Positions 1 through 64,000 of a stretch of DNA of 64,000 nucleotides are shown piece after piece. The stretch is taken from NCBI GenBank assembly GCA_011033025.1, contig WFMF01000106.1, positions 186,001-250,000 of the forward strand, in the 5' to 3' direction. This stretch comes from Beroe forskalii (taxonomy: Eukaryota; Ctenophora; Nuda; Beroida; Beroidae). Each line of letters starts with the position of its first letter. Within the stretch, counting starts at the first letter, position 1. The position numbers and the translations under genes are program-made. The notes beneath the pieces are model-generated. The model was not told the origin of the DNA, ran no database searches, and was given only the letters and a program-made list of their open reading frames with translations.

Positions 1-782
1 AGTAAAAGAAATAGTAAAAGAAATAGTTTATTTTACATCAACAATCAATTTATATGTCCAGTATGTTAGGTTAGAATATATACATGGAGTAGTTTCGGCT
101 ATTTGAAACGCAGAGATTTAGTATTTGCCATGTAAATGCTCGAGAATGGACAGCTATTTTGATAACTTAACAATACAATTGAGAAAAGAGGTAAGTCAAG
201 GTGGTTAAGAAGTATAGGCATTTCCTTATGTGCTGATGAAGGGAAGGAGTACTGGCGTTTGTTCCTCACCGCGGGACACATCATGCCTGGCAATAGTCAA
301 AATGCGTGTCAATTGAGCTGAAGACCACGGGAAGTACCTACATGTGGTGGATTGGTTCCATCGAGCCTAGTATTTATGTAATATGCAACTAGCATAAATA
401 TAAATGCTAGCAGGTATGATATGTGTTGTGTGGTTGAGCCCATGTTATCACCCACATCTAAAACTTTGATCTCAATTACCTGCTACCTATAGAACCTTGA
501 ACCTTTGCAGCAAGAGTAAAGACATCAGCATGTGCGTATGGTATTATAGTATGAATAAAAAGAACAACCTGATAGAATGAAAACCTGCAAAATAGAAGAA
601 ACGTATCCTGAATTCCCCAAGTTGATCAATATCTTAAATTGAAGTATTTCTTCTTAGCTAAAAATGGATGCTCCCTTAAGTACTCAACTTGCTTTGATCT
701 ATTTACAAGGTATGTTGGAGTATCAATTCTTGATAAAACTTCATAAGAAACATTCCAATAATATCCTACAGAATGAATACCA
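1..782. other. AT-rich non-coding stretch, no feature seen
   Basis: No exon, RNA gene or clear repeat unit could be supported here on either strand. By position it is probably intron of the ABCF2 gene, which runs off the left edge on the minus strand. The later ABCF2 exons (signature motif, Walker B, second ATPase domain) were looked for and not found before the edge. Confidence 0.4.
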
Positions 783-2581
783 TCTCTTCAGAAAACTCCA
801 TATGGTGATAAGCACCTTCCTCAAATTTGATTGCATTTAGTAGTGTTGTTAAGTTTAAAATTTTGCTTTTTAATTATTTTTCAACAATTTTAACAATAAT
901 AGTCACACCACATCGCATGATATTTGATGGCGTTTAACTTTAAGTTTTCGATCCAAGAAACAATCAAAATTTGTTTTTGAAAACGAAGAGATTTTTCAAG
1001 GCTGACGCCAGCATGAAGTCAGCCAATGATGACGTATGCTGACAGATGGAGGGAAAAGGGCCTGAAATTGTCCAGAATTTAAAGGTAAAATTTTTTAGTG
1101 CACACAATTTTTGGTTAACGCGCGCAAATCCAAGCAACATTAAATCCACCGCGCGCGCAAGGCGCGCGCATTTGCGCCGAAGTTATCACAAGAATGATCT
1201 TCGCGTCTTACCAAATAGTTCACTGTGTTGTCCCTAAACTTTCCCAATTGAGCAATTGTCAGATAACAGACAACTTTCGAAATTCGATTCGATAAAAAGA
1301 AAACATCATTCACGATTCGACACACGAAAGTGATTTCTCTTAGCACAATGAAAAACTTTAAGACTCATAAATCTGGACGACGTACTTGGTATGGACTATC
1401 TGTCAGGTAACAGACAACCACAAGATTCTTAAAAATTGATCACTTTCGATAATAAAATATTAGATGCAGCAATCGAAATACAGAGTTAGAATATGATGAT
1501 AAAGCTGAAATCTGAATATCTATAAAGCAGCATTTCATACTTTCATATTCTCTTTCAGCCTTTACGCGTATGAGGAACTCAAATCAAGAAAATTTAACCA
1601 ATTTGCGAAAACCAGTTTGTGTGCCCGTTAATAAATAACAAATAAGCATGCATTTCTCACCAAACTTTGTTAATGAAGCATCTGAATAGCAAATATAGGA
1701 ATCAAACTGATATGCAAAAATTTTGTCAAAAACTTTAAATTTAATTCTCATCCACCGAAACTCCAGAATGAGTTTAGGTATGTCATCCAATTCCAAATAA
1801 ATAAAGACATAAGGAAATTATCAGTTGAGCGAACAAAAAACGTATGATACTCACAGACAATACTAATTTATTTCTTCAGCCGGAGAAGGAAACCGTTTAC
1901 ATTTTACGTAATCATTTGTCGGCTAACCCCAACCCCCTCCCGCCCCTCGCAATCAATTTTACAGTAGCTGTATCAATAATGATAATAATAACATGCAACC
2001 GTTAACGTAATCATTTGAAAAACCCTCCCTCACTCGAGCTGACTGCGTAATATGTGAACAATCCCTCTAACAGATCGTTCACATATTACGTAATCACCTA
2101 GAGGGGGGGAGGGGTTTCCGAAAGATTACGTTACATGTTATTGTAACGAATACAACTACTGTAAACTTGATTACGAGGGGGAGGGGGGGGTTGAAATCGG
2201 CCAAAAATTGATTACGTAATATGTCAACGATCCCTAACTGTAGTCACTACGTATCGAGATAACAGTTCTAAGTTAGCATCCGACTCATTGGTTTTCAGGT
2301 TCACTGCTGTTCTCGGGAGTAGTACCCCTGTAGAAACTATCGCTAGGTAACATAGAGGTCCGTATCCAGGGGGTTCGTGTCGTCTCCAAGATGTCGGCGT
2401 GCCGGTCCTTCCGGTGTTTGTTGAGTGTACTCGCGTACGAAAACGGCTTGTGACAGATCTAGGGAAAATGGGAGCTGTTACTTATCTCGCATAACGATTT
2501 ATAATAGGGAGCTAATCCAAGCCAGGATTGGAGTCGCTCATTTTCTATACTAATAGCAACATAAATGTTAGATTGTTTATT
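783..2581. repeat. Duplicated 1.8 kb segment, copy 1 (empty site)
   Basis: This segment matches 10657-12900 in direct orientation nearly base for base, including a 210-base stretch (1584-1796 and 11888-12100) whose translations are identical. It begins with a motif shared with the 3' part of the Penelope-like fragment at 29.2 kb (GGTGATAAGCACCTTCCT here, its complement there). It ends in GTTAGATTGTTTATT, the bases around the poly(A) signal of the PWWP gene in copy 2. Copy 1 lacks the 420 bp insertion found in copy 2 and keeps the uninterrupted target GTCCCTAA near 1230. Confidence 0.85.
1894..2235. repeat. Two head-to-head MITE-like units with TTACGTAAT ends
   Basis: Two units of about 165 bp lie in inverted orientation. 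Their ends carry ATTACGTAATATGT followed by AACGATCCCT or a close variant, and each has a G- or C-rich core (GAGGGGGAGGGG, or its complement). Together they could form a 340 bp hairpin. The same pair recurs in the sister copy at 12190-12553, and a more diverged single unit is at 37265-37410. Size and terminal inverted repeats suggest a non-autonomous DNA element, but no target duplication was established. Confidence 0.6.
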
Positions 2582-2765
2582 TAAAGGGGTTGGCAACTAC
2601 AGAAAAAGTACCATATTTTATTATCTAATTTACCTATAAATACTGTGAAAACAAAATGTGTGAAATCCCCATGTTTTTAAGCCCCTCCAATCGTGAGATA
2701 TCGCACCTTTATGTTACCGCGCGATTGCGTCACAGTGGCAGTTCACCAACCCAGCGCTATGATCA
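2582..2765 (+). repeat. TTAAAGGGG-type terminal repeat, fragment
   Basis: It begins TTTAAAGGGGTTGG and continues with the order of motifs seen at 20722-20905: GAAAAAGTAC, GTGAAATCCC, a TCGTGAGATATCGCACC-like block, then GCGCGAT and GTCAC. It looks like one end of the family that bounds the element at 20722-23291, here without a recognisable partner end. Confidence 0.55.
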
Positions 2766-2994
2766 CTAGGTTAATGCTGTATTTTATTAGTATTTGACAG
2801 CATTGAGATGCATATTAGTGCATATAAGACGAGGCGTAGCCGAGTTTCATATGAACAATATGCATTGTAATGATGGCCAATACTAATATTAGTAACTTAG
2901 TAGGTCATGAAAGATAGTAATGCATAAGCATGTATAATATGCATGTGAAAAGTGAGGAACCTACTATAATTTAGTATAAATTATTGCTCCACCA

Positions 2995-3830
2995 TAACAT
3001 AGCGTCGAGTTAGTTTGAGGGAGCCCGAGTTGGTATGGGGGAGCCCGAGTTTGTGGGTGAGCCCGAGTTGGTTGAGGTGCACAAATAATCAAATAGTATA
3101 GGGGAGCCCAGCTTTGCATGGGTGATGGGGGAGGCCTGGAAGTTAGTATGGGGGAGCCCAAATTAGTATGGGGGAGCCCGAGTTAGTACGGGGGAGACCG
3201 AGTTAGTATGGGGGAGCCAAGGTTAGTATGGGGGAGCCCGAGTTAGTATGGGGGAGACCGAGTTAGTATGGGGGAGACCGAGTTAGTATGGGGGAGCCCA
3301 AATTAGTATGGGGAGCCCAGGTTAGTATGGGAGAGCCCGAGTTAGTATGGGGGAGACCGAGTTAGTATGGGGGAGACCGAGTTAGTATGGGGAGCCAAGG
3401 TTAGAATGGGGGAACCGAAGTTAGTATGGGGGAGCTCAGGTTAGTATGGGCCATGGGGGAGCCCGAGTTAGTATTGGGTAGCCCCGGTTGGCAGGGGAGT
3501 GCGAGCAAGTGTATGGGGAGCCCAAGCTATGGTGAAGCCCAGGATAAGGTGTAGCCTAGGATAAGGTGGAGCCAGGTATGGTGAAGCCCAAGGTAAGGGC
3601 GAGCCTCGTTTGGGTGATCCCATATTTCAGAGTTAGTCCAAAATATCAGTAAGGCCCAGGATGAGTGGAGCCTGTTATGGTGAAACCCGGCAATGAGGTG
3701 AGTCTGGTTAGGGTGGCACACCGAGTATAAGTGAGCCCCGGAAAATCAGGTGAGCCCTAGATTCAGGAGTGGTGTATGAGTGGGCCGTAATTAGAGTGAT
3801 CCGTGTGAAGGGAAACCTGGACATTGATGT
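2995..3830. repeat. Minisatellite, about 20 bp unit (GGGGGAGCCCGAGTTAGTAT)
   Basis: From about 3000 to 3480 roughly 20 tandem units vary around GGGGGAGCCCGAGTTAGTAT, some with GAGACC instead of GAGCCC. From 3480 to 3830 the units decay into irregular GAGCCC or GTGAGCC blocks. Open frames across it are by-products of the repeat and not genes. It sits in the presumed ABCF2 intron. Confidence 0.85.
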
Positions 3831-4449
3831 TAATTAGCTGCATTTATGGGGTATGGCGCAGAAAAAATTTCGCGCCACAAAATACTGTATGAGAAAACCT
3901 GATGAGTACTGCTCCACAATTCATTTCTTCATTTATTGAACGTTGACTGATATAAATCAATGGCTTCTGATTGCTCTTCCTCCAAGGAAATTTACGGGAA
4001 ACTATAATGAAGTATCGATGACGATTTTCAGATCATCCTACTGTAATCATAAGGAAGTGTAAATCCCGGTACCAGTGATAGCAGTGTACAGGTCTGAGGT
4101 CACTCTAGTGAAGTGAGGTCTAGGGTAGAGGAGTTGAACCACTGGACTTAAAACCCCATAGAGAACGGCCGTGGCATCAATGTCCACCATTGAAATATCT
4201 CGCACTTCAAGACATCATTTACTAGCAATAGCCCGCGAAAATAAGCAGGAATTGAGAATAATATAATAACGAAATCATGACATCTTTGGAGGTAAATACA
4301 TTTGCGTTGAGCACTGAGCAATGATACTACACCTGGTTATTTTTTGTTTAATTTGAGTGCAAAATGTCGTTCATCATGAAAACTTTACATATTTTTACAT
4401 ATATTTACCTATTTCCTATTACCTATATGCACCTATTTCCTCAACCCAC
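3831..4449. other. Intronic DNA, nothing recognised
   Basis: The region between the minisatellite and ABCF2 exon 4 is AT-rich and without a supported exon or repeat. It begins, in the sense of the gene, with the donor GTGGGT that follows exon 4. Confidence 0.4.
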
Positions 4450-7400
4450 CTAGTGCTGACAGTTCCTCAGCCTTGTGCTCCAGGAAGATTCGTTCCTCAT
4501 CGACACTCATGACGGCCTCTAGAGCAGTCTTGTCACAAGCATCTATCTCCTTGCGGAGATGGAAGATATCCACGTGATCAGGAAGAGGAAACTCTTTCTC
4601 TCCTGACGGGTTGTCACCATCAGTAAAGTGAGTGTGTGTTGTGAGGGGCAAAGGGGCTGGTCAGATATCTAACAGATTGAAATATCATAAAAAGTTGCTG
4701 ATTATGAACAATACAGATAGCAGAGCTTAGGTAAAATGGATGAAAAGCCGTTTCAATTCATTGACATGATATTCTAACAATATAGGTACAAAATCTAAAT
4801 AAATTTTGCGTTTTGTTATATTATTATGGGGGAAAGAATATCATTTGGATGATAAATGTCACAGGAGTTCAATCATTAAGTCAGTTTTCAAACTTACCAA
4901 GTAAAGTAAGCATGGTCGACTTGCCACAGCCATTAGGTCCAATGAGACCATACCTTCGGCCATAATTCAATTCAATGGATGTATCTTCTAAGATGTTGTC
5001 ACCATGATGTGTTATGGAAACGTTAGTCAACTGGATATCCCTGTTTCATTATTCATGGTAGAAGAATTAAGATGTACTGAATGCTTTTCAGTGAATATTA
5101 TTGCAATTCATGATGAAAGTGGTTACAATTTGGATGTTTACTTTGTCTTTATCATTCTTCTTAGGTTACATAAACTCGGTAAAGAATGATGTCAAACACT
5201 TAATAACATCTTACGAGTATTTTGGAGTATTTTCACACTGACCTGCTTTCTTTGTGGGATGACAGCACTCCAGTAGAAGAACATGCTGCTAGAAGTTGCT
5301 TGACATGTTCATCTTGAACAGTTTCCATCTTTAAGATGTTTTCAATGTCCACCTTTTCCTCCCCATTAGCATTACCCTGCAAACTCAAAATATAAATTAC
5401 AGTAGTATTTTCAGGCAAAATATAAAGAAAATCAGATTTAATTCTATATATGGCACTCTTGGTACACACACCTCTCTCGATCAACGAGATATACCTGCAT
5501 GTAGTGTGTAACAACACTACATGCAGGTATATACAATATACATGCAGGTATATCTCGTTGATCGAGAAAAACCAAGAGTGCCCTATAGAATTAAATCTAA
5601 TACAACAGCGGTACATAGCACTGTTAGCCACATATATAAGCGATCGAGAATTGACTGAAAGTAGGGGGAAGATAGCTCAATTGGTAGAGCACTGACCGGC
5701 AATCAGAAGTTGTGGGTTCAAGCCCCACTTGCCCTGCTCATTTTCAGATCACCAAGTTTGTATGTGTGACTAGAGGCAGGGTGAATTACAAATATAAAGA
5801 AAATCAATGTATGATTCATACATTGATTTTCTGTTGCTATAGTGAGAACCTGGACAGAATTGACAGACTAGTTTTGTTATTGAGTGCCAATTTGTGCAGG
5901 CCTGGGCAAAATGGTACCACAGGAACACGACAAAAATTAGCCTCCATTAGCCTCCATTAGCCTCCATGGAGGCTGAGTGGAGGCTGAGTGGAAAACTGGT
6001 GGGCCTAAGTGGAGGCTACAAAAATTAGCCTCCACGGAGGCTAGTGGAGGCATGAGGCTAATTTTTGAAAAATAGCCTCCACTATGGAGGCTATATTAGC
6101 CTCCACTAGCCTCCATTAGCCTCCACTAGCCTCCACTCAGCCTCCACTCAGCCTCCTCAGCCTCCATGGAGGCTAAATTTTTGGTTTAGCCTCCATTAGC
6201 CTCCACTAGCCTCCACTCAAGAATTAGCCTCCATTAGCCTCCACAGAAATTTAAAAAGTCATTTTTGTGGAGGCTAAAGCCTCCATATGGAGGCTAATGG
6301 AGGCTAATGGAGGCTGAGTGGAGGCTAAGTGGAGGCTGAGTGGAGCCTAAATCAATAAGCCTACAAAACACAAATTTCTTGCTGAAAATTGTGATTTATG
6401 TGTACTAATGTGAAAAACAATATATAGCTTCAAACTTTCAGACAGCTCCAACTGTCCTACACTCAGCCTCCACTAGGCTCCACTCAGCCTCCACTAGGCT
6501 CCACTCAGCCTCCACTAGGCTCCACTCAGCCTCCACTTAGCCTCCACTAGGCTCCACTCAGCCTCCACTAGGCTCCACTCAGGCCCCACTAGCCTCCACT
6601 AGGCTCCACTAGGCTCCACTAGGCTCCACTAGGCTCCACTGGCCACCACTAGGCTCCACTAGGCTCCACTAGCCTCCACTAGGATCCAATAGGCTCCACT
6701 AGCCTCCACTCAAGATTTAGCCTCCATTAGCCTCCACGGAAATTTAAAAAGTCATTTTTTGGATTCTATGGAAGCTATTTTGACAGTGCTAGTGGAGGCT
6801 ATAGCCTCCAAATGGAGGCTAAAATCATGAAAAAACACAGATAATATGCTAGCCTCCACAAAATTAAATTTATGTCATGTTTTTACAAAAAGAGTACATT
6901 TTGTAACATAGACCAAAGTCTAGTATTAGGCACCACTAAGCCTCCACTAGAATCCACTCAGCCTCCACTAGGCTCCACTAGGCTCCACTAGGCTTCACTC
7001 AGCCTCCACTAGGCTCCACTCAGCCTCCACTAGGCTCCACTCAGCCTCCACTAGCCTCCACGCAGCCTCCACTCAGCCTCCATTAGCCTCCACTCAGCCT
7101 CCACTAGGCTCCACTCAACCTCCACTAGCCTCCACTCAGCCTCCACTAGGCTCCATTCAGCTCCACTCAGCCTCCACTAGGCTCCACTTAGCTCCACTAG
7201 CCTAGTGGAGGCTAGTGGAGCCTAGAGGAGGCTAGTGGAGCCTAGTGGAGGCTGAGTGGAGCCTAGTGGAGCCTAGTGGAGGCTAGTGGAGGTTGAGTGG
7301 AGCTGAATGGAGCCTAGTGGAGGCTGAGTGGAGCCTAGTGGAGGCTAGTGGAGGTTGAGTGGAGCCTAGTGGAGGCTGAGTGGAGGCTAATGGAGGCTGA

Positions 7401-8782
7401 GTGGAGGCTGCGTGGAGGCTAGTGGAGGCTGAGTGGAGCCTAGTGGACGCTGAGTGGAGCCTAGTGGAGGCTGAGTGAAGCCTAGTGGAGCCTAGTGGAG
7501 GCTGAGTGGATTCTAGTGGAGGCTTAGTGGTGCCTAATACTAGACTTTGGTCTATGTTACAAAATGTACTCTTTTGTAAAAACATGACATAAATTTAATT
7601 TTGTGGAGGCTAGCATATTATCTGTGTTTTTCATGATTTTAGCCTCCATTTGGAGGCTATAGCCTCCACTAGCACTGTCAAAATAGCTTCCATAGAATCC
7701 AAAAATGACTTTTAAATTTCCGTGGAGGCTAATGGAGGCTAAATCTTGAGTGGAGGCTAGTGGAGGCTAAACCAAAAATTTAGCCTCCACGGAGGCTGAG
7801 TGGAGGCTGAGTGGAGGCTAGTGGAGCCTAGTGGAGGCTGGGTGGAGGCTAATTAGCCTCCATAGTGGAGGCTATTTTTCGAAAATTAGCCTCATGCCTA
7901 CACTAGCCTCCTTGGAGGCTAATTTTTGAAATTAGCCTCCACTTAGCCTCCACTCAGGCTCCACTCAGCCTCCACTCAGCCTCCATGGAGGCTAATGGAG
8001 GCTAATGGAGGCTAATTTTTGTCGTGTTCCTGTGGTACCATTTTGCCCAGGCCTGTAGCAATTAGAAAGAAAAGGCCTTCTAGGTCAAATGCATGAGTAC
8101 CCAATGCTCCCCAAACACAATTACAAGATAGAACAAAGAACATTTTATTTCATAAGCCTCAAGTTCATCAAGAATTTTAAGTTATCAATCTTTGATTAGT
8201 GCATTCATACTATGAATGCACTAATCAAAGATTGATTACTTAAAATTCTTGATGAACTTGAGGCTTATGAAATAAAATGTTCTATCTTGTAATTGTGTTT
8301 GGGGAGCATTGGGTACTCATGCATTCTTTCTAATTGCTACAGGCCTGCCCAAATTGGTACACAATAACAAAACTAGTCTGTCAATTCTGTCCAGGTTCTC
8401 ACTATAGCAACAGCTTGTGTGTTTCCTTTCCCCTAGAATTTGACAACCTTTGTTATGTTGAACATATGCCCTTATAGTGAAATGTCTCCTCTGATAACAC
8501 TCCAAATCATACTGCCTAACAAAAATCCAACATCTAATTATAGGTTACATGCCCATGAAAACGTCGTCAGTTTTAAATACATGTTACAGAAATGAGTACA
8601 ATATGTATATTGTTAGATTGTAAAATGGGATGAAAATTTGAAAGACTTTTTTCATTGATTAACTTGCTCCATTGAGCAAAAATAATTTGAAAATTGTTAC
8701 TCACATTTGCTTTGGGGGCAGCCTTAGCATTCTTCTTGCCTTGTTGCTGTTTTTGGGCCTTCTTAGCTCCTTTGGATGGCAT
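4450..8782 (-). CDS. ABCF2: ABCF2-like ATP-binding cassette protein, N-terminal four exons (partial)
   Basis: Soluble ABC-F ATPase with two nucleotide-binding domains and no membrane segment; the family works on ribosomes. Exons on the minus strand are 8705-8782, 5243-5376, 4898-5040 and 4450-4602, with AG/GT borders and compatible phases. The Met start at 8782 opens a Lys-rich N-terminus (MPSKGAKKAQKQQQGKK). Exon 3 carries the first Walker A motif GPNGCGKST at about residues 105-113. Exon 4 reads GEKEFPLPDHVDIFHL, closely matching the animal ABCF2 segment after Walker A. About 169 of roughly 620 expected residues are present. The signature motif, Walker B and second ATPase domain lie beyond the left edge or in exons I could not find. 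Intron 1 is 3.3 kb and holds the palindromic repeat at 5837-8414. Confidence 0.88.
5434..5598. repeat. Foldback MITE in ABCF2 intron 1
   Basis: Inverted arms of about 70 bp. The left arm begins AGATTTAATTCTATA and reaches CGAGATATACCTGCATGTA; the right arm mirrors it and ends TATAGAATTAAATCT. Shared inner blocks include GGCACTCTTGGT and TCTCGATCAACGAGATATACC. A small internal hairpin (GTAGTGTGTAACAACACTAC) sits in the centre. Short non-autonomous DNA element by structure; no target duplication was established. Confidence 0.7.
5665..5737 (+). repeat. tRNA-derived sequence (SINE head or tRNA pseudogene)
   Basis: An A-box-like D arm (TAGCTCAATTGGTAGAGC) and a perfect T arm with B box (GTGGG-TTCAAGC-CCCAC) are correctly spaced. 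The anticodon arm has only four pairs around the loop CCGGCAA, which lacks the invariant T before the anticodon. The acceptor stem is mismatched. These faults argue against a working tRNA and for a tRNA-derived SINE head or pseudogene. The sequence just downstream (to about 5800) could be SINE body, but I have no second copy to compare. Confidence 0.6.
5837..8414. repeat. Giant foldback element built of AGCCTCCACT / AGTGGAGGCT repeats
   Basis: The outer inverted arms (5837-5905 and 8341-8414) share CTGTTGCTATAGTGAGAACC and the bases after it. Next inward are paired blocks containing GGTACCA and CGTGTTCCTGTGG. Inside these, 5940-8030 is an array of about 10 bp units. The left half reads mainly AGCCTCCACT or AGGCTCCACT, the right half its complement, with the turn near 7200. 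Unique markers also pair, such as CATAGACCAAAGTCTAGTA near 6907 and its complement near 7540. The element lies wholly in ABCF2 intron 1. No transposase frame is present. Confidence 0.85.
8049..8348. repeat. 300 bp near-perfect hairpin inside the foldback element
   Basis: The arms start at CAGGCCTGTAGCAATTAGAA on both ends and fold around a centre at about 8212 (TGCATTCATACTATGAATGCA). The left arm carries about 17 extra bases (AAGGCCTTCTAGGTCAA). The match over the remaining 130 or so bases is almost complete. It interrupts the spacing between the CCTCC array and the right outer arm, so it probably arrived as a separate insertion. A diverged relative of one arm lies at about 9460-9560. Confidence 0.8.
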
Positions 8783-10239
8783 TTCACCTCTAGCACATAC
8801 AGAATATAAAAGAATGGAGAAATAATCATTTCAATCATCATTGCAATAAGAGACACCTTTGTTTACCTTAACAATATAAGATACATACAAATGAGAAAGA
8901 AATTTAGAGAAAGAAATGAAAACAGGGAGAATCTATGCATCAAGGGAAAAGTAAATTCAAGGAAAATGCAAACTATATTTCATTTCTTTATTACACACAA
9001 AAAAATTATGAATGTTAACAACATAGATCCAAAAATGAAGAAGATATTGCAAAAAAATTCAGTTTTGGATAGAAACTGGCCGTTTCAGTCTTAAACTGAC
9101 TAAATTCTGCTATATCTTGGTCATTTTTGATGAAAAAGCTTCATATTTTCGAAGACACTGTCTTAGCCACAATCTGTATCCATACAACTTTTGGTATCGA
9201 TTGGACATTCACAGGTGGTGATATCAGTGTGTGCAGCACTTTTGGTCCAAAACTGATCAATGCTCTGCACAGTAAGAACACACCTTTGAACACAGGTGCC
9301 CATTAATCAATAACATTTTGAACATTTTGAAGAAATGATTTGAATATATTTTGAATACATTTTAACCCAGGATTTCAGGAAGAAAACATCTCTCAAGATT
9401 AAGTATTGGATCAGGATATGTACCACTCTCATTTTTATAAAAGTTCAATAAAAGTTATGTTCCCTACACTGGATAAAGACATTGATGAACTTAATTTCCT
9501 TGATGAACTTGGAGCTTCTGAAACTAACACACTACATCTTGTGGTTGGGGGAGCGTTGGGCGCCCATCAAATGCATTCAACCCCACACCACGGTTGCACA
9601 GTGTTAGTTTTCATTGGGTTCATTACACCATATCATTTTTGGTGTCTCATGCTTTATTTGGATCTGCTTAGCTCTCTGATGAAGGCATTTCTTTCATGAA
9701 TCCCGTCAAAGACTATGGCACATATCCTGATCCAAAGTTGTTGGAGAGTTCTGTGGCTTGACTACAAAGATGACTGTATTTGTTCTACAAAGAAGAGAGT
9801 TCAATATAAAAGGTTGCAAATACACCACTGGCCCTTTACTTCTCTTCACTCAATAAGTTACTTAATTTGTTGTTGCTTGGAGTTAAACAAACAATGAAGG
9901 GCAATTTTCAGTTCAATTTAGACAGGTGGCAACTGCTATATGCCTATATCCTGGTACCAGGGGTTGACTGATGGGTTCACTGATGGGGAGTGATCATAAA
10001 AATCCCTCACAATTTAAATAACCCAAAAGTTGAGGTTGGTACATTCCATCTTTCTGGGAATATCGGGAACATGACAAATGATCGACAGGCCACTTAAATG
10101 TGGTTATGATTGTGGTTGTCTGACACTCTGGGTTGTCAGACCCATAATTTCAAATTTTAGGGGGGTCAGGGGGTCAAGCAGCATCTGACAAGATTGTGGC
10201 CATGATTAAATGTCGTTCTATAACAAGTAAAACAACATT
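8783..10239. other. Region upstream of ABCF2, no gene supported
   Basis: This should contain the ABCF2 promoter and any 5' untranslated exon, but I see no convincing core promoter. At 9460-9560 a diverged copy of the hairpin-arm sequence is present (TTGATGAACTTGGAGCTTCT, then GGGGAGCGTTGGGCGCCCAT). Open frames here are short and show no family signature. Confidence 0.4.
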
Positions 10240-10690
10240 TTGCTTTTTATGTTGAACTTGATTGCTTATAGCATTGACTAAGGGGGACCCCATAGTGAAA
10301 CACTAAAAATGCAATAATGGATTCAAATCAGATCTACTTTTCACCACTGATTTACTGCCAGTTTCGGGTATCTCTCCCATATAAACGGCTCTGAGTGACG
10401 TCACAGATCTGAACGTCAATTTTTCTGTATCCTAAACCTTACCATAACCCTATCCAAAACCCTAACCTTAATCCTAACCCTAACCATAACAAATCTTGAC
10501 CCTAATCCTGACCCTAACCCTAGTCCTTAAAGCGCTAGGTGCGCTTAATTATATTTTTCTGAGTGACGTCATTGTCATAGATAATGAAGGCTCCCGTTTA
10601 TATGGGAGACCTACCCATTTTCTATAATACAAAATTTAAAATGATCATATTATCTCTCGTCTTCAGAAAAGTCCATATGGTGATAAGCAC
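10240..10690 (-). repeat. Penelope-associated 3' repeat, antisense copy, split by a MITE
   Basis: Read on the minus strand this matches 29180-29370, the region just downstream of the Penelope-like fragment: the GTGCTTATCACCA block, TCTGAAGACGAGA, then CATTTTTGCATT and TATGGGGTC. The match is interrupted exactly by the 249 bp MITE at 10367-10615. This is the terminal part of an old retroelement copy; no coding part is recognisable. Confidence 0.6.
10367..10615 (+). mobile_element. MITE copy A, telomere-like core, imperfect 8 bp target duplication
   Basis: The terminal inverted repeats are GGTATCTCTCCCATATAAAC on the left and the complement of GGTAGGTCTCCCATATAAAC on the right. The flanks CAGTTTCG and CATTTTCT are a diverged 8 bp target duplication (6 of 8 match). 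Internally it has TGAGTGACGTCA near both ends, a run of CCCTAA/CCTAAC-like hexamers, and AAAGCGCTAGGTGCGCTTAATTA. The related copies are at 36052, 39161 and 39720. Confidence 0.85.
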
Positions 10691-11121
10691 CTTCCTCAAT
10701 TTTGATTGCATTAAGTAGTGTTGCATTGTTAAGTTTAAAATTTTGCTTTTTAATTATTTTTCAACAATTTTAACAATAATAGTCACACCACATCACATGA
10801 TATTTGATGGCTGTGTTTAACTTTAAGTTTTCGATCCAAGAAACCATCAAAATTTGTTTTTGAAAACGAAGAGATTTTTCAAGGCTGACGCCAGCATGAA
10901 GTCAGCCAATGATGACGTATGCGAACAGATGGAGGGAAAAGGGCCTGAAAATGTCCAGAATTTAAAGGTAAAATTTTTTTAGTGCACACATTTTTTGGTT
11001 AACGCGCGCAAATCCAAGCTACATTAAATCCACCGCGCGCGCGTGGCGCGCGCATTTGCGCCGAAGTTATCACAAGAATGATCTTCGCGTCTTACAAAAT
11101 AGTTCACTGTGTTGTCCCTAA

Positions 11122-11541
11122 CAGTAGATCAGGACATGTTCTAGCCCAAAAATGTCATGATTTTACAGGAGTTGTACCTATTGATCCTCGACAAAGCATG
11201 CGGCGCGTTCCGTAGCTGGGCACGAACAAGCTCCTACGAATTTCTAAGAATATCTGTAATCGATATCATGATACGGACATGGTTTCATTCAAGCTAGTAG
11301 AAAATCGGGCGTAATCAAGCATCCACTCTGCTCAATTGAAATTACGTCAGCCGAACCGCCTAAAACATAGACCGTGATATCGAGCAGGCATAATGCTAGC
11401 CGCAAAGCCACAGGGAGCTCTATGTTGATACTTAAATTGACGGAAATTCCGTAAAATCCATGACAAGAATGGAGAGGAACCTCTTGTAAAATCCTGTAAA
11501 ATCCTGACACTTTTATGACAAAAACGCTAGAACACCTTCTC
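11122..11541. mobile_element. 420 bp non-autonomous DNA element with 8 bp target duplication
   Basis: It is flanked on both sides by GTCCCTAA (11114-11121 and 11542-11549). The sister segment has a single GTCCCTAA at the matching place, so the empty site is known. The ends carry imperfect inverted repeats: GTTCTAGC, a T- or A-rich step with GTCAT, then ATTTTACAGGA on one side and its complement on the other. The 8 bp duplication and small size suggest a hAT-type MITE, but the terminal bases do not match a classic hAT end well. No transposase is encoded. Confidence 0.8.
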
Positions 11542-12894
11542 GTCCCTAAACTTTCCCAATTGAGCAATTGTCAGATAACAGACAACTTTCGAAATTCGAT
11601 TCGATAAAAAGAAAACATCATTCACGATTCGACACACGAAAGTGATTTCTCTTAGCAAAATGAAAAACTCATAAATCTGGACAACGTACTTGGTATGGAC
11701 TATCTGTCAGGTAACAGACAACCACAAGATTCTTAAAAATTGATCACTTTCGATAATAAAATATTAGATGCAGCAATCGAAATACAGAGTTAGAATATGA
11801 TGATAAAGCTGAAATCTGAATATCTATAAAGCAGCATTTCATACTTTCATATTTTCTTTCAGCCTTTAAGAGTATGAGGAACTCAAATCAAGAAAATTTA
11901 ACCAATTTGCGAAAACCAGTTTGTGTGCCCGTTAATAAATAACAAATAAGCATGCATTTCTCACCAAACTTTGTTAATGAAGCATCTGAATAGCAAATAT
12001 AGGAATCAAACTGATATGCAAAAATTTTGTCAAAAACTTTAAATTTAATTCTCATCCACCGAAACTCCAGAATGAGTTTAGGTATGTCATCCAATTCCAA
12101 ATAAATAAAGACATAAGGAAATTATCAGTTGAGCGAACAAAAAACGTATGATACTCACAGACAATACTAATTTATTTCTTCAGCCGGAGAAGGAAACCGT
12201 TTACATTTTACGTAATCATTTGTCGGCTAATCTCAACTCCCTCCCGCCCCTCGCAATCAATTTTACAGTAGCTGTATCAATAATGTAATGATAATAATAA
12301 CATGTAACCGTTAACGTAATCATTTGAAAAAACCCTCCCTCACTCGAGCTGATTGCGTAATATGTGAACAATCCCTTACACACAGTCTCTAAGGGATCGT
12401 TCACATATTACGTAATCACCTAGAGGGGGGAGGGGTTTCCGAAAGATTACGTTACATGTTATTGTAACGAATACAACTACTGTAAACTTGATTACGAGGG
12501 GGAGGGGGGTTGAAATCGGCCAAAAATTGATTACGTAATATGTCAACGATCCCTAACTGTAGTCACTACGTATCGAGATAACAGTTCTAAGTTAGCATTC
12601 GACTCATTGGTTTTCAGGTTCACTGCAGTTCTCGGGGGTAGCACCCCGGTAGAAACTATCGCTAGGTAACATGGAAGTCCGTATCCAGGGGGTTCGCGTC
12701 GTCTCCAAGATGTCGGCGTGCCGGTCCTTCCGGTGTTTATTGAGCGTACTCGCGTACGAAAACGGCTTGTGACAGATCTAGGGGAAATGGGAGCTGTTAC
12801 TTATCTCGTCTATTGATTTATAGTAGTGAGCAAACCCAAGCAAGGATTAGGGTCGATAATTTTCTATACTGTTAGCGACATAACTGTTAGATTG

Positions 12895-12900
12895 TTTATT
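12895..12900 (-). promoter_or_regulatory. Poly(A) signal AATAAA of the PWWP-IBD-zinc finger gene
   Basis: AATAAA on the minus strand lies about 29 bases after the stop codon at 12929. It is at the end of the duplicated repeat, and the sister copy at 2570-2581 carries nearly the same bases without a gene attached. Confidence 0.55.
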
Positions 12901-12928
12901 AAAGAAATTTTACACGAAACTGTGATTT

Positions 12929-15900
12929 TCAGGCCTTATTAACCTCGCAAATGTAAGCCTTGACTTTGGAGTGAGTTCGCGTGTGTCTTTTCAAAGTATT
13001 CTTCTCACGGAACTTCCGGTGACACTCGCTGCACTCGAAATTCTTTTCGCCTAGTGAAAGTGATGATAATACAACGTACTGAGAACCGGGCATTAAAAAT
13101 GATTGAAGGAATTTAATCGTAAAACTGTGAAAGAAAGCTGATCGGGAATGGAAAAAAGAGGATTATTTCAAGGTGACATAAAGTCACACTTTAATAAACA
13201 ACAGGCATTTAATTCAATGAGTGAAAAGTCTAACAACCAATCCCTTAAACTCCTTCCTCCTCCCACCTACCCGTGTGAATAAGAGTGTGGTTATTGCACT
13301 GCTGCTGGGTCAGGAAGGTCTTGTCACACCCCTCAAAGGTACACTTGTACGGTTTGATCTTGTAGTGCGACCTGAGGTGGACCTCCAGCTGTTGGATGGT
13401 TATGAAGACCTTGGAGCAGTCCGGGCACTGGAGTTGGACCTGCTTGTGAACTGACTGCTGGTGGTACCAACGCTTTACTTGCGTTGCGAACTGCGGGAGT
13501 GCGGGGTTCACATTGATTTTATAATCAGTTACCAAAAACATTTTATTTCGTACAGAAAATTGCAGTAACGTTATAAGTTTAAAAGCTTTTAAGTTCCCTA
13601 ATCCCTAAATTTTTTAATTTATCAATTGTAAAGTATAGCAATAAATCTACGGCAAAAACTGACTATCGCCTCACAGCAAGCAACTTATCAAAACGAGCAG
13701 TCTATGTTAACTCACGACGGCATTGCAGTTAGGTATTTTACAGGTGAAAAATTCAGCTCGTTTCTCTTTCTCCTTTTTCTTTGTCTCCTCCGGAACGACC
13801 CGTCTCCGTTTCCCTTTGTTGTGTTTGGGTTTATCAGAGTCGTCTGGGATTTCACCGGATACATTCTTCAATAGCTGCTCTTGCAGTGTGGGAGTACGTG
13901 AACATGCGTTTAGTAATCATCACCCGAGACTGTCACCAGGGGATTTGTGAAATGGAAGAATGATAGTATGTAAAATGAAAGAATATCATAGAATATATCA
14001 GTGGTATATCAGTGGTATACTGGTATATATAAGGAAAATATCAGTTATTGCAAACAATGAATGATACGAGTTTGAAATTATCATAGAGTGTGAAAAGCAA
14101 ACCACTCAGCGAATATTAATTTATATTAATCTTTGATATCGTAATGTATCCGGAAAAGTGATATTTGAACCCATAAAACATTTCTTAAATCTAAAATTCT
14201 CAAATTTATGAACTTCAATCAACAGCTCCTTTTACTTGATATTACCTTGCAGAGAAGGAGACTCCGATTGGATCTTATCCTGGGCCATAACGCGGCCCAA
14301 GTGTGCAGCGTGATCCAACCACCTGCTCTCCCAAATAGAGCTGATCGGAACATCCTCCGACTCCAGAGGCTCCTGTGACCTCACGAGGTCACGTGATGTG
14401 CTTTCGAGATCACGTGATGCGCTATCCATGTCACGTGACATTGAGTTCAGATCACGTGGGTAGTCCTCCTTATCGTAATCAGTGGATCCTAATAGAGACG
14501 TAACGGAGGGTTGCTTGTCAAGATCGTGGTACAGTTCAACCGTGCAGTTGTCCGTGTTGAGATGGTCACCCACGTGACCAGATGCGTGATGCAATGCGTC
14601 GTCTGGCAACGCGCCATGTAACGCGTTACCTGGCAACGCGTGACTCATTATCACGTGACTGGTGCTCTTGAGACTTGTTAAAAAGCCGCTGCACTCGCTC
14701 AACTCCTCTAAAAGCGTCGTAGAACGCGGAAAGTGTTGTGTCACACACGATTCACCTTCAAAGTCCTTGTTTTTACTCCCACATGATTCAGGGTCAGATT
14801 GTGCCGATATTTCAGCAGATACTTGTTGGGCTGATAGCTGACTGCTGACGATTTCCTGATTCTCAGCCTGATCGTCAAGATTCCCCATGAGATTCTGAGG
14901 AGACTTCACTGATTGGAAGAAGTTCACCAGAGAGGGCCCGGGAGTGGGCGTGTAGTGTTCTGACTTGGAGTAGTTAAACGTGCCGTCATCGCTACAGAGC
15001 TCCTGATTGGAGGAGGAAGAGTCACGTGTGTCGCCAGGGAAGTGCTGATTGGTCAATTCCACCATGTCACGTGATGAAAGTGTGGCGCGTTGGTTGGCAG
15101 TGAGAGGGGCCAATCATCAGTCGACAGGATCAGTTCATAGTATCTCTGTTATCTTATCATGAGGATCATCGCTAGGGAGTTAAGGTGTCATAGTTAGAAT
15201 GAAAATGTTAAATGGTACATGTTACCCAACAATAAGTCACTCAAAAATAGAAAATAAATTAGATACTCAGATCAATTTAAAAAATAGGTGCAGTTAATGA
15301 AGCATCAAAATCCGTGCGCGATTAATAGGTGAATTGCACGGTCCAAGTTTGCACGGAAGTGCTGCAACAGGAACATAAACAGATGAACCAGACAAATTCA
15401 CTGATTTTAGCAGATTTCGCAGCTGATCTAGAAGAAAACGAGTTAGTATTATCTTGAAATATAATATCAGTATCAGAAAATGCTGATAAATTAATCATCA
15501 CATAGCGAGTATGACTGACAGTCACCGAATAATTAACTGAATTTAAATAAGTTAATATAATTTCAAATAAAATATTATCAAACGACAGAAATATTAAAAT
15601 ATTTTGTTGAGATGAACTTGGCGAATCGACAAAAATTGATAACAACGACAACAAAATATAAATTTATAAACTCAAATTCAATTAAATAATCTGATTTTGT
15701 TCTCTTCATACCCACTTCGTCTGTCACACAATTTTCAATTATTAACGCCCCGTTTTCGATAACAGCATTGTTTTTCAATTATGCCCGATTTTAGACAAGA
15801 TATTAGCTGATCGGTCCCTAATTTCGGGTAATTTGTCCAAGGTAGACACAAGAGTTAGCGAAGATACGAGATTATCGATGCAATCTGTGCTGGAAATGTC

Positions 15901-18900
15901 CATTTTCTCTAATGTCATTTAGGATGAGATGTGCGACATTCTCGTTCAGATGGGATTTCCGCAGCGAATACCTGAGGTATAGTAGGAAAATTTAAAAAAT
16001 CTTCAGAGGAAATGATTTATGCAGTATGAGCTTCAACCATTTTCTTCGAAAATGAAAATAGATAGATAGAAAATACACAAGATTTATTTTCTGAATTCTT
16101 GTCTTAATGTCTTAATTAAGAGGCAGAATATGTGGAATTGCTTGATCGCAGATCAAATGTTTTCAACCATCTCATTTCCTAACCTAAGACAATGATCAAG
16201 GTCAGCTATAGCAGCATTCCGCTTCCTTACTGAACCCCTAGTCGACCATTTCTTGGAGCTAGTGGGCGATGATGGGGCAGATGACACGGCAGATGACGCG
16301 GTAGAAGACGCGGCAGAGGATACTGAGGGTGTGGGTGATGGGGAGTCTGTCCGTTCTATCGTTACACTCTCCGACTGAGTCCGGCGTTTCTTCCGGAGAG
16401 GTCCTTCACACGACTCCGAGCTGGGAAGGGAAAATGTTTAATAAAATATCAAGTTTAAGAAAATATCCAGTTTTCTGATGTTCCAGTTTCTGAGTTTCAG
16501 GAGGGGAGTTTTCTTTAAAACGAGGTTTGGCATTTTAAGGAGAACGTAACAGTTCTAATTTGAGAAATCGACATTTCATAATTTATACCAGTGTTCAAAT
16601 AACCGAATAACATACACCTTGTGACTGTTTCTGAGTTGATTCGTTTCCTCAGCGATAACTTTAATTTGCTCGTACTTTCGCTCCCTTCACGCCTCTTCTT
16701 CATACCATTCACCAATCTTATGGGAGCTTTCCCTCCGGCAGCTATACTATTCTTCCCTGATTTAGCTGACCTGCTAGAAGCACGGTCCTTAGTATTTCCC
16801 ACTGGTTTGTTAACTGCCCTAGAGTCTGTGTGTTTGGAAATTAGCGGTTTGTTTACTGTGTCTGAGTTTTTGTGATTGTTTATCTCTACACCTCCGCTAG
16901 ACGTAGAATCCTTGTCTTCAGACTGATCTGAAACAAGGGCCGGAACGTTCATAGTAACTTCAATCTCACTATCCCGACTACTTTCATCATCGGGACCCAG
17001 AGACAAGATCTTAGGATCACCCTCACCCCGTCCGCTGCGCAAAGAGAGCATGCTGAGGTCTTCCTCAGTACCCCCAATGCTCTGAGATGTCGTGGCGGTT
17101 TCTTTAGAGCTACACGGATCCCGTGCAGACCTGGTCAACAACAGATCCCTCAGAGCATTTCCAGAATCAGTATTCTGAACAGCAGAGGATGACTCTCCAA
17201 TACTTTCTGGTGCTGTTGCTTCCGTACTCATTTGCAGCGTCTCATCGTTATCAGGATCTCTACCGGCTTTCAAACGCTCCAGTTTCATTTCTGAAACGAG
17301 AGAAAAGTGTTGCAGATAAGTTTGTGGTCATTTCAAACACAAGGAAATATCTTGGATTGTGATTTACTGATATAAAAACCGTGTACAGCTAACAGTTGCG
17401 CACTGTTCCAGTGCACCACTATGAAATAGGTTTGCTTCTTTCAATCTCTCGTAGGTTCATAATAAACTATTACGAACGGCAAAACAGTACAGGGTTTTAA
17501 GATACTGTAAAGCCATTAATTTTCGCGAGGCATTAATTTTCGCGAATTTATTTGGAAAAGAAAATCCGCGAAAATATCAGACGTGAAGTTAATTTTCAAT
17601 TTTGGAGATAAATTTATATATCTGCGTTTTTCGAGTCCAATTCATTGGCCGTTATTCCCTTTTAAGTATTCGATAGATTGGTTTGTCATCAAGGCATTAT
17701 TTTTCAACCCAAAGTGTCTCATTAGAAACATTAAGCCCTCAACTAAGATCTCAGTATCGTTTACGAATGACATGCTGTAATGTCTGACAGACACACTTAC
17801 TTAAGTAAACATAGACGAACAAGACACCTCATTAAACCGGGCTTTTGCCTTTATACAATCACCGGCTATCAAGGTTTACAGCAATTAGCCAAAATGTTAA
17901 ATGACCACGTAAAAGCACTGGTTTATCTTCAAGGGATATTGAAATGCGTGAAAATTAAAACCGTGAAATTAGTCTGATTTTAAAGAAACGCGAAAAATAG
18001 CACCCGCGAAAATATGTGGCTTTACAGTATACTATCTAAACATGAAGGTGTGTAACTTGTGGTTGTACCTTTAAACAGTTACCACATAGAGATACGTTAC
18101 TGTGAACACGTCATCATGTGATATCTCAACTAGGTGTCTTCATCGTTCTCCCATTAATTGATATTCTCCCATTATTTGATATTCTCCCATTGATTGAAAT
18201 TCAGATTCAATCTCACTCCGTCAATTTCTTATACACTGGTACCATGTTTATTGTTATTATTAATAAGTTATTGTGCCCCTATTTTAACTTTTTAACAACA
18301 AATAAGAAACACTTGTATAATAGATAAAGAGCTTTTTTACTACAACTAAACGGGGGATGGATCTACAAGAGATCCAGACAGAAACCTCAGCACGGGATCT
18401 CCCACTGCAGGTGGTCACTGGTCCCAGTCGCCTGGGCTACTCTGGATGCGAATGAGTCTCATACCCCAGTGATAACTTGATAAAGCTTTTGAGATTTGTA
18501 CATTGTTTTTCCTGGACAAACAGCTGTTTCTCAGCAAGGCTTTAACTGTTACTCTGTTAGTAAAATCAGAACTAAATGCTATTCATCCATGGTGATGCCA
18601 TAATTGGACTCTTGAATTAAGCATATTTTGAAGTTTTGTGCTAGAAGTTATGGAATATTGTAACAATAAATAAGCGGTTCAAAGAAGGGGACCAATCACA
18701 GTGAGACACGCTGCCAGTGCAGTTGTAGGGACCAATCAGAGAACGGGAAACAAGGTAACTGGACCTGAGGACCAATCAAAGTGAAGCACTTTCCAATAGC
18801 CAATCAACAACTAAAACATAAAATCCTTAGTGTTTGCAAATGACAATGCAATGCCCGTTTCAAGGCGTGGAAGCCTTGATTCAAAAGTTGAAGCCTTTTT

Positions 18901-21900
18901 CATCTTTTCATTGTGCAAAATGTATAGTAAACTTAAATGTTGTACCTTGAAAGTTCTATATTCTATGCTATATACAATAACCGGCCATTAGGTTGCCACA
19001 TTGTTAAACCCTTTGAATGCGCGGGCATATATCAGAACAGCAACGCCACGAGGGCGCCACGGTAACGCCACGGTGACGCCACGGCGCTGGTAAACAGTAA
19101 TGTTCGTACTTTTATTTTGCATTTGATATTGTTGGTGGTCCTCATACGAACTCATTGCTTTTTTTCGTAGTACTGGACCATTAGAAAGAAGATATATTTT
19201 AATTTCACTGTGCATTTTTGAAACGTCTAACTTTAACTCGAAAGGGTGCTAAATTAATATTTTCTGATTCATGAAAATTCAGGGGAATGTTTAAGATTGT
19301 GGCCATCGTTGCAACTTTGGGTATCATTGGCTGCTCTGAAGTGTTTTCAGGTAGGTAAAATTCAACTTAACAACAATTTTCATTTATAATCTTCAGCTTT
19401 TCAACACACAAATCAACACCTACTATTCATCATCTTGGTTTTAAAGATAACTAATTGAAACGTCTGACATAACTGATTTTAAAGATTACGGCTGACAGTA
19501 ACTGATGATTTTGATCATAGTTGATAATCATCCCTTCACAGACTTGCCCCTTATGCAGTAGATAACAATAAACTACTTGCTCCCTATCCAGGTTCTGACT
19601 GCCCGGACAAACTATGGGCTCTAGCTCACATGACAAACAGCAAGGAGGCAGTGGACTACGCCCTGAAGGCCGGGGCTAATGGTCTGGAAATGTACCTGAC
19701 AGTGGACAAGGACGGCTCGTCCTTCTCACTCTACCACAGCTGGTTTTGCGACTGCCGGTGTACTTCCGCTGAAATGTGCAAGTTTGAGCCATGTAGCAAG
19801 ACCCGGTCAGTCACAGAAGTGCTGGAGTACTTCATGCAACATCCGCTAAGGTCCCAGGTAGCAATGATTTACATAGACTCTAAGTTGAAGAAGGTGGAGG
19901 GGGAGAAGAAGGAAACAGCAGCACAAAACATACTGGACATGCTTAGCACTGAGTTACTGGACAAGGGGTACAAGGGGAACATAATGCTGGGAGGAGCTGA
20001 TGAGGCTTACTTGACGGCTGTAGCAGAGCATGCACGCTCCAACAAGTACCAGGATCACATCTCCATCGGCTACGATTGGCACACTAAGTTCACACAGGGT
20101 CTGCAGTCCCTCGCACGCATCGACTACCCGCATAAAATAGCCTCGGCAGGACACAACCGATGTGTGAAGTGGTTTGTGGGATATAGTAAGGAAGCAACCC
20201 TGGGACGGGTCAACAAAGCACGAGGTGTCCTGAGTGACATGATCATCTGGACGCTGGATAAAGAGAAGGAGTTCAGGAAGTACTATGCGGCTGGAGCAAG
20301 AGGGATCATATCCAACAACATTGCGGATTTAGTGAGCTGGGCACAGAAGAACAACATCGAGCTGTACAGGCCAGAGGACAAACTGTGCACTGTGGAGCGT
20401 GGCTCGGAGGCCCTGGTGACAGATCTGGGGGACTGTGCGTGTGAGAGGAAGAGGGGAGGGTGTAGAATAGATGAGGAAGTGGAGATAGCGGGGACAGCCT
20501 GTCATTGCAACAAGTACTGGTTCAACTGTACTGGGAATGTGGTGGCGTGTTCAGACATCAACTCTAGCTACTGTCTGCAGCCTGGGCTGTCTAAGGGGAA
20601 CTGTCTGCAGGGCCAAGGGGACTGCGGTGGTTATTAGGCAGCAAGTGTGAGGGAATTATTAGGACTTGTTTTGCTGGAGTTATTAAAATGGAGAAAACCC
20701 TATTTTGATAAATGTTATTTTAAAGGGGTAGTACACTCTAGAAAAAGTACTACTTTTTATGTTCTAATTTATCTACCATTACTGCAAACATATGTTTAGT
20801 GAAATCCCTGTGTTTCTAAGTTACTCTGATCGCGAGAAATCGCACCTTTATGTTATGGCGCGATAACGTCACGTGGGCACATCACCGCAATAAACGCTAT
20901 CAGATACGCTATGTGAAAGGTAATAAATGTGTTTTTCCTGCCGGAAGTTTTGTGTATTTTGGATTGCTTTTTGTTTTTCATTATTGATATTTAACTTTCT
21001 CTCGGCCCATGTAATGTAGGTACTTATTTAGACAAGCAATAGAGAGGTAACACGATTCAGGGTGGAAAAAAGGCACGTGAATATATGTCACAACTCACAA
21101 TAATGAATCATATTATGTATTTTACATCCTGTATTGCTCGTATGATCATGATTCATGTTAATTTTTAAATAAAATATATCTGTGGACACAGTGAATGTGT
21201 AAATGTAGATCACAGGAATGATATTAAAATACCACTCACGCTTAGTAATTCAGCTTTCACAACACCCACAAATGTATCTGACAGTAATTTAAGTTAATAC
21301 AAAACACCACAACACAACTATGAACAAACTGTGATAAGGACCGATAAGGTATTGTTGTAAGTAAGCAGGTATAATAGTATAATGATTTCGGGAAGCTGTG
21401 ACGGTTACTCCCTTTCAAGCTGCTCAGAAGGAGATAAACCCTACAACTTTACAAGATTCAAATGGCTCAAATATTTGAGCAGGAAGTGAGTTTGAAGACA
21501 GGACAATGGACATTCTTAACTTCAAAAAGCAAGAAAAACGGCAGTAACTACTGGTTGCAACGACAATATTGTTAAATTCTAGTCTCAACCAAGGGCAAGA
21601 CAACAGGATATGAGTGATCAAGCTGCTGACAAAGAGCCAACCTCGGTTGATCAGTTGGATATGAACGTTAACACGACAGTTCAGAGAATGAGGTGACTAT
21701 AACACTGGTGTAAGAAACAGTAAAGATGATCTTCCGACGATCTTCCACAGACTTGAAGATTGCTACTGTTGTCGTGCCAGTGATTCTTTCCACAGTTTCA
21801 TGGGTAAGAATCCTATAACAGAGACTAAGCTTTATTTAGATGTGGTAGAAAATCAGGGCAATTTGATAGTACTACGATTCTTACAGTAAAGGTAGTAGCA

Positions 21901-24424
21901 CATAAGCACATACATGACCAAAGGGCAGAGATGGACATTGGACAATAAAGGTATTTATATGCAATCAAATTTTTGCTTCTCAGATAAATTGTCATTCTAC
22001 ACGGCTATGTACTGTTCGATGAAAATTTATCAGAAAAACAAAAACATCGTTGAATGATGAATCAACGGTACATATGACTCGATAGGTAGGTACAGTCTAC
22101 ACAAATCATGATTCAAGAAGTATACCTTATTACAGGAAATATCGCCTCCAGAAAAATGAGCCTACATGTCATTAAGCTACATGAAATTAAGCCCTTTTTG
22201 AGGCCCTAGGGCTTAATTACATGTAAGCCTAATTTAATGCATTCTTAAATACATGCAGCCAAATTATCATTGTGGAGATATAAATTTCATGAGATATAAA
22301 TTTCAGCCTTGTATGCAGATAATTAAGACTTTATATGTTACGAATTAGGAATTTTTTCGTTTGACACGTTGATAGTTTAAAATACTCTCCAATTACCACT
22401 TCACACAATTAATCACAGTTGGGGAATTTTCAGAGACGATAATTAGTATGACAAAATAACCTATTATAGAATAAATTATCACAGCATGAGAATCTTATCA
22501 GGTACATCAAATTAATGATCGAATATGTTTCCACAAAACACCACATAACGGCCTTGGAAACATTGCATGCTATGTAAATTCAGGTATGATGGAGTGAAGG
22601 TATGATGGAGTGTCAAGGAGTGAGCTCCAAGATGAGTCTCTTGCATTATTGATAGTTTGGCAATACCAGTGGCTTTCCATCCGACATCAATTCAAAGCTT
22701 ATTAATCAATACTGAATAATGAATAATTTAACAAAAATCAATGTTTTCGAACTTATTTATGCTCAAATTTGCTTGAAAAATTAGTCCTCATGAAATTAAG
22801 ATTACATGTCATTAAGGTCCATGAAATTAAGCCCTTTTCGAGACCTTAGGGCTTAATTATATGTAAACTTAATTTCCTGTAATAAGGTACTTTTATAGCG
22901 TGTAATCATTTTGCAACTAAATATGTGTGTTATCATAATGTTTGGTAAATATTACTCTTTTCTTGCATACGTCTACTTGAAATTTATAGTATCATATAAT
23001 TGCAAACAGTAAAGAAAACAAAATTTTAAACGATCAACTGAAATTCCGACAGTTGTACCCAATTTAACACCTCTATACATAGATTTCACACGTATTGTAA
23101 CGCTGCGCGGCAACCTGTTGTGCCCACGTGACGTCATCGCGCTGAAATCTATAAACCGCAATAACTCGCGACTTAATTGAGATAGAGGCATGGGGATTTC
23201 ACCATTGTATAACATGCAACGTGAGAAGTGATAAAATCATAACCATTTTAATTTTCTTAAAAGTCAATTCTATAGTGAACTACCCCTTTAACTCAAGTTT
23301 GATATTAGTGTTTTATTGTAACTAAGTTAGCAAGTTATTGAAAATAGCTTTTTAATAGCTTTTTACTTCAATCTCTTTAAAATGTTCCGTTGACAAACCT
23401 TTACTGTAAAGTTCATAATCCATTTGAGCTTTCTTTGCTCGCTCCGGGTATTTGTTGGTGAAGTCTTCCTGACCTGCTTTACCCATCACCATCCAAATCT
23501 GGATATAATCGTGGTAAGAAATGTTATGAAGACTAGGATATATTTTCCCCTAATATAGAGGCATGGATGTTCAGATTGCAGCACTTCTGTACAGTGGTTT
23601 GTAGATTTAAAAATACAGGAGATGGCCGAGGAGATTTCTAATGAGAAAGCCAACCACAGCTGTTATAAAGATGACTATGGAGGGGCAGGGGTTTCAAATC
23701 GGCTAATTATCGATAGCGTAACACGGGAACACCCTCATAAGACTGGACACGAACCTGTGTATCGGAGTTGAGGTTACACAGCTGATCGTCAGGTTTAGCC
23801 CCCGGGTTAACCTCCGCCTCCAGCACGCCCTCCAGCAGGACTTTAGGACACGTGCCCCGGTACAGTGCGTACGTGTCTCGGAATGGGGCAAACGGGAGCA
23901 GTGTACTGGCTTTCTGCTTCCCTACCTCGTGTGTGCCGAAGTAGAACATCTGGGAATATAGAGTAATCAGTAAAGCAAAGTTTTGACCGTACACTTCGAC
24001 CGTTGACCGTTTTATACAACAACTCACTGATTTATCTTAGTACATGGTCAGACAGTAAACATTGAATATGGACCTCTTTCAGTATTTGGTGTTTTCAGCA
24101 CATATTGGCTGTTGGCAGGAAGACAGATATGGCTCTCAGAGCTTCATTTTACGTTCGGCAAGTTAAAGAATGGCACCAATGAGTTCGTCTCGTCGAGACG
24201 GATCAAAATTTTGGGGAGTTCAGTCTTATCGTCAGTTCAGACTTATCTTTTTTCATTTTGTGAGGGGCAAAATAAATTATTACTAAAATACAGCCAAACC
24301 TCAAGACTGGACTCACCGTGTATTTCTTGTTTTCTATCTTGTCAATTCTAGCTGGCCAATGAGGGAACCCTTTCAACTTGACCCAAACACAGTCACCAAC
24401 CTTGTACTCATAGTCAACTGACAT
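12929..24424 (-). CDS. PWWP + LEDGF-type IBD + four C2H2 zinc fingers, ten exons
   Basis: Probable nuclear chromatin reader. Exons: 24317-24424, 23755-23949, 23399-23498, 16618-17290, 16184-16420, 15716-15971, 14246-15002, 13716-13879, 13271-13490, 12929-13050. All junctions have AG/GT borders and matching phases, giving about 943 residues; an in-frame stop lies just before the Met. Residues 1-100 are a PWWP domain (GFPHWPARIDKI, then FYFGTHEVGK). Residues 136-437 are Ser/Lys-rich and basic. Residues about 428-490 resemble the LEDGF/HDGFL2 integrase-binding (TFIIS N-terminal-like) fold, which recruits partner proteins. Four C2H2 fingers end the protein; finger 1 (CKIPNC...HQQSVH) is formed only across the exon 8/9 junction, which supports the splicing. 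Exon 6 has two apparent frame slips that cancel. LEDGF relatives are not known to me to carry zinc fingers. Two merged genes is the main alternative. Confidence 0.75.
15716..15971 (-). other. IBD exon of the PWWP gene with two cancelling frame slips
   Basis: The exon enters in frame (YSLRKSHLNENVAHLILNDI), which aligns with LEDGF helix 1-2 residues of the type EIKNSLK...CIEALDEL. After GAGAAAA (15899-15908 on the plus strand) the domain continues in another frame (MDISSTDCIDNL, then EIRDRSANILSKI, matching the last IBD helix). Near 15778-15785 the original frame resumes and runs to a donor at 15716. The total length keeps the phases of both neighbours. Either there are two homopolymer errors in the assembly, or this allele is damaged. 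The rest of the gene looks intact, so I favour sequence error. Confidence 0.55.
17503..18029. mobile_element. TIR element with TACTGTAAAGCC ends, about 527 bp
   Basis: The left end TACTGTAAAGCCATTAATTT and the right end GTGGCTTTACAGTA are inverted repeats. Subterminal CGCGAAAAT or ATTTTCGCG motifs repeat several times near both ends. There is no coding content. It lies in intron 3 of the PWWP gene and is a typical non-autonomous DNA element of the TA-target kind, although the target duplication is only TA at best. Confidence 0.6.
18030..19286. other. Intron 3 stretch and likely upstream region of the nested gene
   Basis: No exon is supported. At 19040-19085 the short unit ACGCCACGG is repeated four times with small changes, a GC-rich block just before the sphingomyelinase D-like gene start. 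It could be part of that gene's promoter, but I see no definite core element. Confidence 0.35.
19287..20637 (+). CDS. Sphingomyelinase D-like (GDPD-type TIM barrel) secreted enzyme with Cys-rich tail
   Basis: Complete gene of two exons: 19287-19350 and 19592-20637, with a CAG|GTAGGT donor, a CCAG acceptor and matching phase. It encodes 369 residues. Residues 1-21 (MFKIVAIVATLGIIGCSEVFS) are a signal peptide. The barrel has WALAHM with a catalytic-type His at 34, GANGLE with an acidic residue at 54, a second His at 70 followed by paired cysteines, and YIDSK with an Asp at 117. This is the pattern of the spider SicTox and wider invertebrate SMase D/PLD family, which cleaves sphingomyelin or lysolipid head groups. 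The last 83 residues are an 11-cysteine module ending QGQGDCGGY, absent from spider enzymes. The reading frame is whole. I do not infer activity or a venom role. It lies inside an intron of the opposite-strand PWWP gene. Confidence 0.9.
20722..23291. mobile_element. TTAA-flanked element with long imperfect inverted ends
   Basis: The left end TTAAAGGGGTAGTACACTCT and the right end, reading the complement of TTAAAGGGGTAGTTCACTAT, are inverted. Similarity continues inward for about 200 bp through GTGAAATCCC, a TCGCGAG block, GCGCGAT and GACGTCACGTGGGCAC. TTAA at both borders would fit a TTAA target duplication, as in piggyBac-like elements. The 2.2 kb interior has no convincing transposase, and a second element (22122-22893) is nested in it. 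It may equally be two separate copies in opposite orientation. It lies in PWWP-gene intron 3, just after the nested gene. Confidence 0.55.
22122..22893. mobile_element. Nested inverted-end element (TACCTTATTACAGGAAAT)
   Basis: The ends TACCTTATTACAGGAAAT and ATTTCCTGTAATAAGGTA are inverted. Inside each end are repeated palindromic blocks: CATGAAATTAAGCCCTTTT, then AGGGCTTAATTA. There is no coding content. It is nested within the TTAA-flanked element. Confidence 0.6.
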
Positions 24425-27400
24425 GTGGACTTGCTAGGGATATTGATTTTGAAGAAGATATAATAGAATTGTGCACGGGTGCACGTGCACCTTGCACATT
24501 ACAAAGCAACGGGCACAACTGGCGAATTAAGCCGAATTAATAAGAGCAATTCTCGACCTCGTTTTTTGCGATACTTTCGCCAACTTTGGACGTTAATTCG
24601 AAAAAAGTTAAGCTTAAATTCAAGTTTTGAATCGGCTGTCGACACCGAAATCCATTTTTCTACTAACCTGCAAAAATGCGGCGTTTCAACCCCATTTGGT
24701 TCAGTTATTCTTGGACCAGAAAAGATATTGAGCAATTCCCTCTCTTTCCTTCATATTATACTGATGTATATACTGATCTATTTTATCCACAGCCGTGAAT
24801 TAGCAGTGAAGTTGTTGAGTGGAGGAGAGCCCATGAGTGGTTATATGGAGAGATGGCAAGGTGTGGCTCATTGGTTCAGGAGACAGCAACTATATAATAT
24901 TATATAGGTACTGCATCACGAAGGTGACATACTATAATGATTGTACAATACTACAAGTTATATACTGCGAGTTATGCTGTCAGGTGTACAATGCATTAAT
25001 ATATTCATCAGCCAATAAAACAAATAACTACACCAGTTCCATTGACTTAACTCATTACAGTGTCAAATGTATAATTTGTTTTACTATGTGATGTGTTTAT
25101 TGATGAATCCACTTAGCAAGTGACCAGGATGAGAAATCAGTATACATAATCATGATAATAGATGTATAATAGGTATATACATTACACAGCTGCATATAAC
25201 CATAACAATTAACAGCATAAATAATAGAGTGCATGGGGTTTATTAAGTCTTCGAAAGAAGAGTATACCAGAATAAATTGCCCACAGTAGGTATAATCTAA
25301 CTCAAATTACTGGCTTAATTATGCTTGATATGAGCTCACGAACATTGTTTGACTATAAATGGCAAACCTCCTAAAATAATCCAATAAATTTTTGATGTCC
25401 AATACGTCTGTTTGAATATATTTTCAATGATATGTGTAGCAATTCAATTAGCATTTCAATCATCATTTCACCACAGGTTACTCCATCACATGGGCCATAT
25501 GTCTTCAGGTTGGTGTCCATCCTAGTGAATCTTACACAGTAGCCACTTAGAATCAACTCCTCACCTTGCTTAAACATATAACTATCGGTTTGACTTAGTC
25601 TTACATTCTCTGTTTTGGTTCACACAATAGCCCCAGCAAGTGTGATTCCTTTGCCCCAGACTATGTAATAATTGGCTACATGTAAGATTACACTATGGGA
25701 TAATCGTTGACCATTATACATAATAGTCTATAAACCTTTCCCAGCAAAACCATCTTAAACACCTTAAGGCAAAAATTAATCAATTATTCCATCCCATATT
25801 TGCTCTGATATTGAATTATTCAATAATTTTGTTAAATGACATAAAATTTCAATTTTTGTTTCATTCGATTTTTCAGGTTTTAAGGTTAATCTTGTATTAA
25901 TCTCAGTATGTTTGAAGTTCAAATTCATGATTGATTGATACAAGACAAGCATGGTCAACTTAAATGCCTATGAAAGTGTGGACTATCGGTGCATTCTAAC
26001 TGCACATATTGCTTTTGTCATCCACCCTCAGGTAGCTTTCAATTCCTGTGTTCCCACTTTCCCAGGGTCCCAAGATCTCATGCACTTCAATTATACATTT
26101 TGACAGCACACAGAAATCAATATACTCTCCTCACTCTGTGGTTTGCTGAGGGCAAGCACCAAGTCAAATTGAATATCTGTTAAAAAGACATTCCACTAGG
26201 GACCAACAATAAGAATATGAAATCTTAAAGACCTAACATTTGACTGGCATTAACTGACTATAATTGCCCAGATATGGGGTTTACCCCATGTCTGTGATGA
26301 CTTCTTCATTTCAAACATAATAATGATAATGACAGATTTTGTCAGATGGCATCTCATTTAAATCTATCATGAATGATAAATGTACCAATAAATTTAAGTT
26401 TTTTTTCAAAAGGAAGGATTTCTTCTACTTAGTTATACTGATGTAACAAGGGATGTATCTACCCCAGGTGACTTAATTCCCCCAAAGGTGCCAAAGAAAA
26501 ATATAGCTAGAAATTTGTGTTGCTCTGATATTATAGTAGTAAAAGTAGTATAACAATTTTCCAAGTATCTCTTTAAATTAGTAAAAGACAAAATTAGTAA
26601 AAGACAAAATTAGCTGATGACATTGGGAATTTCATAGATGGAAATATAAATGAAGTTGTTGACATTGGTTTTCATCTAGTTAGAAGTATGTTAGTTTAGT
26701 TTAAAATTTTGTCATACAGCAACAAAATTGGATACAATTCCTCACCACACTTATTCACTCATCATGTACCCTAACAAGTTATTATAGGAAAATATAATTG
26801 GATACCATTGGCACACCACTCATTTTGGTGTGACTCACTTAGATCCTGCTGCTCTCAACATTGCATTACCAAAAGGAATCATGTTGGTGTTCAAGTACGG
26901 AGTTGGAGAAAAGTCTTGCAGATTGATGACTTCAAATATTGGCACAGTTGGTTACTTAAGCCAATCTATAGAAATGAAAAGGGATAGTATTGTGCCATCT
27001 GAAAAAAAATCTAGAAAAAAGCCAGACACTAACTATACATAAAAATAAAATAATTATTTTGATGATTACATCTGACATCAACAATCTTGGCCAAATATAC
27101 ACAAATTTTGTACATATGATTTGTTATGACAAGGAAACTGAAAGTAAAAGACAAAAATGATCCGATCAAACAAAGACAATTGTGGTTGGAACGTGAAAAT
27201 TTGTCTATTGATGACATGGTAGACACTTCTGAGCTTTGCTGCTGCATCAGCAGGTCTGCTATCATCGTACATATAAAAATGGTTACTAAATGAGTCAAAT
27301 TCATCACAAAATGGCCATTTTTGTCAGATGAAACGATAAATGTATGATAAAATCATAATTAAGGTATGATAAGAGTTGACTTTGTTAAAGAAAACTGGAG

Positions 27401-27440
27401 AGCAAGCGGGAAAAATGTTAACAACTGCATAACATCAATA
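24425..27440. other. AT-rich DNA upstream of the PWWP gene, no gene supported
   Basis: Several short open frames occur on both strands (for example 25371-25577 minus and 26830-27042 plus), but none shows a family motif, a signal peptide or convincing splice neighbours. The first few hundred bases should include the PWWP gene promoter. I see no distinct repeat structure. Confidence 0.4.
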
Positions 27441-27574
27441 CATTTCCCCTAACCAGGGGGACCGCGTCGTCACGAAACACGCCTGCGGTTTGGAGCAAGG
27501 CGCGGCGCGCAAATTAACTAGGGATCTGGTTAGAGCAATTGCAATCAGTACATCACTTCCCCGGCCCCATTACC

Positions 27575-27831
27575 TTGCTAAACACGTATATACCTGTTTA
27601 AGTTTGCGTTGCGCGGAGCGCTTCCTAAGCCCGCATAGCTGAGGGGGTCAGGCAACGCCTGACAAGGTGTACGCGCGCGCCGCGCGCTTCCCTACGCGTG
27701 CCGCGCAACGCAAATAGGGATATACAAAAATTTCCTAAGCCCGCATAGGTGTGTGTACGCGCGCGCCACGGCGCTTCCTGTTCTGAGGAAGCGCGCCGCG
27801 CGACGATAACAGGGATATACGTGTTTAGCAA
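27575..27831. mobile_element. GC-rich MITE with TTGCTAAACACGTATA ends, copy 1
   Basis: The left end TTGCTAAACACGTATATACC and the right end GGATATACGTGTTTAGCAA are inverted. The core is strikingly GC-rich for this window, with GCGCGCGC runs and two copies of TTCCTAAGCCCGCATAG. It is related to 38781-38982 and to sequence near 39500-39560. Confidence 0.7.
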
Positions 27832-28199
27832 TACGAAAATAAACATAAGATGTTTTAGTCAGCGAGTGCAACGTTTCAGACGACCAGACGTTGTCTGACG
27901 AGAACCCTTTGTTTTCGGCGCCTCCGCCGAGTGCGGAAATAATGGTCAAACAACGTCTGACAACATTACACATTTGGACTATCACATATCACATCTGGAC
28001 GGTCATATTTGCACGTTAACAATTAACCATTTAGCCAGAAGAAATAAATTGGAAGTGCAAATTGCAAAATCCGTTGAAAAATTTGAAGAATAATTTGCTC
28101 ATAGATGCATTACTCAAAAATCATTGTCAACTGAATGAAGTTGTTCAATGGATACTGGATACCTGTGTTTGATGATTTGATTTTAGAATGAGATATAAT

Positions 28200-28760
28200 T
28201 TTATTTAGGTTGCCTGGTACAAAACGTTGCAGACCCTTATTGGACAGTAGCAGGGCAAAAAGGAAAGGGAGACCATGTAGTACATGTCCCATGATGTCAG
28301 AAACGGAAAAAATCAAGTCTTCTGCAACTGGAATCACTTTTAACTTACCTGGAGCTAACTGCAAAACACGTAATATCATTTACTGTGCCGAATGTTACCT
28401 ATGTGATAAACAGTATATTGGAAAATCCTCTAACAAATTACAAACTAGGATAGTTGGACATAGGTCTCATGTAGGCTATATTGATGAGGATGATATCATC
28501 AATGAATCAGATGAAAAACATTAGCAGAACATCTACTTGAAGCTCACAATTTTGAGTCAGTTGATCACTTTAACAGCAATTACTCTTTCACTGTTTTAGA
28601 GGTAAGCCCTAAAAACTTAGATCAGTCAGAACAAAGGTGGGCGAACAAACTATTGACTTTGAGACCATTTGGATTGAATAAAGAAAAACCAGGTGGCGTT
28701 GCTTGTTCTACTTCTTCAATGTGCAGAAGGGTGCTGGATCTGAGGATCCAGCTTTTGTGA
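28200..28760 (+). mobile_element. Penelope-like element fragment with GIY-YIG endonuclease
   Basis: The translated segment has the C-terminal endonuclease of Penelope-like retroelements: a CSTCPMM cysteine motif, NIIYCAECYLCDKQYIGKSS (the GIY-YIG core with paired Cys), an Arg/His-rich step (RIVGHRSHV), then a tail with EQRWANKLLTLRPFGLN. Only the endonuclease end is evident and the reverse transcriptase was not recognised, so this is a truncated, broken copy. Sequence at 29180-29370 just downstream recurs antisense at 10240-10690, so it is probably the element's 3' part. Confidence 0.85.
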
Positions 28761-30677
28761 TTTTTTTTATTTAATTGTTCAACTTTATAGAACTTATTAA
28801 TACTCAGGTTTTAGTATGAATTAAATAGGTTTTTGATTACTTTGAATACCTATGAATTTTATTGTTAGGCTTTGGCCATTGACATTCAATGGTTGTGTTT
28901 TTGTTGTTATTAACAGTAGTTATTTAGTGTGGTTGCTATGATCACCATTATTTATACTTTCAATTATAGGCTTGTTTTTAATTACATTCTGGTTAATCAG
29001 ATGTTGTTCTTCCATGCTATATCATTATGTAGGCATGATCAGATATTTTTCTTTATTCCATAAGGTAGCAGAGTTTGATAACAGTTGTTTTTTACCTTTT
29101 TATTCAAACTGTTTTTGATAATTTATTACATCAATTTGAACAATTTTTTAAATTTAATTTAACTAATTCATGATCTCAGGAAGGTGCTTATCACCAAATG
29201 GAGTTTTCTGAAGACGAGAAATAATATAATCATTTCCAATGTTGTATTCTCGAAACTAGCAGTAAACCAGCGGTGTAAAGTAGTTCTGATTTGAATCCAT
29301 TTTTGCATTCTTAGTGTTTTACTATGGGGTCTCCCTCAGTCAATGCTAAAAGCAATCAAGTTCAACACATTTAGGTGATATAATTTCATTTAGATGACAG
29401 TTGATCGAATATGTTAATTTTGAGTACCATGTCAAGGTACATAATCGAATGATTAAGTGTTTTGAAGAATGATGTGCATTGAATCGTGTTGCCCAATAGG
29501 CAAAATCCTTTTATTTATTTATTTTAGGTTTTCTTAAGGTGGGTATGATAAGTTATAATGCAGGTGTATTTCATATGTGTAATATATAAATGTTGCCAGG
29601 CTTTGGGATACATATCATGAAATCACTTGTCACATTAAACATTTACAGGCATGCAGGACTGTTTCCAGCTCATAACTTGGGTCCTATCTAATCGTTTTTA
29701 TATTTTGAGTACCTCTCTAATGGCATATGTTTAAAGATGAAGTGTGAAGAATAAATATTTTGACCATTGGAGTTGCATGAATGGCAAAATTAATTACATT
29801 ACATTGCATTTATTATGAGGAAATTCAATGAGGTAAGGCAAACAGCATATCAGCATCAAGATTAAAAAGAATTTCATCAAGGTGAATATTGAACTAACTT
29901 CATCAATGAATAAGCATCAAGATATTCAAATCCATCATGATCTCGAGCGAAACAAGTAATTTTGAATTAGATTTTTGACATTGAGTAAAATAATGAAGTT
30001 CATTTTGTCACCATATTTTTGAAAATGGGCATAAAAATGATGACAAAAAGATTTTGAATAAAGATGCCCATATCTGGAGGAGGGTATTTCAGGTTGCGGG
30101 CATTTGCAGACAAGCAATGGAGGGAGGGATCTAACATTGCGGAAATTTTGCAGATGTTCTCTATGGATGGCCCCGAAGGTTTCCTGCTATCTGAGTTTAA
30201 AATCTTGATGCTGTTAAATTTGTATCCCTGGGCTCAACAAGAAAAGGGTTATGCTCATATAGGTTTGATAATAAGAATGCACCCTAATCTTTTAAAAATT
30301 TCTCTTATGAATCAGGTTGTTAGGCACCCACTACTTGAGGAGTTGAGGTATTGATTCTCATTGCTGAATGTTTAATTAACCATCATTAGTGAAACATGGT
30401 GTTGATGCCACATCAAAATAGTTTATTCAATTTATCTTATTCAATTTATCTTATTCCATGGATCCTGGGCCGGATTGTATTTTCCTCCATGAAGAGTTGG
30501 TTGATTATGAATTTATTCATGGAAATTAGTATGTATTAAAAATTTCAATTCAATTTGCTTTTCTAGAAAATATCCTGCTTTCAGTAATCAGCAGTCTCAT
30601 GATCACCTGTGAATTATTTCACAAAAGGAAAATTTAGCAAAGAAACATAACTTTCACGAGGTAAATATAAATGGTTA
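28761..30677. other. AT-rich DNA with the Penelope 3' repeat, then nothing recognised
   Basis: 29180-29370 shares GTGCTTATCACCA and TCTGAAGACGAGA with the antisense repeat at 10.2-10.7 kb. From 29380 to 30677 I find no gene. A frame at 30064-30354 (plus) is open for 96 codons but has no recognisable family signature. Confidence 0.4.
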
Positions 30678-30795
30678 CAGTTTGAGCTGCAGTTTTGTGT
30701 GGCGTAGGTGTTTGTGTGGCATAAAGATCTACATAGAAAATTTCTGTATGCCACACACGTCACACAAAACTGCAGTTCGAACCATCACTGTAAAT
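30678..30795. repeat. Foldback MITE just upstream of the CIMIP2B-like gene
   Basis: The arms GCTGCAGTTTTGTGTGGCGT and ACGTCACACAAAACTGCAGT are inverted, with inner GTGTGGCATA paired to TATGCCACAC around an AT-rich turn. Total length is about 115 bp, ending some 70 bases before the start codon at 30864. Confidence 0.65.
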
Positions 30796-30863
30796 GATAT
30801 TTCTATGCTCAGTTTGATTCAATACTGTTCTTACCCTTATCCATGGATTTGAGGAAGTGAGAA

Positions 30864-33800
30864 ATGGTACAGAGCACACTGGTCACCCAAGAACCATATC
30901 ATTTGCCAGGGTAAGTGAAAATTTCATCATAGAGTTCAAAAGTTTTCAGTTGATCAAGTATGATCTATCAATTCATGTCCAAATGATAAGATGAATCCAT
31001 TTATTTGTCTACTTCAATATCTGTGGTATATCCATTAGCCATTTTATCAGACTCTTACCCTAGCCCTAATCCTAACCCTTTCCATGACAGTATTTGATTT
31101 TTATTTCAGTTACTTGGGGTATGTACCACAGTTTAAGTTTAGGATTGGTGACACATATGGACAAACTACGCACAACATCTTACACACACCAGAAAGGACA
31201 GCAGTTAAGGTTAGCTAACTTTTTAATTCTGATCGTGATGAGCAATGGTTAATGTAAGTGTATATAACAGGTACCATATGATACTTTAAACTGCAAGGTA
31301 AGGCAGCAAAACTAAATTCTACGAGGAGCTCTTGACTTGAAAAGGTCAGAAAACCATACTATTCCAATTGTAGGTACTCGAATGGCAGAGTCAAAATTGG
31401 AGATATAATGAAGAAAATCCCCATCTCTGAGCCTGATTGACGATATATTGTAAAATTTCCCCGATCTCCCAGCCTAAGTTCCGGGTGGTTAAAGGAGACG
31501 AAGTTCCAGGAGCCCTTATCTCGGATGTACCCCTCCAATCAGGAGGGCTGGAGTAACACTAAACTACGGGGTGGCATGATCCCAGGATATACAGGTATCG
31601 CCATTCTCAAATTGTGTGATGATTTGTCATTGTAGACAGTTAATTATAGAGACAGGACACAAATCCTTCCTCCAGTCAGCTTAGTTATCAAAATTGAAAC
31701 GGTTCTATGTTCAATTGAGTAATTAACCTATCAAGCTGTGATCAATCAGTGGCATGAAGTGGCATATCATTGATATATTGTTATTCATGCATCACGCTGC
31801 AGGAGCATTGACTAATCTGCAAAACTCTAATTAAACATGTTTTAACTGATTTAATTTACCATTGTATGCGGTAATTTTGACTGTCTTTTCATTGCAAAAC
31901 AATGCGATATTCAAGAGCCCTTTTTATTAAATGCTATGCTCATCTATCGGTCAAGTGATCAGCTGTCTTTGAGGTACTGCATTCATAAACTGGCAGAAAA
32001 AAACTATTCAACGTCTTCAGTTCTCTTTTCTGGAGCAAGATAATGACGCAATTATCAACCATCTATTTATTGCTGACAACATTTAAATTCGTCGATGACG
32101 ATGTGCATTGAGTTGTTGCAGTGGACCGTGCATTCCAGTATGTCAACAAACCATCATCAGTAGATGCACATTGGCATGCACATTATCATACAATTACAGA
32201 ACCCTCGTCGGAGAATTAAAGATTTGACTTCTTCAAGTCACCACTATGAACCGTGGTAATTGTGTCACATTTCATCGCACATTAGTTGCGGTTTATTGGT
32301 TTACAATGAATTGCCACATGTAACAAGCTTCAGTGTGTGCTGAGAGTAAACTTTGAGGTTATTTAGCTGACTTTGTGAAAATTTAACAGTCAACAGTCAA
32401 AGTTAACAGAGAATGAATAAAGCAAGCAAATAATCTGTGAAAAATATAAACTCTCCCATTATTCTGGGTCCTGCGTAGTCAAAGGCTTTTGTAAAACTTG
32501 AGCAGTAATTTAACTCACTCAGCAACAGTATCATCAGGTCAAAATTGATTAATTGAATCGAATTTTGATTTTAGTGAGCATTGTAAGAGTTGATTGAGAA
32601 TAATCGTGATAATGAATCTCGCCTAACTATTCAAAATATGTTTCAGGTTTTGTGCCAAAAGGTCAGCACTACTTTGGGGAATGCTACGCTAAATCGTGTG
32701 ACAATGCCCTGCAGTCCTTCAATAAGGACCTGGTCATTAAGGATGAGGGAGCCGAGAGTTTCAGAGTTAGTTTTATGAAGAATCAACACAGTTGATCAAT
32801 CCATTATGATACCTCAGTTTCGTTGTCACCTGAGTTTCGCAATACCCTCAGTACCCCTTATCCTTACAACTAACCCTCACAACTTACCCTTACAACTTAC
32901 CCCAGCTTTACCACCCTCAACCTTGATTACGTACCCGGGCCTCTACTTTCACCTTGTCACTTAACCCCTTCTATTTCCTACCCACCTTATCTTCAGATGG
33001 TCCCTTACAGCCCACTTGGGTATTATTTTATCCCCACCTTATCTTCAGATGGTCCCACGCAAGGCTCTGATCCCCTCCTACAGTAGGGGTGCCACCTACC
33101 CTTCCAAACAGAGAGACTACCCTTACGGCACCTCCCCTTACAAGCTGCCAGCAACTCATGATGAGGTTAGTTAGTTACCATGGTCACTGGTTACCATGGT
33201 AACTAGTTACCATGGTACTTCCCCTTACAAGCTACCTGCTACTCATGATGAGGTTAGTTAGTTACCATGGTAACTAGTTACCATGGTACCTAGTAACCAT
33301 GGTACCATGGCACCTCCCCTTACAAGCTGCCAGCTACTCATGATGAGGTTATCAACAAAGCAATACCCTTCAGTTTCCGGAATCCTTGTTTAGTTGTTCA
33401 AAATACCGCACAGCACATAGCCATTACTGCTACAACTGAAGTTATATGTACCCTCTGCGAGTTGGAAATGCTTCCTTGCGTTTGACAATTGATATTAACT
33501 CAGAACTATTTCATTTCCAATCTGATGAAATTTATTTCGGATACTAAGATAGGATCCTTTAACAGCAGACACTGTAAGCTTGAAATAGAGTAGCATTTAT
33601 TCATCAGCCCAATCCAGCAAAAAGTGTGCATCCTAATTGAGAAATCGTCGCCTAGAGATTTAAATGTTAAATTTAGAATGATAATTTGAGTACATTGCAC
33701 AGTGTTGTATTGACATTAACCTAATAATAATTATGCTAAACAATAATAATTATGCTGAGTCATGTGAATACCTAAAAATAGTCCGTTCCTCGTGTCTAAT

Positions 33801-36800
33801 GGCTCCCTGAGCCACCTATCTAACTGTCTTCTAACACGTTTTCTAAACTCACCTCACGCACGATTAAGGAGGTTCAACAACAACAATGCACAATGACGAT
33901 ACCTTAAGCCACTTTTATAGAATAAGCCTTTCTTCCGAAATCATCCACTTATACTGCCTCCCATCTTCTCGAAATGCCACTCGTCATCAAAACACCATTT
34001 AAACCCCTCATAATGACGTAATTCGCGACTCTCATCCACCTTTTGATCATACAAACTCTATGCTCCTGCCTTTCCTCAACCCTCTCACACAACATGTGTC
34101 TTGTGGAATTGTCACTTTATTTATCTTGGGGCTGAAACTCCCAGATTAGGCACGCCTGGTACGTTTGAAACTCCTGAGTACTTACGTATGAAACCCTTGT
34201 GTACTTACGTGTGAAACTCCTCTGTTTGCACCAAACTTCTTTGTTTGTATGGAAATCCTTTGCTTTGTATGAAACTCCCGGGTGCAGTGTGCTTTTGTGT
34301 CATGTCATTTCCAGCTCTCACCTCACGCTAAGTATCAACATATTTTGTTCCATTGTAATTTGTTGTGTAACCCATGGTAACTCGAGCCATTTTATTAAAT
34401 TACACAAAATAAAGAGTACGCTTCGCCCGCAGGATGAAAGCGAATATGCCATATGTTAGAGTCTGGATTTAGCAGCGTTGCCATAGCAACCACGAGTAAT
34501 TCTTTACCACAGCAACACAGTACATTGGCCATCGGGTTTTAAAGGAATAAAATGTATAAAATGTCCTAATGCTCTTCACTTATCATAATATGGATAATAA
34601 GCTGTTGGCTTAGAACACACACAAGGACATCAATTATGCCCTTAAAGTTGCAAGAAAGCAAACTCAAGGGCAGATTCAGTGAGCTAAGTTAACTATAAGG
34701 TATTTCACTCAATCAATCTAACAGTTCATTTGCGACCAAGGACTCAGGACATGCATATTTGGCTAATAATATATACTTCACCATGATAATGGTTTCTCAG
34801 AGGGTTATGGTTTCAGAGGAGTAAGATAGGTAATTGTTACTGTTGGTAGTCTTGGTAAACTTTGCGTAAAACGGCACACTATCGTTACCTACGTACATCA
34901 ACGGCTGATGTCTTTTGTTCCCATTCCGTTATTGAAAAACGGTGATCATGTTCCCAAGGAGAGGTAGTGTCAAGCAGGGATGATGTCAAGGGAATGATAT
35001 TGTCAACGAGTGACTGATGCCAAAGGAGGGATGATTTCAAGGAAGGACAGGTGTCAAGCAGAGACTGGTGTCAAGTAGGGACTGGTGTCAAGCAGGGACT
35101 GGTGTCAAGCAGTGACAGGTGTCAAGCAGGGACTGGTGTCAAGCATGGACTGGTGTCAAGTAGTGACTGGTGACAAGCAGGGACTGGTGTCAAGCAGGGA
35201 CTGGTGTCAAGCAGAGACTGGTGTCAAGCAGGGACTGGTGTCAAGCAGTGACTGGTGTCAAGCAGGGACTGGTGTCAAGCAGGGACTGGTGTCAAGCAGT
35301 GACTGGTGTCAAGCAGGGACTGGTGTCAAGCAGGGACTGGTGTCAAGCAGTGACTGGTGTCAAAGGGAGCTGGTGTAAAGGAAGCTGGTGTCAAGGTTGA
35401 ACTGTTTTCAAGGATGAGCTGTGGTTATTTAAGTTGTACGAAGGCTGCCAACTGTTTCCCATCAGGACATGAGAATACTGAAACAATAATTAGGTAATGC
35501 TTACCAAGTTTTGATTAAGCTATTAGGTTATTAATACGCATTAATACATGTAACACGCAGTCGTGTATCTGCCCCGAAATGACCATGAAATAAATATGCA
35601 GTGCTACTGCACTCCAACATACGGTATATTTACGTAAAAGTGGCTCATCACTAGCACAATCCGAAGTTGCATGACGATCAACGTATTATACAACTGCGCC
35701 TTGTGCCAAGCAATGTGCTGTGTATAAGATCATATGCAGAGCTGGTGTAATCTCGAAGACGACAGTACAGGTGTTTGCAGCAATGTGCTTATCTGTGCTG
35801 TCTCTCCCTCAATGGTCATTGAGAGATACCGGATATATACTATTCGTGATAAAAACTACTCTCCAGTAAGCAAATTTCATGGCGAATATCTGAACTGTAG
35901 TGGTATTGGATCAATGCTGAAAACGCTCGGATTTTACGGCGCGCGCTGTTATTAAAGTCTTTATTTATATGACAAAATCAAAATCAACACTCTTTAGTTA
36001 AAGCCGCGCGCGCATGTGGAAGCGGGTTTGTTTGGATTTTTGTCAAATTTCGGTACGTCTCCCATATAAACGGGAGCCTTCATAACCTGTGACAATGACG
36101 TCACTCAGAAAAATATAATTAAGCGCACCTAGCGCTTTAAGGACTCGGGTTAGGGTCAGGATTTGTTAGGGTTAGGATTAAGGTTAGGGTTTTGGTTAGG
36201 GCTATTGTTAGGTTTAGAATACAGAAAAATTGACGTTTAGATCTGTGACGTCACTCAGAGCCGTTTATATGGGAGAGATACCCGAATTTCTCTATCATAT
36301 GACGCTAAAAATCTAAACATAGAATCTGATGATAATTATCACATGATTTCAAAAGGATTTTGATGAAAATATTTCTCGTGTCACTTAAACGTTTATGCTT
36401 CTTTCTATCTCGTGAGCCATGACTAAAAAAATATACTCCTTAGCAAAGACTTCTCTGATTTTCATCGAATTTCTCTGATAATACCAAGGATAACCAATAC
36501 AATATCAGGTATCTTGTAGATTAACAAGACCATGATTTCAGAAATACTTTGTGTCCGGGTACACTGGCTTCGTGCCCCGTTCCAGAGAGTTGTTGGCTAA
36601 GAGCTACCCAGTGCTGACGAATGAGGCCCTAAACATGCACCAGGAGGATAGAGTGAGTGTTACCACTCAGGGTGGGGCTACCAATGGTGTTACATTTGCG
36701 ATATTACGATAAGTTAGAAAGTCAGAGTCGGAAATTGAAGCCTTACATTCGTTGGTTCCATCGTATCGAATGAAAATATTGATTTATTAAAGTTAAATTA

Positions 36801-37729
36801 GAATCTGGCCTAACACCCACTAGTGAAATTGCCTAATGTCTTATTCATTAGAACACATAAATTCCCAATCGCTCAGACAGGAATCAAATCTGATATACTG
36901 AATTTTACCCTCATTCATTAGATTCAATATTGTATCCATCAAATCCGCTGGACATTTCCGCTGCTCAAACTTCAAAGGCGCCATCTGAATGGATCCAATG
37001 AACTCAATCACTAAATGAATGAGTGGATGGACATGATTTAGTAAATTTTGTTCAATGGATTCATCTTTACCATGTTTAGCATTGCCCAACAGATCCTATA
37101 ATCGCGTATTTCAGGACAAATCACTGGGCCTGAGTCCACCTAGTGGGGGCAGGCCGACGGGTCGGGCTAGGACTTGTCACAACACCATCTACAGCAAGCA
37201 GTCAGGCCTCATTCCCAACTATACAGGTCACGTGCCTGGTAAGTACCAATTGCAGGAACATTATCTGTAGGGAACTGTTCACATATTCTTACACTTTAGC
37301 CGATTTCAACCCCCCCTCATCCGTATTAATTTATTTTTTACAATTTTGTGTTGCGTAATCATTGGAAAACCTCCTCCTCCCTCGATGATTGCATTATGTA
37401 GGTAATTCCCAATATTGCGTGAATGATGAATGAATAAGATTCGTACAATTTCCCAGTCAAATCATTCACTGTGGAGCAAAAGTGGCGATGTTTTTTATAT
37501 TAGCACGGCCCCATACGATGTAACAATAAATTTTCTGCTTGATTCAAACCTAAGCCTTAATCATACCCATATTCCCATAATCCCTCACTACTCTGATCTA
37601 TTTTGGGCACTGTATGATTCATGAACTGTAAAGTTAAAGTTATTCCGTAAATTATTTTCAGAGTTTAAGTTCAAGTACGGACGGACATACGGAGATACGA
37701 CTGTAGATGCCCTAAGCAACATTCGATAA
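30864..37729 (+). CDS. CIMIP2B: CIMIP2B/FAM166B-like ciliary microtubule inner protein, eight exons
   Basis: The CIMIP2 family lies inside the microtubules of motile-cilium axonemes. Exons: 30864-30910, 31110-31209, 31495-31594, 32647-32765, 33049-33165, 36542-36652, 37115-37238, 37662-37729, about 261 residues (human 275). Four family repeats appear in order: LPGYLGYVPQFKFRIGDTYG, MIPGYTGFVPKGQHYFG, VSGYTGFVPRSRELLAKSYP followed by VLTNEAL, and LIPNYTGHVP joined across a splice to EFKFKYGRTYGDTT. The third repeat with VLTNEAL and the fourth closely match human FAM166B. Exon 3 could start at 31473, but only 31495 keeps phase with exon 2 (AAG|GTTAGC). Donors at exons 2, 4 and 5 are weak (GTTAG-). 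Exon 5 has duplicated splice borders. Intron 5 holds an 18 bp minisatellite and a MITE. Confidence 0.88.
32981..33347 (+). repeat. Duplicated exon borders around CIMIP2B exon 5
   Basis: The acceptor region CCACCTTATCTTCAG|ATGGT occurs at about 32982-33001 and again, as the acceptor used here, at about 33034-33053. Downstream, the last 39 bases of the exon with the donor (CATGATGAG|GTTAG) occur three times, ending at 33165, 33252 and 33347; the third is followed by GTTAT. The copies are separated by arrays of GTTACCATGGTAAC-like palindromes. Only one acceptor and one donor are needed for the protein frame. Confidence 0.8.
33348..35030. other. CIMIP2B intron 5, first part, no feature
   Basis: Intronic DNA with no supported exon. 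Around 34150-34290 the phrase GTATGAAACTCC recurs irregularly, a weak degenerate repeat. Confidence 0.4.
35031..35395 (+). repeat. 18 bp minisatellite (GACTGGTGTCAAGCAGGG)
   Basis: About 18 tandem units with few changes (GTGACTGGTGTCAAGCA also appears). Because 18 is a multiple of three, two frames stay open and spell DWCQAVTGVKQGLVSS-like repeats, but there is no gene context beyond lying in CIMIP2B intron 5. Units decay on both sides. Confidence 0.85.
36052..36282 (-). mobile_element. MITE copy B, 8 bp target duplication (7/8)
   Basis: Same family as 10367-10615 but in the opposite orientation. The left flank CAAATTTC and right flank CGAATTTC are the target duplication. The ends GGTACGTCTCCCATATAAAC and the complement of GGTATCTCTCCCATATAAAC are present, as are the inner TGACGTCA motifs and GGGTTAGGGTCAGG-like telomere-type core. 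It lies in CIMIP2B intron 5. Confidence 0.87.
37265..37410. repeat. Diverged TTACGTAAT-type MITE in CIMIP2B intron 7
   Basis: It starts AGGGAACTGTTCACATATT and ends ATTGCATTATGTAGGTAATTCCC, with CCCCCC and CCTCCTCCTCCC cores. This is the same plan as the units at 1894-2235 and 12190-12553, but more diverged. Confidence 0.5.
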
Positions 37730-38135
37730 TTGGATTTGCAAATTTTCATTACTGTGCAATAAACGACGAGAACTTTGTAAAAATAGCTCATAAATCGAGT
37801 AGCTACTTACCTCTAGAATGGAAGTTTGGGCTGGGTCTCACGAATTTGCAGAAGTGTTTAAAATTGACTTTTGGAAAGTTTTAGCATAAGTAGGAGTAAC
37901 AAATGTTTTACGATTGTTTGTCATTCGTGATTTTTGAACCCTTTTTGCGGGCTGCATAAGGTTAAAGTCTTTGGTATCCTAACGGAAAATGATTATGAAT
38001 AATCTTTGATATTTTTTTATCTTAGCTCCGCGTTCCATACACTTCCGTATAAATTCGCCGTCCACTGCTACTGGGTTTTTCAAAGGGCACAATGAGATAA
38101 TTATGTAAATACTTAATGCTTAATTTTGTCTTCAT
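37730..38135. other. Downstream of CIMIP2B, nothing recognised
   Basis: The stop codon at 37727-37729 is followed by AT-rich DNA. AATAAA appears at 37758 (GCAATAAACG) and may serve as the poly(A) signal. No other feature is supported. Confidence 0.4.
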
Positions 38136-38345
38136 CGGGACCTTTTTATAGTGTAGAGAACTGATCATATTTTAAGCTAAACGATAATTCACTGTTTATG
38201 TAATTAGCTATCGGTATTGATACTCTTGGCGTTTCGATCTTTATGCCATCCTTGGGAGATTGCGTGCAAATGTGCTTTACTGTGTGAAGCACATTTGCGC
38301 GCAATCTCGCAGCACAAAAGACACTCCACAAAAAAGGACCCTACC
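38136..38345. repeat. Inverted-end element with GGGACCTTTTT ends
   Basis: The left end GGGACCTTTTTATAGTGTAG and the right end CACAAAAAAGGACCCTA are roughly inverted. Inside is a hairpin, GCGTGCAAATGTGCTT paired with AAGCACATTTGCGCGC. Probably a small non-autonomous DNA element. Confidence 0.5.
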
Positions 38346-38780
38346 GCGGCGTAATTTTAATACACTGCACGCCAAGACACCACAGTAAGCCATGCCATCT
38401 TCCAATAATCGATTAGTATAGTACGTCTAACGTTACAATTTATACAAATTTATACGCTTGGTAATGAATTTAATACTTAAATGTTGACACGAATCACGAT
38501 CAGCGATCTTGATTTGCGATTCCTTCAAATATTACTGATCTAGCTTGCGCAGCATTAAAAGTTAAATTTTGTACATTGTAGTTCAATGTTCAATACTTTA
38601 ACTCTATGGCAATATGGCATGTATAGTTTTGTTTACAATAACTACTACTAATATAGTCATCAATATTCAATAAAACGAAAAAACGCGGTCTTTACTCTTA
38701 ATAAGTAAATTTTAGTCAATTATTGATTAGACAATGTTCTGCACTGGGGAAGCGTTGTCTGACGCGGATATTCCTGTATG

Positions 38781-38982
38781 GCTTGCTAAACACGTATAAT
38801 ATCCTGTTTGGCTCGTGCGGCGCGTACACACACCTATGCGGCTATGCAGGCTAAGAACTGTATGGCTCTTCCTAAACCCGCATAGATGTGTGTACGCGCC
38901 GCGCGCTTAACTTCCCTGTTCTGAGGCAGTGTGCCGTGCAACGCAAGCAAGGGTATACGTAGTCGTACTGCGTTTAGCAAGC
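38781..38982. mobile_element. GC-rich MITE with TTGCTAAACACGTATA ends, copy 2
   Basis: GCTTGCTAAACACGTATAAT on the left is mirrored by CGTTTAGCAAGC on the right. The core shares CCTAAACCCGCATAG and GTGTGTACGCGC with the copy at 27575-27831. Further GCGC-rich fragments of the family continue to about 39030 and at 39500-39630. Confidence 0.6.
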
Positions 38983-39160
38983 ATGGCTCGCGCGCGGCGT
39001 GAACACCTATGCGGGCTAAGGAAACGTCGGTAGACCCGTTTACCATTATTTCAAATCGTTGCGGGCTCGCAACGCCTAGGCCTCAATCAATAGCCTTTTA
39101 TTTGTTTTGACAAGGGAAGCGCGCTGCGTTGTCGTGTCAATCGTTGATAGACCCTTCCGA

Positions 39161-39411
39161 GGTATCTCTCCCATGTAAACGGGGTTGAGTGACGTCACAG
39201 ATCTAAAGGTCAATTTTTCTGTATCCTAAACCTAACAGTGACCCTAACCAAAACCCTAACCTTAATCCTTACCCTAAACCTAACAAATCCTGACCCTAAC
39301 CAAAACCCTAACCTTATCCTTTAAAGCGCTAGATGCGCTTAATTATATTTTCTGAGTGACGTCATTGTCATAGATAATGAAGGCTCGGCCCGTTTACATG
39401 GGAGACGTACC
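39161..39411 (+). mobile_element. MITE copy C, perfect 8 bp target duplication
   Basis: Flanked on both sides by CCTTCCGA (39153-39160 and 39412-39419). The ends are GGTATCTCTCCCATGTAAAC and the complement of GGTACGTCTCCCATGTAAAC. The core contains ACCCTAACCAAAACCCTAAC-like telomere-type hexamers and AAAGCGCTAGATGCGCTTAA, with TGACGTCA near each end. Confidence 0.92.
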
Positions 39412-39719
39412 CCTTCCGAGCGGCGCGCCACTCAGTCAGCTGACGCAAGCCGCTGCGTGGCTTACGTCAGCGGGTTAGACATCGTCTGATAACGCGCTGC
39501 GCTGTGCGCAACGTTCCTAAAAACCCGCATAGGTGTGTGTACGCGCGCGGCGCTTCCCGGCCCGGCCCCACGGGACAGCGTAGCCAGACGTTGTCTGCGA
39601 GTTGGGGCGCGCGCGCTTCGCGCGCGCGAGGGGGCCAGGCAACGCCTGGCAAGTAATATGCTATTAATGGCTGCATGTTGGATGATTGGATCACAGATTA
39701 CACCATGGGGTAGTTATTG

Positions 39720-39967
39720 GGTATGTCTCCCATGTAAACGGGGCTGAGTGACGTCACAGATCTAAACGTCAATTTTTCTGTATCCTAAACCTAATCATGA
39801 CCCTAACCAAAACCCTAACCTTAATCCTTACCCTAAAGGTAACAAATCCTGACCCTAATCCCGACCCTAACCCTAACCCTTAAAGCGCTAGATGCGCTTA
39901 ATTATATTTTCTGAGTGACGTCATTGTCATAGATAAAGAAGGCTCCCGTTAACATGGGAGACTAGCC
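39720..39967 (+). mobile_element. MITE copy D, perfect 8 bp target duplication
   Basis: Flanked by AGTTATTG on both sides (39712-39719 and 39968-39975). The ends are GGTATGTCTCCCATGTAAAC and the complement of GGCTAGTCTCCCATGTTAAC. It resembles copy C more than A or B (ATGTAAACGGGG, GCTAGATGCGC), so C and D form a subfamily only 300 bp apart. Confidence 0.92.
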
Positions 39968-39975
39968 AGTTATTG

Positions 39976-42400
39976 ACCACTTAGTCTGAATTACTTGGGA
40001 ATTAGCATTTATTGGTCCCAACTCCCAGTACTGTTCTCAGGATAGCAAGACAACAACTAACCATGAATCATGATCTTATCTCATCCGCAATAATTTAAGT
40101 TTTTTTGTAAGATCTCTTTAAAATTTGATAAAGAACGAATAAAAAAACCCATAATGATAAATAACCATAATGATCAAAGAACTGAATAAAATAACAATAA
40201 TGATCAAAGAACTGAATATAAAATTACAATAATGATCAAAGAACTGAATATGAAATAACAATAATGGATAACATCTGCGATCATTCTAAGAGCAAATTTT
40301 TGAATGTTGTCGCAAGTTCGATCTCCTTTCTTGTAACCAATGGAATAGCTTCTCCTGATGATGATCTTAACAAAATTACTTTCTCGGTCATGATTCATGA
40401 AAATTCATAATTCTTTTCTTTCTTGCTGGGTGATTGGTACACCAACGAGGTCAGTGTTTTGAGGATCAATACTGCCCACTAAATTTCCAACATACGCAAT
40501 ACTGCATTACTATTATAAATTCTTCATGTGATAATATTGATATTAATTTATACAACTCAATAATATATTATGATTTATACTTTTAATCAATCGGTTAGGA
40601 GCATGTTCTGTATCTTTTCCGAGTGTCATTTTCCTTTCCCATGATGCTTGACTGCGATCTTGTCTGGGTCCTTAGAGCAGTAGACGAGCTTCTTTCAACG
40701 TTTTATAGCCTCTACTGATTAAGTACCATGTTCTTTAAACCTCGCCATATTATGTGGTTTCAATCCTCTGTAGTTCAAGAAATATTTTAAAACTTGTAAA
40801 CTTGAGAATTTGACAAGAATTTTCAAATGCTGAATGACCTTGTGCTTGCGCGTGTCAGCAGATTAGAGCATTACTGCTTCACTATTATCTAACATTATAA
40901 AGTGTGACTGGCTCAGTGGGGTGTCGTACTACCCGAATTCCAAGATATTTCCAGTAGCCATTTTGAGTTAAATCCAATATTATTCATCTTTAATGTTCAG
41001 CTCAGTTTAGGTTCTGTAACTATCAATTTATTAATATGTGAGTGACCTCAAGTGATAATGTATTAATCATCATTGCTTTTTGTTCACTTGCACTCTGAAA
41101 ACAGCATGTTGTACTTTCCATTCTTTTCCAATTATCTGGGACATATCATGTCAAAATGGTAAGTATATCATTTCAAACTACTTTCAAACTACCGGCTTTT
41201 TCGTTGCATTTTTCCCCGTTTTTTAATTATTTTTTATTTACCGGCTTTTTTGTTGCATTTGCTAAAGGTCTGCCTTGTATTGTGCCCTTTGTAATATCTA
41301 GCTTAGAAACAAATGATAAAGGAGGCTTATTTTAAAAAGGCCTTACGAATATTCAAAATTCGGTTTAGATGTCAATAGGCTTAATAAACAGTGCAGCGTG
41401 TTACTACCTATTACTTTTATACTTTAATTAATGATAGCAGTTGAACATGCCAAATCTTGACGTGTTCCCGCCCTTGACCATTGGTGATTGTGAAGTATAT
41501 GACCAGAGTCTCTTGTCTAAGTGGATTCACCTACATGATGTATTGCTATCCCACAATGTCCATGTCTTCTTCTGTCAATCCATTATTTGTTTCCTATCCT
41601 GTGTTTATATCATAAATTGGAATCTGTCTCGCTCTCTCTCTGCTGTACTCAAACTCGTGCTGATGTAATAAACAAAATAAATAAATATCATTTTATTATC
41701 AATTATAAGTAAGAATCAAATTTTCATATCGCCCATCCCCATTCTAGAACCTGTAGTGATGTTAGTGCAACCTGATTTTTGAAGGACGTCATGTTAGTAT
41801 GGTTACAGTGTCGTCGCACATACAGCCAAATTTATATACATAGTCAAATATCCACTCGGCAAGTTTAAATTATTGCCTACACCAAGAGGCATATACATCG
41901 CAACATTCCTACATGTTTCTACTCTTCTCTAAAATGGGCAGGTACTTGGCTGCTAATTACCAGCCACCACCGAGCTCTATTCAAGTTCTCAAGTATTCCG
42001 AGAAGTAACCTTGCATATCGATGGGAATTGAGAATATGCAAGCCTTTTGATTGCATTATGAAACAGGTCAGAGCATAGCGTGGAGAAGAACAGGACACCC
42101 GCTCTCTCTAAATAGTGCCAATTCGATTATCTACCTCCCCACTTCACTGTTGGACTGACATGAAAATGACTAACATGTTTTTGCAACGCAACATACAATA
42201 ATACAGTGGGTTGCCTAGATCTGGGCAACCTGACATACAAATACGAACGGGGTTGCCTGTTTCCGTAACTTGAGCTCCCTAGGAGAGGCGGAGCAATACT
42301 GCAATAGCATTTGTAAACGGTGATGAACAGTGTCCACTGGCGACTGGTCTTTGTATAAAAACGGAACTGTTGATATGGTGTGTAGAATAGGGATTTCTTC
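39976..42400. other. AT-rich DNA, no gene supported
   Basis: 40130-40270 contains a degenerate repeat around AATAATGATCAAAGAACTGAA. 41190-41250 repeats ACCGGCTTTTT(C/T)GTTGCATTT. No exon, RNA gene or mobile element is supported in the rest. Confidence 0.4.
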
Positions 42401-42405
42401 GTCAA

Positions 42406-42657
42406 TTTAATCAGAAATAGGACAAGTAGAGTGGTTACAAACATCTTCAATTGTAACAATTAAAACGTCGTGTTCTTGTGATATTTCAATGAATATATTG
42501 TGATATTTCAATGAATGTATGTTCGAACCAATAAACTTCTCAGAATGTATGACTATGATGAATGATATATTCATTGAAATATCACAAGAACACGACGTTT
42601 TAATTGTTACAATTGAAGATGTTCGTAACCACTCTACTCGTCCTATTTCTGATTAAA
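42406..42657. repeat. Long inverted repeat, arms about 90 bp, carrying a signal-like peptide frame
   Basis: The left arm (from TTTAATCAGAAATAGGAC) and right arm (ending GTCCTATTTCTGATTAAA, with one difference) are nearly identical complements. They contain GTTACAATTGAAGATGTT and AACACGACGTTTTAATTG. Each arm, read outward, encodes MFVTTLLVLFLIK, which looks like a hydrophobic signal segment. The minus-strand frame continues for 99 further codons; the plus-strand one stops soon after. Confidence 0.7.
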
Positions 42658-45354
42658 ATGAACTGTTGATACTTTACTAATTATTTTCACAGTTTCACTT
42701 CTGTCCATGTTCGTTGTCAACTGTCAATCAGGTCACATGTTAGTAATTTTGTCCTTTTAATACCCTTGATGTTAGTCCAATATGTTGCGTAGGTTGCCTT
42801 GGTTTTTGAATGGGGTCGCCCATCCTCAAAACATAATAAGAGGGAGCATCTTCAGTGAGTACTGCTGCTGAACCTGTCGTTATAGTTGCCTACCATATCT
42901 GAGCTATATAATAACAAGTAATCGAATGTTATTATATCCTGAGAGGCTTTCTTGAGTTCTATCTTCCGTTCAGAAGATGAAGATGGAGAATGATAGCTTC
43001 TTATTATGAACTACCCATCTAACTAAGGGGTGTACTGTACGTGTAGGGCTGCACAGTTCCCTGAAATACGTAAATAAACTTCTTTTTTATTAATTACCTG
43101 GATCTTATTGGATAAAAAATGTTCCATAACTCACCCCTCCGAGTTCCTTTTGGAGCGCTGCTCTTCTGTTACAAGCTTCAGACCTGAAGTGACGATTGTG
43201 TGAAAAGTAATAGAGTTTATAGACCAGATTTGATGGATCAATGGAATGAAATGACGCCCTGAATGGTAAATACGGTGCAATTAATGAATGTTATAACATA
43301 GCTTAAGTCAATTGGCTGCAGTTCAATGCGCCAACTCTTGACTTGTTACAAAGTTTCGATAGTTTCCTACAACTTCATAAACGACAAACAAACAAAAAAC
43401 TTCTTGACTCATAAGTTCTTGTCTTTCTCGATGAAAGTTTTATTTTCGAGAGTTCTGAGAGCTCCTTTCGGGAGTGTGAAATGGTTGTCAAGAAACTTCA
43501 ATATTATTTCCTTTTATTTCTAACTTCTAATCGTTCTTTCTATCTACCTGGTGTGCTCTTGTAGAGTTTGCAGTTCAATACTTTATTACTTCAATGAATA
43601 AATATTCACAATTACGATCCATCTGCTGAATTTCACATAATTTTGTTTGATTTTCAGTATCTAAATCATTCTGTTCATGCCAACTTATGAATTGTTCATG
43701 CAGCAATTTATGCGAATTAATAAATTGATAATACAATGTCCAATGTAATAATCAATGAAAAGTACACATCAAAAATCCCAACAAATATGATAGATAGGTA
43801 TAACAAACGTAATAAATATTATAAAAGTTTTCTTATAAATTTCTTATTTAGTATTAAAAACAGTTCACTCTCCCATGTAGCTCTAGTAGGGCCTCCTTGG
43901 AATTATGGCCGTGAGCCGATGTCCAGTGCCAATGAGGTAACCTCCAGTAGGTATTGTATCTCCCCAATGGGAGTGGAGAGCACAGTGGTCTCCACTGGAG
44001 ACCACTGTGCTTGTCATGATATTAATCAAATTCGATGTAACAATTTAAAATTTGATATATATGTTCCATTTGAGTATTTTCATCACAACTGAATGATCGG
44101 ATCACTGTTGTGTCTTTTTCTTACTAGTACAACGTTTCAAGAAATTTAACTTTTGTTCGGTGACTTTGGGACGTCTCCTAACGCAAGAAACTTCCTGACC
44201 AATCCGAACGTACTTGGGCACTGAATGTTTCTTAAAGTTAACATGGCTGTTAGTATATGACAGACTTGACAGACTTAACGGAAATGTCAGGATAGGAGGT
44301 AGAGCTTTGAGATCTATTTAAATATGTGCCAGATGCAAAAACAACTTAGAATAAAGGGCGCCCCCAACGATTCCCAACATAATATGGAACAGCTGGATCC
44401 GGATACGGGCCAGGCTTGACTTGCTGATTACTTGAAATAGCCTTTGGTTGTTGCTAGGAAGAAGCGGAAAATAAATAGGAAACAAAAAGAAAAAAATAGA
44501 TGAAACGGAAAAAAGAAAAGAAACGGAAAAAAGAAATAGAAAAGCAACTGTAAAAGAAAAAAAAAAGAAAGAAAAAAGAAAGAAAATGGAAGAAAATAAA
44601 AGAAAGCAAAAGAATTTTTCCCTATTTCAATTTGTGAAAAGCAACTCCTCTCTATAATTGTGATTGTGAGATTAAACATTGGATCAAATAGGAATGAGAC
44701 TCAATAAAGCAATATCACGGCACGCCGCACTCATTGAAATAGTTCTTTTGTTATTTAATATACAAATTTAACTTTGTACCTAATCTAAATTACCGAGGTG
44801 GTTTTCTTTGGTATAAGTATCTTAGTACGTTCGTTCTTCAACATATTGAGTGTTATAATTTGTCGGATTTCCAAATGTTCCGTTGAGTTAATGCAATGGC
44901 ACCATAGGTAAAGTTTGTGACTATTCTCCCGATGTGTATCTTGTTATTTCAGTGCAACACAAGGTAACTGAAATAAAGAAATCCATAAAAACTAAATAAT
45001 AACCTTACTTCTTATTCCTTTATTCGTGCTGATCATATTATGTAACAAATATATTCAGGAACAGCACGTCCTCTTCTTCATTTTGGTGTGATTGAGTTGG
45101 TTCGTGCAGTCACAATGAAATTTAGATTTAATCGAGATTAATATATCATTTCTCATTTCCCATCAAAATTTGAAATACAGTTCATTTATGATACCGGTAT
45201 AGCACTATTGAAAATAAATAATACCTAGTAGCCGAGTACCATTGCATAGGCGATGTTTTTGGTCCAAGTTTCTTATTAGCATAATAGGGCATCCTACTTT
45301 GAGCTAAAGATCTTGAGGAGGAAGACCACTGGGTATCAGAAGTTATGTGAAATG
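42658..45354. other. AT-rich DNA, purine-rich tract, no gene supported
   Basis: 43975-44010 holds a short hairpin (CACAGTGGTCTCCACTGGAGACCACTGTG). 44455-44620 is an A/G-rich low-complexity tract. An open frame at 43736-44092 (plus) and a possible exon at 45240-45320 (minus) have no recognisable family. Confidence 0.35.
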
Positions 45355-45690
45355 TGTGTGACCTCACTTTCCTCATCCTCAATGAGGTTATCGACACAGT
45401 AATAGTTAGTGGGGGCAACTTCTGGCTGGAAAACATCAATTACTTTGTTATCGATCTTGTCTGCATCTTCATTTAGTGGTGTTTTAATAACATCATTTAT
45501 AAATCTTGTAGATGTGAATTTTGGAAATACGTTAGAGACTATATCATTAGTAATGTGGCATTGGGTTTTGATGTCAATTTGATTTTGATCAGTATCAGGA
45601 TCTTTGGATTGAAGTGGACCATCACCCAATTTTAGGAGCCATGACCTGAATTCATTTGGCTCAGCCCTTATGTTTTGGCTTTTTGGTGGA
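45355..45690 (-). mobile_element. Helitron (or PIF1-type) helicase fragment
   Basis: The minus-strand translation reads NIRAEPNEFRSWLLKLGDGP, matching the NMRA...EF..WLL.IGDG stretch of Helitron/PIF1 helicases. About 45 residues on comes FINDVIKTPLNEDADKIDNK and a YYCVDNLIEDEE segment, matching the ILTPKN...VDKIN...Y.S.D step. The N-terminal ATPase motifs and Rep domain are not seen, and no CTRR-type end was identified, so this is a truncated piece. A host PIF1-family fragment is the alternative. Confidence 0.75.
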
Positions 45691-46814
45691 AAACATCTTA
45701 GGCGTGTTGTTTTTCCTCACCCCCCCCCCCCTTTACCAATTTGCGTGAGATGTCCATCATAAATTGTCGAATATGAATGTGTACAGTAGTACTTTTAGCG
45801 AAATGTGATTATCTGGCATAGGATTTAATGACCCCTCTACAGTCTACATCGGACATCTCCTTCCACATCGGTACCGTCTTTGTCTGTAAGTCTGTAGTTA
45901 CAGGGTTAACAAGGTTTACAAGGTTTAAAAATAAATATAAACCAGCAAACGGTTTATATTGTCATATTGTGGATCTCTTTTTGGTTACATGCGTGGTTGA
46001 TTCTATTATAAGGGTTCACTATTAAGATTAAAGACAGATTCTTTCCCTTGTGTTCTTTTTTTCTTTAGGGTGACCAATCTGCAAACAAACGAGCAAGCTA
46101 GCTAAATTCCATTTAAATTGATATTATTAATAGGCAATATCTAATTCTTTCAATTAAGAATGATGTTTTAGACTTCTATTTATTAACTGATTCATCCAAC
46201 TGATGTTTAAAAGTACCCAAGAGGGCTTTGCTACATTATCTGCCCGAGTGTCCAGCCCCTGATTCCTGAACAGCAAGTTGTCCTACGTTTCTAACGGGCT
46301 TCACAGGTCCATCATTCACGCTTTGCGGGTCTGTGGCAGACAAAACTTTATTACTTTGCCGAACGAAGGCGTTTAACTGGGACACGCTCAAATGATGGTG
46401 GTCTTACAGCCATTACTCTTCAAATCAAATTATTTTATGTTTTATGTAGTTCATGAATAACCTCGTCCAGAAAACACTTCAAATTATCATAATACACTGT
46501 TATCTACTCATTACTGATTAGCTCCTCAATTATTTGTATAAGCATTGCATCTTACTAGGGCTTAGTGTCATGCTAAATACCATGGCACCCAAAATAACAA
46601 TCCCTCAGATTTAGGGTTCCGACCCATATCTTTGATTAAACGTCCTCGTCCATATCGGTGTTTTCCAAAACTGATATAATAGACCGGGATACATCTTTTT
46701 TTTCGTTCAAGACCTGTCCACGGTTCTATACCGACTTGGTTTCCGGTGACGAACAATGAAATAAAATCTAAAATTAGCATATTAAATGGTCAAAGATACT
46801 AACATGGATCTTAC
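45691..46814. other. No feature supported
   Basis: Contains a C homopolymer at about 45720-45731. Otherwise it is AT-rich DNA with no exon or repeat I can support. Confidence 0.4.
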
Positions 46815-47082
46815 ACTGTGTAAATGGTACCTTGCAACTTCTATTTCCCTTCTTTCCCTTCCCTTAAACGGTATCTGCTTCAGGAAATCAGCTGATTGCT
46901 GAGCTACTTCATCTGCCAAGTAGGTGGTGATAGCAATTAGAAGTGCAGTTGTAATACTCATTTGGGCAAGGGAATCACCTGGCGTACTGATTATCAGTCT
47001 CCATCCAAAACACGGCAGCAGTATCATAGCTACCAAGAGGATTTTCCAGACCCCATCAAAAGCCCAAACCTCCGGGGGTAAA
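46815..47082 (-). CDS. Exon with two hydrophobic segments, unrecognised gene
   Basis: Open for 89 codons between an acceptor (TCATGTGCAG) and a donor (AGT|GTAAGA). It encodes LPPEVWAFDGVWKILLVAMI and onward, a probable membrane helix, then TTALLIAITTYLA and a charged stretch (FKGRERREIEVARYH). I do not recognise the family. A shortened, decayed relative of its start lies at about 48330-48400 (GPPEVRALDGA). It may belong to the same gene as 47284-47780 through alternative splicing, or to a neighbour; the phases do not join directly to the exon at 47625. Confidence 0.4.
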
Positions 47083-47283
47083 CTGCACATGAAGATCATA
47101 TTCAAAATTGAGCACTCAATTCAAAAACTTGTGCTCGTTCACGACATTCAAAAAGAATAGGATGTCATAGACTTATTTAGAATTTATTTAATTTTAGCAT
47201 TTTCTAGTAGGTAATCAAAAAATCAAGTTTATGTATTTTTCTTAATTCTTATTTCTACGTATTCCATATCTAGAAGTGAGAAA

Positions 47284-47780
47284 TCAGTAGTTCTTTATAG
47301 CACTCCATTCTTTCCCAATCTTCAAATACTGTGGGCGTAGTTGTAGCCACTTAGCCAGCTCTTCGAGCTGATGTCGGGCCAGGAACTGAGGGAGAATTTG
47401 ATCCGTGATTCTGGCAACGCCCTTTTCAATACTTTTTTATCCGAGAACTCATCAAGCTAGAAATCCACAATTTAATTTTGTAACGATTGTTCCAAATGAT
47501 TGTTCTTATAAAATGGACTTCATGCGTCTTATCAATATCAGCAGTTCAAACCATTCTGTCAAAAACTGCATCATAAGATCCAGAGAAAGGTCAAAAAGTC
47601 CTGTTTGATAATTATCATACTCACAGCTGGCATACTGATAACCAGGTCCAATCCCACGTCCGAAACACCTTTATCAAGGAGGTCCTTTGCCAAAGCGCTT
47701 ACCACATTGTAAAAAAGGGGTGTGGCCAGCGGGGCTTGCCGGTTGATTCTTAGATTAAAGTATTTATTCTTTTCTTGGTC
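47284..47780 (-). CDS. Last two exons of an unrecognised gene
   Basis: Exons 47625-47780 and 47284-47385, both phase 0. The borders are strong: an acceptor after TTTTATAG, donor GCT|GTGAGT, and acceptor ATTCTCCCTCAG. The joined protein runs DQEKNKYFNLRINRQAPLAT through VISMPA into FLARHQLEELAKWLQLRPQY and ends KNY-stop. Lengths and phases are clean, so this looks like a real 3' gene end. Upstream exons are probably among those in the 49-56 kb minus-strand cluster. A decayed second copy of the last exon is at 48600-48680. Confidence 0.5.
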
Positions 47781-48299
47781 CTATAAAATCGATGTATGGG
47801 ATAATTATATTCATATTCCAAAAGGTGCGCTGCCCTTGGCCCAGGGGCATGCCCTTTTATGTTTTCTTCACCACTGTTTATGTTTTCTTCTCCACTGTAT
47901 CTATTGTTTATACAGTGAGGTTTGCAGGGACCTCATAATTCATGAGTTTCTTACCATAACTTAGAAAATATTTATTATTTATACCAGAGTTAAGTCCGTA
48001 CAACGGATTTCACTGTGCTATACATTCTGTTACATTTAACACACTTGACTTCTTCGGTTGGTTCACCTTGCGGCTGTAGCAAGGTTTGACGTGAGACTGT
48101 CTTTGTCTCTGGGAGACAACGATTTGGCGTGAGATTGTCTTAGTCTCTGGTTAGAGTTTTCGGACCACTTTATGTGTCTGAGGTTCTTTCAGGAATTTCT
48201 GCGTTTGTTGCGAAGACTCTTTAGGAGCCTTGTAGTGAAATTACCACGTCATAGTCACGGGACCATTCATTTATACGAATTAAAACACAAAATATGACT

Positions 48300-48900
48300 G
48301 GCTACCGAGGGGATTTTACCGAGGGATCAGCTGGCGTACTGGTGACCAGGCTCCATCCAAAGCCCGAACCTCCGGAGGTCCACTGCACATGGTACCATGT
48401 TGGACACTTAATTAATAATCTTGCGCGCGTTTACGACATTCAAAAAGATTTAATCAGGATGTCATAAACTTATTTAGAATTTATTATTATAAGTATTTTC
48501 TAGATAATCAACAATTAAAGTATATGTACTTTCCTTGATTGATTAATTATCCTTTCATCCAGAAATATTATTTTGCTCCCTATCCATTCCCAATCTTCAA
48601 ATGCTGTGGGCGTAGCTGCTGTAGCCAGCTCTTGATCGAGCTGATGTCGGGTCAGGAACTGAGGGAGAATAGATGTTAGTCCCCGATTCTTCTGACAACG
48701 CCCTTTTCAACACTTTTCTATCCGAAAACTCATCAAGCTATCAATCCACAATAGCACTATGTACTTTTGTAATGGTTATTCCAATCGAGCTATCTTATAA
48801 AATGGACTTCATGCGTCTTATCAGCAGCTGGGCACAATGATTACAGACGAATTACCCCAGTGAATTATTTCCCCAATTTTCCACCATTCAAGCATCATAA
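48300..48900 (-). pseudogene. Decayed direct duplicate of 46.95-47.55 kb
   Basis: In the same order and orientation it contains TGTGCAGTGGACCTCCGGAG (compare 47.08 kb), a TTTACGACATTCAAAAAGA block (compare 47.14 kb), CTCCCTCAGTTCCTGACCCG (compare 47.39 kb) and ATAAGACGCATGAAGTCC. The offset is about 1.3 kb. Both coding parts are shortened and no longer have a long open frame. Confidence 0.6.
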
Positions 48901-49387
48901 ACAAGTAAAACAGGACGGGCTTGATCCCGCTGCTGGCAAGGTGCCAGGTGGCAACCAGGGAGGAGCAGCTTTCTCATCTGGGCGCTGCTTCCCGGTGTCT
49001 AGCGTCCTATAGGAGTTGAGTATTCCATCTCCACCGGCGAGATAAGGGCACCATCATTGGAAAAGCAAAGTGAAACACGAGCAACTCACTGTAAACCCTT
49101 TGCGACCGAAGTGTCCTCTCACGCACGTGTATTACAGGTGTCTTGCGTCCTATACCTCCTCTTCGACAACGTCACGCCTTGCTGTGCAACCGTTGGAAGC
49201 ACTCTGAATAGCGAATCGTCGACTGTTCGCAAGCTCTGAAATGAATAACCTCGGATTATCAATTGACGTGGATATACCTTTCTTTATACTTTATAGAAAA
49301 TAAATTATCCATATTATTATGATTTTGAACCACATTTAAGATCCACCACCCTTGAAATAACCAACTTAAATCAATTAAAGAACTTAC

Positions 49388-49478
49388 GATTCTCTTAAGA
49401 GGGTATGGGGGTTGGTTTCTCCAACCACCTCTAATTTCTTCGCTTCTGCTGCATGGCCAGATTCTACCCATGTTTCAA
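49388..49478 (-). CDS. Possible exon of the unrecognised minus-strand gene
   Basis: Between acceptor CCCACCCAAG and donor TC|GTAAGT one frame reads ETWVESGHAAEAKKLEVVGE and on to LLRES. The amino-acid composition is gene-like and the borders are good, but I do not know the family and the phase join to the next exon is unproven. Confidence 0.35.
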
Positions 49479-49949
49479 CTTGGGTGGGATTTAAAATTTA
49501 ATCATAACTTCATTAGTTAAATGTTGTGTGTAAAAAATTGGTGGTCATCATGATCATTTATTACAACATTACTCTATAACATCATCTTAGCATCTTAATT
49601 TGTCGTTCTTTTTCTGTTTAATGACCCACGTGACCATTCATTTATAACAATTAAAACAAAATTTAAAAAAGGTCTGATGTGGTCAAGGAAGCCTTGGCAG
49701 GCTTCCACCACTGAACTGTTCCCCAACATGTCTCTTCAATGGTCCGTAGACCCTGAAATTTGTGATTAACAATTGACCTGGATCTACCCTTTTCCATACT
49801 TTGTAAGATTATATTTCAATAATTTTATGGATGGATCACCCCAGATATTGTGGAAGGAGACCCAAAGAAAGGGTGGGGCAGACTATTTCCACGGTCAGTT
49901 CTTTAGTGACTGTGTTTTTAATTCCAAAACATTTACCAGTTCAGCTGGT

Positions 49950-50388
49950 AATGTGTCTTTTGTGAAAGAGGGAACTGTGCCCGGGGGCTGTTCAGGGGGG
50001 GGGGTCAGCCTCATGGTTGATGAGATGAGAGCTATGTGCCAGTTGAAGTATTTATAGTATTTCTGGGCTTTAAAGGATAGGAAGAGATAGCAAATGTGTG
50101 CCTTGGTGTCGGAGATCTTCTTAGGAGGTAGGTAGGTTCCTGGTTCTTATGTCTTTTTGTCAAGGAATCCGCCTGTGTGATAATAGATCACTTCGCACAG
50201 GCTGTTGTTAGAGACATACTCCTGTAGGACTGGGGCACAGAAGACCGAGAAGACCTGCCCTTCTGTTGTGGACAGATCCTCCGGACCGAGGACTTCCCAC
50301 TTTCCTTGGTTACCTTTTCTTGGTTGTCTTTTCTTGGCTGCCTTTTCTTGGTTGCCTTTTCTTGGTTACCTTTTCTTGGTTACGGTAC
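49950..50388 (-). CDS. Long exon, copy A, unrecognised family
   Basis: Starts after acceptor TTTTTTCTAATATAG at 50388 with 14 bp AACCAAGAAAAGGT units (Lys-rich coding). It then reads WEVLGPEDLSTTEGQVFSVF, CAPVLQEYVSNNSLCEVIYY, and after a one-base difference from copy B (a lost A near 50157) KISDTKAHICYLFLSFKAQK and YYKYFNWHIALISSTM. Copy B at 51890-52322 preserves the frame through the point where A slips. Family unknown to me. The cluster looks like tandem exon duplication with partial decay. Confidence 0.45.
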
Positions 50389-51034
50389 CTATATTAGAAA
50401 AAACAATATAGATTAAATTAAATGTCCAAGTTATGCATGAGTTTAGTCCGTGCGAGACGATTTCGCTGGGCAATGACTTAAAAACTTTTGGAACTATTTT
50501 GTTGTTGGTGCTTGGACCCACAATCAAGGGGAAGGTGAAACGGAAATTTATAGAGGGAACTGTGCCCCGGGGGCTGAGGGGTCAGCCTCATCGTTGATGA
50601 GATGAGAGCTATGTGCCAGTTGAAGTATTTGTAATAATTTTTTGGAACTATATGGGTTACAGTTTAGACGGAATTTTACTATTTCATAACCGTTAAAATC
50701 CTACCATGACCCTTGACCTAAGTAGTAATTTCCTCTATTATTTCCTCTACATTCCTATTTTCTATCAGAGATTTTGGTTCCAACGGGGCCTTCAGTCCTT
50801 TTATTGCAATCGTGACTCCTCTTTTAGTCAGCTTGGGAAGAGCTGTCTCTATTACTGATCATTTATTACTACATTACTCTATAACATCATCTTAATTTGT
50901 CGTTCTTTTCTGTTTAATGACCCACATGACTCTTTAGGAGCTTTGTAGTGAAATTCCCACGTCATAGTCACGGGACCAATCATTTATACGAATTAAAACA
51001 CAAAATATGACTGGAAAAATTAAAAAATCTGATG

Positions 51035-51500
51035 TGGTCAAGGAACTACATTAAGATTTGCTCTTCATCCTGGCCCTGGCGGGCTTCCACAACTGAATCT
51101 GTTCCCGAGCATGTTTCCTCGATTTTCCTAGGCCCTGAAATGAAATCTATGATTAAAAATTGACCTGAATCTACCCTTTTTTCGTACTTTATAAGTCTAT
51201 ATTTCAATAATTTTATGAATATGCATTTAAAATCGGTAAAATCCCACCCCGTTTCTTGTCTGTTGAAACAACTCAACCTTGATTGAGGGACTCACCGTGA
51301 CCCAGTGACCCTCTTTGGATATGGTGGATTCGCTAACCCATCGGAGCTCCACCTTTCGTTTATTGAAGCCCCTAACACACCAGCCATATCCAGTTTTACA
51401 GCAGAATTTGTTCTTCGTCATGACCCTGATGGGTCTCCACAACGGGGACGGTGCCCCAACATCTCTCTTCAATGGTCCGTAGACCCTGAAATTTGTGATT
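51035..51500 (-). pseudogene. Tandem copies of a short exon (GLRTIEE...CWGTV) and its neighbour
   Basis: A motif encoding GLRTIEERCWGTVPVVETHQ then GHDEEQILL occurs near 51.45 kb. Related copies are near 51.1 kb (EARQGQDEEQILM), 49.7 kb and 55.1 kb. A second block ending STISKEGHWVT|GTGAGT follows at about 51.3 kb. The flanks repeat too (TATATTTCAATAATTTTATG at 51.2, 51.55 and 49.8 kb), giving a unit of roughly 355 bp. The copies differ in frame, so most are probably non-functional. Confidence 0.45.
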
Positions 51501-51889
51501 AACAATTGACCTGGATCTACCCTTTTCCATACTTTATAAGTCTATATTTCAATAATTTTATGAATACGCATTTAAAATTGGCAAAATCCCATCCCCCTTT
51601 CTAGTTTGTTGAAACAATTCAATCTTGATTGAGTGACTTACTGTAACACGCTAAGGATAAGGGTGGTTGTGAGTCCAGCGTAGCTCCACCTTTTCTTTGT
51701 TTACCTTTTGTTGGTAACCTATTCTTGGTTCACTTTTCTTGGTTACCTTTTCTTGGTTACCTATATTAGAAAAAACAATATTATAGATTTAAATGTCCAA
51801 GTCATGCATGAGTTAAGTCCGTGCGAGACGATTTCGCTGGGCAATGACTTGAAAATTTTTTTTTTGGAACTATCTTGTTGTTGGTACTT

Positions 51890-52322
51890 GCCTCATGTGT
51901 CATGGTTGATGAGATCAGAGCTATGTGCCAGTTGAAGTACTTGTAATATTTTTGAGCTTTGAAGGACAGGAAGAGATATCAAATGTGTGCCTTGGTGTCG
52001 GAGATCTTCTTAGGGGGTAGGTAAGTTCTTATGTCTTTTGTGTCAAGGAATTCGCCAGTGTGATAATTAATTACTTCGCAAAGGCTATTGTTAGAGACAT
52101 ACTCCTGTAGGACTGGGGCACAGAAAACCCAGAGAACCTGCCCTTCTGTAGTGGACAGATCCTCTGGACCGAGGACTTCCCACTTTTCTTGGTTACCTTT
52201 TCTTGGTTGTCTTTTCTTGGATGTCTTTTCATGGTTGTCTTTTCTTGGTTGTCTTTTCTTGGCTGCCTTTGCTTGGTTGCCTTTTCTTGGTTGCCTTTTC
52301 TTGGTTACATTTTCTTGGTTAC
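51890..52322 (-). CDS. Long exon, copy B, unrecognised family
   Basis: Same acceptor (TTTTTTCTAATATAG) and 14 bp units as copy A, here about ten units. Then EVLGPEDLSTTEGQVLWVFC, YVSNNSLCEVINYHTGEFLD and TKDIRTYLPPKKISDTKAHI, where an in-frame stop follows. Sequence beyond it matches copy A (KYFNWHIALISSTM). Each copy therefore has a different lesion. The 14 bp unit is not a multiple of three, so unit number changes the reading frame. Confidence 0.4.
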
Positions 52323-52559
52323 CTATATTAGAAAAAACAATATAGATTTAAATGTCCAAGTTATGCATGAGTTTAGTCCGTGCGAGACGATTTCGCTGGG
52401 CAATGACTTGAAGAACTTTTTGGAACTATCTTGTTGGTGCTTGTTCTTTCTTTTGTTGTATCTGTACCCCCATTTGCATTATTGTCAGCTAGTGAAGAGC
52501 TGTCTCTACTGTTGCCAGTGTAATCATGCATTAATTGGCTGTTGACTGTTGAGGACAGC

Positions 52560-53194
52560 GTGCTGTCTTTTGATTGGTTGACCGCACCATACTGTGTGTT
52601 GATTGGCTAACTGCTAACGACAATGTATACACACGCTATGTACATTATTACCGGCGTGTACACTGAACGTTTAATAGCATCAAATATGCTCCATCCCCTT
52701 GACTTACGTTGATATTATGTTCTTTTTACTACAGCTGTACAGTGTACATTGCGCTCATATTACGCTGTGAATAAAATTGCCGTATCATTTAATTAGATTT
52801 TCCTTAATTCTTCTTGAAAGAATTTGGAGAAAAAACTATCTTTGCCTTTTGGGGAGAGAATATCAATCTTTTCTTTTGTTATTTCATTATATCATCTTAT
52901 TCGAACATGTACCGAATGTTCGCATCATGCTGCATTTTAACATAATGCTGCATCTCAACATAATGATGTATTGACTTGGGTATGCCCATTTAGCGTATAA
53001 TATTGGCTGCAAAGCACAATACATGCTTGTACACCATGTATATATCGAGTATATTATACCGGTAACTTTATCCATTTTATGTGGCTAATGATTGTATTTT
53101 GTTTCGCTGGAGTTGTTAATAGAATGAACACAAATGTGGGCTTGATAGCCGTCTGCATCACTCGTTAGCCATCGGATGGTGTGTTGTTTTAGGT
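52560..53194. other. No gene supported
   Basis: 52540-52620 repeats GATTGGTTGAC or GATTGGCTAAC-like phrases. Otherwise AT-rich and without recognisable features. Confidence 0.35.
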
Positions 53195-53201
53195 CTTGGG
53201 T

Positions 53202-54492
53202 CGGGGGATATCAGTGAGTAAGTGCACAGACCTTATGCCCACTTACTCACGTGGTGGTCGTGCTCCAAAATTCAGAAATGCAGTTACTCACATTGCAGTT
53301 ACTCATAGGGAATTCTTTGAAAAGGGTGGTGTCCCAAGGTCATGCCAAATATCACTTACTCATTTGTGAGTAAGTGCAGCAAAAACCGCAATATATGTGG
53401 CTTTGTCGGGATGTAAATATAGGTATTTCAAAGCATTTTGGTGTGGTATATGATTGTATCTCAAAATTGAAGTCACAACTAATTATAGAACTATATCTAG
53501 AACTATATCTAGCCAGTTTATTTAGATATTGATTACATGATTACACCGCATCATACATACATATTACCTACATTACCAGCATTACTATCTCTATACTCTC
53601 TATACAGTCTACTTGGCGCGTATAATGATCGTGTACAGAGCCGGTCTGGAGACAAAATAGTGAACGGTACTGAAGCATAGCAGTAACTTTAATGAGATTA
53701 TAATGTTTTTCTAATCCCAGTGGATCCCAGAATTGATACTTTGATACGGCGTCTACTGCAGTACACGTCCATAGTCCATACCTACTGAGTCTGACTTTCT
53801 ATTCGTGACCGTGTGAAGTTGTGCGGGTACTTTTTCGTTGAATGTTCAACAATCAACAGTTTTCCCCATAATAAAATCAAACGGTTAGGTTATTAAATAT
53901 TCATAATTTGCAATTATTATTGTCTTCTTGTGTGCAGATCCACACAATCATTTTTATGGTTGAGATTCAACGTATGTAATACGCTCTAGTTTATGATAAA
54001 AGCTTGTTATGACTCGTGAATAATAATTTTTTTTTCATAATTTCTTCTATGAACTATAGAAATTAGAAAATAAATTAAACATTCCTAACATGGTAGGGAT
54101 CATACTGCTATCAATACATGTAATATATATTAAGTATCCCTATCCTATCACTATTTTATAGTTTAAGCGGGTGTATTAGTGAACCAATAGAAAGTTATAC
54201 TTTTATTATTATATCAAGGCAGAAATTTGTATTTAGTGATCTGATCTAGCGTGTAAAATCTACCATTCATCAGAATGTTGCATTTTGTTGAAATAAAATT
54301 CTGTCATAACTGTCTAAATAGTCAAATTAGCCGATATTTTGGGGTGGTGCCTGAAAAATTTTTCAAAAATCACTTAGTATTAATTGGATTATTGTGAGTA
54401 ACTGCAATATGGGGTGGGTGGTATCTCTGAAATTTGGCTAAATGCACTTTCTCACCATATATGTCTGTGCACTTACTCACTGATATCCCCCG
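53202..54492. mobile_element. 1.29 kb TIR element with 7 bp target duplication
   Basis: The ends CGGGGGATATCAGTGAGTAA and the exact complement (TTACTCACTGATATCCCCCG) are inverted for about 29 bases. CTTGGGT flanks both sides (53195-53201 and 54493-54499). TTACTCAC or GTGAGTAA recurs many times near the left end and near the right end, as subterminal binding-site-like repeats. No transposase frame is evident. The superfamily is not clear from the ends. Confidence 0.8.
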
Positions 54493-55367
54493 CTTGGGTA
54501 AATGTATTGTTTGACATTATGCAAAGTTATTTCAGATCGATTTGCGTACTAAAATAATATATCGTATGAAATTCAGAATTTAATAAGCCTAACATCCTGC
54601 AAGTACAAATATGTTGGAAAACAAATCGACACGTTTAATCTAGATCATATGCGACCTTGATTATTCAGTGAACGAGTTATGGCAACAAATAATTCACGGC
54701 AGCATTAACCTCTTTTTACATTATTAATCTGGCAATTTACGGTCGTTCGCCAGTCTACTATAATATGTTTTATGAAGTAAAATTAATTGCTTGATTATGC
54801 TTTCTAACTGGAGTGTTTATTTCAAAATTCTTACATTTTACCAAGGAACACTCCTGCGATCTGGGCAATCCACAGCATAAGCATTGTTGTGACTTTATAT
54901 TGTCCTATACTGGAGTATGATTTCTTCTCAGCAAATCTTCCACTACTTTCAACTAGGTTTAAAGGAATAAAGGTTTAAAGGAATAAAATTCAAAATACTG
55001 TTACAGGTCAAGGAACAAGAACTATTACATTAAAACTATTACATTAAAATTTGCTCTTCATCCTGGCCCTGGCGAGCTTCCGCCACTGGAGTCTGGAACT
55101 GTTCCCCAACATGTGTCTTCCATTGTTCGCAGGCCTTGGAATGAAATCTGTGATCAACTGTTCTAGGTTACCGTTTCTGATTTTTCAGAGTACCGTAGTA
55201 TGATTTCTTCTCACCAAATCTTCCACTACTTTCCAATAGGTTTAAAATATGTTTGAAATGGGAATATAATTCAAAATACTGTTACATTTCAATTATAACG
55301 TGAGAAAATATTTTGATTAATAATAATAAATAAGAACCTACTGCTACTATACTACTACGCTGTACAA

Positions 55368-56200
55368 TTGAAAGGAGTTCACCACAACAGCTCCTTTCCT
55401 TCGTTGAGAACGTTCTTATTAATCGACATTCTTTGCTTTCTTAAAGCATTTTCTGCCGTGAAACACGGCTCAACTCCTGTGCTCTTACTAGTACATCTCA
55501 CAGTGTCCTCCTTATTATTATTGAAAAATAATTTAAATTTCATCATCACCAAGGGTCTTAAAATCAATATATTACATTTTACAGTCGTTGGCCATGCATT
55601 GAAATGCTTGTCACTGCCTGATGTTTACGTCTTGGAAACAGTAAGTCAACTGCTAGTGAAGAGTCATCTTCACTTAAAATTATATCTTTGCTTCTTTCTT
55701 TCGGCGCAATTCTTGTTATTCTATTCAAGTTTCTTTCACACAAGTCTTCCCGCTCTCATATTTCTAGAAATATTTCTAATATTTCAATATCTATGTTAAA
55801 AGTGCAGTGAGTAACCACTAATGTGAAAACGGCTCTCTGAGCAAGCTTGAGGAGATATCCTGTTTGTTGTAAACTGGAGGTCTCGAGGCAACAAGAAACA
55901 AACGCTGAGTTTGCAAATACCTGAAACTGTGCATTTCCTGTGCTTTTATCAGTTTATTTCACAGTGTCGTCCTTTCCATATCAAAAACCAAGTTATAAAT
56001 TACGCCGTTACAAAATTATAAAATGCTTGTCACTGCCAAGATACTTCCCTGTAGGTCTTGGTACTCATAGGTTTCGTCCAGTTTGAGCCATAATGAGGAG
56101 TTATCTCGCTTCAAATTATATCTGCTTCTTTCACTTGGTGCAATTGTTATTTCACACAAGCCTTCTCGCTTAAGTATTTCCAGAAAGGTAGATGACCATC
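55368..56200 (-). pseudogene. Tandem pair of exon copies, unrecognised gene
   Basis: At 56010-56200 the minus strand is open for about 60 codons (FLEILKREGLCEITIAPSER ... YEYQDLQGSILAVTSIL). A related block at 55590-55780 has the same landmarks (TTGTGTGAAA, CGAAAGAAAGAAGC, GCAGTGACAAGCATTT) but no open frame. The spacing is about 400 bp. A long plus-strand frame over 55368-55799 is the antisense of this and has no family signature. Confidence 0.4.
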
Positions 56201-56274
56201 TTGCAATGAGACGGTGTTTAATTTAAAACATACTAAGAGTTGGGCACGATTACATCGAATGCACTTGTCCCCTG

Positions 56275-58140
56275 AATACATATCATAATTGTGTACTACA
56301 TAGTTTTCGAGTTATCTCAAAGCAGCTGCTTTGGGATAGTGAAAACTACGATATCTCAAGTAACTTTGCCGGCCATGATGTCTCGGTAAGGTGTGTTACA
56401 TAATAAACCCTCAAGACACTCATGAACCGGTATGATAGTACAGATCTGTGAGCATTGAAGCGAAGAAACTTTCTAAAATTATCATCTCCAATATCTGAAC
56501 TTCTCAGGGCACAGTATCTGAATAAGAGTAGTTATTGGTCGTGTAACAGAGTGGAGTGCCGAAGGCACGACACGATGTTACACGACCAATAACGCTCTTA
56601 TTTTTCGCTATGGAGATAAGAGGGATCGATTGCCGTCAAAAAAGTTGACCTAAATGCATGCATTCATGCATTTTCATTCACGTGACTTAGTGCACCAATA
56701 GCAGTCCACTACGGACCTCCCCTGACCGTGTCTCGTGGCATTTGTGCTTCTACTAGTGACTTCAATGCTGCTACATTACTGGCTGATATGTCTGACACGT
56801 CAGTTCCACGTGCTACGCATAATTCACTCTAGAACACGTGACCGGTCAGGTTGAATGGAGGAGAAAATACGAGATTTATGGAACGGTAAACTCAGGAGTA
56901 TCAGCCGCGGTATTTGTAATTGATAGGATGTAAATGCAGTCACTTTTTACGCTTGCTCTTCACATTTGCTGTTGACTACTTATGTTTTAATGATTTTCGA
57001 CACCAACGTTCGCAGATAGTATCAATCATGTGCGCTCAACTACATACTTACATAAATCGTTTGATAGAACAAAAACATGCTAATTAAAATCTATTTGTCT
57101 CATGTCTATTGTAGTATTTCGGTCATCTACACCATTCGCAACGCCTATGATGAATGATCGTATCCATGAATGAATGAAGTTCCAATTATGACGTCAAAGG
57201 ATTAGGAATTAGGGTGTTTTTAAAAAGCAATCCCTACGTGATCACTAAGTCTTAATTTCGATACGTTTTCATAACCCGCCGACGAAAAATTCTACGTATA
57301 TAGCGTTTCGAGATTCTCCTATGACGCAATTATGCTCTTCCTCTCTCGTGGGGCATCCAGAATATTCATATTGGCCCTCATCCAAGTTTTTTACTCCATA
57401 GGTAATAGATATCATCATGATTCACGTACATGGGTGCAGTACCTTTTTTCTTTGAAATGAGCTCATGATCAGGTATCAAAGTAGCAAGTTGATAACATAC
57501 GACCGCCTATTTTCCGTGCGTGGATATTTGTAGAATTGCTATAGTAAGTTTGGAATCGGATTATTCTGCTGGGGCAGGTCAAGTCTTAGTCACGTGACAC
57601 GGTCAGGTGACATGTTCACGTGGTAACAGCCTACCACAAGGTTCGTCACGTGGTCACCACGTGACCTTTAGGTGGCTACCACGTGGCAGGCACGGCCAAC
57701 GGAGCGAAAAATAATTATTTTAATTGTGTATTGCAAAGTTATCGAGTTATCTCAATACAGCTAGAAACTATGTTATCCACGTCCAGTAGGTCTACATAAC
57801 ATGGAGTCTTGGTTTGACGTTAGAAATCAAGATTTCCCTGTTGTGTGTCCGTTTTTCTTTGCATTTGGCGACATTCGCACGTAAAATTCACATGTCGCCT
57901 TACTACATATTATAATTGTGTATTACATAGTTTTTGGCTTTCAAGACAGTGAAAACTATGCTGTCTATAGCCTTCGCACAGATATGCGTAACATGAAGTC
58001 CTGGTAAGGTGTGCGATGTAATAAACCCTCTACACATTGTACTCCTAAGACACTCTGCTAAGATAATTTATAGATGTGAGACGGAACTATCTATACCGTA
58101 ATAATTATCTCCGATATTCCAACTTCAAAGGCTACAGAAT
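56275..58140. repeat. Direct repeats around an inverted-end insert
   Basis: 56275-56530 and 57900-58140 are diverged direct repeats sharing ATAATTGTGTA, CATAGTTTT, GTGAAAACTA, GGTAAGGTGTG, and AATAAACCCTC. Between them lies a block beginning with a hairpin (GTTATTGGTCGTGTAACA paired with TGTTACACGACCAATAAC, 56532-56590). It ends near 57713 at GGAGCGAAAAATAA, which mirrors TTATTTTTCGCT near 56596. Confidence 0.5.
57588..57685. promoter_or_regulatory. Cluster of five CACGTG motifs
   Basis: CACGTG occurs five times in under 100 bases, mostly as (T)CACGTG(A/G) with CCACGTGG variants. CACGTG is the palindromic E-box bound by bHLH-zip factors. It lies about 1.1 kb upstream of the anoctamin-like start codon but inside the insert described above, so it may be transposon sequence and not a promoter. 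Confidence 0.35.
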
Positions 58141-58816
58141 CGTATCACAGAAATGTGATTTCAGCACACTATGGAAGGTCCGTCACTAGCATATTATGTA
58201 CTGAGAGATACCAGGAGATACAGGTGTTAACAAGGCTCTTTGCAAGGAGTTTTTCACGCCTGCTTTTTTCTGTGGTAGTACACTATCACTTGTACATGCG
58301 AGATATATCAGGTTACAAAGTCTAAAACCAATATATTATATTTGGAATGCATTTCCTTCGACCTTGTTCGTTTTAGGCAAGTGTTGAGTTTTTCTGTTCT
58401 GAACTTCTGCAAAAGACCCTTTTCTTTGAATTTGCATAACTCAATTCCGATTGTGATTGAGTGATTCCACGGATCGGTTCTTCTCAACAGTCATGTTACG
58501 TTTGAACTATTGCAATTCAATGAGCACTTAATGAGCATTGCGCACTCTGTGGCCTCTGCATTGCGGAATATGATCGTTTTCCATTTCCCAGATCTTCTTT
58601 GACTTGTACTTCAGTTTCGATTCAAGTTACATTGGCCTCATTTTGCAGTGTTAATATTTTGAAATATTTCTACCGCTTACAATTTACCGCCTGTCACTTC
58701 AACATTACCAACTGATTCAGAATAATCAGGTTATCCCTCCCAGCCATGACCCCTGACTTACACTTCAAACATTGCCTCATGTCTGCAACGATCAACATGT
58801 GATACAGAAGGATATA

Positions 58817-61800
58817 ATGTCTAGCAACCTCCCTAGCAACCTCCCTCGCAACCTCCCTAGCAACATTATCACTGATGATGAAGACATTCACAGTATCACG
58901 AGTCAACAGAGCATGGCCGAAGCAGACAGACGCTGGCGTCACGCTAAGAAGTCCATCCGGAGAAACTACAAACGGCATGCGATTCAGGTATTACGATTGT
59001 ATTGCATGGACGCAAGTCTCAATACGCATAGTTTTCGAGCGTCCTAAACATCTTACTTGCTAGCATCTCTAACTCAGCTCGTAGACTCAGCGTCTTATCT
59101 TCTTGTAAAATATAAAATATCTCATTGGCCTCGATGTGGATCTCGATATACGATAATAGTCCTTTCATTATGGACCCTTTTCCTATTGGAACCGATTCCT
59201 AGTCTGATGATAGACTGTACTCACAACATATTTTCTATTTCTTCTCTTACACGATATTCGATAATAAATGACGCTATTTACAACTTACATAATAAATTGT
59301 TTATGTTTCCATGCTTTCAGTTGCTGTTGTGGTCATGATTATGCACATATAATATAATATAGCTGCTGATTCCATTTCAGAACAAGGTCTTAACTCAAAT
59401 TCTGTAAGGAGAGAATATAAAGATCAATTAATGATAAATAATTAGTATTACCTTTTGTTATTTAATCTCTATGTGCCCAGATGCATAACTCTCTTTGTTT
59501 CTGTCATGTTTGGGAGATTATTCGTTAATCGGATTTGCAGCTTCAATCGTCATCAAGAACATTTGTTGACAAGTAGCAGTGCCCTTTTTGTCTTTCTATA
59601 ACGGTCTCACATAACCCAAACAACTGAACTAATTTATATTTTGTCGGGGGATAAATCAGAAAATCACTCTAAGTCATTCATTCTCGAACGTTAGTTTGGG
59701 ATATTGTTATATTAACCCCACTCCCTTCTTCCCTAACAACAAACGTTCTTCTTTCTCCTTAAACCCCTTCTTCCCTCTATTGGATAGGTCTTCTTCCTCC
59801 TTAACCCCCTTCTTCCCTCTATTGGACAGGTCTTATTCCTCCTTAACCCCCTTCTTCCCTCTATTGGACAGGTCTTATTCCTCCTTAACCCCCTTCTTCC
59901 CTCTATTGGACAGGTCTTATTCCTCCTTAACCCCCTTCTTCCCTCTATTGGACAGGTCTTCTTCCTCCATAACCCCCTTCTTCCCTCTATCGGACAGGTC
60001 TTCTTCCTCCTTAACCCCCTTCTTTCATCTATCGGACAGGTCTTCTTCCTCCTTAACCCCCTCCTTCCCTCTGTTGGACAGGTCTTCTTCCTCCATAACC
60101 CCTTCTTCACTCTATTGGATAGGTCTTCTTCCTCCTTAACCCCCTTCTTCCATCTATTGGACAGGTCTTGACGAACCTATCCACCTCCAAGTACACCCCC
60201 TGGACGTCAGACAAGAAAGTTGACTTCGTCCTCGTTTACAAACCCCTCAAATCCACCATGGACCCGGCGTCCGGATATGGTGAGTTGATGACGTCATGTT
60301 TAAGGATATGGTGAGTTGATGACGTCATGTTTCAGGATATGGTGAGTTGAAGACGTCATGTCTTAGGATATGGTGAGTTGATGACGTCATGTCTTAGGAT
60401 ATGGTGAGTTGATGACGTCATGTTTTAGGATATGGTGAGTTGATGACGTCATGTCTTAGGATATGGTGAGTTGATGACGTCATGTTTTAGGATATGGTGA
60501 GTTGATGACGTCATGTCTTAGGATATGGTGAGTTGATGACGTCATGTCTTAGGATATGGTGAGTTGATGACGTCATGTCTTAGGATATGGTGAGTTGATG
60601 ACGTCATGTCTTAGGATATGGTGAGTTGATGACGTCATGTCTTAGGATATGGTGAGTTGATGACGTCATGTCTTAGGATATGGTGAGTTGATGACGTCAT
60701 GTCTTAGGATATGGTGAGTAGATGACGTCATGTCTTAGGATATGGTGAGTTGATGACGTCATGTCTTAGGATATGGTGAGTTGATGACGTCATGTCTTAG
60801 GATAATATGGTGAGTTAATGACGTCATGTCTTAGGATAATATGGTGAGTAGATGACGTCATGTCTTAGGATATGGTGAGTTGATGACGTCCCACGTCCCG
60901 ATATGGTGAGTTGATGAGGTCACCCATTCATACACCGACCCGAGACCTCGCTTTATGACAAATCAGTGTATATTATAATCACTGTTAATAATTACTATTC
61001 AATCAGTTAAATGTCAGAGATAATTGATGTATAGATTTTATTGATAGTATCTCTTAATGGTATCTAAGTTGACGATTCCGGAACTTTCCCAATGTCTGAA
61101 CGGTGTCACTGCTACTACCTATTTCGTCTTCGAGGGCTGATTTCTCCGGGTACCCCTTAAGGTTTAATCCTGCTGTTAGAGGTCCGCGTCCATACGAACA
61201 CCCCATTCAATAATGCATCAGATGTGTCATTCTGAATTGTACAAACCGTACGAAGCAATTTATTTTGTTAGAATACATATGGTCTCTTGGTAATATTTTA
61301 TGGTCTCGTGGTAAAATAAGTGCTAAAGACGATGCCTAACAAGGCATGGTGATGCTGATAACTATAAATTAAGTTACTGATCATTTAATGTGTTGAATAC
61401 GCTGTTCCCAGCCATGATACACAGCCATGGTTATCTAACACTTTGAACCTGTCAGCTGTTACTGGTTTCATCCAGAAATCCTTCTCAGCAATAATTTCGG
61501 TGTGCGCGTTTTATATCCACACATCTTTTACAAAGAATTAAAAAAAAGGAAAACAAAAATTTGAAAAAAAAAGAAATTTGAAAAAAGAAAATTTGGATCT
61601 GAAAACTTTCTAATTTTTAGTCTCCATCCTGAACCCCGATTGGATCTGAAAAACTTTCTCTAATTTTTAAGGATTTGCCTATATTTTATGTATTTTGTTC
61701 TTCTAAAATTTCTAGTCTCCATATTTGGTCTTCCCAGTGATTGTGTCTTGTGAAGCCCGATTAATGACAAAACGGAATTGGGCTAAACACTTAATACTAA

Positions 61801-62669
61801 AATACCAATTTTCTGAATAAAAACTAAATTACCTGGTTTATGACAATATTGACTTACTGTTTGATGTTATATAAATCATAACATTCTTCATTTGGTCGTT
61901 TATTACTGCATTACGCTTATTCCGGAAATTTGACGGAATTTCCCCACCCATGAATATTAGCTTGAATTTTGCCTTTTGAAGGGTCTTCGTCACCTCACGC
62001 ACCAGAGACATACGTCCGTCATCTAAGGTCTTTGGCGGTGCAGGGAAAGAGAGATGTTCCCGAACTTTTTCAAGCCCCTTTTGGGTCTTGACCTTGTTGT
62101 GCTTTTAACAATATATCAGTAAGCCGTGTCTTACAAACCGTTTCCCAGTTGATCCTGACCCTCGTCCCATGGACAAGGAGGACGTGGCTGAAATGTCGAT
62201 GGGAGAATCGGCAGATAAAACTGCAACCATGAGGGTGCAGTTTATCAATCTCCTCAGGGTCAACGGACTCGAGATTGAGATTGAGGTATGCGCGGATAGG
62301 GGAAAATATACGCATTATCTTTAATTGTCTAGTATTTTCCCTATTTTATCTACATACTACAGTACAAAGGTACTGTAAAATGATCGATCATGTTTGTGCT
62401 CTTATTTGATTCAAATTGTGGACTTATGCTAGAGCCTATTCGAAGTTGGTTACTGGAATCAATTTCCGAGCTTAGCACCGAGTTTCAAATCTTCTACCAG
62501 GTTTTCTTGCGTTGAATTCTTCTCGATTTTAATAAAAAGTTCGATTTGTTTCAGAACTTCTCCTCCAAGTTCGAGGAGTACAGAGCAATAAAGATCTGCG
62601 GATCTAACTTTGCCATGGACACCTGGGCCGAGAAATTCCTGCTCATGAAGCCGGTCGAACCACCCTACG
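58817..62669 (+). CDS. Anoctamin (TMEM16) family, N-terminal exons (partial)
   Basis: Anoctamins are membrane calcium-activated chloride channels or lipid scramblases. Exons: 58817-58987, 60165-60279, 62149-62285, 62555-62669; all phases match and the gene continues past the right edge. The Met start opens a stretch with four near-repeats of (S/R)NLP, coded by 12 bp DNA repeats, then acidic and basic segments. Residues 75-82 are KVDFVLVY, the hallmark of the cytoplasmic dimerisation domain. MRVQFINLLRVNGLEIEIE fits the following R..F...L...GLE.E step, and IKICGSNFAMDTWAEKFLLM fits the F.K...W..L..(Y)AE..L.K step. About 179 residues are present, with no transmembrane exon in the window. Exon 2 is flanked on both sides by splice-site minisatellites. 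Confidence 0.85.
59733..60164 (+). repeat. Minisatellite repeating the 3' splice site of anoctamin exon 2
   Basis: About ten units of roughly 42 bp. Each contains CTTCTTCCCTCTATTGGACAG followed by GTCTT: a pyrimidine tract, CAG, and the first five bases of the exon. The last unit is the acceptor used at 60164/60165. A few units read GATAG or TCGGACAG. Open frames on both strands (RSSSSLTPFFPLLD and its antisense) come from the period of 42, a multiple of three. Confidence 0.9.
60272..60915 (+). repeat. Minisatellite repeating the 5' splice site of anoctamin exon 2
   Basis: The exon ends GGATATG and the intron begins GTGAGTTGATGACGTCATG. A 31 bp unit made of exactly these bases plus TCTTA is repeated, giving 21 GGTGAGT motifs from 60279 to about 60908. 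Each unit also holds the palindrome TGACGTCA (CRE-like) and, at its junction, CTTAG|GATATG, which resembles a 3' splice site. Units are highly uniform, suggesting recent expansion. Confidence 0.93.
60916..62148. other. Anoctamin intron 2, remainder
   Basis: No exon or mobile element supported. 61540-61690 has A-rich low-complexity DNA in which the phrase GGATCTGAAAA(A)CTTTCT is repeated twice. Confidence 0.45.
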
Positions 62670-62679
62670 GTAATAAGTC

Positions 62680-63125
62680 ATCCAATCAGCACGCATAATA
62701 CTCTGTTACTGCTCGCTGATTGGTTAACCAATAACACAAGATATATCCATTTATTGATGTAATAATTTAACTATAAAGCCTATCATATTTGTCATATTCC
62801 TGAATGCTATGCAAATAGCTTTGACATCGACCTAAATGGGCTCGGCCAGGCCCGTTTCGCACCGAGGAATATCCCCATCGATTTTTCTTTTCGTTATGTG
62901 AACGTATTGTTCTGACAAACCACCTACTTCTATTCTTGGTCCAATCAATGGTTATAACCATAAATCCAATCAGAGCGGAGAATACTCTCTTCCTGCCCGA
63001 AGATTGGTTTATCAATAATATACTGATAATTATCCTATTTTTCTGATTAATTTGCAGATATTTATAATTGATACTTAAATATAAAATATCGCTTTAAATG
63101 GGTTCGCCAGGCCCCTTTCTTTTAG
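62680..63125. repeat. Tandem duplicate of about 245 bp in anoctamin intron 4
   Basis: CCAATCAG(C/A)...GAATACTCT-like blocks followed by GATTGGTTAACCAATA or GATTGGTTTATCAATA, and then AAATGGG(C/T)TCG(G)CCAGGCCC, occur at 62678-62860 and again at 62940-63120. The copies are diverged. Confidence 0.5.
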
Positions 63126-64000
63126 CTTTCATTGCTGTTTTCGTGTCCTGTCTCTGGAAAACCATCTGCTATTATTCTTGAACCATCTTAACATCACCAT
63201 GTTGACATGAACATGTCTTCAACATCATAATATTCCATGAAGTATTTGGATGGGTATGTATCTAATGTTATCTAATGATAATAATCAGCTGCTTGTGTAT
63301 AAACTATAATGTAATCCTTTGAATAAACTATTATAAATCTCCATGATGCGGAATACTTAGAACAGTCATAAATCTGAGTTCGTGCGTACAGTATAATCTT
63401 GTTCTGTCTGGAGTTTTCTTTTTGAGAATACGATATCACTGCAAATTATCAGTTACAATAGTACAGGGAAAAACCTCACACTTTTAAACACTTACCGGTA
63501 TGATCTGGGAAATTCCTGTTGTTTCATATTATTTGATGTTTTATCTAATAGATTACAGTCTGCAATAAGCTCAATAGTTACAAAATTCGTAGTTCAAGTC
63601 AATATTATTAATGAAGAAGTGTATTGTTAGACGGATTTGTCGGCCATGATCAGTGGAGGCCAGATTCTTTTGTCTCCTTTAGTGCTCTTTCATAATTTTT
63701 TTAAGTTCTTTAAACCTTTGATGAATTGTCTGATATTCTGGTTGAGAAGCAATCGCTTGATGTGCAGACTTGACAAGGATGGAGTTATAATGCTGGGGGT
63801 AGGGGCCATACCTCAGTTAGAAGAGTTTTGTGGGTGGCATTCTGAAATTATTGTCTCATTGGACTATTTAATAATACCATGATACTTTTATTTGTTTCCC
63901 TAAGTAGCTAAGTGTCCAAAAGAGTGGAAACTGGGTGCTCTATGTCAAGGCTTTTTCTTGATAATTCTGCTCTCCGACTCATAAATTAACTTCGTTATCA
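63126..64000. other. Right edge, no exon recognised
   Basis: Presumed anoctamin intron. An open frame at 63637-63882 (plus) has no anoctamin-like or other recognisable signature. Confidence 0.35.

Follow-up and report, generated by a model that had tools for sequence, protein, structure and literature searches.

Minisatellites made of its own splice-border sequences flank an anoctamin exon in the ctenophore Beroe forskalii

Anoctamin gene and exon borders

The window analyzed here is a 64-kb stretch of the Beroe forskalii assembly (216 Mb, 1,134 contigs), corresponding to bases 186001–250000 of contig C66. This contig carries an anoctamin gene (ANO) as a tail-to-tail inverted pair spanning ~61 kb in total (C66:242271–275298 and 303284–277880), of which the first copy, gene A, starts within the window (56271–64000). 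The second detected exon of this copy, with a length of 115 nt (VLTNLSTSKYTPWTSDKKVDFVLVYKPLKSTMDPASGY), is located on the forward strand at 60165–60279, as indicated by its translation, a spliced-frame model against a Mnemiopsis protein, and an Anoct_dimer match. On the same strand, tblastn and the spliced-frame model placed a preceding exon at 58883–58987, the start of which is only that of the protein match, and two following exons at 62149–62285 and 62555–62669. Borders at 60165 and 60279 kept the reading frame with the neighbouring exons and gave the best fit to the Mnemiopsis orthologue in the splice model, and the acceptor that this model used (before 60165) and its donor (at 60280) are the innermost copies of the two tandem arrays described below.

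Among the four pieces of the gene queried against Pfam, one, a downstream exon, gave an Anoctamin match with an E-value of 2.9e-25, and one matched neither Anoctamin nor the dimerisation domain. Exons 1–3 matched Anoct_dimer over residues 40–106 (E 0.0011; 19.3 bits, below the cut-off of 22), another piece matched the anoctamin dimerisation domain, also below the cut-off (E 0.0036), and a PDB sequence search with exons 1–3 returned no match up to an E-value of 10. When a rough concatenation of the exons was used as the query, six of the seven protein relatives were ctenophore anoctamins from Mnemiopsis leidyi and Bolinopsis microptera (46–63% identity over 65–85% of the query), and the seventh was a tardigrade protein with 31% identity. 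The reading frame, the Mnemiopsis fit, the Pfam results, and the ctenophore matches together bear out the assignment of the exon to an anoctamin gene, which the first-pass annotation of this DNA had made.

Tandem arrays at both borders of the exon

Upstream of the exon, Tandem Repeats Finder (TRF) detected a minisatellite on the forward strand at 59747–60169 (42 bp × 10.1 copies, 93% matches), which unit tables and motif counts resolved into 10 units. A full unit consists of a TTAAC or ATAAC motif, which resembles a branch-point consensus, a pyrimidine tract, and ACAG or ATAG, after which come the five initial exon bases, GTCTT. Exact counting in the interval 59733–60960 gave 10 AG/GTCTT acceptors (the slash marks the junction), eight with GGACAG and two with GGATAG.

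The second minisatellite (60273–60922, forward strand) comprises 21 units according to TRF (31 bp × 20.8 copies, 95% matches), the unit list, and the motif counts. The 31-bp unit contains GGATATG, i.e., the last seven bases of the exon, followed by the donor GTGAGT, the palindrome ATGACGTCAT in 18 units, and then AG in 19; the spacing is mostly 31 bp, with two donor units of 34 bp. In the interval given above, GGTGAGT occurs 21 times and the exact string GGATATG/GTGAGTTG 17 times, while CTTAG/G was counted 15 times and any AG/GATA junction 19 times. RNA folding of 60160–60420 yielded a z-score of −0.36, i.e., no signal of special structure.

The unit contents and TRF results confirm that the arrays flanking the exon are made of its own border sequences, and that these arrays are tandem repeats rather than a product of chance is beyond doubt. 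The approximately ten 42-bp units ending in the 3′ splice site of the exon, as first annotated, stand on the TRF output, unit tables, and exact counts, and the number of 21 given for its 5′ splice site holds for GGTGAGT, with 17 in the exact longer form; the accompanying statement that every 31-bp unit carries a CTTAG/G junction was overstated, given the counts of 15 for CTTAG/G and 19 for any AG/GATA.

Other repeats were also present in the window. Two minisatellites with reverse-complementary units (based on CCACTAG and CTAGTGG) lie head to head at 6927–7203 and 7199–7536 and form a long inverted repeat, three arrays (50300–50383, 51688–51762, and 52183–52324) share a nearly identical 14-bp unit (CTTTTCTTGGTTAC), and a segmental duplication links 1230–2584 with 11542–12903 at 94.9% identity.

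Arrays in the paralogous gene copy

The paralogue (gene B) carries its copy of the second exon on the opposite strand at C66:300606–300731, 54 kb away, with 97% identity over 126 bases. The two exon copies differ at one of the first 112 bases and at two of the last three, and the flanking blocks near the exon are 86–92% identical. Both arrays are present in the paralogue, with five units of the 42-bp type (44, 42, 42, 43, and 42 bp) and approximately two 31-bp units, so that the unit numbers in A and B are 10 vs. 5 and 21 vs. ~2, respectively, as a comparison between paralogues represented by a single haplotype each. Since unit A10 is one base away from units B2 and B3 of the paralogue, the arrays would most simply be older than the gene duplication and have changed in unit number afterward, although gene conversion between the paralogues could mimic an old array.

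The two gene copies also differ at further acceptors. In paralogue B, the acceptor of a later exon falls within a 140-bp repeat with 3.9 copies (C66:283686–284234), the extra copies of which hold 63–65 exon bases, and paralogue A contains only one copy of this border unit; the restriction of this array to B means that such arrays arise or vanish within the age of the duplicate. A repeat of ~56 bp, with about three units in B compared with two in A, spans another acceptor.

Repeats at splice borders of other genes

Border repeats were read by eye at 49 loci retrieved by myosin-head and ABC-transporter matches and at ten ion-channel loci. Border-spanning repeats were found in myosin at one acceptor (L021, 34 bp × 7.9) and one donor (L034, 22 bp × 2.2), in ABC transporters at two acceptors (L053, 45 bp × 2.4; L058, 21 bp × 1.9 by TRF and approximately four degenerate units by eye), and in an ion channel at one acceptor (L070, read by eye as two copies). 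Other arrays, for instance at L039, L041, and L052, occur close to a border but do not repeat it. At C225:1041609–1042105, L027 and L028 are neighbouring myosin exons that both match one region of the motor domain, a pattern that alternative exons would show.

The first-pass annotation had proposed that exon borders seeded the tandem duplications. In this explanation, borders would actively promote duplication, e.g., through structures formed during transcription or splicing factors bound to nascent RNA, and border arrays should be over-represented. We took a 25- or 30-base segment across each border and scored its recurrence within 200 or 400 bases under five settings. The sample comprised 102 borders, i.e., 68 from the family loci (49) and the ion-channel matches (13, in ten loci), and 34 from ANO gene A, which was itself chosen for its arrays; a fixed rule dropped 56 candidate borders from the family and ion-channel loci, two unsettled ANO introns (6 and 15) were omitted, and no model existed for intron 5. 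Across the five settings, 5–9 of the 102 borders (5–9%) were repeated nearby, compared with 299–403 of 4,080 intronic segments (7–10%) and 1–5 of 306 exon-interior segments. Borders therefore showed no excess over intron in the same loci (P 0.44–0.87), where the Fisher P values are rough because the control segments overlap and where, by a rough estimate, an excess below about two-fold would be missed with 102 borders. A first run on fewer loci had given 4 of 61 and 3 of 36 repeated borders.

Several entries in this count need qualification. Among the repeated borders, those of L027/L028 represent similar neighbouring exons and not border arrays, the case of L040 is weak, and the ANO acceptor at C66:268597 was repeated in one setting only. 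Under the fixed rule, the L053 acceptor fell 67 bases off the one read by eye, the L034 donor was excluded, and L058 went uncounted. As the border rate equals the intronic rate, the sampled splice borders behave like intron.

A genome-wide search for three tandem GGTGAGT motifs likewise revealed no excess of donor arrays, with 3,247 overlapping places vs. 5,969 for the reversed-pattern control, although this is a weak test in which overlapping places in long satellites swell the counts. The contig start at C17:225–2941 is a satellite with units of ~32 bp that contain GGTGAGT, and it accounts for most of the donor-array places listed, which were the first ones.

The evidence in favour of seeding comes from gene A itself, where one exon has arrays at both borders. 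When the arrays of this gene were placed at random under four settings, with introns 6 and 15 included, P was 0.0017–0.08 for the match to 3 of 38 borders and 0.0003–0.0083 for any exon matched on both sides, and these values are post hoc because the gene was picked for its arrays. They leave room for a mild border preference. If 5–9% of borders are affected independently, approximately 0.3–0.8% of exons would be two-sided, and one such exon would be expected somewhere in the genome. The statement that two arrays on one exon are hard to put down to chance fits the small P values within gene A and is too strong once several percent of borders are seen to be repeated. Overall, a special role of borders in seeding duplication was not supported, as their repetition rate matched that of the intronic control, and we regard active seeding as improbable. 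The lack of an excess at borders over intronic positions, the outcome that the first-pass annotation had itself set against its proposal, was obtained at the scale of the sample (102 borders) and not of the genome.

Reading frame and predicted use of the spare sites

Each of the 21 donors of the exon was joined in turn to the beginning of exon 3. Only donor 1 kept the frame, and the remaining 20 (donors 2–21) all led to a stop at residue 50, with numbering from the first residue of the exon. On the acceptor side, translation from all ten acceptors showed open reading for two (60165 and 60123). The last 42-bp unit (60123–60164, forward strand) provides the sole alternative acceptor in frame, which adds VFFLLNPLLPSIGQ, and the 41-bp unit before it (60082–60122, forward strand) breaks the frame for the eight acceptors further upstream. 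At the corresponding position, the array of the paralogue contains a 43-bp unit, which also breaks the frame and leaves two of five acceptors with open reading. In each paralogue, one upstream acceptor would thus add 14 residues in frame, and a form with these 14 residues is possible for each; neither of the predicted proteins, P0002 from Mnemiopsis and P0005 from Bolinopsis, contains a 14-residue insert at that place.

These translations bear on the suggestion that the spare acceptors and donors serve splicing, either by buffering the exon or by giving regulated isoforms. Such a role would accord with the GGTGAGT common to all 21 donors, the top rank of this donor among the 19 modelled donors of the gene by a simple score, the resemblance of the full 42-bp unit to a complete acceptor, and the in-frame addition in both paralogues. 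However, with 20 of 21 donors leading to a stop and eight of ten acceptors off frame, the arrays cannot make many productive isoforms, and the absence of the insert from both predicted ctenophore proteins and the unequal unit numbers of the paralogues also argue against a splicing role. Buffering or isoform production through the donors was rejected on the basis of the stop shared by all 20 outer copies, with the one in-frame acceptor left as a possible exception. The useful variant transcripts and the buffering envisaged at first were accordingly not supported by the frame results, and we consider them still less probable than border-driven duplication. We infer that splicing would use the innermost sites and that misspliced messages would be destroyed.

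The retention of the 31-bp array as an intronic enhancer made of clustered bZIP/CREB-type sites, which we presume ATGACGTCAT/TGACGTCA to be, would fit the 18 copies of ATGACGTCAT in the array and the ~8.5-fold over-representation of TGACGTCA outside it (32 occurrences against an expectation of 3.8 across 339 kb, in loci that overlap in part), but is very improbable given that the paralogue retains only about two 31-bp units and that several TGACGTCA places elsewhere have common flanks, like dispersed repeats.

Discussion

Minisatellite-like tandem repeats that span exon–intron borders and carry part of the exon have been described in amphioxus under the name of ‘mirages’ (PMC3087553, PMC3902484). 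We consider it most likely, with a probability of roughly 0.8, that the two arrays reported here are minisatellites of this type, and that a dense turnover of intronic repeats in this genome reaches splice borders and is tolerated there. Short tandem duplications would by accident have taken in a splice border together with a few exon bases, and the duplicated units would then have expanded and contracted through ordinary repeat turnover, which we infer to be the origin of both arrays. The innermost copy beside the exon would preserve the true splice site, and the spare copies would sit in the intron, where their use would nearly always break the reading frame. The arrays may be tolerated because the adjoining copy keeps the true site and the spare copies are intronic and mostly frame-breaking. 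Arrays at splice borders need not imply border-driven duplication or function.

A broader proposal is that gene structure in this ctenophore commonly evolves through the turnover of border minisatellites, which would affect several percent of borders, come and go within the age of a gene duplicate, and supply ready-made acceptor–donor cassettes for shifts of exon edges and the birth of introns. We put this forward only tentatively and consider it rather doubtful; if true, the amphioxus mirages would be one instance of an animal-wide process. Two features of the locus lend themselves to further work, namely, a natural test of how the spliceosome selects a single donor among 21 that are alike and a single acceptor among ten that are nearly identical, and a ready comparison in the paralogue pair with its 10/21 vs. 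5/~2 units.

Comparison with known systems

Among related phenomena, intronic minisatellites have reportedly been linked to alternative splicing in Caenorhabditis elegans (PMC4039745), and the likeness to the present arrays lies in their being intronic minisatellites. A second relative is the gain of introns by tandem duplication of AGGT-type segments, in which, according to one report (PMC3087553), the duplicated DNA contains an acceptor-like AG and a donor; a potato case is reported in PMC4974935. The corresponding feature here is the AG located six bases before GTGAGT in most 31-bp units, whereas our arrays differ in that they lie inside existing introns, with no new intron seen. The proposal that such repeats could seed new introns, made for the present arrays by the first-pass annotation, has already been put forward for amphioxus mirages (PMC3087553).

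The closest relatives are the mirages themselves. In the two amphioxus reports, they are described for Adh3, troponin C, and the globins BflGb6 and BflGb9, with similar repeats in PGBD5; either border can be affected, many units carry AG/GT signals, unit numbers vary between haplotypes, and splicing is reported to be undisturbed (PMC3087553, PMC3902484). The unit lengths given there are 10–72 bp in Adh3 and 150–160 bp in the globins (PMC3087553), a reported range that includes our 42- and 31-bp units, and the other border repeats in this genome measure 21–140 bp. The units likewise carry exon sequence, GTCTT in the 42-bp array and GGATATG in the 31-bp array, and the 5′ and 3′ borders that can each be duplicated in the amphioxus accounts are here both duplicated on one exon. 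The differences are the host, a ctenophore rather than a cephalochordate, which is a matter of where the pattern was reported and not a structural criterion; the long arrays at both borders of one exon (10 and 21 units); the variation in unit number, which is between paralogues and not alleles; and splicing, which was judged here by frame and orthologue. Judging by titles and the opening of abstracts, none of the listed open-licence literature matches reports border minisatellites in ctenophores, a group argued in one study to be sister to other animals (PMC10232365). Mirages, which were found in the searched literature for amphioxus only, are now placed in a ctenophore, and, as far as searched, this exon represents an unusually clear two-sided case and a new phylum for a known pattern.
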